DNA of 64,000 bases from Adlercreutzia murintestinalis (GTDB lineage Bacteria > Actinomycetota > Coriobacteriia > Coriobacteriales > Eggerthellaceae): contig NZ_CALPCC010000009.1 in NCBI RefSeq assembly GCF_943192905.1, positions 1-64,000 on the forward strand, given 5' to 3'. Positions 1 through 64,000 of this stretch are shown here, piece by piece. Within the stretch, counting starts at the first letter, position 1; the number at the start of each line of letters is the position of its first letter. The notes below the pieces were generated by a model. It saw nothing but the letters and a program-made list of their open reading frames with translations. It searched no databases and was not told the DNA's origin. Both the position numbers and the translations under genes were made by a program.

Positions 1-60
1 TAAGCCCCGCATCGCCGATGGTACTGCGGCGTCAGGCCGCGGGAGAGCAGGACGTTCCGC
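1..60 (+). rRNA. rrf: 5S ribosomal RNA, 3' part
   Basis: The first bases carry the conserved 3' half of bacterial 5S rRNA: TAAGCCCC, then GCCGATGGTACTGC, then GGGAGAGCAGGACG. The 5' half lies before the window, so this is the end of an rRNA operon running in + direction. The exact 3' end is estimated from the length of known 5S genes. A hairpin (79-100) and a strong terminator (146-169) follow. Confidence 0.85.
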
Positions 61-145
61 TCGCGCAGGGTGCTTTTGCATTCCCGGAGAAGAGGGAATG
101 TAGTACACTATCGTGCGATCGATTCTGATGCACTATTGAATTATC

Positions 146-169
146 AAGCCGCTTGCGAGCGGCTTTTTT
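146..169 (+). terminator. Rho-independent terminator of the rRNA operon
   Basis: A perfect 8-bp stem AAGCCGCT / AGCGGCTT with loop TGCG is followed directly by a T run. It lies about 85 bases after the 5S end and before the next promoter-like TATAAT (184-189), so it most likely ends the rRNA transcript. Confidence 0.85.
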
Positions 170-183
170 CATGCCTGATCGGG

Positions 184-189
184 TATAAT
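184..189 (+). promoter_or_regulatory. -10 element (TATAAT) before the HEAT-like gene
   Basis: A perfect TATAAT sits 38 bases upstream of the TTG start at 227. No convincing -35 is visible, since the expected position falls in the terminator stem. Confidence 0.4.
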
Positions 190-226
190 AAAAAGCTCAA
201 TCATTTTCAGTAGAGGAGTTGGAGCA

Positions 227-832
227 TTGAGCACGCGATCCGACGATATACGCGAACAAGCTGATAAAGCACTGCGCAATAAAAAGGAGCGCGAAGGGCT
301 GGTGAAGGCGCTGGAGGGATCTTCGCGGCTCTCTCGGCAGCAGTCCGCTGCGGCGCTGGCATTGGTGATCAAGGAGAAGCCGGAGTTGGGTGCTCCGTAT
401 ATCAGCAATATTATCGATGCTCTCAATCGGCCAGAGGCGCAAACGCGGTGGGAATGCCTTGATGCGTTGACCGAATTGGTTGCTCTTGACCCGCGCGGCT
501 GCGAGAAGGCGGTCGTGGGGGCAGAGACGGCGCTCTTCGATGAGGACAGCGGTCCGCTTCGGCTTTCGGCCATGCGGTTCCTGTGCCGCTTTGGCGCCAC
601 CACCGAGAACCGTAGCGAAAAAGTCTGGGGCCTGATCGATGAGGGTATCCAGTGCTATCACGGTGACGTTGAGTTCCAAGATATGCTGGTGGCAGTGATC
701 GACTTCTCTGCGGGCAAGCTTGCTCCTGGTGTCAAGGCAGAGCTGGCTGAGCGCATGTTGTTCGATGCCGAGAATGGCAAGGGAATGCTGAAAAAGCGCG
801 CCATGCAGATCCAGGAGAATCTGAAGAAGTAG
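227..832 (+). CDS. HEAT-like repeat protein, function unknown
   Basis: The 201-residue product is soluble and almost wholly helical. Helical pairs of 35-40 residues recur, as in ALALVIKEKPELGAPYISNI, ALTELVALDPRGCEKAV and SAMRFLCRFGATTEN, the look of a HEAT/ARM-like scaffold. No catalytic motif, signal peptide or membrane segment is visible. The start is TTG at 227, chosen because a purine-rich AGAGGAGTTGGAG lies just upstream and no ATG is near. It is followed by the separate isocitrate dehydrogenase gene after about 70 bases. HEAT-like proteins usually bind partners, but no partner is indicated here; the family assignment is by pattern only. Confidence 0.75.
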   Translation: MSTRSDDIREQADKALRNKKEREGLVKALEGSSRLSRQQSAAALALVIKEKPELGAPYISNIIDALNRPEAQTRWECLDALTELVALDPRGCEKAVVGAETALFDEDSGPLRLSAMRFLCRFGATTENRSEKVWGLIDEGIQCYHGDVEFQDMLVAVIDFSAGKLAPGVKAELAERMLFDAENGKGMLKKRAMQIQENLKK

Positions 833-902
833 CGATGGAGGGCAGCTGAAACTGCCCTTTCGGTAGCGGAGCCCACAAAGGGGTTGCGCAGAGGGAGGTG
901 TC

Positions 903-1988
903 ATGCGGCATACGGTGACCCTGATACCGGGGGATGGCATAGGATTAGAGACGTCGGCTGCCATGCAGCGCGTAGTGGCAGCGAGCGGTGCGCAGATCGA
1001 GTGGGAGATGGCTCAGGCGGGTGCGGCGTGCATCGAGAGATATGGCTCTCCGCTGCCCGAGGAAACCATTGAGGCAGTGCGTCAGACGAAGGTGGCCATC
1101 AAGGGGCCGTGCACGACACCGGTGGGCACGGGCTTTCGTAGTGTGAACGTGGCATTGCGTAAGACGCTCGATCTGTACGTCAATTTGCGGCCCGTAATGA
1201 GCATTCCTGGCGCCGGTGGTCGTTATGACGACGTCGATCTGGTGATCGTTCGTGAGAACACCGAAGATTTGTATGCGGGTATTGAGTTTGAAGAAGGGTC
1301 TTCTGCTGCCCGCGAACTCATTCGCTTTATCGATGAACATGGGCAGGGCACCATTCGTCCTGATTCGGGCATTTCCATCAAGCCCATTTCAGTAACCGCA
1401 ACACGCAATATCGTAGAGTTCGCGTTCGACTATGCGGCAAAACAAGGTCGTCATAAGGTAACCGCTGCGCACAAGGCCAACATCATGAAGCACTCTGACG
1501 GGTTGTTCTTACGCGTGGCGCGCGAGGTGGCGGCCGAGCATGCGGATATCGAGTTCGACGATAAGATCATCGATGCGTTCTGCATGAACATGGTGATGGA
1601 TCCCTCGCAGTTCGATGTGATCGTGTTTCCGAATCTGTATGGAGATATAGCAAGCGATTTGGCGGCGGGGCTCGTGGGCGGCCTTGGTCTGGCACCGGGG
1701 GCGAACATCGGTCATGAATACGCCGTGTTCGAGGCGGTGCATGGGAGCGCACCCGATATCGCAGGCAAAGACTTAGCGAACCCGACAGCGCAGATACTGA
1801 GCGCTGCCATGATGCTGGATCACTTGGGCGAGCATGCATGCGCGGAGCGTATTCGTGCGGGCGTGCGGGCTGTGTATGCTGAGGGTACGCATCTGACAGG
1901 AGATATCCGTCGCGCGGATCGAACGACCGAGCCTGCCACGTGCACAGGCTTTACGCAGGAGTTGGTGCGCACGATAGAGCAGCTGTGA
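903..1988 (+). CDS. icd: Isocitrate dehydrogenase, NAD-type
   Basis: This 361-residue enzyme belongs to the isocitrate/isopropylmalate dehydrogenase family, which oxidises and decarboxylates isocitrate to 2-oxoglutarate in the cytoplasm. The substrate loop GTGFRSVNVALRKTLDLY has the Ser and Asn typical of isocitrate rather than isopropylmalate enzymes. The divalent-metal Asp residues lie in the DKIIDAFCMNMV and NLYGDIASD regions. The coenzyme loop reads HGSAPDIAGK; Asp-Ile in place of the Lys-Tyr of NADP enzymes points to NAD+. The RBS is GAGGGAGG before ATG 903. Aconitase follows after about 270 bases, and citrate synthase lies at 16.2 kb. Homoisocitrate dehydrogenase is a less likely alternative. 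Confidence 0.88.
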   Translation: MRHTVTLIPGDGIGLETSAAMQRVVAASGAQIEWEMAQAGAACIERYGSPLPEETIEAVRQTKVAIKGPCTTPVGTGFRSVNVALRKTLDLYVNLRPVMSIPGAGGRYDDVDLVIVRENTEDLYAGIEFEEGSSAARELIRFIDEHGQGTIRPDSGISIKPISVTATRNIVEFAFDYAAKQGRHKVTAAHKANIMKHSDGLFLRVAREVAAEHADIEFDDKIIDAFCMNMVMDPSQFDVIVFPNLYGDIASDLAAGLVGGLGLAPGANIGHEYAVFEAVHGSAPDIAGKDLANPTAQILSAAMMLDHLGEHACAERIRAGVRAVYAEGTHLTGDIRRADRTTEPATCTGFTQELVRTIEQL

Positions 1989-2259
1989 GAGCTCATACCG
2001 GAGCTATTCGAGAGAATACTCTTTTGGCGCAAGGCTGCCTCGAAAAGGCAGCAAGAGGCTTCTCGAGCGGGCCTTTATCCCAAAAGGCAGGAAAGAGGCG
2101 AAGCGAACGCGGCATGTGCAAGGAAGAGCGTCATGATTCACGTGTTCTTGTCCGTTCGATGCCTCGTTGTACCACATGAGGGCTGATTTCGAGAAAAAAA
2201 GGGAAAGCGATGCGGAACGTCCACGTGGGCATGAGTAAAGGGAAGAGGAGCAGCGGGCA

Positions 2260-4920
2260 ATGGCGAAGAAGTACCAAGCAGAGTTGAAGGTAGGCGAGCA
2301 GCAGTATCGTTACTATCCCGTGAGTGCGATCGAAGGGGCGGATAAGCTGCCGTTCAGCTTGAAAGTGGTGCTGGAGAACGTGCTGCGTAACGCATGCAGC
2401 GACGAGGACGCTACGGCGATGGCGAATAGCATCGTGTGTGCGGGTGCAGCAGGCCAGGTGGGTGATGAGATCGAGTTCGGCCCGGCGCGCGTGCTCTTCC
2501 AGGATTTCACCGGCGTGCCCGTGTTCGTTGATCTGGCGGTGATGCGCGAGGCGTGCGCGGATCTGGGCGGTGATCCGAAGCGGATCAACCCGCAGATACC
2601 GTGCGATCTGGTCATCGACCATTCGGTGATAGCAGATGCAGCTGGGTGCGCTGGCTGCATGGACGAGAATACGAGGTTGGAGTTCGAGCGTAACGCAGAG
2701 CGCTACGAATTCCTCAAGTGGGCGCAGGCATCGTTTGAGAATGTGCGCATCGTGCCGCCCGGTCAGGGCATCTGCCACCAGCTCAACATCGAAGAATTCG
2801 CCAGCGTGGTGATGACCGACAGCGACGATGGAGAGACTCCTGCGGCTTACTTTGATACGCTCGTAGGCACCGACAGTCACACGCCCACGGCAAACGGTAT
2901 CGGTGTGCTGGGCTGGGGCGTGGGTGGAATTGAGGCTGAGGCGGCTGCGTTGGGGCAGCCCATCACTACGCTGGTGCCGCAGGTGATCGGCGTGCATATG
3001 ACCGGTGAGCTGACGCCAGGCGTGATGGCTATGGATGTGGCGCTCACGTTTGCACGTCTGCTGCGCGAGAAAGGCGTGGTGGGGCGCTTCGTGGAGTGCT
3101 TCGGCGCAGGCGTGAGCGCACTCTCAGCGCAGCAGCGTGCGTGCATCTCGAATATGACGCCCGAGTATGGCAGCACCTGCACGCTGTTCCCCGTTGATGA
3201 GCGCACGATCGATTTCTTGCGCATGACCGGGCGCAGCGATGAGCAGATAGCGCTCGTGCAGGCATATGCGCAGGCTCAGGGCTACTGGAATACGGCCGAT
3301 GCTGCGGGACGTGCGTATGCGGAGGTCATTGAATTCGACCTGTCAGGCGTGCAGCCGTCCCTTGCGGGACCAAGCCGCCCGCACGACCGCATCAATCTGA
3401 AAGATGCCGGTGCGCGTTTCGCGGAGATCTGCGATGAGCGCGGATTGGACAACACGAAGACGGTTCCGGTGCAGATCGGTGGGCAGACCTACGAGCTGGG
3501 CAACGGCGCCATTGCCATTGCGGCGGTAACCAGTTGCACGACGGCCACCGATCCGGCCATGATGCTGCAAGCTGGCTTGCTGGCGCGCAATGCTGCAGCG
3601 CGCGGGCTCGCGCCTGCGCCATGGGTGAAGACGATCCTGGCGCCGGGAAGCCATGCGACCGAGTTGCTGCTCGAGCGCGCAGGCTTGCTTCCGGCCTTGC
3701 AGAAGCTGGGCTTTTATACGTGCGGGTTCGGATGTATGAGCTGCATCGGCAACAGCGGCCCCCTTCTTGATGCGCTGCATGACATTGCTGACGATATTGA
3801 ACTGGCGAGCGTGCTTTCAGGCAACCGCAATTTTGAAGGCAGGATATCGCCCGATGTATCGCAGAATTATCTGACCACTCCCGCCCATGTGATCGCGTGG
3901 GCGCTGGCGGGCACCATGGATTTCGCGCCTGAGACCGATCTGTTGGGCATGGATGCGAACGGTCAACCGGTATATCTGCGTGATATCGAGCCCGATCAGG
4001 CCGAGCTCGATGCGCTCGTTGCCGCATACGTGAGTGCTGATCTTTACCGGTGCGGCGCCGAGGGGCTGTATGAGGGGGATGCGGCCTGGCAGGACTTGGC
4101 CGCTCAGCCCAGTGACACGTTCGCGTGGGATACAGAGTCTACCTACGTGCGTCGTCCTCCCTATTTCGACGGGATGACCAAGGACGCGCCCGGCGCGCTT
4201 CCGATCGAAGATGCGGTGGTATTGGCGCTGTTGGGCGACTTCATCACGACCGATCATATCTCGCCTGCTGGCGCTATCGCCTCCGATTCACCTGCGGCGG
4301 ATCATCTGCGCGAGCAGGGTATCGCCGAAGCCGACTTCAACACCTATGGCAGTCGCCGTGGCAATCATGAGGTGATGATGCGCGGGACGTTCGCCAATGT
4401 GAAATTGACGAATCAGCTTGCCGAAGGACGGCGAGGCGGATGGACGCATGACCATCTCAGCGATGATGCATCCACGATCTTTGCGGCGTCACAGCACTAT
4501 GAGCAAGAGCAGGTGCCTGCACTAGTGCTTGCGGGCAAAATGTATGGTAGCGGTTCTTCGCGCGACTGGGCGGCGAAGGGCCCGCTGTTGCTCGGCGTGC
4601 GCGCGGCTCTTGCGGAGAGCTTCGAGCGCATTCATCGGAGCAACCTGATCGGCATGGGCATCCTTCCGCTTCAGTTCCTAGAAGGTCAGAGCGTGCGATC
4701 GTTGGGTCTTGACGGCACTGAGCGGTATACCATCGAACAGCTCAGCTTCACTGACGGTGTGCCCGACGATCGTGTGGCGGTGGTGCGGGCGCAACGAGCC
4801 GACGGTACCACCGTTGAGTTCGAGGCGGTGGTGCGCATCGATACACCGACCGAGGGCAGATACTACGAGAATGGCGGAATCCTGCAATACGTACTGCGGG
4901 GTTTGGCGAATAGCGAATAG
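2260..4920 (+). CDS. acnA: Aconitate hydratase (AcnA type)
   Basis: The 886-residue protein has the length and domain order of AcnA/IRP1-type aconitases, which interconvert citrate and isocitrate through a [4Fe-4S] cluster. Three cluster cysteines are visible: one in VTSCTTATDP (about residue 427) and two in GCMSCIGNSG (about residues 493-496). Active-site stretches DSHTPTANG (about 207) and YGSGSSRDWAAKGP (about 763) are intact. The start ATG 2260 follows AGAGGAGCAG. The 270-base gap before it contains a hairpin at 2034-2052 (GCTGCCT/AGGCAGC) without a T run. It works between citrate synthase and isocitrate dehydrogenase. The 13-base gap to the next gene suggests cotranscription. Confidence 0.95.
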   Translation: MAKKYQAELKVGEQQYRYYPVSAIEGADKLPFSLKVVLENVLRNACSDEDATAMANSIVCAGAAGQVGDEIEFGPARVLFQDFTGVPVFVDLAVMREACADLGGDPKRINPQIPCDLVIDHSVIADAAGCAGCMDENTRLEFERNAERYEFLKWAQASFENVRIVPPGQGICHQLNIEEFASVVMTDSDDGETPAAYFDTLVGTDSHTPTANGIGVLGWGVGGIEAEAAALGQPITTLVPQVIGVHMTGELTPGVMAMDVALTFARLLREKGVVGRFVECFGAGVSALSAQQRACISNMTPEYGSTCTLFPVDERTIDFLRMTGRSDEQIALVQAYAQAQGYWNTADAAGRAYAEVIEFDLSGVQPSLAGPSRPHDRINLKDAGARFAEICDERGLDNTKTVPVQIGGQTYELGNGAIAIAAVTSCTTATDPAMMLQAGLLARNAAARGLAPAPWVKTILAPGSHATELLLERAGLLPALQKLGFYTCGFGCMSCIGNSGPLLDALHDIADDIELASVLSGNRNFEGRISPDVSQNYLTTPAHVIAWALAGTMDFAPETDLLGMDANGQPVYLRDIEPDQAELDALVAAYVSADLYRCGAEGLYEGDAAWQDLAAQPSDTFAWDTESTYVRRPPYFDGMTKDAPGALPIEDAVVLALLGDFITTDHISPAGAIASDSPAADHLREQGIAEADFNTYGSRRGNHEVMMRGTFANVKLTNQLAEGRRGGWTHDHLSDDASTIFAASQHYEQEQVPALVLAGKMYGSGSSRDWAAKGPLLLGVRAALAESFERIHRSNLIGMGILPLQFLEGQSVRSLGLDGTERYTIEQLSFTDGVPDDRVAVVRAQRADGTTVEFEAVVRIDTPTEGRYYENGGILQYVLRGLANSE

Positions 4921-4933
4921 CTAGGAGAGATAC

Positions 4934-6877
4934 ATGGCTAAATCTGGATTGGATTCATTGCTTGAAGCGCTGCGGGCCAGCGGTATGGATACCGATGGCA
5001 TGGGCGGCGGCGCTACTGCGGAAGGCGCGGGTTCGACGAGTGGTGGCGAACGGGCGCAGGGTAGCAGCAGCAGGAACGGTAGCGGCAAGGGCGAAACGCC
5101 GCATCTTGACCTTTCGTTCCTTGATAACATGAAAGGCCCTTCCAGCAAGAAGGGATGGATCATCCTCGCGGTCGTGGCAGTGCTGGTTCTCGCTGCGCTG
5201 TACTGGTGGTTCCATCCGCCCATCAGCATCAATTCGGTTGATCTTTGGATGCTGGTCGGTCTGGTATGCGTGTTGGGCATCGTAGTGCTTTTGGGGCGCA
5301 AGCGTGCCTACGAGAGCGGCGTTGGTAAGGCAGAGAAGAGCCCTTCGGGTGCCAAGCGGATGAAGATGTTGATGATCATCCCTGGCGCCATCATCGCGGT
5401 GGGGCTGTTGGGCGCGCTTTTCAGCAACGCCATCATACCGGGCAATGCGGAGAAGTACTCGAACGTGCTCAAGACGGACACGCTCGAGTTCGCTGAGGAT
5501 ATTCAAGAGGCGAACTATTCCGAGATACCGGTGATCGATCGCAATTCCGCCATCTTGCTGGGCAATCGTGAGATGGGAACGATCCCTGAGTACGTGAGCC
5601 AGTTCGAGGTATCCGATCTGTACAGTCAGATCAACTTCAAAGGCGAACCGGTGCGCGTGAGCCCCTTGGGCTATGCTGACCTCTTCAAGTGGTTCACGAA
5701 TCGCGAGAGCGGCATTCCTGCATATTCGCTCGTGAATATGACCACGCAGGACTCCGAGATCGTTCGGTTGGGCGATAACCCCATCTACTACAGCCAAAGC
5801 GAGCCCTTGGCGCGCAATATCGATCGATACGTGCAGCTCAAGTACCCCTTCTACATCTTCGACGAGCTTTCTTTCGAGATCGATGAAGAGGGGCATGCGT
5901 GGTGGATCTGCCCGGTGCGCACCTACACGATCGGCCTGTTCGGCGGTTACACCATCAACCGGGTGGTGCTCTGCGATGCCACCACGGGCGAGTGCACCGA
6001 CTTGACGGTGGAAGAGGTGCCGCAGTGGGTGGACCGGGTGTATCCGGCCGAGCTGCTGATCGAGCAGTATAACTGGTACGGTTCCTATCACAACGGCTGG
6101 CTGAACAGCTTCTTGGGCCAGGAAGGCGTGGTGCGCACTACGCCGGGCACCGATGGCGCGGTTGGGTATAACTACATCGCCAAAGATGATGACGTGTGGG
6201 TCTACACGGGCGTTACGAGCGCGACCGCTGATGACTCCATCATCGGTTTCGTGCTCGTGAACCAGCGCACCCAGGAAGCGCACTTCTACAGTGTAGCGGG
6301 AGCCACCGAGAGCTCGGCCATGCAGTCGGCTGAGGGACAGGTGCAAAACCTGCGCTATACCGCCACGTTCCCGCTGCTCATCAATGTGGCCAATCAGCCA
6401 ACGTACTTCATGGCGCTCAAGGACGGCGCTGGACTGGTGAAGAAGTTCGCAATGGTAGATATTCAGCGCTACCAAAACGTTGCAGTGGGTGACACGGTCG
6501 CCGAGACGCAGACCGCCTACGAGGCGCTGTTGGCAACGAATGGGGTCGTGACCGATGCGGCTGACTTGACGGACGTTGACCAGGTGTCTGGTCGCATTAC
6601 GAAGATGGCCCAGGCGGTCGTGGATGGCAATAGTCACTTCTACGTGACCATCGAGGGTCGCGATGAGCTGTTCGATTTTGGGTTGCCCGGATTGCTGGAG
6701 ATCATCAAATATGATGTGGGCGACTCCATCACATTCACGTTCTTGAGCACGGAAGGCCAGGCCAACGTGTATTCCATCGTGGGACCCGATGGGGTGGTGA
6801 CCGCAACGGGCGAGAATGATGCCGAGGGCGACGAGGTGGATGCCGAGGCTGTTGCTGACGCTGCGCAGCCGGTGTAG
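4934..6877 (+). CDS. Membrane protein with large soluble domain, unrecognised
   Basis: The 647-residue protein starts with about 70 polar, glycine/serine-rich residues. Three hydrophobic helices follow: about residues 73-93 (WIILAVVAVLVLAALYWW), 98-118 and 143-165. The remaining 480 residues form one large soluble, probably extracytoplasmic, domain rich in Tyr, Asp and Trp (for example ISFKGEP-like and PVRTYTIGLFGGYTINRVV stretches). The tail is acidic (GENDAEGDEVDAEAVADAA). It begins 14 bases after acnA, with AGGAGAG as RBS. I do not recognise the family; the place before murC would suit a cell-envelope role, but that is only context. Confidence 0.8.
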   Translation: MAKSGLDSLLEALRASGMDTDGMGGGATAEGAGSTSGGERAQGSSSRNGSGKGETPHLDLSFLDNMKGPSSKKGWIILAVVAVLVLAALYWWFHPPISINSVDLWMLVGLVCVLGIVVLLGRKRAYESGVGKAEKSPSGAKRMKMLMIIPGAIIAVGLLGALFSNAIIPGNAEKYSNVLKTDTLEFAEDIQEANYSEIPVIDRNSAILLGNREMGTIPEYVSQFEVSDLYSQINFKGEPVRVSPLGYADLFKWFTNRESGIPAYSLVNMTTQDSEIVRLGDNPIYYSQSEPLARNIDRYVQLKYPFYIFDELSFEIDEEGHAWWICPVRTYTIGLFGGYTINRVVLCDATTGECTDLTVEEVPQWVDRVYPAELLIEQYNWYGSYHNGWLNSFLGQEGVVRTTPGTDGAVGYNYIAKDDDVWVYTGVTSATADDSIIGFVLVNQRTQEAHFYSVAGATESSAMQSAEGQVQNLRYTATFPLLINVANQPTYFMALKDGAGLVKKFAMVDIQRYQNVAVGDTVAETQTAYEALLATNGVVTDAADLTDVDQVSGRITKMAQAVVDGNSHFYVTIEGRDELFDFGLPGLLEIIKYDVGDSITFTFLSTEGQANVYSIVGPDGVVTATGENDAEGDEVDAEAVADAAQPV

Positions 6878-6882
6878 GCAAG

Positions 6883-6908
6883 ACGGGCGGGCCATATGAC
6901 CCGCCCGT
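6883..6908. terminator. Perfect inverted repeat after the 647-residue membrane protein gene
   Basis: The arms ACGGGCGGG and CCCGCCCGT (9 bp, all paired) flank loop CCATATGA five bases after the stop codon. There is no T run, so it may act as a stability hairpin or a factor-dependent stop rather than a classical terminator. A promoter-like TAAAAT lies at 6946-6951 before murC. Confidence 0.5.
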
Positions 6909-6999
6909 ACGATCCTGCGCGGAGACGTTCAGGGCACAACCTTGGTAAAATAGGGTTTTCAGAACATGGGAGAGACGCAACCGAAGGAGCCTGCTCGCA

Positions 7000-8400
7000 A
7001 TGCCGCATACGATCTCTGATACTTTGCATTTCATCGGCATTGGCGGTGTGGGCATGAGCGGCATCGCCAGTGTTGCGGTGGCTCAAGGCATGCGCGTCAG
7101 CGGATCGGATATGAAGGAGAGCCGCTATACGAAGCGTCTTGCTGAAGAGGGCGTCCAGGTGCACATCGGGCAGGCCGCCAGTCATATCCCTGAGGGAGAC
7201 CCGACCATCGTGGTGTCCACTGCCATTTTGGACAATAATCCTGAACTGCAAGAGGCGCATCGGCGCGGGCTGACCATCGTGCATCGCGCGCAGATGCTGG
7301 CTGCGCTCGGTCGCGACCTTACCACGCTGGCGGTTGCGGGCACGCATGGTAAAACGACCACGTCATCGATGCTGGCAAGCGTGCTTGACGCGATGGGCGA
7401 AGACCCGACGTTTCTGATCGGAGGTACGGTGCGCGCATACGGCACGAACGCGCATTCAGGAAACGGTGCCTACTATGTGGTCGAAGCGGACGAGTCGGAC
7501 AAGTCGTTTCGGTACTTGTCCCCAGCAGCGGCGATCGTGACCAATATCGAGCCTGACCATTTGGACCACTATGCCGATCTGGACGAGATCTATTATCAGT
7601 TCAGCGAATTCATGCGCTCGATCCCAGAAGGGGCGCCCCTGGTAGTGTGCGGCGATGATCCCCATCTGGTCGAGACGGCGCGGCAGAGTGCGGCCAATGT
7701 GGTCACCTACGGGCTCTCGGCTGACTGTGATGCGCGCGTGCTCGAATGGGAAAGCGCTGGGGTGGGCTCGACGTTCGCGGTGCAGCTGCCCAGTGGCGCT
7801 GTTGTGCGATCGCGCATCAAGCAGAATCCTGGCGTGCATAACGTTCTTGATGGCACTGCGGTGATCGCGTTGATCGATGCGCTCGGTCTTGATGTGGACG
7901 CTGCTGCTCAGGCACTGGGTGAATTCGCGGGCGTGAAGCGCCGTTTCGACCTGGTAGGGAGCGCGGCTGGCGTCACGGTGGTGGACGACTACGCGCATCA
8001 TCCCACCGAGATCGCCGCGACGGTACGGGCTGCGAAAGGACTCGATTTCGAGCGCGTGCACGTGCTCTTCCAGCCGCATCGCTATTCGCGCGCATCGTTG
8101 TTCACCGACGTGTTGGCAGATGAGTTCGGCGCTGCCTTCGACGAGGCCGATACGGTTACCTTCATGGACGTGTTCTCGGCAGGGGAAGCGCCGGTGCCCG
8201 GCATCACGGGAAAGACGTTCATGAATGTGGTGCTCGATCATGCAGGGCATCCGCCTCTCGAATACGTGCCGCGACGCATCAAGGTGGCTGAAGTGATGGC
8301 GCAGGCGGCAGCGTCAGGTGACCTGATCATAACGATGGGCGCAGGTGATGTGACCGAGATGGGTCCGCAGATATTGGCGCGCCTTGCGGAGCGGCAGTAA
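7000..8400 (+). CDS. murC: UDP-N-acetylmuramate--L-alanine ligase
   Basis: MurC joins L-alanine to UDP-N-acetylmuramic acid with ATP in cytoplasmic peptidoglycan synthesis. The 466-residue protein has the family's usual length and three domains: an N-terminal nucleotide-binding part with HFIGIGGVGMSGIA (about 10-23), the ATP-binding P-loop GTHGKTTTSSM (about 114-124), and the C-terminal domain containing VVDDYAHHPTEIAATV (about 327). The start ATG 7000 is preceded by AAGGAGCC. murB begins within the stop-codon region, so the two are translationally coupled, as in many dcw clusters. Confidence 0.96.
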   Translation: MPHTISDTLHFIGIGGVGMSGIASVAVAQGMRVSGSDMKESRYTKRLAEEGVQVHIGQAASHIPEGDPTIVVSTAILDNNPELQEAHRRGLTIVHRAQMLAALGRDLTTLAVAGTHGKTTTSSMLASVLDAMGEDPTFLIGGTVRAYGTNAHSGNGAYYVVEADESDKSFRYLSPAAAIVTNIEPDHLDHYADLDEIYYQFSEFMRSIPEGAPLVVCGDDPHLVETARQSAANVVTYGLSADCDARVLEWESAGVGSTFAVQLPSGAVVRSRIKQNPGVHNVLDGTAVIALIDALGLDVDAAAQALGEFAGVKRRFDLVGSAAGVTVVDDYAHHPTEIAATVRAAKGLDFERVHVLFQPHRYSRASLFTDVLADEFGAAFDEADTVTFMDVFSAGEAPVPGITGKTFMNVVLDHAGHPPLEYVPRRIKVAEVMAQAAASGDLIITMGAGDVTEMGPQILARLAERQ

Positions 8401-8401
8401 T

Positions 8402-9328
8402 TTGGCTGCGCACGCCAAGACCATAGAAGGGCTCTTGACGGACCCGGCATTTCAGGGAGAAGTGCGTGCACACGAACCCATGGCAGCGCATACGACCTAC
8501 CGCATCGGCGGACCGGCTCGCTGGTTCGTGCGCGCGGATTCCGTGTCAGCGCTGACGAGCGTGCTGGAAGCGTGTGTGCGGCAGCGCGTGAGTTGGGCTA
8601 TCGTCGGGCGTGGTTCCAATCTGCTCGTTTCCGACGATGGGTTCGACGGCGTGGTGATGACCCTTGGTCGCGATTTTCGTAGCTTCCGCATCGATGCGGA
8701 CGATCCAACGCGCATCATGGCAGGCGCAGGCGTGCTGCTCTCCGCCGTTGTTCAGGAATCCTTCAAGCGCTCACTAGCTGGTCTGGAGTTCGCAGTCGGT
8801 ACCCCTGGCAATATAGGTGGCGCGCTGCGTATGAACGCAGGGTCGGCGCAAGAATACATTGGAAGTCGCGTCGCCAGCGTGACGACGTACGTGCCGGGAA
8901 GCGATCTGCAGCGCCGGGCGGCCACCGATGTGCAATGGGGATATCGGCAGACTTCGTTCGCGCCCGATGAGGTGATCTTGGAATGCGAGTTGGTGTTGGA
9001 GGAAGCCGACCCCTTCTTCATTCGGGGGAAGATGGAGGCGAATCTCAAACGTCGACGCGCTTCCCAGCCGCTCGATCTGCCGAGCTGCGGCAGTGTGTTT
9101 CGCAATCCGCCAGGCGAGTCGGCGGCGCGCCTGATTGACCAGGCAGGGCTTAAGGGACTGCGCGCAGGGGGCGCTGAGGTGAGCACCAAGCACGCCAATT
9201 TTATCGTGAATACAGGAGGTGCGACGGCAGCTGATGTGCGCCGCTTGATCGATGACGTCCGACAACGTGTGATGGATGCCTATGGCACGCAACTTACGAC
9301 AGAAGTCCGGTTCCTCGGATTCAAATAG
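8402..9328 (+). CDS. murB: UDP-N-acetylenolpyruvoylglucosamine reductase
   Basis: MurB reduces UDP-GlcNAc-enolpyruvate to UDP-MurNAc with NADPH and FAD. FAD-binding features are YRIGGPARWFV, IVGRGSNLLVSDDGFDGVV and GTPGNIGGALRMNAG. The catalytic serine is in SCGSVFRNP, and the C-terminal domain shows GLRAGGAEVSTKHANFIVN. A frame upstream opens at TTG 8384, but TTG 8402, just after the murC stop and behind GGAGCGG, gives the more usual N-terminus (308 residues). The gene overlaps the start of ftsQ by about 50 bases, which suggests tight coupling. Confidence 0.94.
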   Translation: MAAHAKTIEGLLTDPAFQGEVRAHEPMAAHTTYRIGGPARWFVRADSVSALTSVLEACVRQRVSWAIVGRGSNLLVSDDGFDGVVMTLGRDFRSFRIDADDPTRIMAGAGVLLSAVVQESFKRSLAGLEFAVGTPGNIGGALRMNAGSAQEYIGSRVASVTTYVPGSDLQRRAATDVQWGYRQTSFAPDEVILECELVLEEADPFFIRGKMEANLKRRRASQPLDLPSCGSVFRNPPGESAARLIDQAGLKGLRAGGAEVSTKHANFIVNTGGATAADVRRLIDDVRQRVMDAYGTQLTTEVRFLGFK

Positions 9329-10328
9329 GCGTCTAGGCAGCCGCAGCACCCGGCGTCCCGCGCCGAGCAGCCGTGCGAGTTCGCGCAGTGTGGCCGCAAG
9401 TCGTTCGGCGCGCCTGAACCGGAGTGCGAGCGTGCCTGTGGGCAGAGTGCATGCAACCGGGGGGCGCAGCATCGCCGACATCAACAAGCAAGCTGATCGT
9501 GCCGAGCGTGACAAGCGCCGCGCCCAGTCCATGCAGCGGGCTGCGAAGGCAACCCGTCGACCGCTTCTCATCGTGGGCATCGTCATCGGTGCCATCATCG
9601 CGGTGCTGCTAGCGCTGTTCGTGGTTTCGCGCACCGATGCTTTTACGATCGAAGAGGTTACCTTCACGGGCGCCGACCACCTCACCTACGAAGAGGCCAC
9701 CGCGCTTGTTTCCATTCCGGCGGGCACGACGCTGCTCAATGTGGATGCGGGCAGTATCGAGGCGAGCCTGATGCGTGACTCGTGGGTGCAAGGCGTAGAG
9801 GTGAAGCGCGTGTTCCCCTCTACGTTGGAAGTGGTGGTCACCGAGCGCGAAGTGGCAGCCATCGTCGAGATTCCGATGGGTACGAAGCAGACCATTCAGA
9901 ACTGGGCTATCAGCCCCGAGGGCATTTGGATCATGGCTATACCCAACAAGGATTCGGAGGTAGGGCAAAAGATCAGTCCGCGCATCTACGAGGATGTGGA
10001 GAACGTGATCCATATCACGGGGGTAGAGGTGGGGCTGGTGCCTGAGATGGGCACCGAATGCACCGACGCGAATGTGAACAATGCGCTCAAGATCATCACG
10101 GGTCTGACCACCGAGCTGGCCGACCAGATCAAATCGGTGACCGCTGCTGACCCTGACTCAACGGTGGTCACCTTGAAGAACAACATCGAGATTTCGTTTG
10201 GGCGCGCCGATAACATCCGCGAGAAGGAGCGGGTGTGCCTGGACATCATGAAGAACAACCCAACGGTGGTGAAGATAAACGTGCGCGTCGTCGAGCGCCC
10301 CACCTGGAAGCTGGTCGGCAGTTCTTAG
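9276..10328 (+). CDS. ftsQ: Cell division protein FtsQ/DivIB (POTRA domain)
   Basis: FtsQ is a bitopic divisome protein linking early and late division proteins. The 350-residue product has a long basic, Ser/Arg-rich cytoplasmic tail (about 1-90), one membrane helix (LLIVGIVIGAIIAVLLALFV, about 93-112) and a POTRA domain starting FTIEEVTFTGADHLTYEEAT. The FtsQ/DivIB domain follows (WVQGVEVKRVFPSTLEVVVT). It overlaps the murB end; ATG 9276 and ATG 9282 are both possible starts. The unusually long basic tail is seen in some actinobacteria. ftsA/ftsZ do not follow; the infC operon does. Confidence 0.9.
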   Translation: MPMARNLRQKSGSSDSNRRLGSRSTRRPAPSSRASSRSVAASRSARLNRSASVPVGRVHATGGRSIADINKQADRAERDKRRAQSMQRAAKATRRPLLIVGIVIGAIIAVLLALFVVSRTDAFTIEEVTFTGADHLTYEEATALVSIPAGTTLLNVDAGSIEASLMRDSWVQGVEVKRVFPSTLEVVVTEREVAAIVEIPMGTKQTIQNWAISPEGIWIMAIPNKDSEVGQKISPRIYEDVENVIHITGVEVGLVPEMGTECTDANVNNALKIITGLTTELADQIKSVTAADPDSTVVTLKNNIEISFGRADNIREKERVCLDIMKNNPTVVKINVRVVERPTWKLVGSS

Positions 10329-10330
10329 GC

Positions 10331-10359
10331 TTGCATCGCACCGGGGCATACCGTACAAT
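10331..10359 (+). promoter_or_regulatory. Promoter of the infC-rpmI-rplT operon
   Basis: A -35 TTGCAT (10331-10336) and -10 TACAAT (10354-10359) are separated by 17 bp, starting three bases after the ftsQ stop. This predicts a transcript with a leader of about 175 bases before infC. Confidence 0.65.
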
Positions 10360-10471
10360 AGCAAAGCTGTTTTCAAGCGAGGACACGTGTCCTCCACCTG
10401 TTTCGGCGCCATGTGTTGCTGATGGGTTGCATGAATAGACCAGGGTGATACGTCCCTTTCTTTGATTGTGG

Positions 10472-10507
10472 CCCGTTGTGCTGTGCATGCGCAACGGGTT
10501 TTGTTTT
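10472..10507 (+). terminator. Attenuator-like terminator in the infC leader
   Basis: The arms CCCGTTGTGC (10472-10481) and GCGCAACGGG (10489-10498) form a 10-bp stem with one G-U pair and loop TGTGCAT, followed by TTTTGTTTT. It lies between the promoter and the infC RBS, so it would cut transcription before the operon unless read through. A palindrome GGACACGTGTCC (10380-10391) lies earlier in the leader. Leader control of infC-rpmI-rplT by L20 is known in Bacillus; whether this leader binds L20 cannot be seen. Confidence 0.65.
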
Positions 10508-10541
10508 GCGCGCGAGACGCGCACGTAAGGAGGTGAGCGCG

Positions 10542-11108
10542 ATAGCCGCTCAAGAGCCAAGGCTCAACGAACAGATCACTATCGACACCTGCCGTTTGGT
10601 CGACTTCGATGGCAACCAGATGGGCGTCTACCCCATCGAGCAAGCTCAGAGCATCGCGGATGCTGCTGGGCTGGATCTGGTGGAGATCGCCCCGAATGCG
10701 GATCCGCCGGTTTGCCGGGTGATGGATTACGGTAAATTCAAGTACGATCAAGCCATCAAAGCCAAGCAGGCGCGCAAGAACCAGTCCAAGATCGAGATCA
10801 AGGAGATGAAGTTCCGTCCCAAGATCGACATCGGCGACTACACCACCAAGAAGAAGCACGTGCTGCGCTTCTTGGACGCGGGCAATAAGGTGAAGATCAC
10901 CATCATGTTCCGCGGACGCGAAATGGCACATCCCGAACAGGGGCTCTCTATTTTGGAGCGCTTGGCGGACGATCTGAAAGATGTGGCCGTTATCGAGAAC
11001 CAACCCAAGATGGAAGGACGCAACATGCATATGCTGATCGCGCCGCTTCCGCAGACAGCGAAGAAGAAGAAAGAAGAGACAGAGAAGGGGGATGCCGACC
11101 ATGCCTAA
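10542..11108 (+). CDS. infC: Translation initiation factor IF-3, probable ATA start
   Basis: IF-3 binds the 30S subunit and checks start codons and initiator tRNA. The 188-residue protein begins with the usual RLNEQIT stretch and has both IF-3 domains: [16 protein letters not shown] in the N domain, then a basic linker, then [14 protein letters not shown] at the end. The start is decided by a perfect AAGGAGG at 10527-10533: eight bases on lies ATA 10542. The in-frame GTG at 10533 overlaps this RBS and so would have none of its own. Rare AUU/AUC/AUA starts are a known feature of infC used for self-control. It overlaps rpmI by 8 bases. Confidence 0.92.
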
Positions 11109-11298
11109 GATGAAGACGCATCGCGGCACAGCCAAACGCTTCCGCGTGACCGGCAGCGGTAAGATCATGCGCGCGAAGGCATACAAGAGCCACATCATGA
11201 CCAAGAAGAGCCAGAAGCGCAAGCGCAATTTCCGTCACGAGACCGAAGTGTCCAAGGCCGACTACAAAGTGGTCGCGCGCGACTTGGGCCTTCGCTAG
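11101..11298 (+). CDS. rpmI: 50S ribosomal protein L35
   Basis: The 65-residue product begins [20 protein letters not shown], the highly conserved L35 N-terminus, and is strongly basic. The start ATG 11101 overlaps the infC stop by 8 bases, with GAAGGGGGATG as RBS inside infC. An in-frame ATG-like upstream start exists but would add three residues absent from the family. It is part of the conserved infC-rpmI-rplT operon. Confidence 0.97.
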
Positions 11299-11311
11299 GA
11301 GGTAAGAGCAC

Positions 11312-11671
11312 ATGGCACGAGTGAAAAGAAGCGTCCACGCGCGCAAGAAGCGTCGCGAGATACTGAAGAAGGCACGTGGCTACTACGGTGCGAAATCGCG
11401 TTCGTATCGCGCTGCGAAGGAGCAGGTCCGCCACTCCATGCAGTACATGTATCGCGATCGCCGCAATAAGAAGCGCGATATCCGTCGTCTATGGATCACG
11501 CGCATCAATGCAGCTGCGCGTCTGAACGGCATGAGCTACAGCGTGTTCATGAATGGCGTGAAGAAAGCTGGCATTGAGCTCGATCGTAAGGTGCTCGCCG
11601 ATATGGCTGTGAACGATCCGCAGGCGTTCTCTGCGGTTGTCGAGGCGGCCAAGAAGGCGGTCGCTGCGTAG
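11312..11671 (+). CDS. rplT: 50S ribosomal protein L20
   Basis: The 119-residue basic protein starts [19 protein letters not shown] and has the family hallmarks [19 protein letters not shown] and [21 protein letters not shown]20 is an early 50S assembly protein and, in several bacteria, a repressor of its own operon. The RBS TAGGAGGTAAGAG begins at the rpmI stop. The operon ends in a terminator at 11733-11768. Confidence 0.97.
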
Positions 11672-11732
11672 GCCATTCCTACGTAGGCATTCCAAAAATG
11701 GCGCCCTCTCGAAGCGAAGGGGCGAAGAGAGA

Positions 11733-11768
11733 AGATGGTTCATGCGTTTGCGGGGGCCATCTTTTTTT
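11733..11768 (+). terminator. Rho-independent terminator after rplT
   Basis: AGATGG (11733-11738) pairs with CCATCT (11757-11762) and is followed by seven T. It lies between rplT and the oppositely oriented gene ending at 11834. Confidence 0.7.
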
Positions 11769-11833
11769 GTGGACGGATGATTCGCGTTCTTATTCGCTTC
11801 GAGCGCTTCTCGGCTTCGAGCGTCTTTGAGTTT

Positions 11834-13381
11834 CTAACGCTTCTTGCTGTCGTGCTCGAGCTTCTGCGCACGCTGCTGCAGATCGTCGAGGGTGGCGGAC
11901 ATCTCTTCGATAGGGGTGTGGTTGATGTTGCGCGGGAGCTGCTCCATATCCTGCGCTGCCTCTGCGATATCGTCGGACGGCGCTTCCTTATCCTCTTCGC
12001 GCGCCTGTGCGGTCCAGAAGGGAGGACGATTGAAAGCGCGCCGCCAAATGAGCAATGCAACACCCAGCAGCAAGAGGGGCACTGCTACCATCCAAACACC
12101 GTTGTACAGCTCAAGTCCGGCGAGCACGCAGAGCATCATCAGGCTGACCGCCCACATCATGCGGCTGCGCCGGATCAGTCCGATGGCGCATACTACGAGC
12201 AGCACACCGCCTGATATCAGTCCCGGGCCGATCAAAACGTTACCCAGGTTGATGAACTGCGTGAGTATCTCGTAGGGCGCCAATGCTTGCGCGACGATGG
12301 CAAGGGCGATGTTCACAACGCCAAGCAGCAGCATCAGGGTGCCCAGGATCCAGGCCGTATCCTTCATCTTCTGATCGGGGCCAGCGCTCTTCTTCTGTTT
12401 GAAGAAGCCGCTTTGGCTGAGCATAAGGGCGCCGATGACGAAGGGGATCCACAGCATGATGCCGCGATAGACCAGCGCGATGGCCGCTGCGGTGGTGGCG
12501 CTGGATCCATTGGCGGTCAGGATGATAGCGATGGCTGCCTCGGTAACGCCGATGCCTTGAGGGGTAGGCGAGAGCATGATGGTGACGATAGCGAGCGCGA
12601 AGGCTGCGACCAGCGGTGCGATCTGGGTGTAGCCGAACGCGAAGCCGATGCAGATGAGGCAGGACATGTTGAGCACGGCGGACAGCGATGCCCACGCGAT
12701 GGTGTAGACCACGCCCATGGGATTGTGCGCGAGCAAGCGCGACGAATCGATGAACTGATCGGCGGTGGAGGTGCCCCAGGCGGCGCGGAGGTGCTTCTTG
12801 AAGAAATGACCAGCCCAGTTGATGATGCGCTCGATGCGCGTGAGCAACCAGTAGAGCGCATCGGGCTTGTAGTAGCCCACTACGAAGCAGGCGGTTTGCC
12901 CGAACAGCACACCGGCAAGCGCGAGGAAGCCCACCAAGATGATGTAGTTCATGCTGTCCGAGATGATCATGACCGTGGTGCCGATGATAGCGATCACGAA
13001 CACGGCGGCGAAAAACCCGATCTGGCTGAGCAGGCCGCCGCCGGTGGCGGTGCCGAGGCTGGCCCCTTTGCGATGCGCATCGTCGATGATGAAGGCCAGG
13101 CCGGTAGCACCGCTGAACAGGCAGAACGTGTTGATGAACACCAAGCTGAAGATGAGCACGACGTTGTGCCCGAACCCGGTTTTGAAGCCCACTGCTTCAA
13201 AGGCAGCGTCGTAGCTAGCCGCTTGCGTGAGGTGGCGCAGCACCATCAAGACGACCGCGATGATCAGCGGAATGACAGCGCCTGTGCCGATGATGTCGAT
13301 GAAGTCGAAGACAAGATCAGCGTTGCCCATGAAGAAGGTAACTGCCAGAATGGCCACTAATATGAGCAGCGCCTTCTTCAA
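11834..13381 (-). CDS. Lysylphosphatidylglycerol-synthase-type integral membrane protein (flippase-like)
   Basis: The 515-residue protein has 10 or more hydrophobic helices and the conserved motif SPTPQGIGVTEAAI of the LPG_synthase_TM family (the membrane half of MprF; also UPF0104). It lacks the cytoplasmic aminoacyl-transferase domain of MprF, so it is more likely a lipid or polyprenyl-linked-substrate flippase. The C-terminus is a charged cytosolic tail of about 70 residues ending in a coiled-coil-like stretch. It follows a glycosyltransferase on the same strand with a 20-base gap, suggesting a joint role in making and moving a glycolipid. Substrate unknown. Confidence 0.8.
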   Translation of the reverse strand: MKKALLILVAILAVTFFMGNADLVFDFIDIIGTGAVIPLIIAVVLMVLRHLTQAASYDAAFEAVGFKTGFGHNVVLIFSLVFINTFCLFSGATGLAFIIDDAHRKGASLGTATGGGLLSQIGFFAAVFVIAIIGTTVMIISDSMNYIILVGFLALAGVLFGQTACFVVGYYKPDALYWLLTRIERIINWAGHFFKKHLRAAWGTSTADQFIDSSRLLAHNPMGVVYTIAWASLSAVLNMSCLICIGFAFGYTQIAPLVAAFALAIVTIMLSPTPQGIGVTEAAIAIILTANGSSATTAAAIALVYRGIMLWIPFVIGALMLSQSGFFKQKKSAGPDQKMKDTAWILGTLMLLLGVVNIALAIVAQALAPYEILTQFINLGNVLIGPGLISGGVLLVVCAIGLIRRSRMMWAVSLMMLCVLAGLELYNGVWMVAVPLLLLGVALLIWRRAFNRPPFWTAQAREEDKEAPSDDIAEAAQDMEQLPRNINHTPIEEMSATLDDLQQRAQKLEHDSKKR

Positions 13382-13401
13382 GAGAACAGTTGCCTTCCTG
13401 T

Positions 13402-14421
13402 CTAGTTGAAGTTGAACATCTTCCGACCGATATTGTACCCGGTTATGCCCGCACGCGCTCCGAGACGGGTGGGGATGTTCGATCCGATGACCAGCGGGTG
13501 GCGCTTCACGCGACGGAAGAGCTGCGGGCTATGGAAGTGGAGGTAATCCCACATATCGGCGAGCTTTTGGTCGTCTTCGGGCGTGTTGCGCATGCGCAGG
13601 AAGATAGCGCACACGCAGATCATGAGCGCCATATGATTGCTCATGTAGCGGAACAGCTTCGCATCGGGCGCATCGTCGGGCAGATGCACCGAATCGATCA
13701 TCTTGCGGGTCACGCGAAGGTGTTGGTCAATGCGCTCGAGCATGATATCGACGCCAACGCTTTGGCCTTCGCGCCCGATGTAGTACCGATAGACGTCCAG
13801 ATCGAAATAGCGGATGCTCTTCACGTGGGGCAGGGGAATGTACACGTAGAGGTTGTCCACGTAAAAGCAGTTCTCGGGCAGACGCAGCCCGATATCCTTC
13901 AGAAGCTGCGTGCGATAGATGACGGCATGCATGTGCAGGTACTGCACCATGTTGAACCGGCCTAGGTCGTGCCAGGTTATCTCGCGGTCGGTGGGGTAGG
14001 TGTTGCGGTGATCCATCACCGTGCGCGTATCCTCGTGTATCTTTTCGTAGACGTAGTTGGTGACCACCAGATCGGTGGGCGCGGTTCGCGTGCGCTGCTC
14101 GCGCAGGTAGTCCATGACGGGCGCCATGGCATCCTCGTTGAGCCAATCGTCGGAATCGACCACTTTGAAATACAGGCCATGTGCAGCATCGAGCCCTGCG
14201 TTGACGGCGCTTCCATGGCCACCGTTCGGCTTGTGGATGACCTGAACCGTTTCGGGCATCTCTGCGGCCCAGCCATCGGCGACGCGCGCGGTGTCGTCGG
14301 TGGAGCCGTCGTCCACGATGATCACCTCGATATCGTCGCCGCACAGTAACAGGGACGATATACACGTATTCATGTATTCCGCCGAATTGTAGCAGGGGAC
14401 TATAAAAGATATCGTTTTCAC
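13402..14421 (-). CDS. Family 2 glycosyltransferase
   Basis: GT-A type transferase, 339 residues from the GTG chosen here. The N-terminal ISFIVPCYNSAEYMN nucleotide-binding strand is followed by EVIIVDDGSTDDT, and the metal-binding motif appears as KVVDSDDWLNEDAM. The C-terminal half is helical and charged without membrane helices. An upstream ATG at 14460 exists, but a TAGAAT -10 (14434 down to 14429) lies inside that extension and ends seven bases before GTG 14421, so the transcript probably starts at the GTG (leaderless). It is likely in one operon with the flippase-like gene downstream. The sugar donor cannot be read from sequence. Confidence 0.85.
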   Translation of the reverse strand: MKTISFIVPCYNSAEYMNTCISSLLLCGDDIEVIIVDDGSTDDTARVADGWAAEMPETVQVIHKPNGGHGSAVNAGLDAAHGLYFKVVDSDDWLNEDAMAPVMDYLREQRTRTAPTDLVVTNYVYEKIHEDTRTVMDHRNTYPTDREITWHDLGRFNMVQYLHMHAVIYRTQLLKDIGLRLPENCFYVDNLYVYIPLPHVKSIRYFDLDVYRYYIGREGQSVGVDIMLERIDQHLRVTRKMIDSVHLPDDAPDAKLFRYMSNHMALMICVCAIFLRMRNTPEDDQKLADMWDYLHFHSPQLFRRVKRHPLVIGSNIPTRLGARAGITGYNIGRKMFNFN

Positions 14422-14428
14422 AGTACTG

Positions 14429-14434
14429 ATTCTA
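14429..14434 (-). promoter_or_regulatory. -10 element for leaderless glycosyltransferase mRNA
   Basis: On the minus strand TAGAAT ends seven bases before the GTG start of the glycosyltransferase at 14421, placing the transcription start at the start codon. A -35 is not obvious. It faces the divergent TATAAT at 14506-14511. Confidence 0.45.
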
Positions 14435-14505
14435 CCATGGTCGCGGATCGCATGCGACACGCGCGCCTTACAATATAAAACGCGGCAGTTGCGCTCGGCC
14501 TAGGG

Positions 14506-14511
14506 TATAAT
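14506..14511 (+). promoter_or_regulatory. -10 element for leaderless GtrB-like gene
   Basis: A perfect TATAAT ends eight bases before ATG 14520. There is no room for a Shine-Dalgarno sequence in the transcript, so translation would be leaderless, which is common in actinobacteria. Confidence 0.55.
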
Positions 14512-14519
14512 CTGACACT

Positions 14520-15482
14520 ATGACAGGTCAGGTGACAGAGCAGGCGCTACGTGGCGCAGGGGTTGCGGTGCTGATCCCGTGCTATAACGAGGCGCTCACC
14601 ATCGGCAAGGTGGTCGATGATTTCCGCGCTGCGCTGCCCGAGGCTGATATTTACGTGTACGACAACAATTCCACCGACGATACGGCGGCCATTGCGGCTG
14701 AGCATGGGGCGCTGGTGCGCTTCGAGCCGCGGCAAGGTAAAGGCTATGTGGTGCGCCAGATGTTCCGTGAGATCGAGGCGGACTATTACGTGATGGTGGA
14801 TGGTGACGACACCTACCCAGCCGATGCCGCCCCCGCGCTGATCGCGCCTCTGGTGTATGGTCGTGCCGATATGACAGTGGGCGACCGCCTTTCCAATGGT
14901 AGCTATGGCGAAGAGAACGATCGGGCCTTCCATGGCTTTGGCAACGATTTGGTTCGGTGGCTGATCAAGGTGATCTACGGGTATTCCTTCGATGACGTCA
15001 TGACGGGCTATCGCGCGTTCAATCGGGTGTTCGTCAAGACCATGCCCGTGGTCAGCGAAGGGTTCCAGATCGAGACGGAACTATCCATCCATGCGGTGGA
15101 CAAGCGCTGGCGCATTACCGATGTGCCCATCGATTATCGCGACCGGCCCGAGGGAAGTTACTCGAAGCTGTCCACGTTCGGCGATGGGGCGAAGGTGCTG
15201 GCTGCCATCGCAAGCCTCTTCAAGGACTACAAGCCCATGGCGTTTTTCGGGTGGCTGGCTGCCCTCTTCTTCATTTTGGGTTTGATCGCGGGCATTCCGG
15301 TGATAGCCGAGTTCACCATGACGCATCTGGTCGAGCGGTTCCCCACGGCTATTCTTGCTATGGGGCTCGTTACGCTGGGGGCGTTGTCGTTCACGGCGGG
15401 ACTCATTCTTGATACGGTGGCGAAGAACAACCGCAAGCAGTGGGAACTGACGGTGTATGAGGTCTACGACCAGCAACGTTGA
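14520..15482 (+). CDS. Family 2 glycosyltransferase with two membrane helices (GtrB/DPM-like)
   Basis: The 320-residue protein resembles polyprenyl-phosphate sugar synthases (dolichyl-phosphate mannose synthase, GtrB). An N-terminal GT-A domain shows VLIPCYNEALTIGKVV, DIYVYDNNSTDDT and YVMVDGDDTYPAD, and GYRAFNR is typical of the family. Two C-terminal hydrophobic helices (about 235-260 and 268-295) anchor it. Such enzymes move a sugar from UDP- or GDP-sugar to undecaprenyl phosphate at the inner membrane face. The neighbouring divergent glycosyltransferase/flippase pair fits a shared glycolipid or wall-glycan pathway. It lacks an RBS (see the -10 at 14506). Confidence 0.85.
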   Translation: MTGQVTEQALRGAGVAVLIPCYNEALTIGKVVDDFRAALPEADIYVYDNNSTDDTAAIAAEHGALVRFEPRQGKGYVVRQMFREIEADYYVMVDGDDTYPADAAPALIAPLVYGRADMTVGDRLSNGSYGEENDRAFHGFGNDLVRWLIKVIYGYSFDDVMTGYRAFNRVFVKTMPVVSEGFQIETELSIHAVDKRWRITDVPIDYRDRPEGSYSKLSTFGDGAKVLAAIASLFKDYKPMAFFGWLAALFFILGLIAGIPVIAEFTMTHLVERFPTAILAMGLVTLGALSFTAGLILDTVAKNNRKQWELTVYEVYDQQR

Positions 15483-15525
15483 TGCTGGTGTGGGCGCATG
15501 TGGCATTGCCGCATGCGAGGAGCAG

Positions 15526-15588
15526 CGGCGGGATACAAGATTGTCGGTGTTGCCCTAGCCGGAAGCACCCGCAGACATGATCCCGCCG
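15526..15588 (+). ncRNA. Unassigned structured element before tRNA-Ser
   Basis: Perfect 9-bp arms CGGCGGGAT (15526-15534) and ATCCCGCCG (15580-15588) enclose 45 bases with inner pairing potential (GCC GGAA GC region). It ends in TGGTTTTAA, a weak T run. It could be the terminator of the preceding gene or a small RNA. I compared it by eye with SRP RNA (GGAAGCA-like loop) and did not find the full SRP core. Confidence 0.3.
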
Positions 15589-15686
15589 TGGTTTTAATGA
15601 TAATCGTTAGATAAACCAATACGTAAACGTCCGTTTACAAGTGCCCATATCCGTTACTGTTATGTTATCCTGAGCACGTCTTATGC

Positions 15687-15774
15687 GGAGGCGTGGCCGA
15701 GCGGTTGAAGGCAGCAGTCTTGAAAACTGCCGTGCCGAAAGGTACCCGGGGTTCGAATCCCTGCGCCTCCGCCA
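15687..15774 (+). tRNA. tRNA-Ser (anticodon TGA)
   Basis: The acceptor arms GGAGGCG / CGCCTCC, discriminator G and encoded CCA bound an 88-base tRNA. The anticodon stem GCAGT/ACTGC has loop CTTGAAA (anticodon TGA). A long variable arm (GTGCCGAAAGGTAC) and the GGTTCGAATCC T arm fit a class II serine tRNA. Confidence 0.96.
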
Positions 15775-15957
15775 TCTCGTACCGAACGAACCATCGCCGA
15801 ATCGTCGTGTCCAGAGCGCCAGCTTGAGGCGGTTGCGATCGGCGGCATTCGGGTGATGCTGCAGCGGTATTCAAGTGATGCGGCGGTGACGCTCGGACGG
15901 TCGGCAGCGCTCAGGCCATGCGAGTGCACGCGTGCTGGGCGCACCGGGGCAGATGGC

Positions 15958-16200
15958 TCAGCTGATATCGTCGGGGTCGAAGGGGATCCCATCGCGGTCG
16001 CAGCGCATTTGATGGCGGCGCAGCATGCACACGCTGGCGATGCCGCCGGCCGGGTTCAGATGATTGCTCTTATACCCGCAGTTTCCGTATCCGCTGCAAC
16101 TGCGGCATTTGATGTCGTTCAGCTCGAACCCATCCAGCACATCAGCGGTGAGAGTGCGCAAGCCGCCTCGTGCTGCAGGTCGTTTCGGTGCGTCAGCCAT
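15958..16200 (-). CDS. Small cysteine-rich protein downstream of citrate synthase
   Basis: The 80-residue protein starts at ATG 16200, with GAGAGGAAG lying in the end of the citrate synthase gene, two bases from its stop. Five cysteines are spaced CRSCSGYGNC then VC and RC, suggesting a metal- or Fe-S-binding fold; the C-terminus is acidic (DGIPFDPDDIS). A longer frame upstream overlaps citrate synthase and is less likely. The tight spacing implies cotranslation with citrate synthase. I do not recognise the family. Confidence 0.65.
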   Translation of the reverse strand: MADAPKRPAARGGLRTLTADVLDGFELNDIKCRSCSGYGNCGYKSNHLNPAGGIASVCMLRRHQMRCDRDGIPFDPDDIS

Positions 16201-16202
16201 GG

Positions 16203-17636
16203 TTACTTCCTCTCGTCGATGCATTGATAGATGCGCGGTGCTGCGCGCAAGCTGTTATAGGCGGGCCTGATGATGCGCTTTCCGCTGACGATCTCCTCGA
16301 AGCGATGCGCTGCCCAGCCCGCCATGCGCCCGCATGCGAACAGGGGTGTGTAGAGGTCCTCGGGAATGCCCATCATGGAATAGACGAAGCCCGAGTACAT
16401 ATCCACATTCGCGCAGAGCGTCTTCGAGATGCCGCGGCCCTCTGCCACCACCTGGGGCGCTATGCGCTCGATGGTTCGTAGGAGATCGAATTCGGCTTCA
16501 AATTCGGTTCCCTTCGCCAGGCGCTCCGCAAACCCCTTCAAGATGTTCGCACGTGGGTCTGACAAGGTATAGACCGCATGTCCCATGCCATACACCAAGC
16601 CGGTGCGATCGTAGGCCTCCTTCGCCACGATGCGTCGCAGGTAGTCGGCAACTTGACCTTCGTCCGACCAATCGGACACCTGGCGCTTGATCTCGTCTTG
16701 CATGGCGCGCACCTTGTGGTTCGCCCCGCCATGGCGATATCCCTTGAGCGCGCCGATGGCTGCTGCGTAGGCGCTGTAGGGATCGGTGTCGGCGCTGGTG
16801 AGCACGCGCGTGGCGAACGTGGAGTTGTTGCCGCCGCCGTGTTCGGCATGGATGCAGAGCATTATGTCGAGCATGCGGGCCTCGTCAGGCGTGAACGCGC
16901 GGTCGGGACGCAGCATGCTCAAGATGGTCTCGGCGGTGGACTGGCCTTCCACGAAGCGGTGCATGATCATGGATTCGTGGTTGAAACGCGCGCGCTTGCT
17001 GTAATACGACAGCACCATGATGCGCGGCAGGCGGCTCAGCAGCGAGAGCGCGGTGTGGATCTCGTGCTTGGCGGTGCGCTCTTCGGCGTGGTCGTCGTAG
17101 GCGTACAGCTTCAAGATGCTCTGAGCCAGCACGTTCATGATGTTGTGCGAGGCGGCGTTCATGAGCGTGCTGGCAGTGAAGCCATCAGGCAGTTCGCGCT
17201 GCGTGTCGATGACGCCGATGAACTCATCAAGGGCGTGCTGGGTGGGCAGATCTCCCATGAGCAGCAGATAGCAGAGTTCCTCGAACGCGAATCGGCGCTC
17301 GGCGCCTGCGGTGCCCAGAAGATCTGACAACTCGTAGCCGCGCAGCCGCAGCGAGCCTTCGGCTGGCACTTTGACGCCGTCGATCACGTTGTAGCCGATG
17401 ACCTGCGATATGTTGGTGATGCCTGCCACCACGCCGGTGCCATCCGCATTGCGCAGCCCCCGCTTCACGTCGGTGCCCTCATAGGCGGCAGCCGGAATGC
17501 GGTTCACGTCATCGAAGGTGTGGTAGAGCCCGACGCGGCGCGCCTCGTCGGGGCTGATCTGAATGGTATCGGCTTCGCCGACCTGCACGCGGCCGTCGTC
17601 ATCGGCGACTAGCGTCTCGTCAATTTCGATGGGCAT
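16203..17636 (-). CDS. gltA: Citrate synthase
   Basis: The enzyme condenses acetyl-CoA with oxaloacetate. The 477-residue protein has the catalytic histidines in HAEHGGGNNSTFATRV and GMGHAVYTLSDPRA and the catalytic aspartate in NVDMYSGFVY, followed by the CoA-site arginines in GRMAGWAAHR. The N-terminal 60 residues are somewhat longer than in compact type I enzymes. A methylcitrate synthase role is possible, but aconitase and isocitrate dehydrogenase in the same window favour glutamate/2-oxoglutarate supply. RBS AAAGGAGAGCC precedes ATG 17636. Confidence 0.92.
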   Translation of the reverse strand: MPIEIDETLVADDDGRVQVGEADTIQISPDEARRVGLYHTFDDVNRIPAAAYEGTDVKRGLRNADGTGVVAGITNISQVIGYNVIDGVKVPAEGSLRLRGYELSDLLGTAGAERRFAFEELCYLLLMGDLPTQHALDEFIGVIDTQRELPDGFTASTLMNAASHNIMNVLAQSILKLYAYDDHAEERTAKHEIHTALSLLSRLPRIMVLSYYSKRARFNHESMIMHRFVEGQSTAETILSMLRPDRAFTPDEARMLDIMLCIHAEHGGGNNSTFATRVLTSADTDPYSAYAAAIGALKGYRHGGANHKVRAMQDEIKRQVSDWSDEGQVADYLRRIVAKEAYDRTGLVYGMGHAVYTLSDPRANILKGFAERLAKGTEFEAEFDLLRTIERIAPQVVAEGRGISKTLCANVDMYSGFVYSMMGIPEDLYTPLFACGRMAGWAAHRFEEIVSGKRIIRPAYNSLRAAPRIYQCIDERK

Positions 17637-17725
17637 GGCTCTCCTTTGAAGTGTTTGGCTCTATTCTACTATGCTAGGCATTGTTCGCGCGCGGCTGGCT
17701 GGCGCGCTTTCGCACAAAAAAGGTG

Positions 17726-17754
17726 TTGACAGCAACGCGATCCTCGGGGAAAAT
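17726..17754 (+). promoter_or_regulatory. Promoter of tRNA-Arg
   Basis: A perfect -35 TTGACA (17726-17731) is followed after 17 bp by GAAAAT, about 18 bases before the tRNA 5' end. Confidence 0.6.
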
Positions 17755-17772
17755 AACTGTTGCTGAAATCGT

Positions 17773-17849
17773 GCGCCATTACCTCAGCTGGATAGAGGAG
17801 CTGACTACGAATCAGACCGTCGGGGGTTCGAATCCCTCATGGCGCACCA
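17773..17849 (+). tRNA. tRNA-Arg (anticodon ACG)
   Basis: Acceptor arms GCGCCAT / ATGGCGC, discriminator A and encoded CCA define 77 bases. The D arm CCTCAGCTGGATAGAGG, anticodon loop CTACGAA (anticodon ACG) and T arm GGGTTCGAATCCC are all standard. Confidence 0.96.
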
Positions 17850-17863
17850 CTTTTTAGCCTTGG

Positions 17864-17898
17864 CCGCAACGACTGATCATCAGCACGTGCGGTTTTTT
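17864..17898 (+). terminator. Probable terminator after tRNA-Arg
   Basis: CCGCA (17864-17868) pairs with TGCGG (17888-17892), with an inner TGAT/ATCA pairing, and is followed by six T. The earlier TTTTT at 17851 directly after CCA lacks its own stem. Confidence 0.55.
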
Positions 17899-18020
17899 GT
17901 TGTCTGCCGAAAGGATTCGCTTGAAGGTTCGAAAACACAAGCCCCACAGGAAGTGACCTTCGGCTGCACGGTGCACGCGCCCGCGGTTGTAAGGATCGGC
18001 GTGGGCGGTTAGGGGTAACC

Positions 18021-19388
18021 GTGCTCTACCTATCTCAAATGCTGGGAAAGCCCGTGGTGGATTCCAGTGGCGAGAGGATCGGCGTCGTGTCCGATCTTGC
18101 CATCTCCACAGGGGAAATGTTCCCGCGCATCACCAGCCTCGCCTTTAAGGGACCGGGCAATGTGCCGTTCATGATCAGCTGGCGCAAGTACGTTGACGCT
18201 TTCGACGATGATGACGGCATCACGCTTTCCGTCGAAGCGCCCGATATTCGTTTCAGCTATTTGCAACCCACCGAAGTGCTCTTGGCGCGCGATCTGATGA
18301 ATCGTCAGATCGTGGACACGCAGGGCATGAAGGTGGTGCGCGTGAACGACCTGAAGCTGTCGCCGTCGGGTACGCAGTTGCGCCTGCTAGGTGCCGAAGT
18401 GGGCGCGCGCGGCATCTTGCGCGGACTTCATCCGCTGCTCGAGCGTGCGGCGGTGGCGGTAAGCCGCGCGTTCGGGCATCGCATGGACGAGCAGATCATC
18501 GCGTGGAACTACATGGACCTGCTCGATCGCGACCTCTCGGAAGTGCAGCTCTCGGTGACGCATCGTCGTTTGGACGAGCTGCACCCGGCTGACGTGGCTG
18601 ACATTCTCGAGCAGCTGGACCCCCAGCAGCGCGCTGCCGTGTTCGAGCATCTGGACGAATCGTCGCGCACCGAAGCGGTTTCCGAGATGGAAGATGAGGT
18701 GCAGGCGGAGTTCTTGGATGACTTGGATGATGCGACCGCTGCCCGCTTGATCGGAGATATGGATCCAGATGATGCGGCTGATATCGTGCGCGACCTGTCA
18801 TACGAGAAAGCCGAGACGCTGCTGCGTCTGATGGGTATGGACGATGCCGCTGAGATCCGACGACTGCTTGGCTTTAAGGACGGCACCGCGGGTGGCATGA
18901 TGACCACGCAGTTCGTCTCGGTGGAGGGCGATACGTCCGTGCACGATGCCATCGCGGTGCTGCGCGAGCTGCCCGAAGACTTCCCGACCGTGCATTACGT
19001 GTACGTGACCGATAGTTATGGCAAGCTGGTGGGGTTGCTGTCCATGCGCACGCTGGTGCTCTCATCTGACGACGCGCTTCTTGCCGATATCATGTTCACC
19101 GATGTGATCAGCGTGCCGCCCGATGAGGAAGAAGACGACGTGGTGGCCGATATCTTCAAATACGATATTCCTGCCATGCCGGTGGTGGACGAGCGCGGCG
19201 CGATGCTCGGCATCGTCACCACCGAAGATGCGTGGGACGTCATCGAAGAGGATCGCAGCACCGACAAGCGCCAGAAGAACGCGCTGCGCATTGTGGGTAT
19301 CGTGTTGGGAGAAGTGCTCATTTTGATCTTCTACACAGTGGTGCTCTTGCAGATATTGGCTTCGATCGGCATCGTGAACGGTGTTTAA
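18021..19388 (+). CDS. PRC-barrel / MgtE N-domain / CBS protein with one membrane helix
   Basis: The 455-residue protein has four parts: a PRC-barrel-like N-terminus (about 1-75), a linker with helices, an MgtE N-terminal-type alpha-solenoid (about 180-285; LHPADVADILEQLDP, DMDPDDAADIVRDLS), two CBS domains (about 295-410) and one C-terminal membrane helix (about 420-445). In MgtE channels the N and CBS domains are the Mg2+ sensor, but the five-helix channel is missing here. The stop overlaps the GTG start of the next gene by 8 bases, so it is likely the regulatory or gating subunit of that transporter. It acts at the cytoplasmic membrane face. Confidence 0.85.
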   Translation: MLYLSQMLGKPVVDSSGERIGVVSDLAISTGEMFPRITSLAFKGPGNVPFMISWRKYVDAFDDDDGITLSVEAPDIRFSYLQPTEVLLARDLMNRQIVDTQGMKVVRVNDLKLSPSGTQLRLLGAEVGARGILRGLHPLLERAAVAVSRAFGHRMDEQIIAWNYMDLLDRDLSEVQLSVTHRRLDELHPADVADILEQLDPQQRAAVFEHLDESSRTEAVSEMEDEVQAEFLDDLDDATAARLIGDMDPDDAADIVRDLSYEKAETLLRLMGMDDAAEIRRLLGFKDGTAGGMMTTQFVSVEGDTSVHDAIAVLRELPEDFPTVHYVYVTDSYGKLVGLLSMRTLVLSSDDALLADIMFTDVISVPPDEEEDDVVADIFKYDIPAMPVVDERGAMLGIVTTEDAWDVIEEDRSTDKRQKNALRIVGIVLGEVLILIFYTVVLLQILASIGIVNGV

Positions 19389-20694
19389 GGCACGGCGCAA
19401 CATATCAGAGGTACCCGATTCTGCGCAGACACCGGCTGCAACACCGGCTGCAGCGTCGACCGCGCCAGCGCAGCGCAACAAACTGCTCTTGGTGCTCGTC
19501 GCCATGGGGCCTGGCATCATCACGGCCATGGCTGGCAACGACGCAGGCGGCATCTCCACGTACTCCACTGCCGGGGCGCAGTTCGGATTCGCGACGCTGT
19601 GGGTGATTCCCATCATGTGCATCATGCTGGTGTTGGTGGAGATCACGGCGTCGAAGATGGGCGCGGTGACCGGCAAAGGGTTCGCGGCGCTGATCCGCGA
19701 GCGCTTCGGAATTCGCCTGACCACGCTGGCTATGGTGGCGCTGCTGGTGGGAAACGTGGCCACTACGTTCAGCGAGTTCGCAGGCATCGCTTCGGGTATG
19801 GAGATGTTCGGCGTGTCGAAGTACATCAGCGTGCCGGTGGCGGCTGCTGCGGTGTGGCTTTTGATCGCGGGCGGTTCGTACAAGCGCGTGCAAAACGTGT
19901 TTCTGGTGCTCTCGCTCGTGTTCGTGACCTACATCGTGGCCGCGGTGATGGCGGCGCCGAATTGGGAAACGGCGTTGCTCGCAACAGTGAAGCCCACGCT
20001 CGATGCGCAACCGGCTTTCATTTCGCTCGTCATCGCGATGGTGGGCACTACCATCGCTCCGTGGATGATGTTCTTCACCCAGAGCAATGTGGTTGAAAAG
20101 GGCCTTGATACCGACGACCTCTTCGGCCAGAAGGTTGATGCGATGTCGGGCTCGATCGCTGCATGTCTCATTGCATGGTTCATCATCGTGACCACGGGTG
20201 CGGTGCTGTTTCCGGCGGGCATTCAGATCGATTCGGCGGCTGATGCAGCCCGCGCGCTCGAGCCGTTCGCGGGACACTACGCCCGCGCGCTGTTCGCGGT
20301 CGGGTTGGTGGCGGCGAGCTTCTTGGCGGCGTGCGTGCTTCCGCTGACCACGGCGTTCGTGATCTGCGAGGCATTCGGCTGGGAGGCGGGGGTGGATCGC
20401 ACCTGGCGCGAGGCGCCCACGTTCAAGGGCATCTTCACCGGCGTTCTCATCTTCGCATCCGCGGTGGTGCTGATCCCTGACGTTGATCTGATGGGCATGA
20501 TGCTGACCGCACAGTTCGTGAATGGCATCATCTTGCCGGTGCTTCTGGCGTTCATGGCGCTGATCGCATCGGACAAGCGCATCATGGGGGCGCTGCGGGC
20601 CGGGCGCATCGCGCGGTTTTTGCTGTGGGCTACGGTAGGAGTGGTGGCGGTTCTGACCCTTGCGCTGTTCGTGATGCAGCTGGCGGGGTTTTAA
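19381..20694 (+). CDS. NRAMP-related (NRMT-type) Mg2+ transporter
   Basis: The 437-residue protein has about 11 membrane helices of the SLC11/NRAMP fold. In classical Nramp, helix 1 reads DPGN and helix 6 MPH; here these positions read GNDAGG (about residue 55) and TTIAPWMM (about residue 223). Loss of the metal-binding Met is the mark of NRMTs, shown to carry Mg2+ in the Eggerthella lenta protein EleNRMT. GTG start 19381 overlaps the upstream MgtE_N/CBS gene, linking it to a Mg2+ sensor. Mn2+/Fe2+ transport is therefore less likely. It converges on an Rrf2 gene with a few bases of overlap. Confidence 0.88.
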   Translation: MFKARRNISEVPDSAQTPAATPAAASTAPAQRNKLLLVLVAMGPGIITAMAGNDAGGISTYSTAGAQFGFATLWVIPIMCIMLVLVEITASKMGAVTGKGFAALIRERFGIRLTTLAMVALLVGNVATTFSEFAGIASGMEMFGVSKYISVPVAAAAVWLLIAGGSYKRVQNVFLVLSLVFVTYIVAAVMAAPNWETALLATVKPTLDAQPAFISLVIAMVGTTIAPWMMFFTQSNVVEKGLDTDDLFGQKVDAMSGSIAACLIAWFIIVTTGAVLFPAGIQIDSAADAARALEPFAGHYARALFAVGLVAASFLAACVLPLTTAFVICEAFGWEAGVDRTWREAPTFKGIFTGVLIFASAVVLIPDVDLMGMMLTAQFVNGIILPVLLAFMALIASDKRIMGALRAGRIARFLLWATVGVVAVLTLALFVMQLAGF

Positions 20695-21176
20695 GCCGAG
20701 GTGCGCGCGGGGTGGATCAGCTGCTGGCTGGCCGCATTCAAGCACTCAGCAAGGTAGTGTCCGGCGTTCACGGAGTCACGTGCGCACTTCATGAGCATAT
20801 CGAGCGTGATGCTGCCGAGGTAGGCATCGTAGCTGGAGAGCACCATATCCATGACGTGGAAGAGATTGCTCAGCGCAGGGGCGTTCTCTGGAGTGTCGCG
20901 CCGGGTGCGCGCGGCGCTGTTCTCATCGCCGTTGATGGCATTGAGGACCTCGAGCAACGTGATCTCGGCGGGTGGCTTAGCGATGATGTATCCACCGTTT
21001 TTGCCCGAACGCGATTCGATCAGTCCGGCTTGCCGCTCCTGTTGGGCAAGCTGGATCAGATAATCGCGCGGGATGCCAGCTTTTTCGGAGATCTCCTTCG
21101 ATGAGCATACGCAACCGCGCTCTGCCAGATAGAGCAGAGTTCTGAGTCCGTAATCTGTGGAAGCTCGTAAAAGCAT
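20691..21176 (-). CDS. Rrf2-family transcription regulator
   Basis: The 161-residue protein from ATG 21176 (RBS AAGGAG) begins MLLRASTDYGLRTLLYLAE, the typical Rrf2 winged-helix start, with SSKEISEKAGIPRDYLIQLA as recognition helix and KNGGYIIAKPPAEITLLEVL wing. It lacks the three-cysteine Fe-S cluster of IscR/NsrR; its only cysteines near the helix are in RGCVCSS. The target and signal are unknown. A longer frame upstream is unlikely because it lacks an RBS. Confidence 0.85.
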   Translation of the reverse strand: MLLRASTDYGLRTLLYLAERGCVCSSKEISEKAGIPRDYLIQLAQQERQAGLIESRSGKNGGYIIAKPPAEITLLEVLNAINGDENSAARTRRDTPENAPALSNLFHVMDMVLSSYDAYLGSITLDMLMKCARDSVNAGHYLAECLNAASQQLIHPARTSA

Positions 21177-21344
21177 GTGCTCCTTATAAGATCGTATCGG
21201 GCGTACATGCGCGAGAGTTGCTCTTTGTAGCTTACGGGTCTTTGCTGGTGGAGACGGGGAAGGGCGGAGCATGCGTTGACAACCTGTAATCAGGCCAGGC
21301 GAGGAATCAGCTCGCATCGCGCATGGAGGCTGTCGGTGAATGAG

Positions 21345-21368
21345 AAAGCCCGCATCGCTGCGGGCTTT
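21345..21368 (-). terminator. Terminator after the NhaC-type gene
   Basis: The perfect 10-bp arms AAAGCCCGCA / TGCGGGCTTT with loop TCGC lie about 35 bases beyond the stop codon of the minus-strand antiporter gene, with short T/A flanks on each side. Confidence 0.7.
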
Positions 21369-21401
21369 CGAGTGGCTGATGTGATCGGAGACGCAAGTGC
21401 G

Positions 21402-23090
21402 TCATTCGGCGTGCGCCTTGCCTTCGCGGGCGCGTCGCAGACTGAAGAAGTGGAGCGCGAGGACCACTGCCACCAGAAGCACCAGCCCGATGCCCAGCGC
21501 GATCCAAGGGTTGCGCACGAATCCGGCGATGATGTAGCACACGAGGCACACCACCATAACCGTGGTTGCATAGGGGATCTGCGTGGCAACATGGCGCAGA
21601 TGGTTGCACTTCGCGCCAGCCGAGGACAGGATCGTGGTATCTGAGATGGGAGAGATGTGGTCGCCATAGACCGCGCCTGCCAGCGTTGCGCCTACGGCCA
21701 CGAGGAAGAGCGGGTCGCTGGCATCGAACACACCGATGACGATGGGAAGGATGAGCGCGACGGTGCCCCAGCTGGTGCCCATGGCGAATCCGATGAAGGC
21801 GGCCACCACGAAGATGATGGCAGGCAGAAGGTCGAGCCCTACGCCCAAATTGTTCAGGAAGCCCGACACGAACTCGCCGGTGCCGAGCAGATAGCGGCAC
21901 ACGCCGCCGAGCGACCAGGCCAGCACCAAGATCATGATGGCACCCACCATGGAACGCACCCCCTCGCTCATGGCGTCCATGAAGCCGCCGATGGTGGTCA
22001 GCTTGCGCGGCAGGTACATGATGGCCGCGCACACCAGCCCTACGCATGCGCCGATGCACAGGCCCATGACCGGGTTCTCGCCCACGGCCGTGGCGAAGTC
22101 GACGCCCTCGAAGAAGCCGCCCATGTATAGCATTCCCAAGATGGAGAAGATGATCAGCACGATGATGGGAACCACCAGGTCGGCCACCTTGCCCTTCTCG
22201 GAGATGTTGAGGCCTTTGTACTCGTCGATGGCGCTCACGCTTGCCTCTTCGATGTCGGCACGCTCGGTGACCTTCGGTGGCAGGACGCTGGCATCGGCAG
22301 GCAGATTGCCGCCCACCGCTTTCAGCACGCCGTGCTCGGCCTTCGTCTCTTCTGCTTCCAGTTCCTCTTCGATGAGCGCATCTTCGGCGGGCACCTTGTT
22401 GTGGCGCGCGGCTGCCTCGGCGGCGCGCATGCTGCTGTAATCGGCGCCGAGGATCAGCATGAAGAACACGAAGAAGATGGTGAGCAGCGCGTAGAAGTTG
22501 TACGGGATGGAGGCGACGAAGGTGTTGAAGCCGTCCTCACCCAAATAACCGCCCACGGCAACTGCCCAGCTGCTGACCGGCGCGATGATGCACACGGGAG
22601 CAGCGGTGGAGTCGATGATCCATGCCAGCTTCTCGTGGCTGACGTGGAAGCGGTCGGTGATGGGGCGCATGACCGCGCCGACCGTCAGGCAGTTGAAGTA
22701 GTCGTCAACGAAGATGATGATGCCGAGGATGGCGGTCAGGATGGTGGCCATCTTGGCATTCTTGATGTGCGTGGACACCCATTCGGCATAGGCGCGGGAG
22801 CCGCCTGACACGGCGATGACCACCGTGAGCGCTCCCAATAAGGCAAGGAAGAGCAACAGTGCTCCGTTGCCAGCGATCTGTTCGGCCATCATCTGCGGCA
22901 CCATGGTGAATGATGCGATGAGCTGTTCTGCGCCTGCGCCGTTCAGAGTGAATTGGTAGATGACCATGCCGACGAACACGCCGATGGTCAGCGACGAATA
23001 CACTTCCTTCGTGATCAGCGCCAGCGCGAGCGCAAGAAGTGGTGGGATCACAGACCAGAAACCGGTTGCGATCAGGTCGAAGCCTTCCAT
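21402..23090 (-). CDS. NhaC-family Na+/H+ antiporter
   Basis: The 562-residue protein has about 12 membrane helices and the family landmarks FVDDYFNCLTVG, DSTAAPVCIIAPVSSWAV, GTSWGTVALILPIV and GDHISPISDTTILSS. A charged cytoplasmic insert of about 70 residues (about 245-310, Glu/Lys/Ala-rich) splits the two halves. Some members of this superfamily exchange organic anions or amino acids, so Na+/H+ exchange is the family default. It ends in a strong terminator. The upstream region shared with glmU is about 175 bases. Confidence 0.85.
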   Translation of the reverse strand: MEGFDLIATGFWSVIPPLLALALALITKEVYSSLTIGVFVGMVIYQFTLNGAGAEQLIASFTMVPQMMAEQIAGNGALLLFLALLGALTVVIAVSGGSRAYAEWVSTHIKNAKMATILTAILGIIIFVDDYFNCLTVGAVMRPITDRFHVSHEKLAWIIDSTAAPVCIIAPVSSWAVAVGGYLGEDGFNTFVASIPYNFYALLTIFFVFFMLILGADYSSMRAAEAAARHNKVPAEDALIEEELEAEETKAEHGVLKAVGGNLPADASVLPPKVTERADIEEASVSAIDEYKGLNISEKGKVADLVVPIIVLIIFSILGMLYMGGFFEGVDFATAVGENPVMGLCIGACVGLVCAAIMYLPRKLTTIGGFMDAMSEGVRSMVGAIMILVLAWSLGGVCRYLLGTGEFVSGFLNNLGVGLDLLPAIIFVVAAFIGFAMGTSWGTVALILPIVIGVFDASDPLFLVAVGATLAGAVYGDHISPISDTTILSSAGAKCNHLRHVATQIPYATTVMVVCLVCYIIAGFVRNPWIALGIGLVLLVAVVLALHFFSLRRAREGKAHAE

Positions 23091-23264
23091 GTCCCCTCCA
23101 AGGGTCGGCCGCGCGCCGCGCGGCTGTCTTGTCCTGCGGATGCGGTATCCGCGGAGGCGCCGCGCCCTTTGCGCGGTTGCCCGTCAGTGTATCAAAATCA
23201 CCCCGCGTTGGATGCAGATTGCTATACTCATGGGAGGTTCGGACTGACGAATGGAGGCACGATC

Positions 23265-24653
23265 ATGTCAACAGCGGCGATAGTGCTTTGTGCAGGCGCT
23301 GGCACGCGCATGAAGTCGGAGAAACCGAAGGTGGCGCATGAGGTGCTGGGGCGCCCGCTCGCGCAATGGGTGGTTGCCGCGGCGCGCGCAGCGGGTGCTG
23401 ATCCGGTAGTGAGCGTGGTAGGGCATGGTGCTGAGCAGGTGCGTCCGCTGGTGGCGGATACGGTGGTGGTCGAGCAGCCCGAGCAGCGCGGCACGGCTGA
23501 TGCGGTGCGCTGTGCGCGGGAGGCTCTTGCGGGATTCGACGGTTCGGTATTGGTGCTGACGGGCGATAGCCCGCTGATCACCGGCAAGACACTGCGGATG
23601 CTGGCGGATGCGCGGGTGCGCGAAGGCGCGGCTTGTGCGGTGCTGACCATGCAGATGGCCGATCCGTTCGGATACGGGCGCATCGTGCGTGGCGCGGATG
23701 CAGGTGCGGGCGCGAGCGGCTTGGGCGAGGTGCATCGCATCGTGGAGCAAAAGGATGCGACAGCAGAGGAGGCCGCTATCTGCGAGTGCAACTCTGGCTT
23801 CTACTGCTTCGATGCTGCGGGGCTTTTCGACGCTCTTGAGCAGGTAGGGTGCGAGAACGCGGCCGGTGAGTACTATTTGACTGATGTGCTGGAGATCCTG
23901 CGTAAGGCGGGCGAGCGCGTGATCGCGGTGCAGGCAAGCGACGCGCAGGAATGCGCGGGCGTCAATTCACGTGTGCAGCTGGCAGAAGCGACGCGAGTCA
24001 TGCAGCAGCGCATCAATCGCGCGCATATGGAGGCGGGCGTTACCATGATGGCGCCCGAAATGGTGTGGATCGGGCCCGATGTGATCATTGAGCCGGATGT
24101 TGAGTTGTTGCCCATGACCTTCTTGGAAGGGAATACGCGTGTGGCGCGCAACACCGTGATAGGTCCGAACAGTCGCCTGACCGATACGCAGGTGGGCGCA
24201 GGGTGTACGGTGGACGAGACGGTGGCCGTAGAGGCGCGCATCGATGATGGCGCTACGTGCGGGCCGCGCGCGTATCTGCGTCCAGGCGCGCATCTGATGG
24301 AGGGGGCGAAGGCTGGCACGCACGTGGAGATCAAGAAGTCTACGATCGGGCCGGGAAGCAAGGTGCCGCACCTGTCCTATATCGGTGATACGACCATGGG
24401 GGCTGGCGTGAACATCGGCGCGGGGAGCATCACGTGCAACTACGACGGCGTGTCGAAGCATGCCACCGTAATCGGCGACGATGTGTTCGTGGGCAGCGAC
24501 ACCATGATGGTGGCGCCTGTTGAGATCGGCTCAGGGGCTGTGGTGGGCGCTGGCAGCGTGATCACGAAGGATGTGCCAGCCGATAGTCTCGCGGTGGCCC
24601 GCGCGCGCGAGCGCGTGATCGACGATTGGGCCAAGAAGCACGCCAAGCACTGA
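23265..24653 (+). CDS. glmU: Bifunctional GlcNAc-1-P uridyltransferase / glucosamine-1-P acetyltransferase
   Basis: GlmU makes UDP-GlcNAc for wall and glycan synthesis. The 462-residue protein starts at ATG 23265 behind GGAGGC. The uridyltransferase domain (about 1-230) opens with AIVLCAGAGTRMKSEKPKV, and the left-handed beta-helix acetyltransferase domain follows with hexapeptide repeats and the catalytic region GTHVEIKKSTIGPGSKVPHL plus NIGAGSITCNYDGVSKH. A longer upstream frame is not used. prs follows after about 70 bases. Confidence 0.96.
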   Translation: MSTAAIVLCAGAGTRMKSEKPKVAHEVLGRPLAQWVVAAARAAGADPVVSVVGHGAEQVRPLVADTVVVEQPEQRGTADAVRCAREALAGFDGSVLVLTGDSPLITGKTLRMLADARVREGAACAVLTMQMADPFGYGRIVRGADAGAGASGLGEVHRIVEQKDATAEEAAICECNSGFYCFDAAGLFDALEQVGCENAAGEYYLTDVLEILRKAGERVIAVQASDAQECAGVNSRVQLAEATRVMQQRINRAHMEAGVTMMAPEMVWIGPDVIIEPDVELLPMTFLEGNTRVARNTVIGPNSRLTDTQVGAGCTVDETVAVEARIDDGATCGPRAYLRPGAHLMEGAKAGTHVEIKKSTIGPGSKVPHLSYIGDTTMGAGVNIGAGSITCNYDGVSKHATVIGDDVFVGSDTMMVAPVEIGSGAVVGAGSVITKDVPADSLAVARARERVIDDWAKKHAKH

Positions 24654-24726
24654 TTCGCGTGCGTGCGCAGGGTGTCACGCGCTACAATGGTCGCAGAGGA
24701 TCCCAAGAGTGGTGAGGAGCGCCCTT

Positions 24727-25707
24727 ATGACGGAAATGAAGAAGTCCATGGCCGTGTTCTCCGGTTCCATTGCGCCGGAGCTGGCGGAGAAGATAGCCGA
24801 TCATCTGGGTGTGAGCCTTGGCAACGTGAAGCTGGAGAAGTTCGCGAACGGCGAGATCTATGCGCGCTACCTGGAGAGCGTGCGCGGCGCGGACGTGTTC
24901 CTCATTCAGAGCGTAGCGGGCGCCGGAGACGCGGATGTGAACGACGCGCTGATGGAGCTGCTGATTATGGCGGATGCTGCCAAGCGTGCGAGCGCTCGTA
25001 CCATCACCGCGGTCATCACGCACTACGGCTATGCACGGCAAGACCGCAAGGCGGCGGCGCGCGAGCCGATCACCGCTAAGCTAGTGGCGAATCTGATCAC
25101 CACGTCCGGCATCACGCGGGTGATGACCATCGACCTGCACCAAGGGCAGATACAGGGATTTTTCGACATGCCAGTGGACCATCTGACGGCGCTGCCCATT
25201 CTGGCCGATTACTTCCGCGCGAAGGGCTTCGCGGCGGGCGAGGTGTGCGTGGTGAGTCCTGATGTGGGGCGCGCTAAGGCGGCCAAGAAGCTTTCGGATA
25301 TGCTGGAGGCCGACCTGGCCATCATGCACAAGGGGCGGCCCGGGCACAACAAGGCCGAGATCACAGCGCTGATCGGCGACGTCGAGGGCAAGGTTTGCAT
25401 CATCAATGACGATATGATCGATACCGGTGGCACCATTGCGGCGGCGGCGGACACGCTGCGCGCGAAGGGCGCCAAGGAGGTGTACATCTGCTGCACGCAT
25501 CCCGTGTTCAGCGGGCCAGCCTACGAGCGTCTGGAAAACGCTAGCGTGGAAGAGGTCGTGGTGTGCGATACGATCCCGGTGCCGCTGGAGCGCCAGAGCG
25601 GGAAGATCAAGACGGTGAGCGTGGCGCCGCTGTTCGCGCGGGCCATCTCGAACGTGTACGACAACGGGTCGGTGAGCGATCTGTTCGATCCGGACTTCGC
25701 GCTGTAA
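24727..25707 (+). CDS. prs: Ribose-phosphate pyrophosphokinase
   Basis: The enzyme makes PRPP from ribose 5-phosphate and ATP. The 326-residue protein has ANGEIYARYLESVRGADVF, the flexible loop YGYARQDRKAAAREPITAK, the metal-binding TIDLHQGQIQGFFDMPVD, and the PRPP site INDDMIDTGGTI. The start ATG 24727 follows GAGGAG; an in-frame GTG at 24709 is less likely. A TACAAT at 24682-24687 may be its -10. The glmU-prs-pth order is common in Gram-positive bacteria. Confidence 0.95.
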   Translation: MTEMKKSMAVFSGSIAPELAEKIADHLGVSLGNVKLEKFANGEIYARYLESVRGADVFLIQSVAGAGDADVNDALMELLIMADAAKRASARTITAVITHYGYARQDRKAAAREPITAKLVANLITTSGITRVMTIDLHQGQIQGFFDMPVDHLTALPILADYFRAKGFAAGEVCVVSPDVGRAKAAKKLSDMLEADLAIMHKGRPGHNKAEITALIGDVEGKVCIINDDMIDTGGTIAAAADTLRAKGAKEVYICCTHPVFSGPAYERLENASVEEVVVCDTIPVPLERQSGKIKTVSVAPLFARAISNVYDNGSVSDLFDPDFAL

Positions 25708-25877
25708 GTTCCGTGCGCCTGACGGCGCCCGGAATTGCTCGACGCTGCGAAGCTTCACCTGCATTCCTATTTGCATTTCAAGGCTTTCCCTCACGGCGCG
25801 AAGGCCGCTCGGCCGCCTTTCAAAGCAACTAGGAACACATCTAAAGCTTCTCGCTTACTTACTGGCCAACCTGTGTG

Positions 25878-26489
25878 ATGGAGTTGTTTCACGTGAAATA
25901 TTTTGCTCGTCGAAAAGAAGCCGCGCACGCCGATTGGCTGATCGTTGGCCTGGGCAACCCCGGCGAGGAATATGCGCATACGCGGCACAATGCGGGCTTC
26001 GATGCGGTGGATGCGCTGGCTGAGCAGTTGAACGCGCGCTACTGGAAGACCGAGTGCGGCGCGCTGTGCGCGCATGTTGAGCATGGTGGCCAGGCGTTGA
26101 TCCTGGCGAAGCCGCAGAGCTTCATGAACAAGTCAGGTGGGCCGATGGCGAAACTGGCCGCGGAATACGGCGTGGCCGCTGACCATATCGTCATCGTCCA
26201 TGACGAGCTGGATATTGACCCTGGCACCATCCGCGTGAAGTTCGGCGGGGGGTTGGCGGGGCATAACGGGCTGCGCTCGATCAACGAGAAGCTGGGTGGC
26301 GCGGATTGGTATCGCGTGCGCTGCGGCATCGGGCGGCCGCCGGGGCGCATGAGCGTGACCGATTGGGTGCTGAGCCGCCCCAAAGGTGACGCGATGGAGG
26401 ATTTCGAGGCTGCTACGGCGTTGGCGGCCGAAGCTGCGCTGTATCTGGTGGACCACCCGCTCGCAGAGGCGCAACAGAAGTTCAACTAG
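25878..26489 (+). CDS. pth: Peptidyl-tRNA hydrolase
   Basis: Pth recycles peptidyl-tRNA. The 203-residue product has WLIVGLGNPGEEYAHTRHNA with the catalytic His at the end of the TRHN motif, KPQSFMNKSGGPM, HDELDIDPGTIRVKFGGGL and GHNGLRSI. The N-terminus, MELFHVKYFARRKEAAHAD, is an extension encoded by a parS-like palindrome. ATG 25878 is chosen, but GTG 25893 with GATGGAG before it is also possible. It is the last clear core gene; base composition changes right after it. Confidence 0.93.
   Translation: MELFHVKYFARRKEAAHADWLIVGLGNPGEEYAHTRHNAGFDAVDALAEQLNARYWKTECGALCAHVEHGGQALILAKPQSFMNKSGGPMAKLAAEYGVAADHIVIVHDELDIDPGTIRVKFGGGLAGHNGLRSINEKLGGADWYRVRCGIGRPPGRMSVTDWVLSRPKGDAMEDFEAATALAAEAALYLVDHPLAEAQQKFN
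25885..25900. promoter_or_regulatory. parS: parS-like centromere site
   Basis: TGTTTCACGTGAAATA matches the ParB-binding consensus TGTTTCACGTGAAACA at 15 of 16 positions, including the full TTTCACGTGAAA core. It sits inside the 5' end of pth and is read as Leu-Phe-His-Val-Lys-Tyr. ParB/Noc-type sites often cluster around the replication origin. Confidence 0.75.
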
Positions 26490-27416
26490 CTCGCTTTCGA
26501 CCTTACTTTTTCTACTACAATTCAGGCAACTTAACTGCGGAAGACCTGCAATGTTTTTTTTGATTGATCTTGTGGGGATCAGTAAGGAGACAACGCTCTA
26601 AGCATACGGAGATGATAGGCGATCTTGCTGCGGGGAGCTTTTCTTAAGGGTGTATGTATTGCAGGCGAGGAAATCTGCTCATGCTTGACACGACGCTTTA
26701 CTGGGTTGGTCACATGTATTGATCGTCTGTACGCGACATTGTTGAAGCGGTTGCCTAGCATCGATCTACGTGGCGCCGCAGGCAGTGTTCGGCTTCAATT
26801 GCACGAGTACTGCTGCGAAAAGCTGTATGGAGCAACCGGCGTACTGCATATCCATAGGTGCGCGATTACTTCTGTTTCGCAAGTGATTTTTGGGCGTAGA
26901 GGGGTATGGGGACGTCCTGTGATTTGGACTGATATCGACTGATTGGAACTGATGGCGAGTCATTTACTAGTCAAGCGCTCGGTTGGTTCTAGATAATTTT
27001 TATGAGGACGCGTGCTTGGCAAGGGATGAGGAAGTTTCTAAGGAGGTTCTTGAAGCGTATCGCGATTGGGATTCGCTTTCGAGGATGTACTCTTCGATTG
27101 TGATGAGGCTGTTTTGCGACCGGTAAGGGTATACGATGCATTTTTGTCGAAGGGCCTTCTACCATGGGATCCATGGGGCAACTTTACGCTTCCCACGACA
27201 GAGTTCGATCACGTCGACCCCAATGACTCTGTTGTTATGGCCAATCTATAGGTGGGGGCGAACATGTGCATAGACATGGATCTTGTCTGATTGGCGTATG
27301 CAGGGCAATATATGGATGTCGGCGACATATTAACTAGAGATAGGTTCACGAAAAGGAACTTAAGATAACCCTAGATATAATAATGGTTCATACCTAAGGC
27401 TAACAGTAGGAGAAAG
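26490..27416. other. Low-GC junction with coding remnants, no intact gene seen
   Basis: GC drops abruptly after pth. Frames at 26625-26942 (105 codons) resemble nothing I know. Between 27003 and 27251 two short stretches in different frames look protein-like (KEVLEAYRDWDSLSRMYSS, then VYDAFLSKGLLPWDPWGNFT) and could be the ends of one gene broken by a frameshift. No tRNA, terminator or integrase is visible. A TATAAT at 27376-27381 probably belongs to the next gene. Confidence 0.4.
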
Positions 27417-28361
27417 ATGCTTCAAAGTGATATTGACAGTCAATCCATATTTGCTATATGCCAACAAACAACTCCATATATGGGACACCACATCGAAGGA
27501 TCAGTAACTCTTGATTTGCGAAATTGGTCTTTTCTCGACATCGGTCAAATCGTTGCATTAGCAATGATGGGTAAGTACTTCCAATCAAATGGCCGTTCTG
27601 TAGATGTGATCGACAATTCTGCAATCTCTGGCTATCTTCAGCGAATGGATTTTTTTCACTACTTAGGAATCCCCTCGCAGGAAAAATTCCAAAGGCATTC
27701 TGGATCGGGAAACTTTTTGGAGCTTTCCGAAATAGATCAGAGCGACAATCGAACAGTTCTACCTTCACGTCTTAAGGAGATCGTAAGTTCCAAATCAGAA
27801 GTCGATCCATCGCTGTTATCAGCATTGGAGTACTCTTTTGGTGAAATCATCGATAATGTATCTACTCATTCAGAAACGCCAATTAATGGAGTTGTGGCGG
27901 CCCAGTTTTATCCTTCGAAGCAGTTTGCTGAATTTTGCGTTGGAGATCTCGGGGTAGGCATCGTTTCTACTCTAAGGAATAATCCTACCTATACCGCTCT
28001 TGGCGACGATGCGCTTTTGCTAGAGGCTTTTGAGGATGGAGTCGGAGAGAATACGGGAACCGACTTTTCCAAAAAAGGACATGGATGTGGCTTCGGATTG
28101 GCCTTTGCTGCTCGATTGGTTGAGGCATCGGGTGGTCAGATGTGGGTTGTTTCCCGAAAGCAGGCAGCTTATTTCGGCAAAGGAATCAAAAAATCTTGTG
28201 CAGGTCACTTCTTTCCAGGAACGCTAATATGTTTAAGGATCCCTTCAAACGTCAGAGTTCTGCAGTCGGATGTCTTTCGTAATGGAAACGATATGCCTTA
28301 TCTGTGGACGCCAACCGAAGGACTCATAGATGATACAGAGTGTAATGATATACTTTGGTAA
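27417..28361 (+). CDS. GHKL-type ATPase with STAS-like N-terminus
   Basis: The 314-residue soluble protein has two parts. The N-terminal 80 residues look STAS-like (VTLDLRNWSFLDIGQIVALA). A C-terminal GHKL ATP-binding domain shows the N box EIIDNVSTHSE (about 148), the G1 box CVGDLGVGI (about 178) and the G2 box KKGHGCGFGLAFAARLVEASG (about 222-240). There is no histidine phosphorylation site or membrane helix, so it is not a standard sensor kinase; SpoIIAB/RsbW-like anti-sigma kinases are nearer relatives by layout. RBS AGGAG precedes ATG 27417. The partner STAS-like gene follows after 17 bases. Confidence 0.75.
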   Translation: MLQSDIDSQSIFAICQQTTPYMGHHIEGSVTLDLRNWSFLDIGQIVALAMMGKYFQSNGRSVDVIDNSAISGYLQRMDFFHYLGIPSQEKFQRHSGSGNFLELSEIDQSDNRTVLPSRLKEIVSSKSEVDPSLLSALEYSFGEIIDNVSTHSETPINGVVAAQFYPSKQFAEFCVGDLGVGIVSTLRNNPTYTALGDDALLLEAFEDGVGENTGTDFSKKGHGCGFGLAFAARLVEASGGQMWVVSRKQAAYFGKGIKKSCAGHFFPGTLICLRIPSNVRVLQSDVFRNGNDMPYLWTPTEGLIDDTECNDILW

Positions 28362-28378
28362 CAGAGAAGGAGGCTGCT

Positions 28379-28675
28379 ATGGTGCTGAAAATGAGCCAAT
28401 TCGGTTCGTCGCTTTGCACAAGAGATATGGGACGTGCGGCCTTCGAAATAATTAATGATGTTCTTTCAGGCTCTTCTGATCGTGTAGTATTTGATTTTTG
28501 CGACGTTAATTCCGTAACGAACTCTTTTGCTGACGAAGTATTTGGAAGGCTTGTCTTTCAACATGGATTCGACATGGTGCGAGCAAGAACCCATTTTGAG
28601 AATGTCGACCGTTTTTCTGCGGTTACAATTCGCACGGCTATGGCTCGTCGCGAGTCAGTTGCTGCACTCGCTTAG
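28379..28675 (+). CDS. STAS-like (DUF4325-type) protein
   Basis: The 98-residue protein has the DUF4325 pattern: VVFDFCDVNSVTNSFADEVFG, a hydrophobic strand then a Ser/Thr-rich turn and helix, as in anti-anti-sigma factors. The start ATG 28379 is set by GAAGGAGG at 28366-28373. It follows the GHKL ATPase gene closely. By analogy with SpoIIAA/SpoIIAB the ATPase could bind or phosphorylate it on a Ser/Thr of SVTNS; this is inference. Confidence 0.72.
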   Translation: MVLKMSQFGSSLCTRDMGRAAFEIINDVLSGSSDRVVFDFCDVNSVTNSFADEVFGRLVFQHGFDMVRARTHFENVDRFSAVTIRTAMARRESVAALA

Positions 28676-28759
28676 TGCGATTGCAAAAAGTTTCATAGTT
28701 TTGAGTCAGCATTAGTTCCAGGTTGATTTGCAAAGCCATCCAAATATCGGTGCGCGGGC

Positions 28760-29077
28760 GATGCTCTTTTCACGGAATTCAAAGGTGCTTTTGCTGGACA
28801 ATATGTGTGTCGGCGGCTTGTAGCAAATTGCGGCATGACGTCTTTCTGTTGGTCGGTGGAAAATTCGCGTGGAGAAATGGGCTTCCTTGTTCAAGCGTGC
28901 GGCGCGACCTATCCCATAGAGGTCAAAACCGCTGAGAATTTGTGAGCGAAAAGCTTGCGGGTATTTTGCAAGAAATACGACGGCATGAAGGCGCGGTGGT
29001 TCAGCCTATCGGGGTATAGGGACAAAGGGTGGATGAAGAACATTCCGCTGTATGCGATCGCACTGTTTGCGAGCTGA
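28760..29077 (+). pseudogene. Remnant of a DUF4143/AAA ATPase C-terminus
   Basis: One open frame, interrupted by TGA at 28943-28945, reads GAFAGQYVCRRLVANCG, ENSRGEMGFLVQACG, YPIEVKTAENL, stop, AKSLRVFCKKY, RWFSLSGYRDKGWM and NIPLYAIALF. This is the typical end of large AAA+ proteins with a DUF4143 domain, including the EVK nuclease-like motif. No ATPase domain lies upstream, so only the last 106 codons remain. It marks old insertion or deletion at this locus. Confidence 0.75.
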
Positions 29078-29183
29078 CAGTGAACACAAAATAGCATACG
29101 AACCTCTTGGCAAGGAATGATGATCGGCAATCTCCTTGTTTTTATTCGTTTGTATCATGAAACGCATTGGGATATAAAACAGT

Positions 29184-30181
29184 CTAGCTAAGTTCGCCGT
29201 TCGTGTCGTTGTCCACTAATTCGACATACGGACATTCTTGGTCATAGTTGCTATTATTTGATGCAAAAAACTTTCGGATGTTGCACTTGCCGTACTTCTT
29301 CTCTTTTTGGTCTTTCTTATTCTTTTTGCGAAGACTCTTACGACCATATTCGATCATGTTGAGGCGGCGGTATGCACAGTTGATAAAGCGTTCATAACGG
29401 CAATCAAGATAAGAGCGATAAAGATGTGGTGATCCAAGACTGCCGCGACATGGCTGGTCGTTGTGGCTTCGTATGCATGCGTTCATTTCATTTGGGTTTT
29501 CATGAAAGTATCTGCAAAACATCAATATCTCGCACGCGCGCTGATAGAGATTCTTCGGTCGATGTTGTGCGAATTCAGGCATATCTATATAGAGCGAATC
29601 AATAGAGATCTCTTGTATATGCTGCAAAGTTATATCTGAGCCTAAGTGATAGGTATCTGTTGAGAGGCATGGACAGCTTTTCTGGGGTGGCCTGTTTGAC
29701 TCTTCTTCGGAATATGGGTTGGAATTTTTTTTTGGCATTGTTCAGAAGATGAACTCCGATTCTTTGTTGCTACACCGCAATAGGGCTGACTATTCTTTGA
29801 TAGATCGAGATAGTTCAGAAAAGGAGCAGCATCGCCTATGGCAACCAATGCTTGATGGTGATATTCGTTCCACTTTGAGATGTCTATGTTCTTAGAATCT
29901 TTTGTTGCCTGTATGAGGACCAAGAGCGTTCTTGAGAGGTTTTGAATGGATTCTATCTCCCGGTCGAAGCGGCTTCTTGTTACATATTCGCTTCGGTTGT
30001 TCAGGTAACCAACGTCAGCAGAGTGTTTTTTGCGGGAGAGGTTGAAAACGAAAGAGACCATTAAAGGAATCACTAGAATGCCGACAATATAGAGAATGAA
30101 ATTTACTGGATCTTCTGTAGCGTTTGGAACGGTCAATGAGGGGTTACTGGGATCTGCGTAAGCCTTTTCAATACATAGCAT
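29184..30181 (-). pseudogene. Membrane-anchored protein, split by a frameshift at nine A
   Basis: Two overlapping frames form one gene. The 5' frame (30181 down to 29642) encodes an N-terminal membrane helix (ILYIVGILVIPLMVSFVFNL), a helical region and a tail that diverges after QCQKKIPTH. The second frame (29738 down to 29184) continues with STDTYHLGSDITLQHI, YERFINCAYRRLN, a Lys-rich stretch and YDQECPYVELVDND. They meet at a run of nine A on the coding strand (29725-29733); a -1 shift joins them into about 330 residues. The C-terminus has cysteines and a basic region. A related, more decayed copy lies at 62748-63607. Function unknown. Confidence 0.6.
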
Positions 30182-30625
30182 GATTGCCTTCTCGATCGAA
30201 GCATTTCGGGAACTTGTCTGCTGCCCAGTGTTTTATGACGCTTGCAGAATACCGCTTGTGTTGGGTTTTTGCTACCCGTTAGATGTGAGACAGTTGACAG
30301 TAAAGCTGATTTTGCCGTGATTGTCGACCAAGTCCATGAAGGATAGAGCCATAGTGTTGATAGCCATTGAGCGGTGCGGGTGAGTTGTGAGTTGTGGGGG
30401 CATCCTTTACAATGGCATGTGAGCAGATTTCGTAAAAGATTGCAGCTCTTTTACGGGTCTGCGTTTTGTGTTTTCGGACGCAAAACAAGGAAGCTCCGTT
30501 GCGAATAGGTAAGTGCTGCTATAGAGACAAAAGAAGAAATAGCGTATTCCGAGTCGACTTCCCCGGATGGTGAGGCGCGTGTTGATTTTTCTCTGGCGCC
30601 CAATTCCTCCATTCCACAGAAATCC
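30182..30625 (+). other. Leader region of the polysaccharide locus
   Basis: No convincing gene lies here. It holds the promoter at 30385-30413 and then a leader of about 210 bases. In the frame of the sugar-transferase gene the codons stay open back to about 30507 but lack ATG, GTG or TTG, so an N-terminal extension from an unusual start cannot be excluded. Confidence 0.5.
30385..30413 (+). promoter_or_regulatory. Promoter of the polysaccharide operon
   Basis: TTGTGA (30385-30390) and TACAAT (30408-30413) are separated by 17 bp. It is the best promoter upstream of the run of same-strand genes from 30626 to 49616. Confidence 0.55.
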
Positions 30626-31234
30626 ATGCGTTATCGGGTGATCAAACGAGCGTTCGACATTCTCTTTAGCAGTGCGGTTATTGTGGTGGGTGCAGTACCG
30701 GGTATTGTGATAGCTTTGGCAGTAGTGGCTGATACGCACGGCTCTCCATTCTATTTGCAAGAGCGCATAGGCCAATATGGGCGGCCGTTTAAAATCGTGA
30801 AGTTGCGCACCATGGTTGCTGATTCGGATGATCTAGAGAAGCATTTAAACGCCGAGCAACTCGAGCAGTGGCAGCAAGAGCATAAGGTCGACGATGATCC
30901 GCGGATTACGCGCTTGGGTGCATGGTTACGCAAGCATAGCGTGGATGAAGTTCCGAACTTCTTCAACGTGTTCATCGGCCAGATGAGCGTGATAGGACCG
31001 CGTGCTATCACGGTTGACGAGTTGAAATGGTTCGGGGACAAAGCGGCTGTGATGCTCTCGGTGCCCTCTGGTATTACAGGGCTTTGGCAGGTGCAAGGCC
31101 GTAATGATGCAACCTTCGAATCGGGCATGCGTCAGAAGCTAGAGTTGTACTACGCTGAGCACGCCCGCATCAAGCTTGATTGGAAGATCGCATTCAAAAC
31201 GATAACCTCTATAGTGAAAGGGACAGGAAAGTAG
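30626..31234 (+). CDS. Initiating sugar-phosphate transferase (undecaprenyl-phosphate)
   Basis: The 202-residue protein is the catalytic part of the WbaP/PglC-type bacterial sugar transferase family, which moves a sugar-1-phosphate from UDP-sugar to undecaprenyl phosphate. It has the membrane-inserting helix (IKRAFDILFSSAVIVVGAVP), the KIVKLRTMVADSD signature, LRKHSVDEVPNFFNV, MSVIGPRA and GITGLWQVQGRN. The short form lacks the extra N-terminal membrane domain of WcaJ. The first gene of the locus is commonly this enzyme. No Shine-Dalgarno is visible before ATG 30626. Confidence 0.9.
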   Translation: MRYRVIKRAFDILFSSAVIVVGAVPGIVIALAVVADTHGSPFYLQERIGQYGRPFKIVKLRTMVADSDDLEKHLNAEQLEQWQQEHKVDDDPRITRLGAWLRKHSVDEVPNFFNVFIGQMSVIGPRAITVDELKWFGDKAAVMLSVPSGITGLWQVQGRNDATFESGMRQKLELYYAEHARIKLDWKIAFKTITSIVKGTGK

Positions 31235-31376
31235 AGCCCTTTCCTCAATCTTGATGTGGGTATAAAGGCGCCAAAGAACTGTTGCGTTCATTTAGAGCGC
31301 TAAGAACCTGGTAAAATACACTGGGATAACTTGATGTGTAATGGAGCGCGTTCCGTAACTCTTCTTGGAGGAGCGA

Positions 31377-32486
31377 ATGACAAAACCCCTTCGTGTTGCT
31401 TTGATAATGGGAAAGATGAACGGCGGCGGGGTAGAGTCTGTTGTCATGAATTACTGTTCTCGTATTAGGGGCGAGAATGTTCAGTTCGACTTTGTTGTTG
31501 ATTCTGATTCACAGTGTGTTCCTAGAGACTGGTTCGAGGGTAGAGATAACTGTCGATTGATCATGGTATCCCCCTATCAAAGCCTTATCAGGTATCTTAA
31601 AGAGCTTGATATCCTCTTTCGGACTGAACACTACGATATCGTCCATTCCCACATCAATTCTTTGTCAGTTTTCCCGCTTTATGCGGCAAAACGTGCTGGT
31701 ATCAAAACCAGGATTGCTCACGCCCATTCAACGGCAGGAAAAGGGGAGTATAAGAGAAATCTTCTTAAATGGGTTCTTCGTAGGTTCTCAGGTTTGTATC
31801 CAACAGACAGGATCGCATGTTCAGCGTATGCGGGAGAATGGCTTTTCGGTCGCACAGCCTCTTTCACAGTTCTCAACAATGCTATCGACGTGAAGAGATT
31901 CTGCTTCAATCCCGATATTCGCAAGCGGACACGCGAGGAATTAGGAATCGATGACGATGCTTTTGTGGTGGGGCACATCGGCCGATTCATGTACCAAAAG
32001 AACCACCCTTTCTTAATAGATATATTCAAGGAGATTCATGACCGCCAAGCCTCTTCCCGGTTGATCCTAGTTGGGGAAGGCAAGTTGAAGCGGGCGGTCC
32101 AGGACAAGGCCACATCGGAAGGCTTAGGGGGTGCGGTTCTCTTTCTTGGTCAAAGAGATGATGTTTGGAGGCTGTATCAGGCCTTCGATATCTTCGTTTT
32201 GCCGAGCTTTTATGAGGGGCTTCCTGTTGTGGGAGTGGAAGCTCAGGCTTCGGGGTTGCCTTGCGTGTTCTCGGAAGAGATTACCGAAGAAGTCAAGATC
32301 ACTGAAAAATGCACTGTGCTTCCGCTCGAAGAAGGAGCTGGCGTCTGGGCGGAAACCATTCTCCGAGAAGGATCGTTACATGCGGGCAACGTGAGGAGCG
32401 CCGTTGGTATGGACGCTTTCGACATAGAGAAAGAAGCGCAGCGCCTCGAGACGTTCTACGGGAACTCGATGAAGAGGAATAACTGA
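31377..32486 (+). CDS. Glycosyltransferase family 4 (GT-B)
   Basis: The 369-residue protein (ATG 31377, RBS GGAGGAG) has a glycine-rich N-terminal loop MNGGGVESVVMNY and the C-terminal nucleotide-sugar site FVLPSFYEGLPVVGVEAQA, with IGRFMYQKNHPFLIDIFKEI in between. HAHSTAG is typical of EpsF/CapM-like enzymes. It is cytoplasmic or peripheral. It probably adds the second sugar of the repeat unit; donor and linkage cannot be read. Confidence 0.9.
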   Translation: MTKPLRVALIMGKMNGGGVESVVMNYCSRIRGENVQFDFVVDSDSQCVPRDWFEGRDNCRLIMVSPYQSLIRYLKELDILFRTEHYDIVHSHINSLSVFPLYAAKRAGIKTRIAHAHSTAGKGEYKRNLLKWVLRRFSGLYPTDRIACSAYAGEWLFGRTASFTVLNNAIDVKRFCFNPDIRKRTREELGIDDDAFVVGHIGRFMYQKNHPFLIDIFKEIHDRQASSRLILVGEGKLKRAVQDKATSEGLGGAVLFLGQRDDVWRLYQAFDIFVLPSFYEGLPVVGVEAQASGLPCVFSEEITEEVKITEKCTVLPLEEGAGVWAETILREGSLHAGNVRSAVGMDAFDIEKEAQRLETFYGNSMKRNN

Positions 32487-32487
32487 G

Positions 32488-33654
32488 ATGGCTTCGATAG
32501 CTATTGCATCTTGTTATGACAAGCATAACTACGGAAGTGTTCTCCAAGCCTATGCCACGCAGTTTGCGATCGCGCAGCTGGGGTTTGATGTGATAACCCT
32601 GAACAAGGATGGCTTGACCGCGCAACTGCGAGTGAACCGCAGTCGGTATTATCGCCGTAATATCCTCGATCTTTCCATGTATCGTGCAAAGAAAGGCTTT
32701 GTGCTGCATAGATTGCGCAAAAAACTCGATCCTCGATTCAAAGAGAAGATGGATGAACGGAAAGAGGCTTTTGACGCTTTTATCGGCGAGCATTTCTCTC
32801 TGGCTCCCGAAGTGCCGACTTTCGCGGCTCTGAGCGAGTACTGCGAACAGTTTTCGAGCGTTGTGGTTGGAAGCGACCAGCTTTGGCTTCCCGTTAACAT
32901 TGCGGGGGATTACTATACCCTTTCGTTTGTTCCGGAGGGCGTGAACAAAGTCTCCTACGCGACCAGCTTCGGCGTTTCCCGTCTCCCTGAATTCTATTTC
33001 CAGGAGATGGCGCACTATCTTTCCGGTTACCATGCGATCTCTGTGCGCGAAGAAAGCGGTCAGAAGATCGTAGCCGAGATGGGTTATGACTGCGAGGTGG
33101 TAGCCGATCCTACTCTTCTGCTATCGCGGGATGATTGGGATAAGCTGGCTGATGGCGGGTTACAAGTGTCCAAGGAGCCTTATGTGTTCTGCTATTTTAT
33201 GGGGAAGAACATCTGGAATCGGGAATGCGCAAAACGGCTTGCGCAGGCGTCTGGATGCAAGATAATCGCTGTAAGCCATTTGGATGAGTATGTCGCATAT
33301 GACGATAGGGGATTTGCCGATTATCAGCCCTACAGAGTCGGGCCAGCCCAATGGCTTGATCTGATAAAAGGAGCAGCCTACGTCTGCACAGATTCGTTCC
33401 ATGGCACCGTTTTCGCCTCTCTCTACAATAAGACTCTATTCGTTTTCCGTAGACATGAGCAGATGGGAACCCAGTCGACGAATTCTCGTCTTGACACGCT
33501 TTTGAAGAGGCTGGGACTGGGTAAGAGAATGTGCGGGACAAAAGACCATTTTGAATCTATCATAGAAGAGCCGGTTGACTTCTCTCGTGTGAATCGCAGC
33601 ATTGTACAGTACAGAGATTCTTCCGCGAAATGGTTGGCGAGCGCATTACGTTAG
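32488..33654 (+). CDS. Polysaccharide pyruvyl transferase family protein (1)
   Basis: The 388-residue protein has the PF04230 features: NYGSVLQAYATQFAI near the N-terminus, VVGSDQLWLP (about 130), YATSFGVS, SVREESG, VADPTLLL and the C-terminal TDSFHGTVFASLYNK (about 300). Members add ketal pyruvate to sugars, but many in such loci are uncharacterised. It starts 2 bases after the preceding gene's stop, and the FrhB-like gene follows 11 bases on; the pair recurs at 38271/43516. Confidence 0.88.
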   Translation: MASIAIASCYDKHNYGSVLQAYATQFAIAQLGFDVITLNKDGLTAQLRVNRSRYYRRNILDLSMYRAKKGFVLHRLRKKLDPRFKEKMDERKEAFDAFIGEHFSLAPEVPTFAALSEYCEQFSSVVVGSDQLWLPVNIAGDYYTLSFVPEGVNKVSYATSFGVSRLPEFYFQEMAHYLSGYHAISVREESGQKIVAEMGYDCEVVADPTLLLSRDDWDKLADGGLQVSKEPYVFCYFMGKNIWNRECAKRLAQASGCKIIAVSHLDEYVAYDDRGFADYQPYRVGPAQWLDLIKGAAYVCTDSFHGTVFASLYNKTLFVFRRHEQMGTQSTNSRLDTLLKRLGLGKRMCGTKDHFESIIEEPVDFSRVNRSIVQYRDSSAKWLASALR

Positions 33655-33664
33655 CAGGTTCTAA

Positions 33665-34876
33665 ATGATCCAGATTACCGACAAGACGCTCTGTTGCGGT
33701 TGTGCCGCTTGCATGAATATATGTCCGGTCAACTGCATCAGCATGAAAGCTGATGAAGAGGGTTGTGAATACCCTTCAGTGGATGTGTGCGTCTGTATCG
33801 GATGCGGAAAATGCGAGCGTGTCTGCCCGGTGCTTTCTCCCTTGGCCGAAGAAGCCTGCGATCAAGAGGCTTTTCTTGTGCAGAACAAAGACGAAAGGGT
33901 CCTTTTACAAAGCACATCAGGTGGGGCATTCTCCGCTTTAGCCGAGAGCATTATAGAGGAAGGGGGGGTTGTGTGGGGGAGCGGGTATGCTCCTGATTCC
34001 CCTGCTCTGGTTGTGACATGTTTTGCTGTTGATACTGTTGGTAAGCTACAGAGCTTTCGAAACAGTAAATATCTTCAAAGCAGCATAGGCTATGCTTTCA
34101 GAAAGATAGAAGAACAGCTCCGTGACAGCACGAAGGTCCTTTTCTCTGGAACGCCGTGTCAGGCTGAGGGACTGATAAGATACCTGGGCAGGCCTTTTGA
34201 CAACCTCATACTCGTAGATGTGGTATGTAGGGCTGTACCTTCTAATGCGGTGTTCGCTTCCTATCTTGAGTGGCTAGAAGCCAAAACGGGCAAGAAAGCG
34301 ACCCAGGTGCGTTTCCGCGATAAACGCAGATATGGGTATCACTATTCGAATATATGCGCCTTCGAGCACGATTCTGAGGAGCCGTTCTATTCTGCCGGGG
34401 TAGAGAGCGACCCTTATCTGAGAGCCTTTTTCTCGAATATATGCGACCGGCCATGCTGCTATGAATGTCGGTTCAAGAAGCGATACAGGAGGGTCGATCT
34501 GACGCTTTGGGATTGCTTCGATGTGGGAAGATTCTCCAAGACAATGAACAACAACAAGGGTGCGACCCGCGTTCTCGTTCACTCCGAAAAAGGCGCTCTC
34601 ATCCTAAAGGATATACAGCCCTATGCGCATGTGGAGCAGATAGAGGTCGATAGGGCGATCGATAGAGTGAACGAGCTTTTCAACTCAGCACGGAAGAATC
34701 CGAAACGTTCTATCTTTATGGAAGATCTGCTGCGGATGGATGGCTGCACGCTCATGGAGACCTGGTTTCCAGACAATCTCCGAGTGAAGGCTGAGCGCTT
34801 GGGACGCAGGGTCGCCGAGCGTTTTGGCGTCTACGATACAGTGAAGTTCTTTTTGAAAAAGCTGTTGGGGAAATGA
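33665..34876 (+). CDS. FrhB/FdhB-like iron-sulfur protein (F420 dehydrogenase beta type) (1)
   Basis: The 403-residue protein opens with two 4Fe-4S motifs, CCGCAACMNICP (about 10-21) and CIGCGKCERVCP (about 45-56). The FrhB N- and C-terminal domains follow, with STSGGAFSALAE, SGTPCQAEGLIRYLG and RPCCYECRFKKRYRRVDLTLWD. Such proteins are usual companions of pyruvyl transferases in polysaccharide loci, where they may act as flavin/Fe-S oxidoreductases on sugars or as electron donors; an F420 role is not established. A run of seven G at 33962-33968 lies within it. It overlaps the next gene by ATGA. Confidence 0.85.
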   Translation: MIQITDKTLCCGCAACMNICPVNCISMKADEEGCEYPSVDVCVCIGCGKCERVCPVLSPLAEEACDQEAFLVQNKDERVLLQSTSGGAFSALAESIIEEGGVVWGSGYAPDSPALVVTCFAVDTVGKLQSFRNSKYLQSSIGYAFRKIEEQLRDSTKVLFSGTPCQAEGLIRYLGRPFDNLILVDVVCRAVPSNAVFASYLEWLEAKTGKKATQVRFRDKRRYGYHYSNICAFEHDSEEPFYSAGVESDPYLRAFFSNICDRPCCYECRFKKRYRRVDLTLWDCFDVGRFSKTMNNNKGATRVLVHSEKGALILKDIQPYAHVEQIEVDRAIDRVNELFNSARKNPKRSIFMEDLLRMDGCTLMETWFPDNLRVKAERLGRRVAERFGVYDTVKFFLKKLLGK

Positions 34877-35946
34877 TGAAGTTCGACTCCGTGCTCGTTA
34901 CCGCTGTCGTCCCAGCCCATAATTGTGAAAAAACAATATGTGCTTGCGTTGATTCGCTTCTTGGACAAAGTTACGGGAACATCGAGATCGTTGTCGTAGA
35001 GAATGGCTCTACAGATAGGACTGCTTCTACAATACAAGAGCAATATGGACGGCAACAAGAGGTTGTTGTTCTTCCGCTTGAAGAAGCGAATGTCGCTCGT
35101 GCTCGAAAGGCGGGCGTCGAAAGGGCCAGAGGCGATTTGATTGCGTTCTGCGACTCCGATGACTGGTATCAAAAGGATGCGATACAGATATTGGCCACAA
35201 AGCTCCAACAGCAAAATGCCGATATTGTGAACTGCGGGTATGCAAAAGCGATCTCTCCTGGAATCCCACTGCGGTTCCCTCGCTCTTTTGTAGAAGCTGA
35301 TACTGTCTTGAAAAAGAGCGAATGGTCGTACAGCGATTATGTTAAGCCCTACAATCCTCTTCGCTATCCGTTTTTTAGCGGGCTATGCGGTTCTCTTTAT
35401 AAAAGATCTGTGCTGCAAGCAGTCCCAGAAGATGTTCTGGATAACGGCTTACGCCGAGGAGAGGATATACTGGTCAATTCCTATGCGCAGTTGATGGCTT
35501 CGAAGGTTCTCACGATACCTGATATGCTGTATCGTTATCGAGTCGGGGGCGTTACCTCAAAGAATGAGAGGCTTTTAGAGGATCTTTTCAAACTCAAGGA
35601 AGAGCTGGATAGGTATTATGCTCCGCACATCCCTTGCTCGCAAACGGATTTGGACGCAGAATCGGCATCCTATATCCTCAACATCATCTTTAGGAGATAC
35701 CAGAGCGCTTATGCTGTCAGCAAAAGAGATGTTGTGCTTTTTTATGAGCAGGCTTTACATGATGTCCGCGTGCGGGGTCTTGCCAAGATGTTGCTAGACT
35801 CCGACCCGGAAGAGGATGATGTTCTCATAGCAAAGCTATTCTTGCAAGATGATCCAGAATGGTTGGCATGCAATGCAAAAAAGAGGTATGCAGCAAAACG
35901 GTATACACTGAAAGCGCTCGCCGGGATAAGCAGATTATTCCGCTAG
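34873..35946 (+). CDS. Family 2 glycosyltransferase
   Basis: The 357-residue GT-A protein shows VTAVVPAHNCEKTICACVDS, IEIVVVENGSTDRTAST and the metal motif IAFCDSDDWYQKDA. LRRGEDILVNSYAQLM supplies the typical catalytic acidic ED. The C-terminal 120 residues are helical and soluble. ATG 34873 overlaps the FrhB-like stop by 4 bases, implying coupled translation. The sugar transferred is unknown. Confidence 0.88.
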   Translation: MMKFDSVLVTAVVPAHNCEKTICACVDSLLGQSYGNIEIVVVENGSTDRTASTIQEQYGRQQEVVVLPLEEANVARARKAGVERARGDLIAFCDSDDWYQKDAIQILATKLQQQNADIVNCGYAKAISPGIPLRFPRSFVEADTVLKKSEWSYSDYVKPYNPLRYPFFSGLCGSLYKRSVLQAVPEDVLDNGLRRGEDILVNSYAQLMASKVLTIPDMLYRYRVGGVTSKNERLLEDLFKLKEELDRYYAPHIPCSQTDLDAESASYILNIIFRRYQSAYAVSKRDVVLFYEQALHDVRVRGLAKMLLDSDPEEDDVLIAKLFLQDDPEWLACNAKKRYAAKRYTLKALAGISRLFR

Positions 35947-35984
35947 CGGTTTTTACCGTTCTGTGAGAGTGATAGTCGGGGTGT

Positions 35985-37088
35985 ATGGAATATCTGGCAG
36001 CATTCATCATTACAGGGCTCCTCGCTTTCTTCCCTTCGGCGAAGAAGATGAAGAGAGGGCTTCGCATCTTTTTCTGTGCGCTTTCGGTCATGCCGCTCTG
36101 CGTGCTTGCTGCGCTTAGGGATGCGTCCATCGGCACCGACCTTATGGTTTATGTGGAACCTGCATTCTACTCTTCATTTTATGTGGGTATCACCAATTTC
36201 GAGTATACGCCAAGCCCGGTTTTCGGCGTTTTTACGTGGGTTATCTCGCATGCCTTTGATTCGATGCAGGTCTATTTGTTCATGATCCAATTGGTGATCA
36301 ACGGCCTTATATACGCAGAGATCTACAGGAGCTGCAAGCGCTATGCTTGGTTTGGTATAACAGTCTTCAATTTGATCTTCTTTGGATACACGTTGAATCT
36401 CATCCGTCAGTCAATGGCGATGGCGATCTGCTTGTTCTCGCTGAGGTATGCATGCAAGAGGAAGCCTATACCGTTTTTCGTTTTGCAGTTTTTAGCGTGT
36501 GGGGTTCATGAGACAGCTCTTGTGTTCTTGCCGACCTATCTGTTGTTCGGGCAAAAGAGGCCCGTAAGGCAGCTGCGGGATAGTGGGTATTTGAAATTCT
36601 GGGGAATCGTGGGCGCTTTTGTCGTCGTTCTTCTCGTCCCAATTCTTTTGAATATCGTACCCTCGCTACAGAGCGAATATCAATATCAGCTTACAAATTC
36701 GGGATCCGATAGTATCGGGATGCTCGTTGTCTTCTGCGCGTTCGTCCTTGTTTTCGTTATTCTGGGCAAGAGGGATTGCGGGCTTCTTGGAAAGCAGAGG
36801 ATGTCTTTGGGGAGACGGTCTTTTGCTTCCGATTGCGGTTTCTGCCTGATCGTAGGATGCGTCTTATACCTTCTTGCGTACATCAGTAAAGAGCTGTTCA
36901 GGATAAGCATGTACTATTTTATGTTCTTGCCTTTGTACTGTGCCGATATCGCAGCATCGCTAAGCGCGAAGAAGGACAGGAATCTCTTCTGTTTTGCAGT
37001 GTTGCTTTTGGCATGCCTGTTCTGGGTGTGGAAGTTCGTTCACCAAAATGTCGGGAATATTTTCCCCTACGTCCCTTTTTTCCAGTAG
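35985..37088 (+). CDS. EpsG-family membrane protein, likely polysaccharide polymerase
   Basis: The 367-residue protein has about 10 membrane helices and the EpsG pattern ALRDASIGTDLMVYVEP in the first large loop, then LNLIRQSMAMAICLFSLRY and CGVHETALVFLPTYL. EpsG proteins are thought to polymerise repeat units outside the membrane (Wzy role). It is the only such candidate in the locus. RBS GGGGTGT is weak. Confidence 0.82.
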   Translation: MEYLAAFIITGLLAFFPSAKKMKRGLRIFFCALSVMPLCVLAALRDASIGTDLMVYVEPAFYSSFYVGITNFEYTPSPVFGVFTWVISHAFDSMQVYLFMIQLVINGLIYAEIYRSCKRYAWFGITVFNLIFFGYTLNLIRQSMAMAICLFSLRYACKRKPIPFFVLQFLACGVHETALVFLPTYLLFGQKRPVRQLRDSGYLKFWGIVGAFVVVLLVPILLNIVPSLQSEYQYQLTNSGSDSIGMLVVFCAFVLVFVILGKRDCGLLGKQRMSLGRRSFASDCGFCLIVGCVLYLLAYISKELFRISMYYFMFLPLYCADIAASLSAKKDRNLFCFAVLLLACLFWVWKFVHQNVGNIFPYVPFFQ

Positions 37089-37160
37089 AGTCCATATTGG
37101 TATAGTGAGATGTGGTTCCGAAGAGGTTTGGTGCAGGGCGCGGGTGATGCGGGGTGATGT

Positions 37161-38231
37161 ATGGATAGCCGAGACAACTGCTCGCATGCGACCTTAGCGA
37201 GCATTATCATTCCTGTGTTCAACCTTGAGGCGGGATACCTTGAAAGATGCTTGGCTAGCATCCTTTCTCAGACATATCCTGAAATCGATGTCGTGGTTGT
37301 CGATGATGGCAGCAGAGCCTCTTTAGCCGCTGATTATGATGCGCTGTCTAAGCGGTTTCCGAAGATGCGCCTTTTCCACAAGAAGAACGGTGGGGTTTCC
37401 TCAGCAAGGAACGTCGGTTTGGAAAAAGCGACAGGAGAACTTGTCATGTTCGTTGATGCCGATGACGAATTGGCATCAGCCGACGTGCTCGAGAGGGCAG
37501 TCAATCTGCTCGAGAGGAATGGAGCCGATGTTGCATACGGGGGATATATAGTCAGATTCGAGGACTCGCAACGGCAATCGGATTATGGACTGTCGGGAGA
37601 AGAGGGCACGATGCTTCTTCAGGGAAAAAGCCTTGCAGGGTTAGAGGATTTTTTCCTTTCCTATGCCCGTCCGCTTGGTGCGGGTATTCCTCCTACCCTT
37701 GGGCGGGGCCCTTGGGGCAAGCTGTTCAGGAAGGTCAGCATCGGCTCGGTGCGCTTCGATGAGGGGATAACGGTTTTTGAAGACGGCATCTTCAATGGCG
37801 AAGTCGTGCGGAATTGTGAGACGGTCGTCATCGATGATTCACCCTGGTATATCTATTACCAGTATGCCGCTTCAGCGTTCCATGCGTTCGGTCTCTCGGA
37901 TTACGGAACGCACGCTCGTGCTGCCAGTGCGCATTTCAATAGCGAATCTGCGGCCTGGTGCTCGCATCGGTGTAAATACATAGTCGAAGCGGCCGAGCAG
38001 GATGCTGTACGGGGAGAATTGACCCTATCTAAGATCGCGGGTTTTTTTGGTCGAAACGACATCAGGTCTCTTTTCCAAAAACAAATCAGCATGGGTTATG
38101 AGGTTTCCTCCTGGCGGAGGCTGTTTGTTCTCTGCATCCGAAAAAGGCTTTATCCTGGTATCCGGTCATTGTTGAAGATGAAGAGGGCAAAGGCGGTGTC
38201 TCGGACTGACAAGCTGATAGTCAAACCGTGA
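37161..38231 (+). CDS. Family 2 glycosyltransferase
   Basis: The 356-residue GT-A protein has ASIIIPVFNLEAGYLERC, IDVVVVDDGSRASL, GGVSSARNVGLEKATGELV and the metal motif VMFVDADDELAS. A later FEDGIFNGEVVRNC stretch supplies the catalytic Glu-Asp. It starts at ATG 37161 behind GGGGTGATGT. It probably adds one sugar of the repeat unit at the cytoplasmic face. Confidence 0.88.
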   Translation: MDSRDNCSHATLASIIIPVFNLEAGYLERCLASILSQTYPEIDVVVVDDGSRASLAADYDALSKRFPKMRLFHKKNGGVSSARNVGLEKATGELVMFVDADDELASADVLERAVNLLERNGADVAYGGYIVRFEDSQRQSDYGLSGEEGTMLLQGKSLAGLEDFFLSYARPLGAGIPPTLGRGPWGKLFRKVSIGSVRFDEGITVFEDGIFNGEVVRNCETVVIDDSPWYIYYQYAASAFHAFGLSDYGTHARAASAHFNSESAAWCSHRCKYIVEAAEQDAVRGELTLSKIAGFFGRNDIRSLFQKQISMGYEVSSWRRLFVLCIRKRLYPGIRSLLKMKRAKAVSRTDKLIVKP

Positions 38232-38270
38232 TGCTCGCTGCTTTAGGCGAGAAGGGTTAAAGGTTAGAAC

Positions 38271-39386
38271 ATGGAGATGGCTGTCAACATCATCACTATC
38301 GTTGATCGGTACAACTACGGAAACCGCTTACAGAATTATGCTCTAGCGGAATCATTGAAGGCTCTCGGATTTGAGCATGTTAGAACGATCAGAGTTGTGG
38401 ATTCTCGGCCAAGATCATATCTCCGCGACATGCGCAGGGCATATCGTGGAGGCAAACAGGGGAGGGGAGCTGCCCAGAGATCATTCGATCAGTTCACAAA
38501 GGCCTTTATCCCGTTCAAGAAGACGAAGGGGAAAGACCTGGCAGGCATTCCGGGGCTTTTCGTGATTGGGAGCGATCAGGTTTGGAATCCGAGCTGGGAT
38601 ATAGGGGCGAGCCTTGATGGCGCGCAATTCGCCCTTCAAGTTCCCGGGGCAAGAAAGGCGGCATATGCTGCGAGCTTCGGAATCGAGCTCGGCGCTCTTC
38701 CTGAAGAAACAAGGGAGCTCTTTCGCGAGGGCCTCTTGTCCTTCGACGAAAGCATGTTGTCTGTGCGTGAGGATGAGGGTGCTGCGATCGTAGAGAACCT
38801 GACGGGATGGAAGGTGCCCGCGGTGGTCGATCCGACTATCTTGCTAGATTCGGCAGCATGGCGTGCGCGGGCTCGCGTACCGCATATCGATGGTATCAAG
38901 AAGGAACCGTTCTGCGTCAAGTATTTTCTCGGTGATGAGAGAGCCCAGCAAGAGGTCGAGAGGCTCTCTGCTGCAAATGGCTTGAACGTGGTGGATATCT
39001 TAGCGCCGAACGTAGAGATAGGGCCTTTAGAGTTCGTCTGGCTCATCGACCATGCGAGCATGGTCTTTACGGATAGCTTCCATGCGGCGGTTTTCAGTCT
39101 CTTGTTCCATACACCATGCAGGGTTCTGGAACGCACGCAAAAGGGACAGTGCGATATGGCAAGCCGGTTCAGGACGCTTGCTGCTGTTGCAGGACTGGAT
39201 GACATAGGTTTTGCTGATTGCCGTTTGCTGGAAGAATATGCCTATCGGTTCAAATGGGATGAAATCGATGTAAGATTAGATGAGCATCGCAGGGGGTCGC
39301 TTGATTGGTTGCAGAGAACGATGGGATTCCTTGCTGGGACGAGCGCCCGATTGGTGCAATCCCATCCAACAAGACGTGAACTGTGA
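38271..39386 (+). CDS. Polysaccharide pyruvyl transferase family protein (2)
   Basis: The 371-residue protein is a second PF04230 member: NYGNRLQNYALAESLKALG at the N-terminus, VIGSDQVWNPSWD (about 100), YAASFGIE, SVREDEGAAIV, VVDPTILLD and FTDSFHAAVFSLLFH (about 265). It differs clearly from the first copy at 32488, so it is not a recent duplicate. It lies before the flippase gene; its FrhB-like partner may be the one at 43516. Confidence 0.87.
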   Translation: MEMAVNIITIVDRYNYGNRLQNYALAESLKALGFEHVRTIRVVDSRPRSYLRDMRRAYRGGKQGRGAAQRSFDQFTKAFIPFKKTKGKDLAGIPGLFVIGSDQVWNPSWDIGASLDGAQFALQVPGARKAAYAASFGIELGALPEETRELFREGLLSFDESMLSVREDEGAAIVENLTGWKVPAVVDPTILLDSAAWRARARVPHIDGIKKEPFCVKYFLGDERAQQEVERLSAANGLNVVDILAPNVEIGPLEFVWLIDHASMVFTDSFHAAVFSLLFHTPCRVLERTQKGQCDMASRFRTLAAVAGLDDIGFADCRLLEEYAYRFKWDEIDVRLDEHRRGSLDWLQRTMGFLAGTSARLVQSHPTRREL

Positions 39387-39414
39387 ATAGGAAGAGGGCT
39401 GGAGCATTTCAGAA

Positions 39415-40947
39415 TTGTCTAAATCAAGGAGCACGGCGCGCAATATCTTCTGGGGCCTTGCCAATAAGATAGTTCTGATCCTGCTCCCCTTCGTTGTGAG
39501 AACGGTTCTGATTTATCGTCTTGGCATAGAATATGCGGGGATAACAGGGCTGTTCACGTCGATCCTCAATATCTTGAACATCACAGAGCTGGGATTTGGC
39601 AGCGCAGTGGCATTTGCGATGTATAAGCCCATTGCGGAGCACGACGATGTGAAGATATGCGCTCTCATAGGTTTTCTCAAAAACTGCTATCGTGCGATCG
39701 GCGCCATCATCGCTCTGGTCGGGCTTTGCTTGATCCCCGCCCTTCCCGTTCTTGTGCATGGAGGCTATCCGAGCGGGGTGAACATCACATTCGTGTATGT
39801 TGCGATGCTCAGCGGGATCGTGCTCGGTTATTTCATGTATGGATATAAAAGAACGATCCTCATAGCCAACATGCGCGATGATGTGAGAAGCAAGGCGAAT
39901 ATGATCGCTTTGGCAAGCGAGTATACCCTTCAGATCGTCTTAGTCTGGATCTTCTGTGATTATTATCTCTATGTTCTCGTCATTCCGGTTGGAGCTCTGT
40001 TGGAAAACCTCATAATCAACTGGGGTGCGAACCGGCTTTATCCCGATTACCGGAGCCGTGGCAGCTTGGATGCTCCGGCCCGAGCAGCGCTTGTACGCCG
40101 TGTTAAGGGGCTGGTCCTTCAAAAACTCGGGAGCGTGGTGCTGACTTCGGCGGATGCGGTTATCGTCTCCGCTTTTCTCGGGCTCACTATCCTGGGGCAA
40201 TATCAGAATTATTACTATATCTTTATGGCGTGCAATTCATTCATGATAGTTATCGTGAATGCGATCATTCCTGCTGTGGGCAACTCCCTGATCAAGGATG
40301 ATGAAGAGGCCAACTTCGAACAGTTCCTGACGTTCAATTTCCTTTATAACTGGGTGACGACATGGATTGCGATCTGCATTCTGTGCCTTATTCAGCCGTT
40401 CATGCGGCTATGGATGGGCGCCGAATTGATGCTGCCGGATTATTTCGCGCTCGTTTTCTCCGTGTATTTCTATTGCTTCAAGTGGTGCGATATGGTGTTC
40501 GTCTATCTGGAAGCTGGGGGACTCTGGTGGAAGGCTAAGCTGGTCCCCATGATTGCCGCTATCCTCAATATCGTTCTAAGCTTGGTGCTCGTGTCAGTGA
40601 TGGGGTTGGTGGGTGTGCTAGTTGCGACGATCGCCTGCGTTCTGCTCGTCTATGATGTTGGAAACTCGAAGATCGTTCTCTCCCATCTGTTCCCTCACTG
40701 CAGGCCTCTTAGAGTGTTTGCTCGACAGCAAGGCGTTCATTTTGCTTGTAGCGTCTTTGTTGCGTCCGTTACCTATTTCTGCTGTACGCTTCTCCCTGTT
40801 GGAGGTGTTATGCGTGCCGTCCTCGATCTTGCTCTGCTTCTCGTCCTTCCGAATGCCATACTAGTGCTCTTCTATGCGAAGACGAAGAATTTCAAAGCGG
40901 CGCATGATCTGATCGTGCGAACTATTTCCCGCAAAGCGGGGATGTAG
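39415..40947 (+). CDS. Wzx-type polysaccharide flippase
   Basis: The 510-residue protein has 12-14 membrane helices, starting ARNIFWGLANKIVLILLPFV, typical of the MOP/MATE superfamily members that flip lipid-linked repeat units. YGYKRTILIANMRDDV lies in an early cytoplasmic loop. The start is TTG 39415; the nearest upstream stop is TAG 39388, and no ATG lies between. A GGAG lies 9-12 bases before. It works between the glycosyltransferases and the EpsG-type polymerase. Confidence 0.87.
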   Translation: MSKSRSTARNIFWGLANKIVLILLPFVVRTVLIYRLGIEYAGITGLFTSILNILNITELGFGSAVAFAMYKPIAEHDDVKICALIGFLKNCYRAIGAIIALVGLCLIPALPVLVHGGYPSGVNITFVYVAMLSGIVLGYFMYGYKRTILIANMRDDVRSKANMIALASEYTLQIVLVWIFCDYYLYVLVIPVGALLENLIINWGANRLYPDYRSRGSLDAPARAALVRRVKGLVLQKLGSVVLTSADAVIVSAFLGLTILGQYQNYYYIFMACNSFMIVIVNAIIPAVGNSLIKDDEEANFEQFLTFNFLYNWVTTWIAICILCLIQPFMRLWMGAELMLPDYFALVFSVYFYCFKWCDMVFVYLEAGGLWWKAKLVPMIAAILNIVLSLVLVSVMGLVGVLVATIACVLLVYDVGNSKIVLSHLFPHCRPLRVFARQQGVHFACSVFVASVTYFCCTLLPVGGVMRAVLDLALLLVLPNAILVLFYAKTKNFKAAHDLIVRTISRKAGM

Positions 40948-40964
40948 AGAACAGGAGCTTTGGG

Positions 40965-42833
40965 ATGGTCTATGTCGTCATAGCGTTATGCTCTCTTGGT
41001 GTGCTCCTGCTTGTTTGCCTAGCTGTAGCGTATTCCCATAGTCGAGGACGCGCTGACCGCGACGTTATGGACAGAAGGTTCAGAAGGCTTCCTTCTAGCT
41101 TGGAACGCATCGCGATAGGCTCCGGTCCTTGTTTGCACGATTTTGACTTCTCTGATCTTTGGGATTCGGAGAACTTGGCGTTATGGCCCCAAGATCTGCG
41201 ATACGATTTCAGGATGCTTGAGCATTATGGGGGCCATCTTGCTCCCAGAGGCGTTGTGTATCATGTTGTGTGCCCCCTGTCGTTCCTTGAAAACTCGAAC
41301 TTGGATGAATATCGATTCCATGTGCAATATGCAGACCTTCTGCCTGCCGAGAGCATAGATGCTCCTAACATCCTGTGCGCCGTCGAGAGGAAGTGGAGGG
41401 TGGTCAGCATCCTCGATCTTCGTTTTTCGCGCGGGTACTCGCGGATCAGAAAGCTTCCCGATACGCTTTCGGAGGAAGAAAGAAGACAATATGCTGATAG
41501 CTTAAGGGAAGGATGGCTATCTGCGAATGGGGCTCTGAAGGACCTGTGCGATAAAGAGCAGGCTACCCATTTCGCGCGCTCATTCGAGAAGAATAGGGCC
41601 TATATAAAGGCTATGAACGAGTATTGCCGTGATCACGGTTTGCGCTATATCATCGTTCTTCCGCCGCTATCTCCGTATCTTGATTCGTTTTTTACGGATG
41701 GATTCAAACAAGCGTTTCTCTATGATAACTTACGTGCTTCGGGCATAGAAAGCGCCCAAGTGATCGATTATTCGCGCTCGGCTGCTTTTTGTGATGAAGG
41801 GGACTTTTTAAACGGTCTTTTTCTCGGAAGAAGGAGCGCTCGACTCTTTACTGAGCGTGTTATTAGGGAAGTTGAAGGTGATGATGTGTTCGAGAAAGCC
41901 TCAGAAGACAGCAAAGCTACCGCGTCCATACCTTTTATAGGATTTGGAACAGGAGTCGTAAGACGCTACTCACGGAATCGGATGCTCCGGATCAAAACGG
42001 TTGCGAAGAGGACGCTGATCGCCCTTAAGAACCGGCGCCCTTCTAAAGAAGCATTGATAGATAGGCATATGGATAAGATCGTGAAGGACGCTTATGAGTG
42101 CGGTTTCAGGATGTTCGACGCTGGGCGCATCTACGGATATTGCGAGCAGATGATCGGTCAAGGTCTCCATGGTATCGATCGGTCGTCGTATTTTTTGACG
42201 ACGAAAGTCTCCGATATGGATCTAAGTCGCCCGTGTAGCTCGGGTGATGTGAGTGGCAATCTGGGCGATTCGCTCCGATATCTACAAACCGAATATGTGG
42301 ATGCATATCTGCTCCATTGGCCTCACGGTAATTGGGAGGATATCTACCACCAGATGGAGAGAGAGTATAAAGAAGGTCGCGCTCGGCATCTCGGGGTATG
42401 CAATTTCGGGGTGAATGATCTTGAGCGGCTTTGGGGAGTGTGTGAGGTCGCTCCGACCTTCAATCAGATCGAATGCAACCCGTACCATTCTCAATCGGAC
42501 GTCAGGCTATGGTGCGCGGAGCACAACGTGAGAGTGATGGCGCATACTCCGACATTTCGGATGAGGCAGGAAATCGCTTCGGAGCCGGTCCTTACAGGCC
42601 TTGCGCGGGAAAAGGGAAAGACGGTTGCCCAAATAATATTGCGCTGGCATTATCAGAACGATGTCATCCCAATCGTCTCGACCACTTCACATGAACATCT
42701 GAAGGAAGATGTGGACATCATGGGCTTTGATCTGTCCGATGACGAGATGAACCTGATCGATTCGCTCGATAAAGGACAGAGCCTCTTTGCTGGCATTGGG
42801 ATCGATGATCCGCTTTATGTGTATAATCTCTGA
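40965..42833 (+). CDS. Fusion: membrane-anchored SGNH-like domain plus aldo/keto reductase
   Basis: Residues 2-22 are one membrane helix. Residues about 45-300 look SGNH-like: IAIGSGPCLHDFD as block I and YIIVLPPLSPYLDSF as the block before the end. At the expected Asp-X-X-His the sequence reads GLFLGRRSA, so the catalytic His seems lost. Residues about 310-622 are a full aldo/keto reductase: FDAGRIYGYCE (Asp and Tyr), TTKVSDMDL (Lys), LLHWPHGNW (His), GVCNFGV and TFNQIECNPYHSQ. The catalytic tetrad is complete. The joint is in one unbroken frame. RBS AGGAGC precedes ATG 40965. The AKR may reduce a keto-sugar of the glycan; the fusion is unfamiliar to me. Confidence 0.8.
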   Translation: MVYVVIALCSLGVLLLVCLAVAYSHSRGRADRDVMDRRFRRLPSSLERIAIGSGPCLHDFDFSDLWDSENLALWPQDLRYDFRMLEHYGGHLAPRGVVYHVVCPLSFLENSNLDEYRFHVQYADLLPAESIDAPNILCAVERKWRVVSILDLRFSRGYSRIRKLPDTLSEEERRQYADSLREGWLSANGALKDLCDKEQATHFARSFEKNRAYIKAMNEYCRDHGLRYIIVLPPLSPYLDSFFTDGFKQAFLYDNLRASGIESAQVIDYSRSAAFCDEGDFLNGLFLGRRSARLFTERVIREVEGDDVFEKASEDSKATASIPFIGFGTGVVRRYSRNRMLRIKTVAKRTLIALKNRRPSKEALIDRHMDKIVKDAYECGFRMFDAGRIYGYCEQMIGQGLHGIDRSSYFLTTKVSDMDLSRPCSSGDVSGNLGDSLRYLQTEYVDAYLLHWPHGNWEDIYHQMEREYKEGRARHLGVCNFGVNDLERLWGVCEVAPTFNQIECNPYHSQSDVRLWCAEHNVRVMAHTPTFRMRQEIASEPVLTGLAREKGKTVAQIILRWHYQNDVIPIVSTTSHEHLKEDVDIMGFDLSDDEMNLIDSLDKGQSLFAGIGIDDPLYVYNL

Positions 42834-42845
42834 GGGTGATACCGT

Positions 42846-43499
42846 ATGGGAGCAGGCGTTGCATTCAAAAAGATAGCGCATATCAGCATTACCAGATTCC
42901 TCTTCTATAATTTCTTCTCCAGAAAAGTGAAAAGAACAGGGAAAGGCCTTTTGATCGTTGGGCGCCATTCCGTTATCGACCTTGCAAAGGGCTCGAAAAT
43001 ACTACTAGGGGATGAGCATTTCTACGTCAATGACCATCGCCCCTCCGGCTCTCGGGCTGAAGCTATCGTGCGCCTTGCAAAGGGCGCTGTTTTGGAGGCC
43101 AGGGGATGCGTGAGGCTCTGCTATGGGTCGACGATCGAGGTGCACAGGGATGCATATATGGAGTTGGGCTCGGTCTATATCAATTCCGGGGCTGTACTGA
43201 TCGCTGGTCTGAAGATGTCAATCGGGGATGGGGTCCTTATATCGCGTGAGGTGTTCATCTATGATTCTGATCACCACCACATTCTCAAAGATGACGGAAC
43301 GGCGAAGAATCCTCCCCGTCCGGTGGTCATCGGGGACAATGTCTGGATCGGGATAAAGTCGACTATCCTAAGAGGATGTCGCATCGGAGATGGAGCTGTT
43401 ATCGGCGCCAATTCTCTTGTAGGCGGGAAAGTGAAAGCAGGAGCGATGATGTCGGGAAATCCGGCGCGCTCTTTTGGAGAGGTAAGCTGGCGGCCGTGA
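42846..43499 (+). CDS. Left-handed beta-helix acyltransferase
   Basis: The 217-residue protein has hexapeptide-repeat character through most of its length (MSIGDGVLISREVFIYD, VVIGDNVWIGIKSTILRGCRIGD-like). The catalytic His region is YDSDHHHILKDD, and it ends GGKVKAGAMMSGNPAR, as in WcaF/maa-type O- or N-acetyltransferases. It likely acylates a sugar of the repeat unit with an acyl-CoA, or with an acyl-ACP from the FkbH/ACP module downstream. Confidence 0.85.
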   Translation: MGAGVAFKKIAHISITRFLFYNFFSRKVKRTGKGLLIVGRHSVIDLAKGSKILLGDEHFYVNDHRPSGSRAEAIVRLAKGAVLEARGCVRLCYGSTIEVHRDAYMELGSVYINSGAVLIAGLKMSIGDGVLISREVFIYDSDHHHILKDDGTAKNPPRPVVIGDNVWIGIKSTILRGCRIGDGAVIGANSLVGGKVKAGAMMSGNPARSFGEVSWRP

Positions 43500-43515
43500 T
43501 CCTATAGAGGGACGA

Positions 43516-44682
43516 ATGATGGTTGATGTAGTTTCGAAAAGGGAATGTGTAGGCTGTAAAGCTTGTGGGGATATTTGTCCTGTGAACGCTATCACCTTTC
43601 CAGAGGACCAAGAAGGATTCTGGTCTCCGGCTATCGATCTTGATGTCTGTATCGAATGTGATAAATGCGAATCTGCTTGTCTGGTCCTGAGCAGGCGGGA
43701 TAGGGGAAACAAGAGTCAGCCGGATGTGCTTTCCACTATAAATCGGGATGAACAAATAAGGTATGACAGCACTTCAGGTGGCCTATATCCCGCTTTGGCG
43801 AGCGCTTTTCTAGAGAGTGGCGGTTGGATAATAGGCTGCGCGTTCACGCCTGACATGCAGGGAGCGGAATTCATAGCTTCTTCTAGCAGGGATGGTCTCA
43901 GCCGCATCATGCGCTCGAAGTACTTCCAAGCAGATACAGCTGGTATATATGCGACGACCAAGAGATTGCTCGAACAAGGAGAGAGGGTGCTATTCTCTGG
44001 CTGTCCATGTCAGGTACAGGCGCTCTATTGCTTTCTAGGTGAAGAGTATGCGAATCTGCTCACGGTGGATTTCATCTGTTTAGGAATCAATTCGCCGCTT
44101 GCATATAGAGCTTTTATCAGCGAACTCGAAAACGAACATCATTCTCCGGTGAAGGAGGTGCGCTTCAAAGACAAATCGGCCGGATGGACGCAGCTTGGCA
44201 CAAAGATCGTGTTCCAGAATGGGGAGGAAGAGTTCCATGGCAAAGATTCAGACCCCTGGGTGAATGCATATGTGGTTGGCAAGCTGATGGTCAGGCCATC
44301 TTGCACGGCCTGTCCCTGTAAGGGCTTTCCGCGTGTCGCTGATCTGTCTTTCGGGGATTTCTGGGGGATCGCTCTTTCAAAAGAGGATATGAGAAAAGGC
44401 GTATCTGTTGCCTTGATAAATAATGAGAGAGGAAGGAGCCTTCTTGAAGAATCCCGGGATATGCTTGAGGTCATGCGATACACCCTTGAAGATGCAGTCG
44501 GAGGTAATCCCGCCTTGGTGCGTTCGGTAGACCGGGGACAAGATGCAGAAGAGTTCTTTGAGCGCATCCATTATGAACCCTATAGCAGTGTTGTTTGGGA
44601 TCTGGTGGGAAGAAGAAAGAGACTGGGCCTTCTTGGTCGTATCGTCTCGAAGATGAGATCCATCGCTGACAAGTTGAGGTGA
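43516..44682 (+). CDS. FrhB/FdhB-like iron-sulfur protein (2)
   Basis: The 388-residue protein has two 4Fe-4S motifs, CVGCKACGDICP and CIECDKCESACL, the second with Leu in place of the usual Pro. STSGGLYPALASAFLE and LFSGCPCQVQALYCFLG follow, with CTACPCKGFPRVADLSFGDF near the C-terminus. It is a diverged paralogue of the gene at 33665. RBS AGAGG precedes ATG 43516. Electron transfer or redox chemistry on a sugar precursor is likely from the family, unproven for the locus. Confidence 0.84.
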   Translation: MMVDVVSKRECVGCKACGDICPVNAITFPEDQEGFWSPAIDLDVCIECDKCESACLVLSRRDRGNKSQPDVLSTINRDEQIRYDSTSGGLYPALASAFLESGGWIIGCAFTPDMQGAEFIASSSRDGLSRIMRSKYFQADTAGIYATTKRLLEQGERVLFSGCPCQVQALYCFLGEEYANLLTVDFICLGINSPLAYRAFISELENEHHSPVKEVRFKDKSAGWTQLGTKIVFQNGEEEFHGKDSDPWVNAYVVGKLMVRPSCTACPCKGFPRVADLSFGDFWGIALSKEDMRKGVSVALINNERGRSLLEESRDMLEVMRYTLEDAVGGNPALVRSVDRGQDAEEFFERIHYEPYSSVVWDLVGRRKRLGLLGRIVSKMRSIADKLR

Positions 44683-44721
44683 TCTCTTCCCCAATATCGT
44701 TCAGATGATGAAGGGTTTTTT

Positions 44722-46461
44722 ATGGCAAACAGGTTCTTACAGATAAAGAAAAGCAAAAGAAGAGACCGTACCGGCTTCAAGTCGGTAAGAATGGCCGTGA
44801 TGGGGGATTGCGCTACCCAACATCTTGCTGAGGTTCTCGAAGGGGTTGGTGCTGAGCATTCGCTTGATATTGAGGTGTTCGACGCGGATTATGATCAAAT
44901 AGATGCTTTGGTGTTGGATAGAGCCTCAGAGTTGTATGCGTTCTCAGCTGACTGCATCCTTATCCAGAACTGCGTTGAGAAGCTCTACGATCGGTATCTT
45001 GAATACCCCAGTGAGAAGCGCGGGTTGTTTTGTGAAGAAGTTGTCGGGCTGATGCGCTCTCGTTGGAAAAGGATAGGCGATACATCACGCGCGATGATCA
45101 TCCAAACGAATTATCCGGAAATGGATGATCGGGTTTTCGGAGATTTTGCCAACGAAGTCCCCGGATCATTCATCAGCCAGCTGCGGCGCATCAACGTCGG
45201 GCTTATGGATGCTGCTGCAGCGTCCTCCAAAGTTAGGATATTGGATGTATGCCAGATCCAATCAACCATGGGAAGGGACTGTTTTTTTGACCCAAAGCTC
45301 TACTGCACATCGAAGATCCCGTGCTCGTTGGAGGCGCTGTGCTCAATAGGCGAGAGTGCCATCCGCACTGTCCGGGCTATGTTGGGAGAGATGAAGAAAT
45401 GCGTCATCGTCGATCTCGATAACACGATGTGGGGAGGTGTGATCGGGGATGATGGATTATCTGGGATAGAGATCGGCGATCTCGGTATCGGGGCTGCTTT
45501 CGTATCCCTGCAAAAATGGCTGAAAGAGCTGAAGGGGAGAGGCATCCTACTGGCAGTATGCAGCAAGAATGATCTGGAAACCGCTCAGGAACCTTTTGAA
45601 AAGCATGATGAGATGGTGCTGAAGCTCGATGATTTCGCTGCGTTCGTGGCGAACTGGGAAGACAAGGCCAGCAATATCAAAGCCATCCAGAAAGAGCTCA
45701 ACATCGGCATGGACAGCCTGGTATTCATCGACGATAACCCTTTCGAGCGCAATGCGGTACGGTCTCTCCTTCCGGATGTCGTTGTTCCTGAATTGCCGGA
45801 TGATCCAGCTTGCTATCTTCCTTATCTTCAATTTTGCGACCTTTTTACGGCAAATGCATACTCTATCGAGGATAAGAACAGGACCGAGCTCTATGCTGCA
45901 GAGCGATCAAGACGTATCGCAGAATCCCAGTATCAGAGTTACGAAGACTATCTAGAAGGTCTCTGCATGATCGCTGCAGTCGAGCCTTTTGATGAGATGA
46001 GTATTCCGCGCGTTGCTCAGCTGACCCAGCGCTCGAATCAATTCAATCTCCGCACCATCCGATATTCAGAAGCAGAGATCAGTGCGATAGCTGCTTCCGA
46101 TGATTATCTGACAGCAGCTTTCACGCTTTCCGACAGATTTGGCGATCATGGATTGATAGCGCTGGTTATCCTTGAGAAGAGGGGGCTAGATGAGCTTTTC
46201 ATCGATAGCTTGATCATGAGCTGTCGGGTTCTCAAGCGTGGCATGGAAGAATTCGTCATGAACAAGATCGTGGATTTGGCTCGGGAGCATGGTTTCGGAC
46301 GCCTTGTGGGCGAATACATCGAGACCAAGAAGAACAAAATGGTTGCAGAGCTTTACAATAATATGGGATTCACGCAGTCGGATGGTACCTATGAGCTTTT
46401 ACTTGCCGATTATGCGGAAAAGAGCACCTACATCCAGGAGGAAGAGAATGGCGACAGATGA
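44722..46461 (+). CDS. FkbH-like HAD-IIIC protein
   Basis: The 579-residue protein has the FkbH layout: an N-terminal SGNH-like domain (about 25-205), a HAD domain with VIVDLDNTMWGGVIGDDG (about 230), AVCSKNDLE and VFIDDNPFERNAV, and a C-terminal GNAT-like domain (about 400-560; QRSNQFNLRTIRYSEAE). FkbH proteins load a glyceryl or related unit on an acyl carrier protein in polyketide pathways. The next gene encodes such a carrier and overlaps its end, so it probably charges that ACP. Confidence 0.88.
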   Translation: MANRFLQIKKSKRRDRTGFKSVRMAVMGDCATQHLAEVLEGVGAEHSLDIEVFDADYDQIDALVLDRASELYAFSADCILIQNCVEKLYDRYLEYPSEKRGLFCEEVVGLMRSRWKRIGDTSRAMIIQTNYPEMDDRVFGDFANEVPGSFISQLRRINVGLMDAAAASSKVRILDVCQIQSTMGRDCFFDPKLYCTSKIPCSLEALCSIGESAIRTVRAMLGEMKKCVIVDLDNTMWGGVIGDDGLSGIEIGDLGIGAAFVSLQKWLKELKGRGILLAVCSKNDLETAQEPFEKHDEMVLKLDDFAAFVANWEDKASNIKAIQKELNIGMDSLVFIDDNPFERNAVRSLLPDVVVPELPDDPACYLPYLQFCDLFTANAYSIEDKNRTELYAAERSRRIAESQYQSYEDYLEGLCMIAAVEPFDEMSIPRVAQLTQRSNQFNLRTIRYSEAEISAIAASDDYLTAAFTLSDRFGDHGLIALVILEKRGLDELFIDSLIMSCRVLKRGMEEFVMNKIVDLAREHGFGRLVGEYIETKKNKMVAELYNNMGFTQSDGTYELLLADYAEKSTYIQEEENGDR

Positions 46462-46687
46462 GATATACGGGAAGCTGAATAAGATATTCCGCGACGTGTT
46501 CGATGACGATGAGATCGTACTGACTGCAGAGACCACCGCTGATGACATAGAGGATTGGGATAGCCTGGCGCAAATCACCTTGATAACAGTTATCGAAGAC
46601 GAGTTCGGTATCCGTTTTGCTGCTTCGGAGATCTCAAGCTTGCAGAATGTGGGCGAGATGGTTGAAGTGATAGCGAAGAAGCAGTGA
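46448..46687 (+). CDS. Acyl carrier protein
   Basis: The 79-residue acidic protein has the phosphopantetheine site DWDSLAQITLI (Ser about residue 38). The start ATG 46448 overlaps the FkbH-like gene by 14 bases, with GAGGAAGAG as RBS. It differs from housekeeping AcpP and is most likely the dedicated carrier for the FkbH-MaoC-SDR module. Confidence 0.9.
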   Translation: MATDEIYGKLNKIFRDVFDDDEIVLTAETTADDIEDWDSLAQITLITVIEDEFGIRFAASEISSLQNVGEMVEVIAKKQ

Positions 46688-46691
46688 GCCT

Positions 46692-47117
46692 ATGAGCGTG
46701 CAAGGCTATACCTTTGAAGATTTCTGTGTAGGGGAGAGCGCCTCTTTTTGTAAGCGGATCTCTCTTGAAATGGTTGAGGCATTCTGAGGATTGTCCGGGG
46801 ATACCAATATGCTGCATTGCGATCGATCTTACGCAATGGAGCGGGGGTATCAAGATAGGGTCGTTTACGGAATGTTGGTCGCCTCGCTTTATTCGACGCT
46901 GGTTGGCGTTTACCTCCCGGGAGAGCTATGTCTCTTGAACAAGGTGGATGTGAGTTTTCGCAAACCTGTATACCCTGGTGACGAATTGACTGTGAGCGGC
47001 GAGGTTGTTTCAGTGCATCAGGTGCTCCGTGTTGCAACCATTAAAGCGAAGATAGTCAATCAAGATAGCGTGAAAGTATCGAACGCCACCATCCAAGTTT
47101 CTGTGCGGGAGAATTGA
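46692..47117 (+). pseudogene. MaoC-like (R)-hydratase with in-frame TGA
   Basis: One frame of 141 codons runs from ATG 46692 through TGA at 46785-46787 (codon 32) to TGA 47115. Before it: GYTFEDFCVGESASFCKRIS. After it: GLSGDTNMLHCDRSYAMERG, VVYGMLVASLYSTLVGVYLPG and VSFRKPVYPGDELTVSGEV, a complete hot-dog-fold hydratase with the Asp/His active site in SGDTNMLH. The stop falls between the conserved Phe and LSGD. The frame is intact on both sides, so this is one substitution or a recoded stop. Intact, it would dehydrate hydroxyacyl-ACP. Translation restart at TTG 46791 would lack the first strand. Confidence 0.8.
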
Positions 47118-47122
47118 TCCAG

Positions 47123-47872
47123 ATGGCTGAAATGGCAGAATCAAAAAGGGTACACCTCATAACCGGCGCATCTTCGGCGATCGGTCAAGCTTTTATAGGC
47201 GCTCTCTGCTCCGCAGGAGAAGAGGCTGTTGTTATTGCTCAGTACAACCAAACGCCCGTGGAGGAGGTTCGGGATCGAACTGGCTTCAGGATTATTCCTA
47301 TAAAAGCCGATCTCGGCGATCCTGCGCAAGTTGAGTCCTTGATAAGCCGCATCGACGACATGGGTTATGCGCCTGACAAGATCATCCATCTTGCGGCTGA
47401 TAAGTTCGCATACCAGCGCTTTAAGCAGCTCGAATGGCAACGCGTAGAGCGAGCGATGTCTATTCAGGTTCATTCGGTTTTGCAGCTGATGCAGCATTAC
47501 CTTCCCATGATGGCTAAGCAGCATTATGGGCGTGTTGTTATCATGCTCAGCGCATACACGTTGGGGATGCCCCCGAAATTCATGAGCGACTATATTATCG
47601 TGAAAAATGCGCTTCTCGGATTGATGAAGGCTGCGGCTGCTGAATATGCGGGTAAGGGCGTGGCTGTGAATGGCATTTCTCCGAATATGATAGAGACCCC
47701 CTTCCTTTCGAATATCGACGAGCGTGTTATTGAGATGACGGCTGCAGAGTCGTCCTTGAAACGGAACATAACAACTTTAGAAGTTGCAAAAGCCATTCAA
47801 TTTCTTTTGTCTGATGAAGCAGAGTGCATGAATGGCGCCAATCTGAATCTTACTGGTGGCGATCGGGCATAA
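47123..47872 (+). CDS. Short-chain dehydrogenase/reductase (FabG-like)
   Basis: The 249-residue protein has the Rossmann motif ITGASSAIGQAF, IHLAAD (the NNAG equivalent), catalytic Ser in MLSAYTLG, Tyr and Lys in SDYIIVKNALL, and the C-terminal GANLNLTGGD as in 3-oxoacyl-ACP reductases. ATG 47123 is chosen over TTG 47114. It follows the MaoC-like gene; together with FkbH and ACP it suggests synthesis of a hydroxyacyl group. Confidence 0.88.
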   Translation: MAEMAESKRVHLITGASSAIGQAFIGALCSAGEEAVVIAQYNQTPVEEVRDRTGFRIIPIKADLGDPAQVESLISRIDDMGYAPDKIIHLAADKFAYQRFKQLEWQRVERAMSIQVHSVLQLMQHYLPMMAKQHYGRVVIMLSAYTLGMPPKFMSDYIIVKNALLGLMKAAAAEYAGKGVAVNGISPNMIETPFLSNIDERVIEMTAAESSLKRNITTLEVAKAIQFLLSDEAECMNGANLNLTGGDRA

Positions 47873-47910
47873 ATTGCATTAGGTGTAACCCTTGTTGTTT
47901 TTAAGAAGCC

Positions 47911-48066
47911 ATGATCCCATTCTTTGACAAGATGAAACATGCGATAGAAATGCTCGGCGGCAAGCGTGATGTGGCGATCATGGTCGTCGCATCCATTATC
48001 TTCTCGATGTGCGTCATATTGCCTCATTGGGCCGATAGGGTTTTTCTAAGAAAGAGTGCGTGGTAA
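47911..48066 (+). CDS. Small one-helix membrane protein, possibly a detached N-terminus
   Basis: The 51-residue product has one membrane helix (VAIMVVASIIFSMCVILP) and a basic N-terminus. Its stop overlaps the GTG start of the DUF6020-like gene by 7 bases. It may be a real small gene or the first helix of the following protein separated by a one-base shift near 48055-48060. Confidence 0.45.
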   Translation: MIPFFDKMKHAIEMLGGKRDVAIMVVASIIFSMCVILPHWADRVFLRKSAW

Positions 48067-49616
48067 TTGCTCTTGCCTTAGCAGTTCTGGTCTTTATCGC
48101 GCTTGTGGCTGCCAGACAGCTGATGGGTCGGCTTGCTGCCTCGCATCGTGGAAATGAGGAGCGGATCAGGATCGCTTTTCCTCGGACTGCGCGCTTTTTC
48201 TTTGTATGTTTTGCGTTGCTCGAGGTCGTTCTGCTTATCGTTGTTCTGTCGAACTATCCGGGATTTGTCTCTTTCGATTCTTTCGATAGCATACGGCAAG
48301 TGCTCGGAACGGCGGAAAGGACGTCGGCGCGTCACTACGATGGGCTTATGAACTATCATCCCATCTTTTTCACGTTTCTCGTCGGCGTTGCCTTTTCGCT
48401 TGCGACGCCCTTCGGAGATATAGCTGTATCGGTGTTCGTATTCTCTCTGATACAGATCACGGCAACCGCTTCAGTGCTTGCATGGGCGCTTACCTGGCTG
48501 GACAAAAGAGGCGTTGGGAAGCCGTACCTGCTGGTTGCTACGGCATTTCTTCTTTTCAGTCCCGTGGTGATGATCCATGCTATCACGATGTGGAAAGACG
48601 TGGTATTCAGCCTCGTTATGCTCGTGTATATCCTCAAGCTCTTTGATTTCGCTTGCCAGGATACGTTGTCTAGGAAGGATATGGTTCTCTTTGTCGCGCT
48701 TTCCCTCGGACTCATAGTGCTTCGGAATAATGGGATCTATATCGTTTTGGCCACGCTGGTCTTTATGTTTATAGGTCTTGATAAGGTCAGAAAACTTCTT
48801 GCATGCGTCGCGTGTGCATTGATTGCTTTCGTGCTTGTTGTCAATGGACCAGTTTTCTCGCTTCTGCAGATACAGAACGTCAATTTCTCGGAATCTTTGA
48901 GCATTCCGCTTCAACAGGTGGCGGCGGTTTTGCATCATGGAGGAAAGATAGACGAAGATCAGAAAGACTTCCTTGACAAAATACGTCCTGTGGAAGAGAT
49001 GGCATCGAGCTATCGTCCCGAATGCCCGGATCCGATCAAATATGTCGAGGATTTCGATGAGTCGTTCTTGGCCGATCATAAACTGGAGTTCTTGATGGTG
49101 TGGGCTCAGCTGATGCCCGAGAACCTGGGCATCTATACAAGAGCCTGGATCAAGGAAACGGAGGGTTATTGGCATCCCGGGTATCTATCTATGATAGGGA
49201 CTCCAAAAGGTGTAGTGGCTACGGAACGACATGTTTTTAAGGGATTAGGGGAGCAGGATTTTGATTTTTCGGATCCCGTTGATCTGATCGGGCTCGACCT
49301 CAACATTTTCAGCATCACGAATACCCTCGCAAAGGATTTCCCTGGCTTATTCAGCATGGGAACCATCGTCTGGGTCGTCATCTTCGGTTTTGTGTTCTCT
49401 TTGCTTGGTAGAGAAGTCAGAGGCGTCCTGCGCTTCTTGAGCTTCGTTCCCCTTCTTGCGCTGCTGTTCACGCTGCTGATCGCGGTGCCCATATCATGGT
49501 TCTTCAGATATATCTTGGCATTCTATCTGGTCATTCCGTTCCTGCCTGTTCTGTCGGGTATTGCGGGCTGCTGCAGAGTGTATGATGGGGTTCTCGGCGA
49601 GCGGTCTACCGTGTAA
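48060..49616 (+). CDS. DUF6020-like polytopic membrane protein (GT-C type)
   Basis: The 518-residue protein has about 11 membrane helices and a large extracytoplasmic loop (about 285-395). Signature-like parts are SNYPGFVSFDSFDSIRQVLG, NYHPIFFTFLVGV, ITMWKDVVFSLVML and LRNNGIYIVLATL, as in DUF6020 proteins of actinobacteria and firmicutes, thought to be GT-C glycosyltransferases using lipid-linked sugars. GTG start 48060 lacks a clear RBS, which supports a lost N-terminus (see 47911). It converges with the next gene. Confidence 0.75.
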   Translation: MVIALALAVLVFIALVAARQLMGRLAASHRGNEERIRIAFPRTARFFFVCFALLEVVLLIVVLSNYPGFVSFDSFDSIRQVLGTAERTSARHYDGLMNYHPIFFTFLVGVAFSLATPFGDIAVSVFVFSLIQITATASVLAWALTWLDKRGVGKPYLLVATAFLLFSPVVMIHAITMWKDVVFSLVMLVYILKLFDFACQDTLSRKDMVLFVALSLGLIVLRNNGIYIVLATLVFMFIGLDKVRKLLACVACALIAFVLVVNGPVFSLLQIQNVNFSESLSIPLQQVAAVLHHGGKIDEDQKDFLDKIRPVEEMASSYRPECPDPIKYVEDFDESFLADHKLEFLMVWAQLMPENLGIYTRAWIKETEGYWHPGYLSMIGTPKGVVATERHVFKGLGEQDFDFSDPVDLIGLDLNIFSITNTLAKDFPGLFSMGTIVWVVIFGFVFSLLGREVRGVLRFLSFVPLLALLFTLLIAVPISWFFRYILAFYLVIPFLPVLSGIAGCCRVYDGVLGERSTV

Positions 49617-49630
49617 CGGAGTCTTAGGGA

Positions 49631-50443
49631 TCAGTGCGGGTTGTATGAGCCTGATATGGCTCGGAAGAGCACTTTGAGCAAATCGAGATTCCCCTTCATC
49701 CCTTTGATCTTTGTCGGGGTGTCTCCTGCGGAGGGATACGCTCTCTCAACGGGCACTTCGCATGCTTTGTATCCGATCTGGGTTGCGCGGATAGCCAGGT
49801 AAGCAAGCAATTCATAGCCATCGAATACGTCACGTAGCGGCTGTACGCGAGCGTCGCTGAGATATGAGGCGCTGTAGGCGCGAAAGCCGTTCGTCGTATC
49901 GGTGAATCGATGATGAGCCACAAGGGAAGTAAGGGGAGCGTGGATGGCTCTCACGGCGATAAGCCGTGAAAGGGGAGTATTGATGGCACGGCCATCACGA
50001 ACGAAGCGGCTTCCTTGTACGAATCCGTAGCCTTGTTGAAGCGCATCGATAAAAAGAGGAACGCACTCGACGGAGTCTTTATTATTTCCATCGACCGTGA
50101 TGATGCCGTCGTATCCGCGCTGTTGGGCAAAGAAGACACCCATTTGCAATTGCGCTCCTTGTTTCCCCGCACTTCTTTTTACAAGGAGCGTATTAACGCC
50201 CATGCGTTGAAGGAAATCGACTTCGATGCTGCCATTGTCTGAACCACCGTCGCAGATTATGATATCGCAGAGATCCTCGATTGCATGAAGGTGGGCGCAT
50301 AACAATTCTCTCTGGATACGATCTCCTTCATTTATCACGGGAATCAAGAGGCAGTAGCTTGATCGCTTTGGTTGTATTTTATCTCCTCGAATGCTGGAAC
50401 TCCGGGTACTCCGCTGCGGATCATGAGAACACCTCGGCGACAT
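49631..50443 (-). CDS. Family 2 glycosyltransferase (polyprenyl-phosphate type)
   Basis: The 270-residue GT-A protein shows SYCLLIPVINEGDRIQRELL, DIIICDGGSDNGS, the DGNNKDSVE metal site (Asp-Gly-Asn instead of Asp-X-Asp) and TTNGFRAYSASYLSD, typical of DPM1/GtrB catalytic domains without membrane helices. ATG 50443 overlaps the isomerase gene by 23 bases. A GAGGAG lies inside the frame before an ATA about 25 codons in, so a shorter product is possible. It may charge undecaprenyl phosphate for the neighbouring GtrII-like enzyme. Confidence 0.82.
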   Translation of the reverse strand: MSPRCSHDPQRSTRSSSIRGDKIQPKRSSYCLLIPVINEGDRIQRELLCAHLHAIEDLCDIIICDGGSDNGSIEVDFLQRMGVNTLLVKRSAGKQGAQLQMGVFFAQQRGYDGIITVDGNNKDSVECVPLFIDALQQGYGFVQGSRFVRDGRAINTPLSRLIAVRAIHAPLTSLVAHHRFTDTTNGFRAYSASYLSDARVQPLRDVFDGYELLAYLAIRATQIGYKACEVPVERAYPSAGDTPTKIKGMKGNLDLLKVLFRAISGSYNPH

Positions 50444-51221
50444 ATTCGAGGCATTTGTTCAGGATGCGACGGTCGGCCGATGCCATTTCCAGCGAGATAT
50501 ATCCCTGGTAATCCTGGTCTTCGAGAAGTTCCTTGAGTTGGTAGTGGATGTCTCGTGCTTGAATGGGGGCAAGATGCGGTTCGCTGATATGCACGTGGCT
50601 TACGAAGGGGATGATGGGGATGAGGGAGTCAAGGGGCTCATCGTTTGCAAGGATGGTTCCTAGATCGAGGTTTATGGAAAAGGCCGCTGCAATGTATGAG
50701 GGGAGGGAGCTTAGAAATCTGTAGGCATCAGTAGTCGTATTCAGGAAATTTGTTTGGTAGATAGCCGGGTTCGGCTCGATGGCGATCCGGGCTCGGTGCT
50801 CTTCTGCAATGCCAGCCAAAGCATTAAAGAAACTGTAGGCATCTTCAATGGTTTTTGTGGGCGGAAGGGATCGATTCTTTGGGCAGCCGAAGACAAGATT
50901 CGGGCATCCTATGGCATCAGCGTAATGAAGAGCCTGTTCTGTCAGTTCAAGCAGGATCGCGGCTTCGTCTGGAATGAAGATATTCTCGGACCGGCCATAC
51001 CAGATGCTTTGCATGCTGCATATTTTAAGTCCGTATTCGTTTTCTAGATGCTGTTTGAAATCAAGAGAGACATCAATATTCTCGTAGGGCCTTTCCGGGC
51101 ATAATCTGGTGGGAGCGATCTCAAGGCCGCGATAGCCTAGAGAAGCTATCGAGCGCAATACGATAGGATCATCGTCGGCGTTCTATGCAATATTCGAAAC
51201 AGATAATAGGAAGGAAGTCAT
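50421..51221 (-). pseudogene. TIM-barrel sugar phosphate isomerase/epimerase with in-frame TAG
   Basis: From ATG 51221 the frame reads MTSFLLSVSNIA, then TAG (51185 down to 51183, codon 13), then NADDDPIVLRSIASLGYRG and LEIAPTRLCPERPYENID. The family usually has Trp here (SNIAW), and TAG differs from TGG by one base. The rest, 245 residues from ATG 51158, is intact: NLVFGCPKNRSLPP, RIAIEPNPAIYQTNFLNTT, FSINLDLGTILAND, HVHISEPHLAPI and GYISLEMAS carry the metal-binding Glu/Asp/His/Glu set. Restart at 51158 would lose the first beta strand. Confidence 0.78.
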
Positions 51222-51242
51222 ATATAGTGGGGCACCCTGTTC

Positions 51243-52892
51243 TTAATCCAGTTTTACTACGACGCATTTTCCGATCATTTGGCAACTATTCTTTGCGGGA
51301 AAGCTGTCCATGCGCTGGACATCCTCTAGAGAAGCATACCATGCGATCGTATTCTCATCCGCAACTTCGATATTACAGCCGATGATGTTATCAATGTAGG
51401 ATTGGAGCGTCTGAGGATATGTGACAGACATATTTGAACCCAAGCCGATTTCCCGTGCGTTTTTTGGTCCCTTCCAAATAGGTGGATAGGAAAAATCGGG
51501 AAAGAGGAAAGAGCGATCCACCGTCAAATACTCTGAGCCTGCAAACCAACCTACGAAAACGACCTTTGTTTCTCCTGGAATATAACCATCCACCTGCTCA
51601 ACTCTATCTAAGATTCGCGTCATGGTAGAAAGGGTGGACTGCGCTTCCAAATCTTTTTTGAGGTAGATGTCGTTGGAATAGATGATGTTGCTTATACAAA
51701 GAATACCTATTGCGACTGGGACCCCGGCTTTTACGGCGAGAGACAGGACTTTATTTGGAATCCTCGGCGTGCGAGAAATGGATGGAGTGGGAAAGGGATG
51801 ATTTAGATTCAGATCGAGGACCACGAAAAAAAGAAGATAGAGAAAAGAAAAGGAATAGAACATCAGTCCATGAACGATGCCCTTTGCTAGGATAAATGTA
51901 CAGTCTATGGCGAGCGGGAAAAGGAAGATTAAAAAAATAGCCATGGCGATACGTGGTAAAACGGCTCTGTTTTTTGTCAGGATGCGGCCTATACCTATAA
52001 GGGTGAATACGCTGATGATGATATTGATGAGGCCGGAGACAGCAACGTATCTGGTTTCAGGGAAGGTGAGAAGCTGAAAAGGAAGCGTATAGGCTCCCAA
52101 TAAGAGATTCTTTTTCGAAATCCGTGCAAAATCTCCGATTCCCTCGATTCCATTCGTGTCTTGAGAGAGTGATATGTTCGCTATGGAAACAGCAACCCAA
52201 GTACCGATCACATAGAGGATTGCTGCTAGGACAAGCACAATGAGAGCGCCACAAACATGCTTCCAAATTGCCTTCAAGGGTACGCCACATAAGCATTCAC
52301 GGATAAGAAAGATCAGCAATACAGCAAGAAAGGTTTGTATGTAGCTTTGATACAGGGCTAAGGAGAAAAAAAGAAACACGCTACCGAGGAGGTAATTCCT
52401 TAAACCCTTTTTCGACCAAAGCCATCCAGCTAACACGCTTGTCAACATTGCAAGCATGTAAATATCGAACCAATTGATATAGGTCGCATTCAATAATGCA
52501 AGGGTGGTATTAGCGGACAGGACGCCACTTATGAGAACAATGTAAATTGGCTTGCCGAGTTCGAACATTTTTCCCAAAACGAAGACAGCGGCTGCCACGA
52601 ATATCGAGCCAAGAATTCCGATAAGAAAGGGAGCTGCTGCATCGCCGCGAATAAAGAGATAAAGCGGTTGCAAAAATCTACCGAGGCTGATTTCTTGTAA
52701 TACATCAAGGCTTTGATTGAGAAGAAGAGAATCGTGCGAAACCAGCAGCCCGTTCATCCAGCGGTAAAGATGTGCGGCGAACATCCAAATAAAAGTGGAA
52801 ACGAATGCCCACGATCCGGCGCTTCCTGCAGAGTTGAAAGGCCGCATAAAAACTGCAGTGAAATTAACGTCTTTGAACGAAGCCGATGGCAT
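51243..52892 (-). CDS. GtrII-type membrane glucosyltransferase
   Basis: The 549-residue protein has about 11 membrane helices. LNQSLDVLQEISLGRFLQPL and NATYINWFDIYMLAML match the GtrII (glucosyltransferase domain) family, which puts side-branch sugars on glycans outside the membrane using undecaprenyl-phosphate sugar. The C-terminal 120 residues form a soluble domain. AT-richer than its right-hand neighbour. GGAGGA lies 12 bases before ATG 52892. It is paired with the GT2 gene at 49631. Confidence 0.82.
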   Translation of the reverse strand: MPSASFKDVNFTAVFMRPFNSAGSAGSWAFVSTFIWMFAAHLYRWMNGLLVSHDSLLLNQSLDVLQEISLGRFLQPLYLFIRGDAAAPFLIGILGSIFVAAAVFVLGKMFELGKPIYIVLISGVLSANTTLALLNATYINWFDIYMLAMLTSVLAGWLWSKKGLRNYLLGSVFLFFSLALYQSYIQTFLAVLLIFLIRECLCGVPLKAIWKHVCGALIVLVLAAILYVIGTWVAVSIANISLSQDTNGIEGIGDFARISKKNLLLGAYTLPFQLLTFPETRYVAVSGLINIIISVFTLIGIGRILTKNRAVLPRIAMAIFLIFLFPLAIDCTFILAKGIVHGLMFYSFSFLYLLFFVVLDLNLNHPFPTPSISRTPRIPNKVLSLAVKAGVPVAIGILCISNIIYSNDIYLKKDLEAQSTLSTMTRILDRVEQVDGYIPGETKVVFVGWFAGSEYLTVDRSFLFPDFSYPPIWKGPKNAREIGLGSNMSVTYPQTLQSYIDNIIGCNIEVADENTIAWYASLEDVQRMDSFPAKNSCQMIGKCVVVKLD

Positions 52893-52973
52893 GCCCTTTT
52901 AATTCCTCCGCCCAATTCAAGTAGAATATATCAGAAGTATAAGCGATGTCTTCTTTGCGAAAACGGATAAGAT

Positions 52974-54101
52974 GTGCGAAGTTTCGACAGGATTATATTA
53001 GGAGCCGGCCTCTACGGCTTATACGCTGCGGTGCAGAGCGCTCAGCAAGGTTGCTCTGTGCTGGTGCTGGAATGCGATGAGGCGCCGTTCACGCGGGCGA
53101 CCTATGTGAACCAAGCCCGTGTGCATCAGGGCTACCATTACCCCCGTTCGCTGTATACAGCCACGAGATCGGCGGGCTATTTCAGGCGTTTCAGCGAGGA
53201 CTATGGATTCTGCATCAACGATTCCTTTGAGCAAATCTATGCCACGTCCTCTGCCATGTCTTGGTCGGACGCACAGCAGTTCCAGGATTTCTGCCGAGCC
53301 GCGGACATCCCCTGTGAAGAAGTGGACTCGGACAGGTTTTTCAAAACGGGCATGTGCGACGGGGCGTTCAAGACCCAGGAATACACCTATGATGCGATGC
53401 TGCTGAAAGACCATTTCCTCGAAGAGCTTAAAGGGATGTCTGGGATTGACGTGAGGTACGATTCAAGGACGCGGGCTATTCGGAAGGATGGCGACAGGTT
53501 CGTCATCGAGTTAGAGAGCAGGGAAGTGGTTGAAACGGGCTTCCTTATCAACACCACCTATGCCTCGGTCAATCAGGTGCTCGACCTGCTTGGGCTCGAC
53601 CTGTTCAAGATCAAGTATGAGCTCTGCGAGATAACCCTCTGCGAGCCCAGCGATGAGCTGCGGGGGTATGGGCTGACGGTCATGGACGGCCCTTTCTTCT
53701 CCATCATGCCCTTCGGGAAGACGGGTCTCCATTCTTTGACGTCGGTCTCGTTCACGCCCCATGAGGCCTCCTATGCGGCATTACCCACATTCCGCTGCCA
53801 AGATGAGGTGGGTACCTACTGTTCTCCCCACCATTTGGGGAATTGCGATGCTTGCCCAGCGCGACCGACCAGCGCATTCCCGTTCATGGCCAATCTGGCC
53901 CGGAAATACCTGCTTGATCGCTATGGGTTCACCTACAAGGGATCTTTGTATTCGATGAAGCCGATCCTGAAGAGCTCGGAGATCGATGATTCCCGCCCCA
54001 CGGTGATACGAGTGCATTCGGAGGACCCCACGCTGGTCTCGGTCCTCTCGGGAAAGATCAATACGATCTACGACATGGATGAGGTGTTGGGTTGTGACTG
54101 A
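52974..54101 (+). CDS. FAD-dependent oxidoreductase (DAO-like)
   Basis: The 375-residue protein starts with the FAD site RIILGAGLYGLYAAVQSAQ and VLVLECDEAPFTRATYVNQA. A substrate-domain YHYPRSLYTATRS and a C-terminal cysteine pair in NCDACPARPTSAFP are notable. It resembles amino-acid-oxidase-fold proteins found in polysaccharide loci. GTG 52974 is used; TAGAAT (52922-52927) is a possible -10 in the divergent region with GtrII. GC is visibly higher from here to about 56.7 kb. Substrate unknown. Confidence 0.8.
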   Translation: MRSFDRIILGAGLYGLYAAVQSAQQGCSVLVLECDEAPFTRATYVNQARVHQGYHYPRSLYTATRSAGYFRRFSEDYGFCINDSFEQIYATSSAMSWSDAQQFQDFCRAADIPCEEVDSDRFFKTGMCDGAFKTQEYTYDAMLLKDHFLEELKGMSGIDVRYDSRTRAIRKDGDRFVIELESREVVETGFLINTTYASVNQVLDLLGLDLFKIKYELCEITLCEPSDELRGYGLTVMDGPFFSIMPFGKTGLHSLTSVSFTPHEASYAALPTFRCQDEVGTYCSPHHLGNCDACPARPTSAFPFMANLARKYLLDRYGFTYKGSLYSMKPILKSSEIDDSRPTVIRVHSEDPTLVSVLSGKINTIYDMDEVLGCD

Positions 54102-55032
54102 TGCTGTGCAGGCGTTCGTTTCGGCTGTGGTGTATGTGCGCAACGACGAGGCGGGTATCTATGGATTCTTGAAGTGGCTTGGTCCGGCTTTGGAAGAGCG
54201 CTTCTTCCAGGTTGAGGTGGTCTGTGTCGACGATGCTTCTGCGGATGGCAGTGCCGACGAGATCCGGCGTGCGGCAGCAGAGCTGCCGGGGGTGACGCTG
54301 ACGATTATCCATATGGGGTATCACCATGGGCGGGAAGCCGCTATGCGGGCTGGGGATGACCTGGCTATCGGGGATTATGTGTTCGAATTCGACCGGGCGG
54401 TGCCTGAATTCCCGCTTTCAGCGCTCGATGAGGCGTTTAAGACCATGATGGAGGGATATGACATCGTCGGCGTCGCTCCGCGGGGACGGCGGCGCTTCAC
54501 GTCGAAGCTGTTCTATAAGGTGATCAATCACTCTGCGGGTGTCGCTAATGATCTTGATACCGAGACATTTCGGATCCTGAGCCGGCGAGCTCTCAATCGT
54601 ATTCAGAGCACCAGTCAGGCTTTCCCCTACAGAAAAGCCCTGTATGCGAATTCTGGTTTGCCCCAGGCAACAGTCTCATATGAAATATGCGATGGGGGGG
54701 GTCGGAGCGAAAAACGGGATGCGGAGGATGGTCGATACCGGTTGCGCATTGCTGTGGATGCCCTGGTCCTGTTCACGCAGACCGGCTATAAGGTGGCGCT
54801 CGGCTTCTCCTTCTTCATGATGGCGGTGGCGCTGTTCATGATCGTCTATTCCTTTGTCTCCTATTTCGCAGGCATCACGGTGTCGGGCTGGATGACGACG
54901 GTCCTCTTCATGGCATTCGCGTTCTTCGGCCTGTTCGGAATATTGGCTATCGTGTTGAAGTACCTGCAGATCATCGTCGATCTGGTATTCAAGAAGAAGG
55001 CGTACATCTTCGAGGGCATCGAGCGGAATTAG
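54094..55032 (+). CDS. GtrB-like glycosyltransferase with two membrane helices and a G8 tract
   Basis: The 312-residue protein (GTG 54094) shows SAVVYVRNDEAGIYGF, VEVVCVDDASADGSADEI, GREAAMRAGDDLAIGDYVF and the metal motif FEFDRAVPE (Asp-Arg-Ala in place of DXD). Two C-terminal helices (FSFFMMAVALFMIVYSFV and MTTVLFMAFAFFGLFGIL) match GtrB. A run of eight G at 54694-54701 encodes part of CDGGGRSEK; a length change would cut off the membrane part. It overlaps the FAD gene by 8 bases. Confidence 0.82.
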   Translation: MTDAVQAFVSAVVYVRNDEAGIYGFLKWLGPALEERFFQVEVVCVDDASADGSADEIRRAAAELPGVTLTIIHMGYHHGREAAMRAGDDLAIGDYVFEFDRAVPEFPLSALDEAFKTMMEGYDIVGVAPRGRRRFTSKLFYKVINHSAGVANDLDTETFRILSRRALNRIQSTSQAFPYRKALYANSGLPQATVSYEICDGGGRSEKRDAEDGRYRLRIAVDALVLFTQTGYKVALGFSFFMMAVALFMIVYSFVSYFAGITVSGWMTTVLFMAFAFFGLFGILAIVLKYLQIIVDLVFKKKAYIFEGIERN

Positions 55033-55043
55033 AAAGGGTGGCG

Positions 55044-55799
55044 ATGGAGGAGAGCCGCGACAGCGCTTGGGTCGAGATCCTTTCCCCGGTGCGCAATGAA
55101 GAGGGGCGCCTTGAGGAGGGAATAGAGAAGACGGTCGGATTCTTGGAGCCTGCCCATGCGGGCGAGTATCGGCTCACGATCGTCGACAACGATTCCCATG
55201 ACGGCACGCAGCGGATCGCTGAGCAGCTCTGCGAGAAGCATCCGCAGGTCTCCTATCTCAGGATCGACCGAAGGGGGGTCGGGGCGGCGGTCCGGGCGGG
55301 TGTGGCGCAGAGCCGATGCCCTGTGGTGGGCTATATGGATATAGATCTTGCCACGGATCTGCGGCACGTGGATGAAGTGCTCGATCTGTTCCGGGAGCGC
55401 CCCGACCTGGAGATGGTGAATGGGTCGCGCTGGGCCCGGGGGTATGGCGCCACGGGCAGGGGCTTGAAGAGGACCATCACCTCCATGGGTCTGACGGCGG
55501 TGCTCAAAGTTGCGCTAGGGATGGAGGCGTCTGATGCGATTTGCGGCTTCAAGTTCTTCCGGCGCGAGATAGCCGAGGCGCTGATCGATGCGGCGGATCG
55601 TGATGAAGATGGGTGGTTCTTCATCATCGAGATGCTGCTGTTGGCCGAGCGCGGGGGCGTGAGGATCCATGAGCTGCCGGTGGTATGGAGAGATGACGGC
55701 CATTCGTCGGTGGAGGTGGGATCGGTGATCCGTAGCTATCTGACCCAGATCGCGAAGCTGCGAAAGCGTTTCGGCCTGCGTGCGGCGAGCGGTGAGTGA
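55044..55799 (+). CDS. Family 2 glycosyltransferase (polyprenyl-phosphate type)
   Basis: The 251-residue GT-A protein has WVEILSPVRNEEGRLEEG, RLTIVDNDSHDGTQ, VRAGVAQSRCPVVGYMDIDL with the metal-binding Asp-Ile-Asp, and DAICGFKFFRREIAEAL, as in DPM1-like enzymes. No membrane helices. RBS AAAGGG precedes ATG 55044; GTG 55038 is an alternative. It lies 11 bases after the GtrB-like gene, so the two probably act together on polyprenyl-linked sugars. Confidence 0.83.
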   Translation: MEESRDSAWVEILSPVRNEEGRLEEGIEKTVGFLEPAHAGEYRLTIVDNDSHDGTQRIAEQLCEKHPQVSYLRIDRRGVGAAVRAGVAQSRCPVVGYMDIDLATDLRHVDEVLDLFRERPDLEMVNGSRWARGYGATGRGLKRTITSMGLTAVLKVALGMEASDAICGFKFFRREIAEALIDAADRDEDGWFFIIEMLLLAERGGVRIHELPVVWRDDGHSSVEVGSVIRSYLTQIAKLRKRFGLRAASGE

Positions 55800-55818
55800 A
55801 GAGGGAGGGGAGGTTCTT

Positions 55819-56730
55819 TTGGGTGCACAGGTGCTTGTCGGTTCGACGGGGCTCGTTGGACAGAATCTCCTCCGTTCACGGGATTTCGATCTCGCTGTGC
55901 ATTCGACCGATGTGGACCGGGCTTTCGGGGCTGATCGCTCGCTCGTGGTGTATGCGGGCGTGCCGGGGACCAAGCATCTGGTCAACCGTGACCCCGAGAG
56001 CGACTTGCGGATCATCCTTGATGCGAGGGAGAATCTGCGCCGTATAGGGGCAGAGAAGGTGGTGCTGATATCCACGGTCGATGTGTACGGGGATTCTCGG
56101 GGAAAGACGGAAGACGACGAGCCGGGTGGTGGGGGCCTGACGCGGTACGGCGAGCATCGCCTGCGCTTGGAAGGGTGGGTCCGGGAAGATTTCCCCGATG
56201 CGCTGATCGTGCGGCTGCCGGCCATCTACGGCGTGGGCCTGAAGAAGAATTTCGTGCATGACGTGATGCACCCTGCGCCGCCGCTGTTGGCAGAGGAGGC
56301 CTATCGCCGTTTGTCGCGATCGGCGCCTCTCGTGGAGCAGGGGTATGCGCCAGCAGCGAACGGCTTCTTCGTGCTGCGCAGCGATCGGGCGGAATCGCTG
56401 GACGCATGGTTCGCAGACCAAGGGTTCAATGCGCTGAGTTACACGGATAGCCGATCGCGCTTCCAGTTCTATCCTCTGGATCGCTTGTGGGACGACATCA
56501 CGGCAACTTTGGAGGGCGATGTTCGGCTGCTCAACATCGCGGTGCCCCCTGTTTCTGCCGGCGAAGCCTACGAATGCATCTTCGGCAAAGCATGGACCAA
56601 CCACCGGGATGCGCCGCCAGCCGACTACGACATGAGGAGCATTCATTATCCGGAAAGAGACGGATCACCAGGATACCTTTGCACCAAAGAAGAAGAACTG
56701 CAGGCATTGAGAAGGTTCGTTCTAGGCTGA
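55819..56730 (+). CDS. NAD(P)-dependent epimerase/dehydratase-like protein
   Basis: The 303-residue protein starts at TTG 55819, set by AGGGAGGGGAGG just before it and giving the Rossmann start MGAQVLVGSTGLVGQNLL. ISTVDVYGDSRG and a Tyr in LTRYGEHRLRLEGW (Y-X3-R instead of Y-X3-K) mark an extended SDR with an altered catalytic pair. The C-terminal part is less like known epimerases. It probably changes a nucleotide sugar or has lost activity. Confidence 0.75.
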   Translation: MGAQVLVGSTGLVGQNLLRSRDFDLAVHSTDVDRAFGADRSLVVYAGVPGTKHLVNRDPESDLRIILDARENLRRIGAEKVVLISTVDVYGDSRGKTEDDEPGGGGLTRYGEHRLRLEGWVREDFPDALIVRLPAIYGVGLKKNFVHDVMHPAPPLLAEEAYRRLSRSAPLVEQGYAPAANGFFVLRSDRAESLDAWFADQGFNALSYTDSRSRFQFYPLDRLWDDITATLEGDVRLLNIAVPPVSAGEAYECIFGKAWTNHRDAPPADYDMRSIHYPERDGSPGYLCTKEEELQALRRFVLG

Positions 56731-56756
56731 CAGCTGCGAGATGGGGGAATGCATCG

Positions 56757-57230
56757 CTATCGGGGTTTAGCTAAGGAATACCCCGCTGAAGCATTCTTCA
56801 CGGTCGCGTCGATCATGATCGATATCCCGAAGCAGAGGGCCAGCGAAAGCAGAGGGTTGAGCGTAAGGCTAAGGACAGATTTGAGGTATTTGATCACCAG
56901 TTGATGGATCAAGAACAGCTGCATGCTGATGTCGCCGAGGTAAACGAGGGTCTTGCAGCGGAGGATGCGCGATGCGAGCGACGGAAGCGCGGAATGGCGG
57001 GGGGGGGGTCTCAAGGCTATAGGCGGATGCGACCAGGAGCAAAGAGGGGACGCACTACATACTGCCTTGCCCTTGGAGGAAAGGAATGTCAGGAACCCGG
57101 ATAGGGATATGAACAGGGAAACACCTAGCGTGCCCAATCCGCTGGGTAGCCAGCTTCCCAGGAAGGAACAATGAGACAACATGATGGCGATGATCGCCAA
57201 CGCACGCAGGGATTGAAGCGATTTGATCAT
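56757..57230 (-). pseudogene. Acyltransferase-3 (OafA-like) with internal deletion
   Basis: The 157-residue frame starts like acyltransferase family 3: SLRALAIIAIMLSHCSF with the catalytic-type His, then GTLGVSLFISLSGFLTFL. It then jumps to a family C-terminus, LVYLGDISMQLFLIHQLVIK. Normal members have about 350 residues and 10 helices, so about 200 are missing. The joint lies near a run of eight G (56999-57006) in a low-complexity Pro/Ser/Arg stretch. It is most likely inactive. Confidence 0.7.
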
Positions 57231-57421
57231 GCGGGTGGATCCTTACCGCGGTCCTTGGTATTGATATGCGATAGCACATCCGACTTTATCAAAGATCCAA
57301 TCCATTCCGGTAAGTTTTTCGAAAGGAGGAACTTTCGGAAATGGACTGATCTATTTAATGCATGGCCCGATGTTTTTCACTATTCTCTTAAGGTGACGCG
57401 AAAAAGAAAAGGGAGAGTTAG

Positions 57422-57766
57422 ATGCCGGGTAAAAAACCAGATATGGGAATAGGAACGGATTTTGCATGGAATCTTCTGAATGTAAGCGATTTTGAGACGT
57501 CGGTTGATTTGGTAGAGTTTGAAGAAAGCCTTGAGGAAAGCGGCTTTATAGAGTATTGCTCCGAGCATCTAGATTGCAATCAAGGAGAGCTTGCTGGCGG
57601 TACCCTTCACGACTGTTTGCGCATGTGGGTATATTGTTGTGAATGCGCAAAAGAAGCGCCACTGCCTTTTCCTGCTGACTTTGAGAACGTTGCCGATGGT
57701 ATGGGGTTTGATGGTTTCCTATCCTCTTATCGGGAGGGAGTGCCGCTAGAGGATATCTGCGCGTGA
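57422..57766 (+). CDS. Small acidic protein, partner of the PLD-like gene
   Basis: The 114-residue product is soluble and acidic, with four closely spaced cysteines in the C-terminal half (YCSEHLDCNQ, VYCCECAKEAP). ATG 57422 follows GGGAGAG. The stop is 20 bases before the next start, so it is cotranscribed with the PLD-like protein. I do not recognise a family; a regulator, antitoxin-like inhibitor or adaptor are all possible. Confidence 0.6.
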   Translation: MPGKKPDMGIGTDFAWNLLNVSDFETSVDLVEFEESLEESGFIEYCSEHLDCNQGELAGGTLHDCLRMWVYCCECAKEAPLPFPADFENVADGMGFDGFLSSYREGVPLEDICA

Positions 57767-57785
57767 CAGCGGAACGGATTTGGAC

Positions 57786-58688
57786 ATGGCCGAAGTTGAA
57801 GTTGAACAGAAACTGTACTGCTGGGTCATCCAAAAAACGGAGAAGAACCCTTTTCCTCTGAAGGAGTATCGGGATAACCCCTTGCCGAATGCACTGGCAC
57901 TCCTCCTGTATGCGGGGGGCTTTGAAGATAACCTCCTGGTCTCGCCGGGCTACCTTTCCACAACAGAAGCAAGGGTCGAGCATTTCTTCTCCTCGTTCGA
58001 TGCGATGTTCAAACCGATTGTCGGCTCTATACCAACGGATCCCTATGTAGGGCTTTTGCATGGCATGGCAAACGGCGCTACCAAAAAAGCTTACGAGGCT
58101 TTATATCAAAAAGAATTGAGAGGGGGCAATCATGTGTTCCGTTTCGGCCCTATCATCGAGCTGGATGCAACGAAGCCCAATCACTCTAAAGTGGTCTTTT
58201 TTTATGAGCCTAAAAGCGGCACTATAGAACAGTGCTTGAAAAGATATTCTTGTCAGTATTTCAAGCAGGTTGCTGGCAAGCTTTCGCATCTTGAGTTGAT
58301 CGACGGGTTCTTAGACGATATAGATGTCTGCGCTGCTTCGATCGGGTCGAGCAATTTCTCTGACAGCACATATTTCGGTGGTGCGAATAAGGCTTTCTCG
58401 TATGGCGAGACGGATACTTTACTTTTTGCAGCGGATGCATCTGATGCAAAAAGTCCCTATTCAGCCATCGTGAATTACTATGCGAGCCAAGACGGCAAAG
58501 CGGCACTCGACTCGATATATGATGACTGGACTCAAGGGGAACGGGATTGGTTCGATGAGAGGATGCAGATCCTGCAAGACGTGGTGTTGAGCGAGGCCAT
58601 CTATTATCCTCGTGGAGAACAATCGGACCTCACGAGCTATTTGAAAGACCTGCTGCGCACATACCTCCTCGGCTGGGTTGGAGCATAG
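57786..58688 (+). CDS. PLD-like (single HxK) protein, possible nuclease
   Basis: The 300-residue protein has one phospholipase-D-like signature: NHSKVVFFYEPKSG (His-X-Lys, about 137) followed by AASIGSSNFSDSTYFGG (the Gly-Ser-X-Asn turn, about 182). Single-HKD members dimerise and often cut DNA (Nuc, BfiI type). The C-terminal 90 residues are helical. TTG 57780 and ATG 57786 are both possible starts. Its place beside TIR and RES genes suggests a defence role, by context only. Confidence 0.65.
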   Translation: MAEVEVEQKLYCWVIQKTEKNPFPLKEYRDNPLPNALALLLYAGGFEDNLLVSPGYLSTTEARVEHFFSSFDAMFKPIVGSIPTDPYVGLLHGMANGATKKAYEALYQKELRGGNHVFRFGPIIELDATKPNHSKVVFFYEPKSGTIEQCLKRYSCQYFKQVAGKLSHLELIDGFLDDIDVCAASIGSSNFSDSTYFGGANKAFSYGETDTLLFAADASDAKSPYSAIVNYYASQDGKAALDSIYDDWTQGERDWFDERMQILQDVVLSEAIYYPRGEQSDLTSYLKDLLRTYLLGWVGA

Positions 58689-58846
58689 TACGTTGCGTGG
58701 CAGTAGTTTGGTTTGGTGCAGGAAGATGGGGGATAAATTCCTTGTGAGTTCAACTTTTGCTTACGTTTTGCAGCCAGATATATCGCGCAACGGCATACGT
58801 GATGTTTTGTGCGGAGTTAGATTCTTGGTATTTGCGATTCGAACTG

Positions 58847-59512
58847 TTATAGCAGGCAAATGTCGATGGAATGTCCCCTTTTGTTGAGTTCTTTTGCAAG
58901 AGGAACCTGTATGTCTTCGATATCGTCTTCGAAGGGAATATAGATTAGGCCGTCAATATCTGAAGGAGGCTCCATTTCCTCCGCTTTGCTTAAAAGGATT
59001 GCGACATTTTCCCTTCCGAGTTTTGCAAGAAGCATTCCCATTTCAAGAACGACATTCTGCCTCGCGCGATATTTCTTTGCTGACTCCTGAGTTTTTGGAT
59101 ATCCCACATCGTCGGGAGTGGCCAAGACAATGCCAAAGCTTGTTTGCGGAATGTAGCTTTCTAGTTTCTCGATTATAGTTTTTCCACTAGATTCAAGCTG
59201 ATCAAGGATTATCGGATTCAAGTTCCAACGCCGTAGCATAGCTTCGAGCTGACCACGGGTTTTTTTATCGTGTCCGTATACGACAAAGACATTTTTGCTA
59301 CAAGCATCAGGATGATCTTCTGCTCGTTGGAGCAAGGTTCTTACTTCGTCGGTATTCTTTCCTTGTATTGAATATGCTCCCGTATCAAAAGAGTTGATAA
59401 TACAGCCGTTTCGAAGTTCGATCCTGTAACCGAGATCATTTCCTAGTCGGCTTTCTTTTGTAATTGCGAATCCATTGGCATCGATGAGTTTCTTAATCTC
59501 TTCTTTATGCAT
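58847..59512 (-). CDS. TIR-like (Cap12-type) predicted nucleotide-binding protein
   Basis: The 221-residue protein (ATG 59512, RBS AGGAG) has an N-terminal small domain (about 1-65; DLGYRIELRNGCIINSFDTG) and a C-terminal TIR-like domain of the PF10137 family: NVFVVYGHDKKTRGQLEAML, SGKTIIEKLESYIP, IVLATPDDVGYP, ARQNVVLEMGMLLAKLGRENV and DIDGLIYIPFED. The Glu in VVLEMG is the expected catalytic residue for NAD+ cleavage. Cap12-type TIRs are effectors in Pycsar/CBASS systems, but no cyclase gene is adjacent, so the trigger is unknown. A longer upstream frame is unlikely. Confidence 0.82.
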   Translation of the reverse strand: MHKEEIKKLIDANGFAITKESRLGNDLGYRIELRNGCIINSFDTGAYSIQGKNTDEVRTLLQRAEDHPDACSKNVFVVYGHDKKTRGQLEAMLRRWNLNPIILDQLESSGKTIIEKLESYIPQTSFGIVLATPDDVGYPKTQESAKKYRARQNVVLEMGMLLAKLGRENVAILLSKAEEMEPPSDIDGLIYIPFEDDIEDIQVPLAKELNKRGHSIDICLL

Positions 59513-59704
59513 GGAAACTCCTATGAAGACGCTTAGCATTAATAATGGAATTATACCTATTGGTGCCTCTAAACCTGTCTTATTCACGGTAACTAACCGA
59601 TTTCTTGAATGTATGTGCCTTTTAATCTTATTAGTAGCAAGACCGATTCGTTTGTTGTGCGGCGGTTTTATAACTGAAAGGGAAGTACGGTTTCGAGTAC
59701 AGCT

Positions 59705-59818
59705 ATGATCGATGAATGCGCTTCTATTGAAGAGGACGCGTTTGGCGCGATCCTTTCGGGAAAGGTAATCTGGGTTTCAAAAGAGCTTGTACGGCGGCAT
59801 CTCAAATATTTGCTATGA
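59705..59818 (+). CDS. Possible 37-residue leader ORF before sce7726
   Basis: ATG 59705 to TGA 59818 reads IDECASIEEDAFGAILSG then KVIWVSKELVRRHLKYLL. It has protein-like character but no clear RBS. It could be a small gene, or the remainder of an N-terminus lost from another one. Confidence 0.25.
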   Translation: MIDECASIEEDAFGAILSGKVIWVSKELVRRHLKYLL

Positions 59819-59857
59819 TTGCTCTGGTATTGCAAAAGTAACGGAGAAGGTGTGTTG

Positions 59858-60700
59858 ATGGAGACGAGTTGTCTTAATATGCTTTTCTCGAAGCGTTCCA
59901 TGATGCAGCTTGCCGATAGCGGAACTTGTGAGGCATTTTGTGAGGCAGTGGTCCGTTTTGTAGGCCGGCGCAAATGCATAACAAATGGTGAGGCTTTGTC
60001 AAATGTCTTTTCGTATATGAAAAGACATTATCGGAACGAATATGTGTACAAGAGCCTTCTTCTGAAAAAGATTGTTTATGGTCGACATAGTCCGCATACA
60101 ACTTCGGCGTTATGCGAACTTCCGGTAGGTGGTTCCATTGCAGATTTCGTACTTATTAATGGCAAGGCATGCGTGTATGAGATCAAGACAGATTTAGACA
60201 ATTTGGTTAGGCTTGAAGCGCAAATACAAGATTACTACCGTGCTTTTCGTTTCGTGTCGGTGGTTTGCTCAGAGGGAATGTCTAAAAGCCTTTCGAAGTT
60301 TTTGGAAGACTCTCCGGTTGGGCTAATGGTCTTAACTAGGAATCTGACATTTAGAACATTAAAAGAGCCTGTTTGTTGCGATACTGGAATAGATTCATTT
60401 GTGCAGTTTGATCTTCTCAGGAAAAGTGAGCGAGAGGATGTTATTCTTCAATGTGGCGGGATCCTACCAGAGACGACGCAAGTTCAATATTATTCTGCAT
60501 GTCTTAAGGCATTCAAGAAGCTAAATCCCGAACATCGGATGGCAGCTTTCGAAGGGACCCTGAAGAAGAGAGGGGATTTTATTGACCAAGAAGCTCTTTT
60601 GCTTTATCCGGAGGAATTTAGATTAATTGCATACAATCACGGGGCAAACGTTCGGCAGGCTATGCAACTCCAGCAGTTTTCGCGGTCGTTATATCGGTAG
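59858..60700 (+). CDS. sce7726-family protein (PD-(D/E)XK-like fold)
   Basis: The 280-residue protein (ATG 59858, RBS GGAGAAGG) has the sce7726-family core YRNEYVYKSLLLKKIVYGRH and PHTTSALCELPVGGSIADFV, then ACVYEIKTDLDNLVRLEAQI. Asp in IADFV and Glu-X-Lys in YEIKTD match a PD-(D/E)XK nuclease active site. The C-terminal 110 residues are helical. It is the first gene of a three-gene operon with sce7725 (12-base gap) and RES. A nuclease or nucleic-acid sensor role is inferred. Confidence 0.82.
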   Translation: METSCLNMLFSKRSMMQLADSGTCEAFCEAVVRFVGRRKCITNGEALSNVFSYMKRHYRNEYVYKSLLLKKIVYGRHSPHTTSALCELPVGGSIADFVLINGKACVYEIKTDLDNLVRLEAQIQDYYRAFRFVSVVCSEGMSKSLSKFLEDSPVGLMVLTRNLTFRTLKEPVCCDTGIDSFVQFDLLRKSEREDVILQCGGILPETTQVQYYSACLKAFKKLNPEHRMAAFEGTLKKRGDFIDQEALLLYPEEFRLIAYNHGANVRQAMQLQQFSRSLYR

Positions 60701-60712
60701 TTGGAGGTTGGG

Positions 60713-61648
60713 ATGTATTTTCCTTTCTTAAGAGGACGCCAAAATGAGCTTTTGGCCATTCGTGAACTGCAAAGCAAAGGTAGATTAAGTCGAGTTACTC
60801 CTATTATCGAGCCTGTAAAAGCCTCATCAACTCTCCTATCGGTTCTTGAGCAATTTCGCCAAGATGAGAAAGAAATCATTTTGGTTTGTAGTCCTACTGT
60901 TGGTTCTTTCGAAAAGGAGCTAAATCAAGATTTTGAATATCGAGATAAATTCAACAACGTGATTGCAAACAGTATGAATCTCGTCAACCTGTACCTTTGC
61001 GGGCAGGGCCTTGATGATGCGGAAGTCTTTATGGTTGCCCATGATGATGCCTCTAGGGCATATTTACTTACGGCAGATAACAGACGCATATATGAGAAGG
61101 CGTGTGATAGGGTTTTTCCTCGATATACGCTAGTTTCAGATTCCAAACAGCGCATTCGTCGAAAAGCGCGCGGGGACCGAATAACATTGGAATCGGCATT
61201 TAAGCCCCAGCCAAGGAATATTGATTATCGGGCACATGAAGATGATTTTTTGACCGAAGAACTCTTTTACTATTCGCAGGATGGTTTTTGTGGCTTTTCC
61301 GATTTTTCAGTGATAGGCGAAGAATACAATGAGGGTGGTTTTTTGCCCAAAGTGGTTGCACTTCATCTTGTGTATCTAAATGAAGAAAATGAGCAGTTGC
61401 GTATCAGGCACTTTACTTCGTCGGATAATGTGATCGGATCTGATATTGGCAGGAAATATCATGATGCTCTGGGCAGCCTATTAAAGTGGGCCGAGAAAAA
61501 TGCCAGCCTACTCAGACCGACATGTGCCCTTGAAGAGATGAATGAGATATTTAAGGCAGAACGCTTTCCGGGGTTAGGTGTTGCAAAAAAGCTAGCCATA
61601 ATGCATCACCTTGAGATGGTAAATATTTTGCTAGAGGAGCGGAAATGA
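60713..61648 (+). CDS. sce7725-family protein, unknown function
   Basis: The 311-residue protein begins MYFPFLRGRQNELLAIREL, which is characteristic of sce7725-family proteins, then LSRVTPIIEPVKASSTLLSV. ATG 60713 follows TTGGAGGTTGGG. A TIM-barrel-like alternation of strands and helices seems present (LVCSPTVGSF, AEVFMVAHDDASRAYL, VVALHLVYLNEENEQL). No catalytic motif is known to me. It always appears to travel with sce7726 in my memory of such loci; the exact job is unknown. Its end overlaps the RES gene by ATGA. Confidence 0.8.
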   Translation: MYFPFLRGRQNELLAIRELQSKGRLSRVTPIIEPVKASSTLLSVLEQFRQDEKEIILVCSPTVGSFEKELNQDFEYRDKFNNVIANSMNLVNLYLCGQGLDDAEVFMVAHDDASRAYLLTADNRRIYEKACDRVFPRYTLVSDSKQRIRRKARGDRITLESAFKPQPRNIDYRAHEDDFLTEELFYYSQDGFCGFSDFSVIGEEYNEGGFLPKVVALHLVYLNEENEQLRIRHFTSSDNVIGSDIGRKYHDALGSLLKWAEKNASLLRPTCALEEMNEIFKAERFPGLGVAKKLAIMHHLEMVNILLEERK

Positions 61649-62742
61649 AATGCTGCCCCTCTTGTTTCAAAGATGGGATTGCGAAAGAGTTGGTGACCAC
61701 GCTTTCGTCGCCCGGTAATGGTTTATGTGATGTATGCGGCTCAAAAACTGAAATTTTTTTGGAAATAACTCCCGAATCTGAGTTGTCTGAACAATTTGCG
61801 GACTTGCTTAGTGTTTTTTCTGCCGTAAAGGATTGCAGAGAATCCTATGAAACGCTGTTCGACGCGTTTTGCGGGACTTGGAATATTTTTGATAGTATTT
61901 CGCGCGATGCGTTTGAGAGACTGCTTAAATCTATGTTTCCGGCCAACCAGAGAATCGCAAAGCTTTTGAAAAGCCGAGTGGCTTTAGATCCGAGCCCGGA
62001 CCCTAAATGCAATTTTGCGCTTAATTTTTTCGGGGAAAAGGATTGGTGTGAATTTGCTCAAGAAATTAAACATATTCATCGCTATCATGCGACCATAGTT
62101 CGAAGGGATGTTTTACGGGATCTTTTTAACGCGCTTGAACTAGTGGTTACATCAGGAGGAAGTAGATGGTTTCGTGCGCGTCGTTGGAACAATAAGAGCA
62201 TAAGTGATTTATCGGTGAATGAGCTCAAAGAGCCTTCCGAAAAAGAAGCAAAAGGGGGCCGCATGAGTCCTGAAGGCGTGCGGTGTCTGTATATATCGAA
62301 CAATATCGAAGGTGCAATGGCGGAAATTAGGGCATCCAAGCATGATGACATCGCAATAATGGAGATGTCCCCTAGTCGAGATTTAAAAATTCTTGATCTT
62401 AGCCGAATAGACAGGATAAGTCCTTTTGATGAAACTGTTGATTGTAGAAAGTTAGCTTCCAATTTAATCAATTTGAATCAGATAAAGGATGCTTTAGTCA
62501 AACCTATGCGCTCAACAGATGATGCGATTGAGTATGTTCCTACACAATATATTGCTGATTTTGCACGCAGCATAGGATTCGATGGAATTGGCTATCATAG
62601 CGTACTACATGAAAGAAATGGGTTGCCCACCTACAATATTGCTAGTTTTCTTGGTTTTGATGAGGCGTTTATTTGCGAGAGTATTTCCATGTATAACGTT
62701 AAAAATATTCACCTTGATGTTGGTAGATTCTGCACAAAATAA
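61645..62742 (+). CDS. HEPN/RES N-terminal plus RES-domain protein, predicted NAD+-degrading effector
   Basis: The 365-residue protein has a zinc-ribbon-like start (CCPSCFKDGIAKE and CDVCGSK), a helical middle like the HEPN/RES N-terminal domain (about 50-150), and a C-terminal RES domain. Its three name residues are visible: Arg in SRWFRARRWNNKS, Glu in GAMAEIRASKHDD and Ser in FDGIGYHSVLHERNG. RMSPEGVRCLYISNN and YVPTQYIADFARS are also typical. RES proteins such as MbcT degrade NAD+. ATG 61645 overlaps sce7725 by 4 bases. There is no antitoxin-like gene (no Xre/MbcA), so control probably comes from the operon partners. Confidence 0.85.
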   Translation: MKCCPSCFKDGIAKELVTTLSSPGNGLCDVCGSKTEIFLEITPESELSEQFADLLSVFSAVKDCRESYETLFDAFCGTWNIFDSISRDAFERLLKSMFPANQRIAKLLKSRVALDPSPDPKCNFALNFFGEKDWCEFAQEIKHIHRYHATIVRRDVLRDLFNALELVVTSGGSRWFRARRWNNKSISDLSVNELKEPSEKEAKGGRMSPEGVRCLYISNNIEGAMAEIRASKHDDIAIMEMSPSRDLKILDLSRIDRISPFDETVDCRKLASNLINLNQIKDALVKPMRSTDDAIEYVPTQYIADFARSIGFDGIGYHSVLHERNGLPTYNIASFLGFDEAFICESISMYNVKNIHLDVGRFCTK

Positions 62743-62747
62743 TAAGC

Positions 62748-63607
62748 CTAGGGACATTCGCGGTCGAAATCGGTCCGCACTCCGAAGATGCGGTCGAGGC
62801 GCTTGGAGGACCATTTTTTTGAAGTTGATGCGCTGCGCATCGCGTTTTCCGGTATCGCTATTCTTGATGCAGCAGAACAGGCAGTACACGAATCGCTCAT
62901 AGAGTTCATTGAGCACGCAATCGGCCTTAAGGTCCGAAAGGTCGGGATTCTTCAGATTGAAAGAGATGTCGTTTTCATATGGGGAAACGGGGTCGCACTT
63001 CAAGTGCAAGGATAGAGGCTCAGAAACGGGAAGATTTAGCTGCTGGGCAGCGACATGCCCATTCCAGATCTGAGCCCATGCGAATAGGAATACCTTTCCT
63101 TGTTGGTAGATTGAGAGTGGGTGAAACGTCTGACCGCATGCTTCATTGCGAGCATTAGCGGTGCCATCGAGAACGACTCGCGTTGATGTCCGAGCATGGA
63201 TCCCGCAGGTGGCTTTCCCGTGAACGTGCTTATGATATTGAAAGCAGAGGCGCTTTTCCCGAGGAGGATATAGGCTTCATTGTAGAGCGCGTCCCACTTC
63301 GCAAGGCTCTCTTCGAGTGCTGATTTGTTGTTGGCGAGAAGATCATGAGTTTGAATGCGAAGCTGCATGAACAGGTCGGACAGCTTCTCGGCGAAAGACA
63401 ACTCTGCTTCGTATCGATTGAAGTTCACTTTGGAGCTTCGCTCATGCTCGTAGTCCCGCCGCTTCGACTTGTGCGTAAAGTGCCCAAGAATCGCACGGCC
63501 GATGATGAATAGGACGACGCTCGGGAATATGGCAACGCTCAAAAGAAAGCATCAATGCTTTCGCCCTTTTGCAAAGCATCGTAGGCTGCTCCGAATATCT
63601 CCAGCAT
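62748..63607 (-). pseudogene. Decayed copy of the membrane-anchored family seen at 29184-30181
   Basis: Reading from ATG 63607 gives MLEIFGAAYDALQKGESIDA, shifts near 63538-63546 into LLSVAIFPSVVLFIIGRAIL (membrane helix) and AELSFAEKLSDLFMQLRIQ, shifts near 63214-63217 into TRVVLDGTANARNEACGQTF and LPVSEPLSLHLKCDPV, with YERFVYCLFCCI, and shifts at seven A (62814-62820) into RIFGVRTDFDRECP before TAG 62750. The layout (helix, helical middle, YERF-X2-C, DXEC-P end) parallels the other copy. Each break is one base. Sequencing indels in short runs cannot be excluded. Confidence 0.6.
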
Positions 63608-63974
63608 TTCGGAACCCTTTCATGGATAGAGTGTCGTCAATACGCATATACCGAAACGAACGATGGCGCAGCAGGCCGTGAGGGATGGTAGGCGATTCGC
63701 TGAGATTGATTACCCTGTAAAATGTAAATCGGTTTTGTATAGACACAGACGATATCATTTTGAAATGGAATAAGCTCCATCTGTGAGACACTAAGCATGG
63801 GAATACTTTACGTATAAAGTATTTTGCATTTTATATTTTGACGTCATTCAGTTTGGTTTGTTGCGGTCTCGGATGAAGATTTGGCCGCCAGAGCGAGAGG
63901 GGCGTGTTTGATGCAAGAAGCATCTATGGGCTGATTGCAACAAAAAAGTGTCATTTCTCGGGTTGGAGGAACCC
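63608..63974. other. Non-coding stretch before the last gene
   Basis: I see no convincing gene. The section is AT-rich around 63810-63860. A small hairpin GATGC/GCATC lies at 63922-63936. It probably carries the promoters for the divergent flanking genes. Confidence 0.4.
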
Positions 63975-64000
63975 ATGTGGCTGACAGTCGCGGAAGCTAA
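63975..64000 (+). CDS. Start of a possible excisionase-type HTH gene (cut by window end)
   Basis: ATG 63975 behind GGTTGGAGGA opens the frame Met-Trp-Leu-Thr-Val-Ala-Glu-Ala, the usual start of MerR/excisionase-type helix-turn-helix proteins. Only eight codons are inside the window. Confidence 0.4.

Follow-up and report, generated by a model that had tools for sequence, protein, structure and literature searches.

We found that a single open frame in the window (the 64,000-nucleotide stretch of DNA analysed here) encodes a 622-aa protein in which an N-terminal membrane helix, a domain assigned by profile comparison to the SGNH proteins and an aldo/keto reductase (AKR) are fused. We lean towards the view that the SGNH domain is a pseudoenzyme which docks the reductase, at the inner face of the membrane, to an assembly for polysaccharide decoration. 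The finding goes beyond chance because the AKR match is overwhelming and the split in Ser and His between the four reductase-linked members of the family and the 20 other homologues is sharp. An earlier sequence-only reading of the same DNA had already described the fusion; Gly54 in place of the nucleophile Ser, the reversed charges around the helix and the changed cofactor-contact residues of the AKR are added here.

Architecture of the fusion protein

The frame (Table 1) starts with ATG, with an AGGAG ribosome site just 5', and the codon usage of both its halves is like that of the neighbouring genes. As the sequence-only reading had it, an SGNH-like half and a complete AKR, here recognized by PF00248, share this one frame behind a single anchor: the hydropathy scan of the 622-aa protein returned one hydrophobic segment, with its 19-residue maximum at residues 4–22 (mean hydropathy 3.03), and no second one, the rest of the full-length protein never rising above 1.3. 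An SD-like AAGGTG is located 5 bases 5' of the GTG codon 308, from which, by its sequence context, a free AKR could be made.

Table 1. Features of the fusion gene and of its neighbours, in positions of the window.
Feature	Position	Strand	Basis or remark
Polysaccharide pyruvyl transferase-like (PF04230)	38271..39386	+	
Flippase-like polysaccharide transporter (PF01943, just under cut-off)	39415..40947	+	
Fusion gene (membrane helix, SGNH-like pseudo-domain, aldo/keto reductase; 622 aa)	40965..42833	+	
N-terminal membrane helix, residues 1–26	40965..41042	+	hydropathy/charge scan
SGNH-like domain, ~residues 43–306, catalytic residues lost	41091..41882	+	profile comparison, alignment
Block I motif Gly52-Ser53-Gly54; Gly in nucleophile Ser column	41118..41126	+	alignment
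Block V FLNGLFL (281–287); Phe286 in His column, Asn283 in Asp column	41805..41825	+	alignment
Internal GTG (Val308) preceded by AAGGTG, possible second start for a free AKR	41886..41888	+	putative function
Aldo/keto reductase domain, residues 321–622	41925..42830	+	Pfam, alignment
Strongly basic stretch, residues 330–367, net +11; ~31-residue insertion after first AKR strand	41952..42065	+	
Hexapeptide-repeat transferase	42846..43499	+	
FrhB/FdhB-like iron-sulfur protein	43516..44682	+	
FkbH-like protein (PF21211, TIGR01686)	44722..46461	+	
Acyl carrier protein (PF00550)	46448..46687	+	
MaoC-like dehydratase gene, in-frame TGA 46785–46787 near start	46692..47117	+	
SDR ketoreductase-like	47114..47872	+	

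The PF00248 match (E 3.3e-45) spans residues 368–602 and covers positions 20–290 of the 291-position profile, and alignment with relatives places the intact catalytic tetrad at D385, Y390, K414 and H451. The domain shares ~27–33% identity with nine relatives from the AKR superfamily (DkgA/YvgN-like in PDB 3b3d, 3d3f, 1mzr), but differs from the superfamily in its position behind a membrane-anchored domain, in an insertion of ~31 residues (by comparison with the standalone AKR of L085) within a very basic stretch, and in an altered cofactor loop. The basic stretch may lie on the membrane. The loop reads IVSTTSHEHLKED in place of IPKS..R..EN, which we take to be the motif that usually holds the 2'-phosphate of the cofactor and makes the usual NADP(H) contacts. 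Compared with the relatives, Lys is changed to Ser, Arg to His and Asn to Asp, and the aromatic residue before S-P is His527; the resulting IVST..H..D stands against IPKS/T..R..N in 7/9 relatives, the other two also varying. The AKR half is probably a working reductase, its activity being less than certain because these cofactor-contact residues are changed. In a tree of 10 AKRs, the placement of the window AKR is unsure and its end branch is the longest, while the three AKRs from polysaccharide loci group at only 75/83. Another contig of the same genome (L003 589–2208) encodes a 539-aa AKR with a long N-terminal extension, flavodoxin-like and signal-bearing in appearance.

The sequence-only reading had proposed to look for the same fusion in other genomes, and we detected it in one of 395 genomes of the window's order. 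The same-genus genomes G010 and G011 contain no copy of the SGNH-like domain. A later profile (E ≤ 0.001) located 28 places in 27 genomes of the order, three of them strong and 25 weak. Among the weak loci, no AKR was seen by eye in the ORFs of the 19 that were read (all except L065, L066, L068, L069, L073 and L080), with L059 and L077 lacking a matching frame there, and a Pfam scan of 11 weak-locus proteins yielded no AKR. A literature search, judged by titles and the starts of abstracts, retrieved nothing on an SGNH-aldo-keto reductase fusion.

Descent and decay of the SGNH-like domain

SGNH proteins of envelope-polymer pathways are usually regarded as moving acyl groups on the outer side of the membrane, or are left with a hypothetical annotation. 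The N-terminal half of the fusion matches neither a Pfam (E ≤ 1) nor an NCBIfam (E ≤ 0.1) model, PDB sequence searches with this part or its profile gave nothing meaningful, and the predicted structures are of low confidence (pLDDT 42.7 for the N-terminal part alone, 52.2 for the whole protein). Standalone homologues were detected in G137 and G027 by a search of 138 genomes of the window's family. With a profile including these two, 398 genomes sampled within the class to which a Lysinibacillus genome belongs yielded homologues of ~300–335 aa in 17 cases (Bacilli set). One further homologue was found among 129 genomes of the Lysinibacillus phylum, in G953, a genome outside the window's class and probably of another phylum than the window, and relaxing the search with the G953 protein as query added three plasmid homologues. 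A direct search of plasmids with the window's N-terminal part found no relative, nor did a search of viral contigs at the sensitivity used, and a phage collection held no relative of the protein of the Ilyobacter plasmid. A match in G102 (E 8.7e-5) was dropped, as its ORF looks unrelated and it is absent with the later profile at E ≤ 0.001.

In profile comparison, the first three members (window, G137 and G027) match the Bacilli set at 99.8% (E 2e-28), and 11 proteins of the window's order at 98.4% (E 7.5e-15), the latter comparison being not fully independent since these proteins were found with a profile containing the window row. Three unrelated alignments used as controls scored 0.1, 0.4 and 0.1%. 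Weak Pfam matches (E ≤ 0.1) to PF13472 (GDSL) and PF04914 (DltD) were present in 4/11 and 2/11 of the order proteins, respectively. By these sequence comparisons the N-terminal half is homologous to SGNH/DltD/GDSL-like proteins, in agreement with the SGNH-like character attributed to it earlier, and is assigned to the kin of the MBOAT-partner (Dlt-like) SGNH kind.

The gene context of the intact homologues resembles that of the known MBOAT-SGNH pairs (DltB/DltD, PatA/PatB, AlgI/AlgJ-X). In all five Bacilli loci fetched (of 17), the intact gene is preceded by a 483–486-aa ORF and that by a 462–492-aa ORF, which Pfam, run on one of the five loci, recognized as MBOAT (E 6.5e-29) and AMP-binding (E 7.1e-44) proteins, respectively. 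This ligase-MBOAT-SGNH order is found in L048 and in Metabacillus, where the plasmid annotation lists ACP, AMP-binding and MBOAT genes followed by the intact SGNH homologue; in Vescimonas, the annotated order is MBOAT, then the intact homologue. In the Dlt-like logic, the SGNH Ser receives its acyl group from the MBOAT protein on the outer side of the membrane (PMC12148441). The intact homologues, like the fusion, carry an SGNH domain preceded by a single membrane helix; unlike the MBOAT-SGNH pairs, however, the fusion lacks Ser and His, has reversed helix charges, carries a reductase, and comes from a genome (91% complete) with no PF03062 (MBOAT) match at E ≤ 0.001. G137 and G027 encode one MBOAT each, on contigs other than that of the dead SGNH gene, and next after the MBOAT gene of G137 comes a separate SGNH-type candidate, recognized by eye through its DHHW sequence. 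The Ilyobacter homologue is an exception, as it retains Ser and His, sits in a polysaccharide locus and has no MBOAT annotated in the 16 kb shown.

Among 24 aligned homologues, Ser and His are kept in 20/20 without a linked reductase, a class read from gene neighbourhoods in 5/17 Bacilli genomes and all three plasmid records and assumed from close similarity in the remaining 12 Bacilli. In the four reductase-linked members, the Ser/His columns hold Gly/Phe (window), Ala/Phe (G137), Ala/Leu (G027) and Asn/Phe (G953). The Phe286 column confirms the loss of the catalytic His suspected in the sequence-only reading, and with both the nucleophile Ser and the catalytic His replaced, the SGNH domain of the fusion is, as read from the alignment, a dead enzyme. 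The four dead members form one side of a branch with support 100/98, within which the window pairs with G953 (97/87), though the branches are long.

In the fusion, no Lys/Arg precedes the helix and the 15 residues after it carry net +4; all three single-helix dead members, the fusion included, have no Lys/Arg before the helix and net +3 to +4 after it. By contrast, all eight intact Bacilli members examined have Lys/Arg before the helix, which predicts N-in with the domain outside. In the dead G953 member the hydrophobic stretch is longer, probably forms two helices and is positively charged at its ends. From charge bias, the fusion helix is predicted to be N-out/C-in with both domains cytoplasmic; the charge reversal would thus put the domain on the side of the membrane that an NAD(P)H enzyme requires. 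As the Ilyobacter homologue is intact yet shows the same inward charge pattern as the dead members, the inward turn may predate the loss of the residues. This plasmid protein of Ilyobacter polytropus (L093 7956–8759) possibly represents an intermediate state.

Reductase linkage and the polysaccharide locus

We found that all four dead members are linked to a reductase, each in a polysaccharide locus. In G953, 11 bp separate the end of an AKR gene (PF00248, E 2e-48) from the dead SGNH gene 3' of it, whose ATG start is preceded by a strong ribosome site. The partner in G137 and G027 is an SDR gene, recognized by Pfam in the G137 copy, that runs into the beginning of the dead SGNH gene; a GGAGG precedes the ATG of the latter. 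FkbH was not seen by eye in the ORF lists of the G137 (18 kb) or G027 (14 kb) stretches.

The fusion gene lies in the order pyruvyl transferase, flippase, fusion, hexapeptide transferase, FrhB, FkbH, ACP, MaoC (broken) and SDR. An initiating sugar-phosphate transferase (30626–31234) and glycosyltransferases are also present, and these genes around the fusion agree with the polysaccharide locus recognized earlier. The in-frame TGA of the MaoC-like gene indicates either a broken gene or a sequencing error. The module of G953 runs FkbH, an ACP-like short frame (by eye), MaoC, SDR, FrhB joined to hexapeptide, flippase, AKR and dead SGNH. The joined gene (L089 4411–6222) encodes a fused FrhB-like iron-sulfur protein and hexapeptide transferase, which are neighbouring genes in the window. 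In G019, the order is pyruvyl transferase, flippase, standalone AKR, hexapeptide and FrhB (AKR by Pfam, other genes by reading).

The order of the two partners is SGNH-AKR in the window but AKR then SGNH in G953; thus, the fusion is not simply the lost stop codon of a G953-like arrangement. Since the same two partners neighbour each other in G953, their pairing is probably functional rather than accidental. The sequence-only reading had set against the fusion the case of two separate genes in homologues together with an artefactual joint: homologues do have separate genes, but in the G953 module these genes adjoin, which argues for a real partnership.

Candidate roles of the fusion

According to the docking reading which we favour, the helix would be inserted N-out/C-in, so that the SGNH and AKR domains would both lie on the cytoplasmic side, close to the membrane. 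No longer a mover of acyl groups, the dead SGNH domain would serve as a docking or substrate-presenting module, while the AKR would reduce a carbonyl on an intermediate handled at the docking site, before flipping and polymerisation. The substrate may be a keto-sugar nucleotide or a lipid-linked sugar, or alternatively an acyl group carried by the ACP that is encoded in the adjoining FkbH-ACP-MaoC-SDR set. A precedent for non-enzymatic use of the SGNH fold is given by the OSK domain, described in the cited text as non-catalytic and RNA-binding (PMC9487903), although OSK is an animal protein with an unrelated role. A dead clade, probably turned inward and reductase-linked in 4/4 members, would be a clean case of a bacterial SGNH fold reused as a scaffold.

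The mechanism put forward in the sequence-only reading is a serious but unlikely alternative: the SGNH-like part would hold a lipid-linked sugar, here specified as undecaprenyl-linked, for reduction of its keto group by the AKR in situ. Membrane tethering suits such a substrate, and the locus encodes the initiating transferase, glycosyltransferases and a flippase; yet the sequence names no ligand, the AKR of G019 occupies the same slot without an anchor, and the neighbouring FkbH-ACP-MaoC-SDR genes point equally to an acyl-ACP substrate.

We consider it rather unlikely that the fusion is neutral or accidental, with an SGNH remnant that is nearly idle and an AKR that is perhaps also made on its own from GTG 308. 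Its occurrence in a single genome of the order, the AAGGTG motif before that codon and the free AKR in the same slot of G019 are consistent with this possibility, but it accounts poorly for the same partners lying adjacent in the same module of G953 in reversed order, for the reductase linkage of every dead member and for the neighbour-like codon usage of both halves.

That the SGNH-like domain still works through other residues (e.g., Ser53), as an acyl acceptor or esterase, seems very unlikely: Gly52 and many other core columns are kept, and some known SGNH enzymes lack the block V Asp (PMC9487903), but Ser and His have given way to Gly/Ala/Asn and Phe/Leu in all four members, and the window's genome revealed no MBOAT donor. 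An assembly artefact joining two genes is hardly credible, even for a single draft genome of 55 contigs and 91% completeness, as the joint lies inside an 89-kb contig, the frame is kept across it, composition and codon usage match the neighbours, and the partners adjoin in G953.

The docking reading would also offer an entry point to the FkbH-ACP-MaoC-SDR-AKR module seen in polysaccharide loci. In polyketide clusters, glyceryl-ACP is taken to arise from 1,3-bisphosphoglycerate through FkbH and ACP (PMC3679948), and bacterial glycans can carry derivatives of glyceric acid (PMC3068675, where FkbH is not mentioned). As in the glyceryl-ACP cassette of the bafilomycin cluster (PMC3679948), FkbH and ACP genes occur together, three and four genes 3' of the fusion, and FkbH recurs in the G953 module; unlike that cassette, the set of the window lies in a polysaccharide locus with MaoC, SDR and AKR. 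We can imagine, as a quite unlikely extension, a whole family of cytoplasm-facing SGNH pseudoenzymes docking reductases, in which FkbH-ACP would provide a glyceryl group, MaoC would convert it to a pyruvoyl-like one and AKR/SDR to a lactyl-like acyl-ACP, which the hexapeptide transferase would put on a sugar. The dehydration and reduction of glyceryl-ACP to a lactyl-like group is only an idea. In the window, the SDR gene of this set is followed by a gene encoding a DUF6020 membrane protein (48060–49616).
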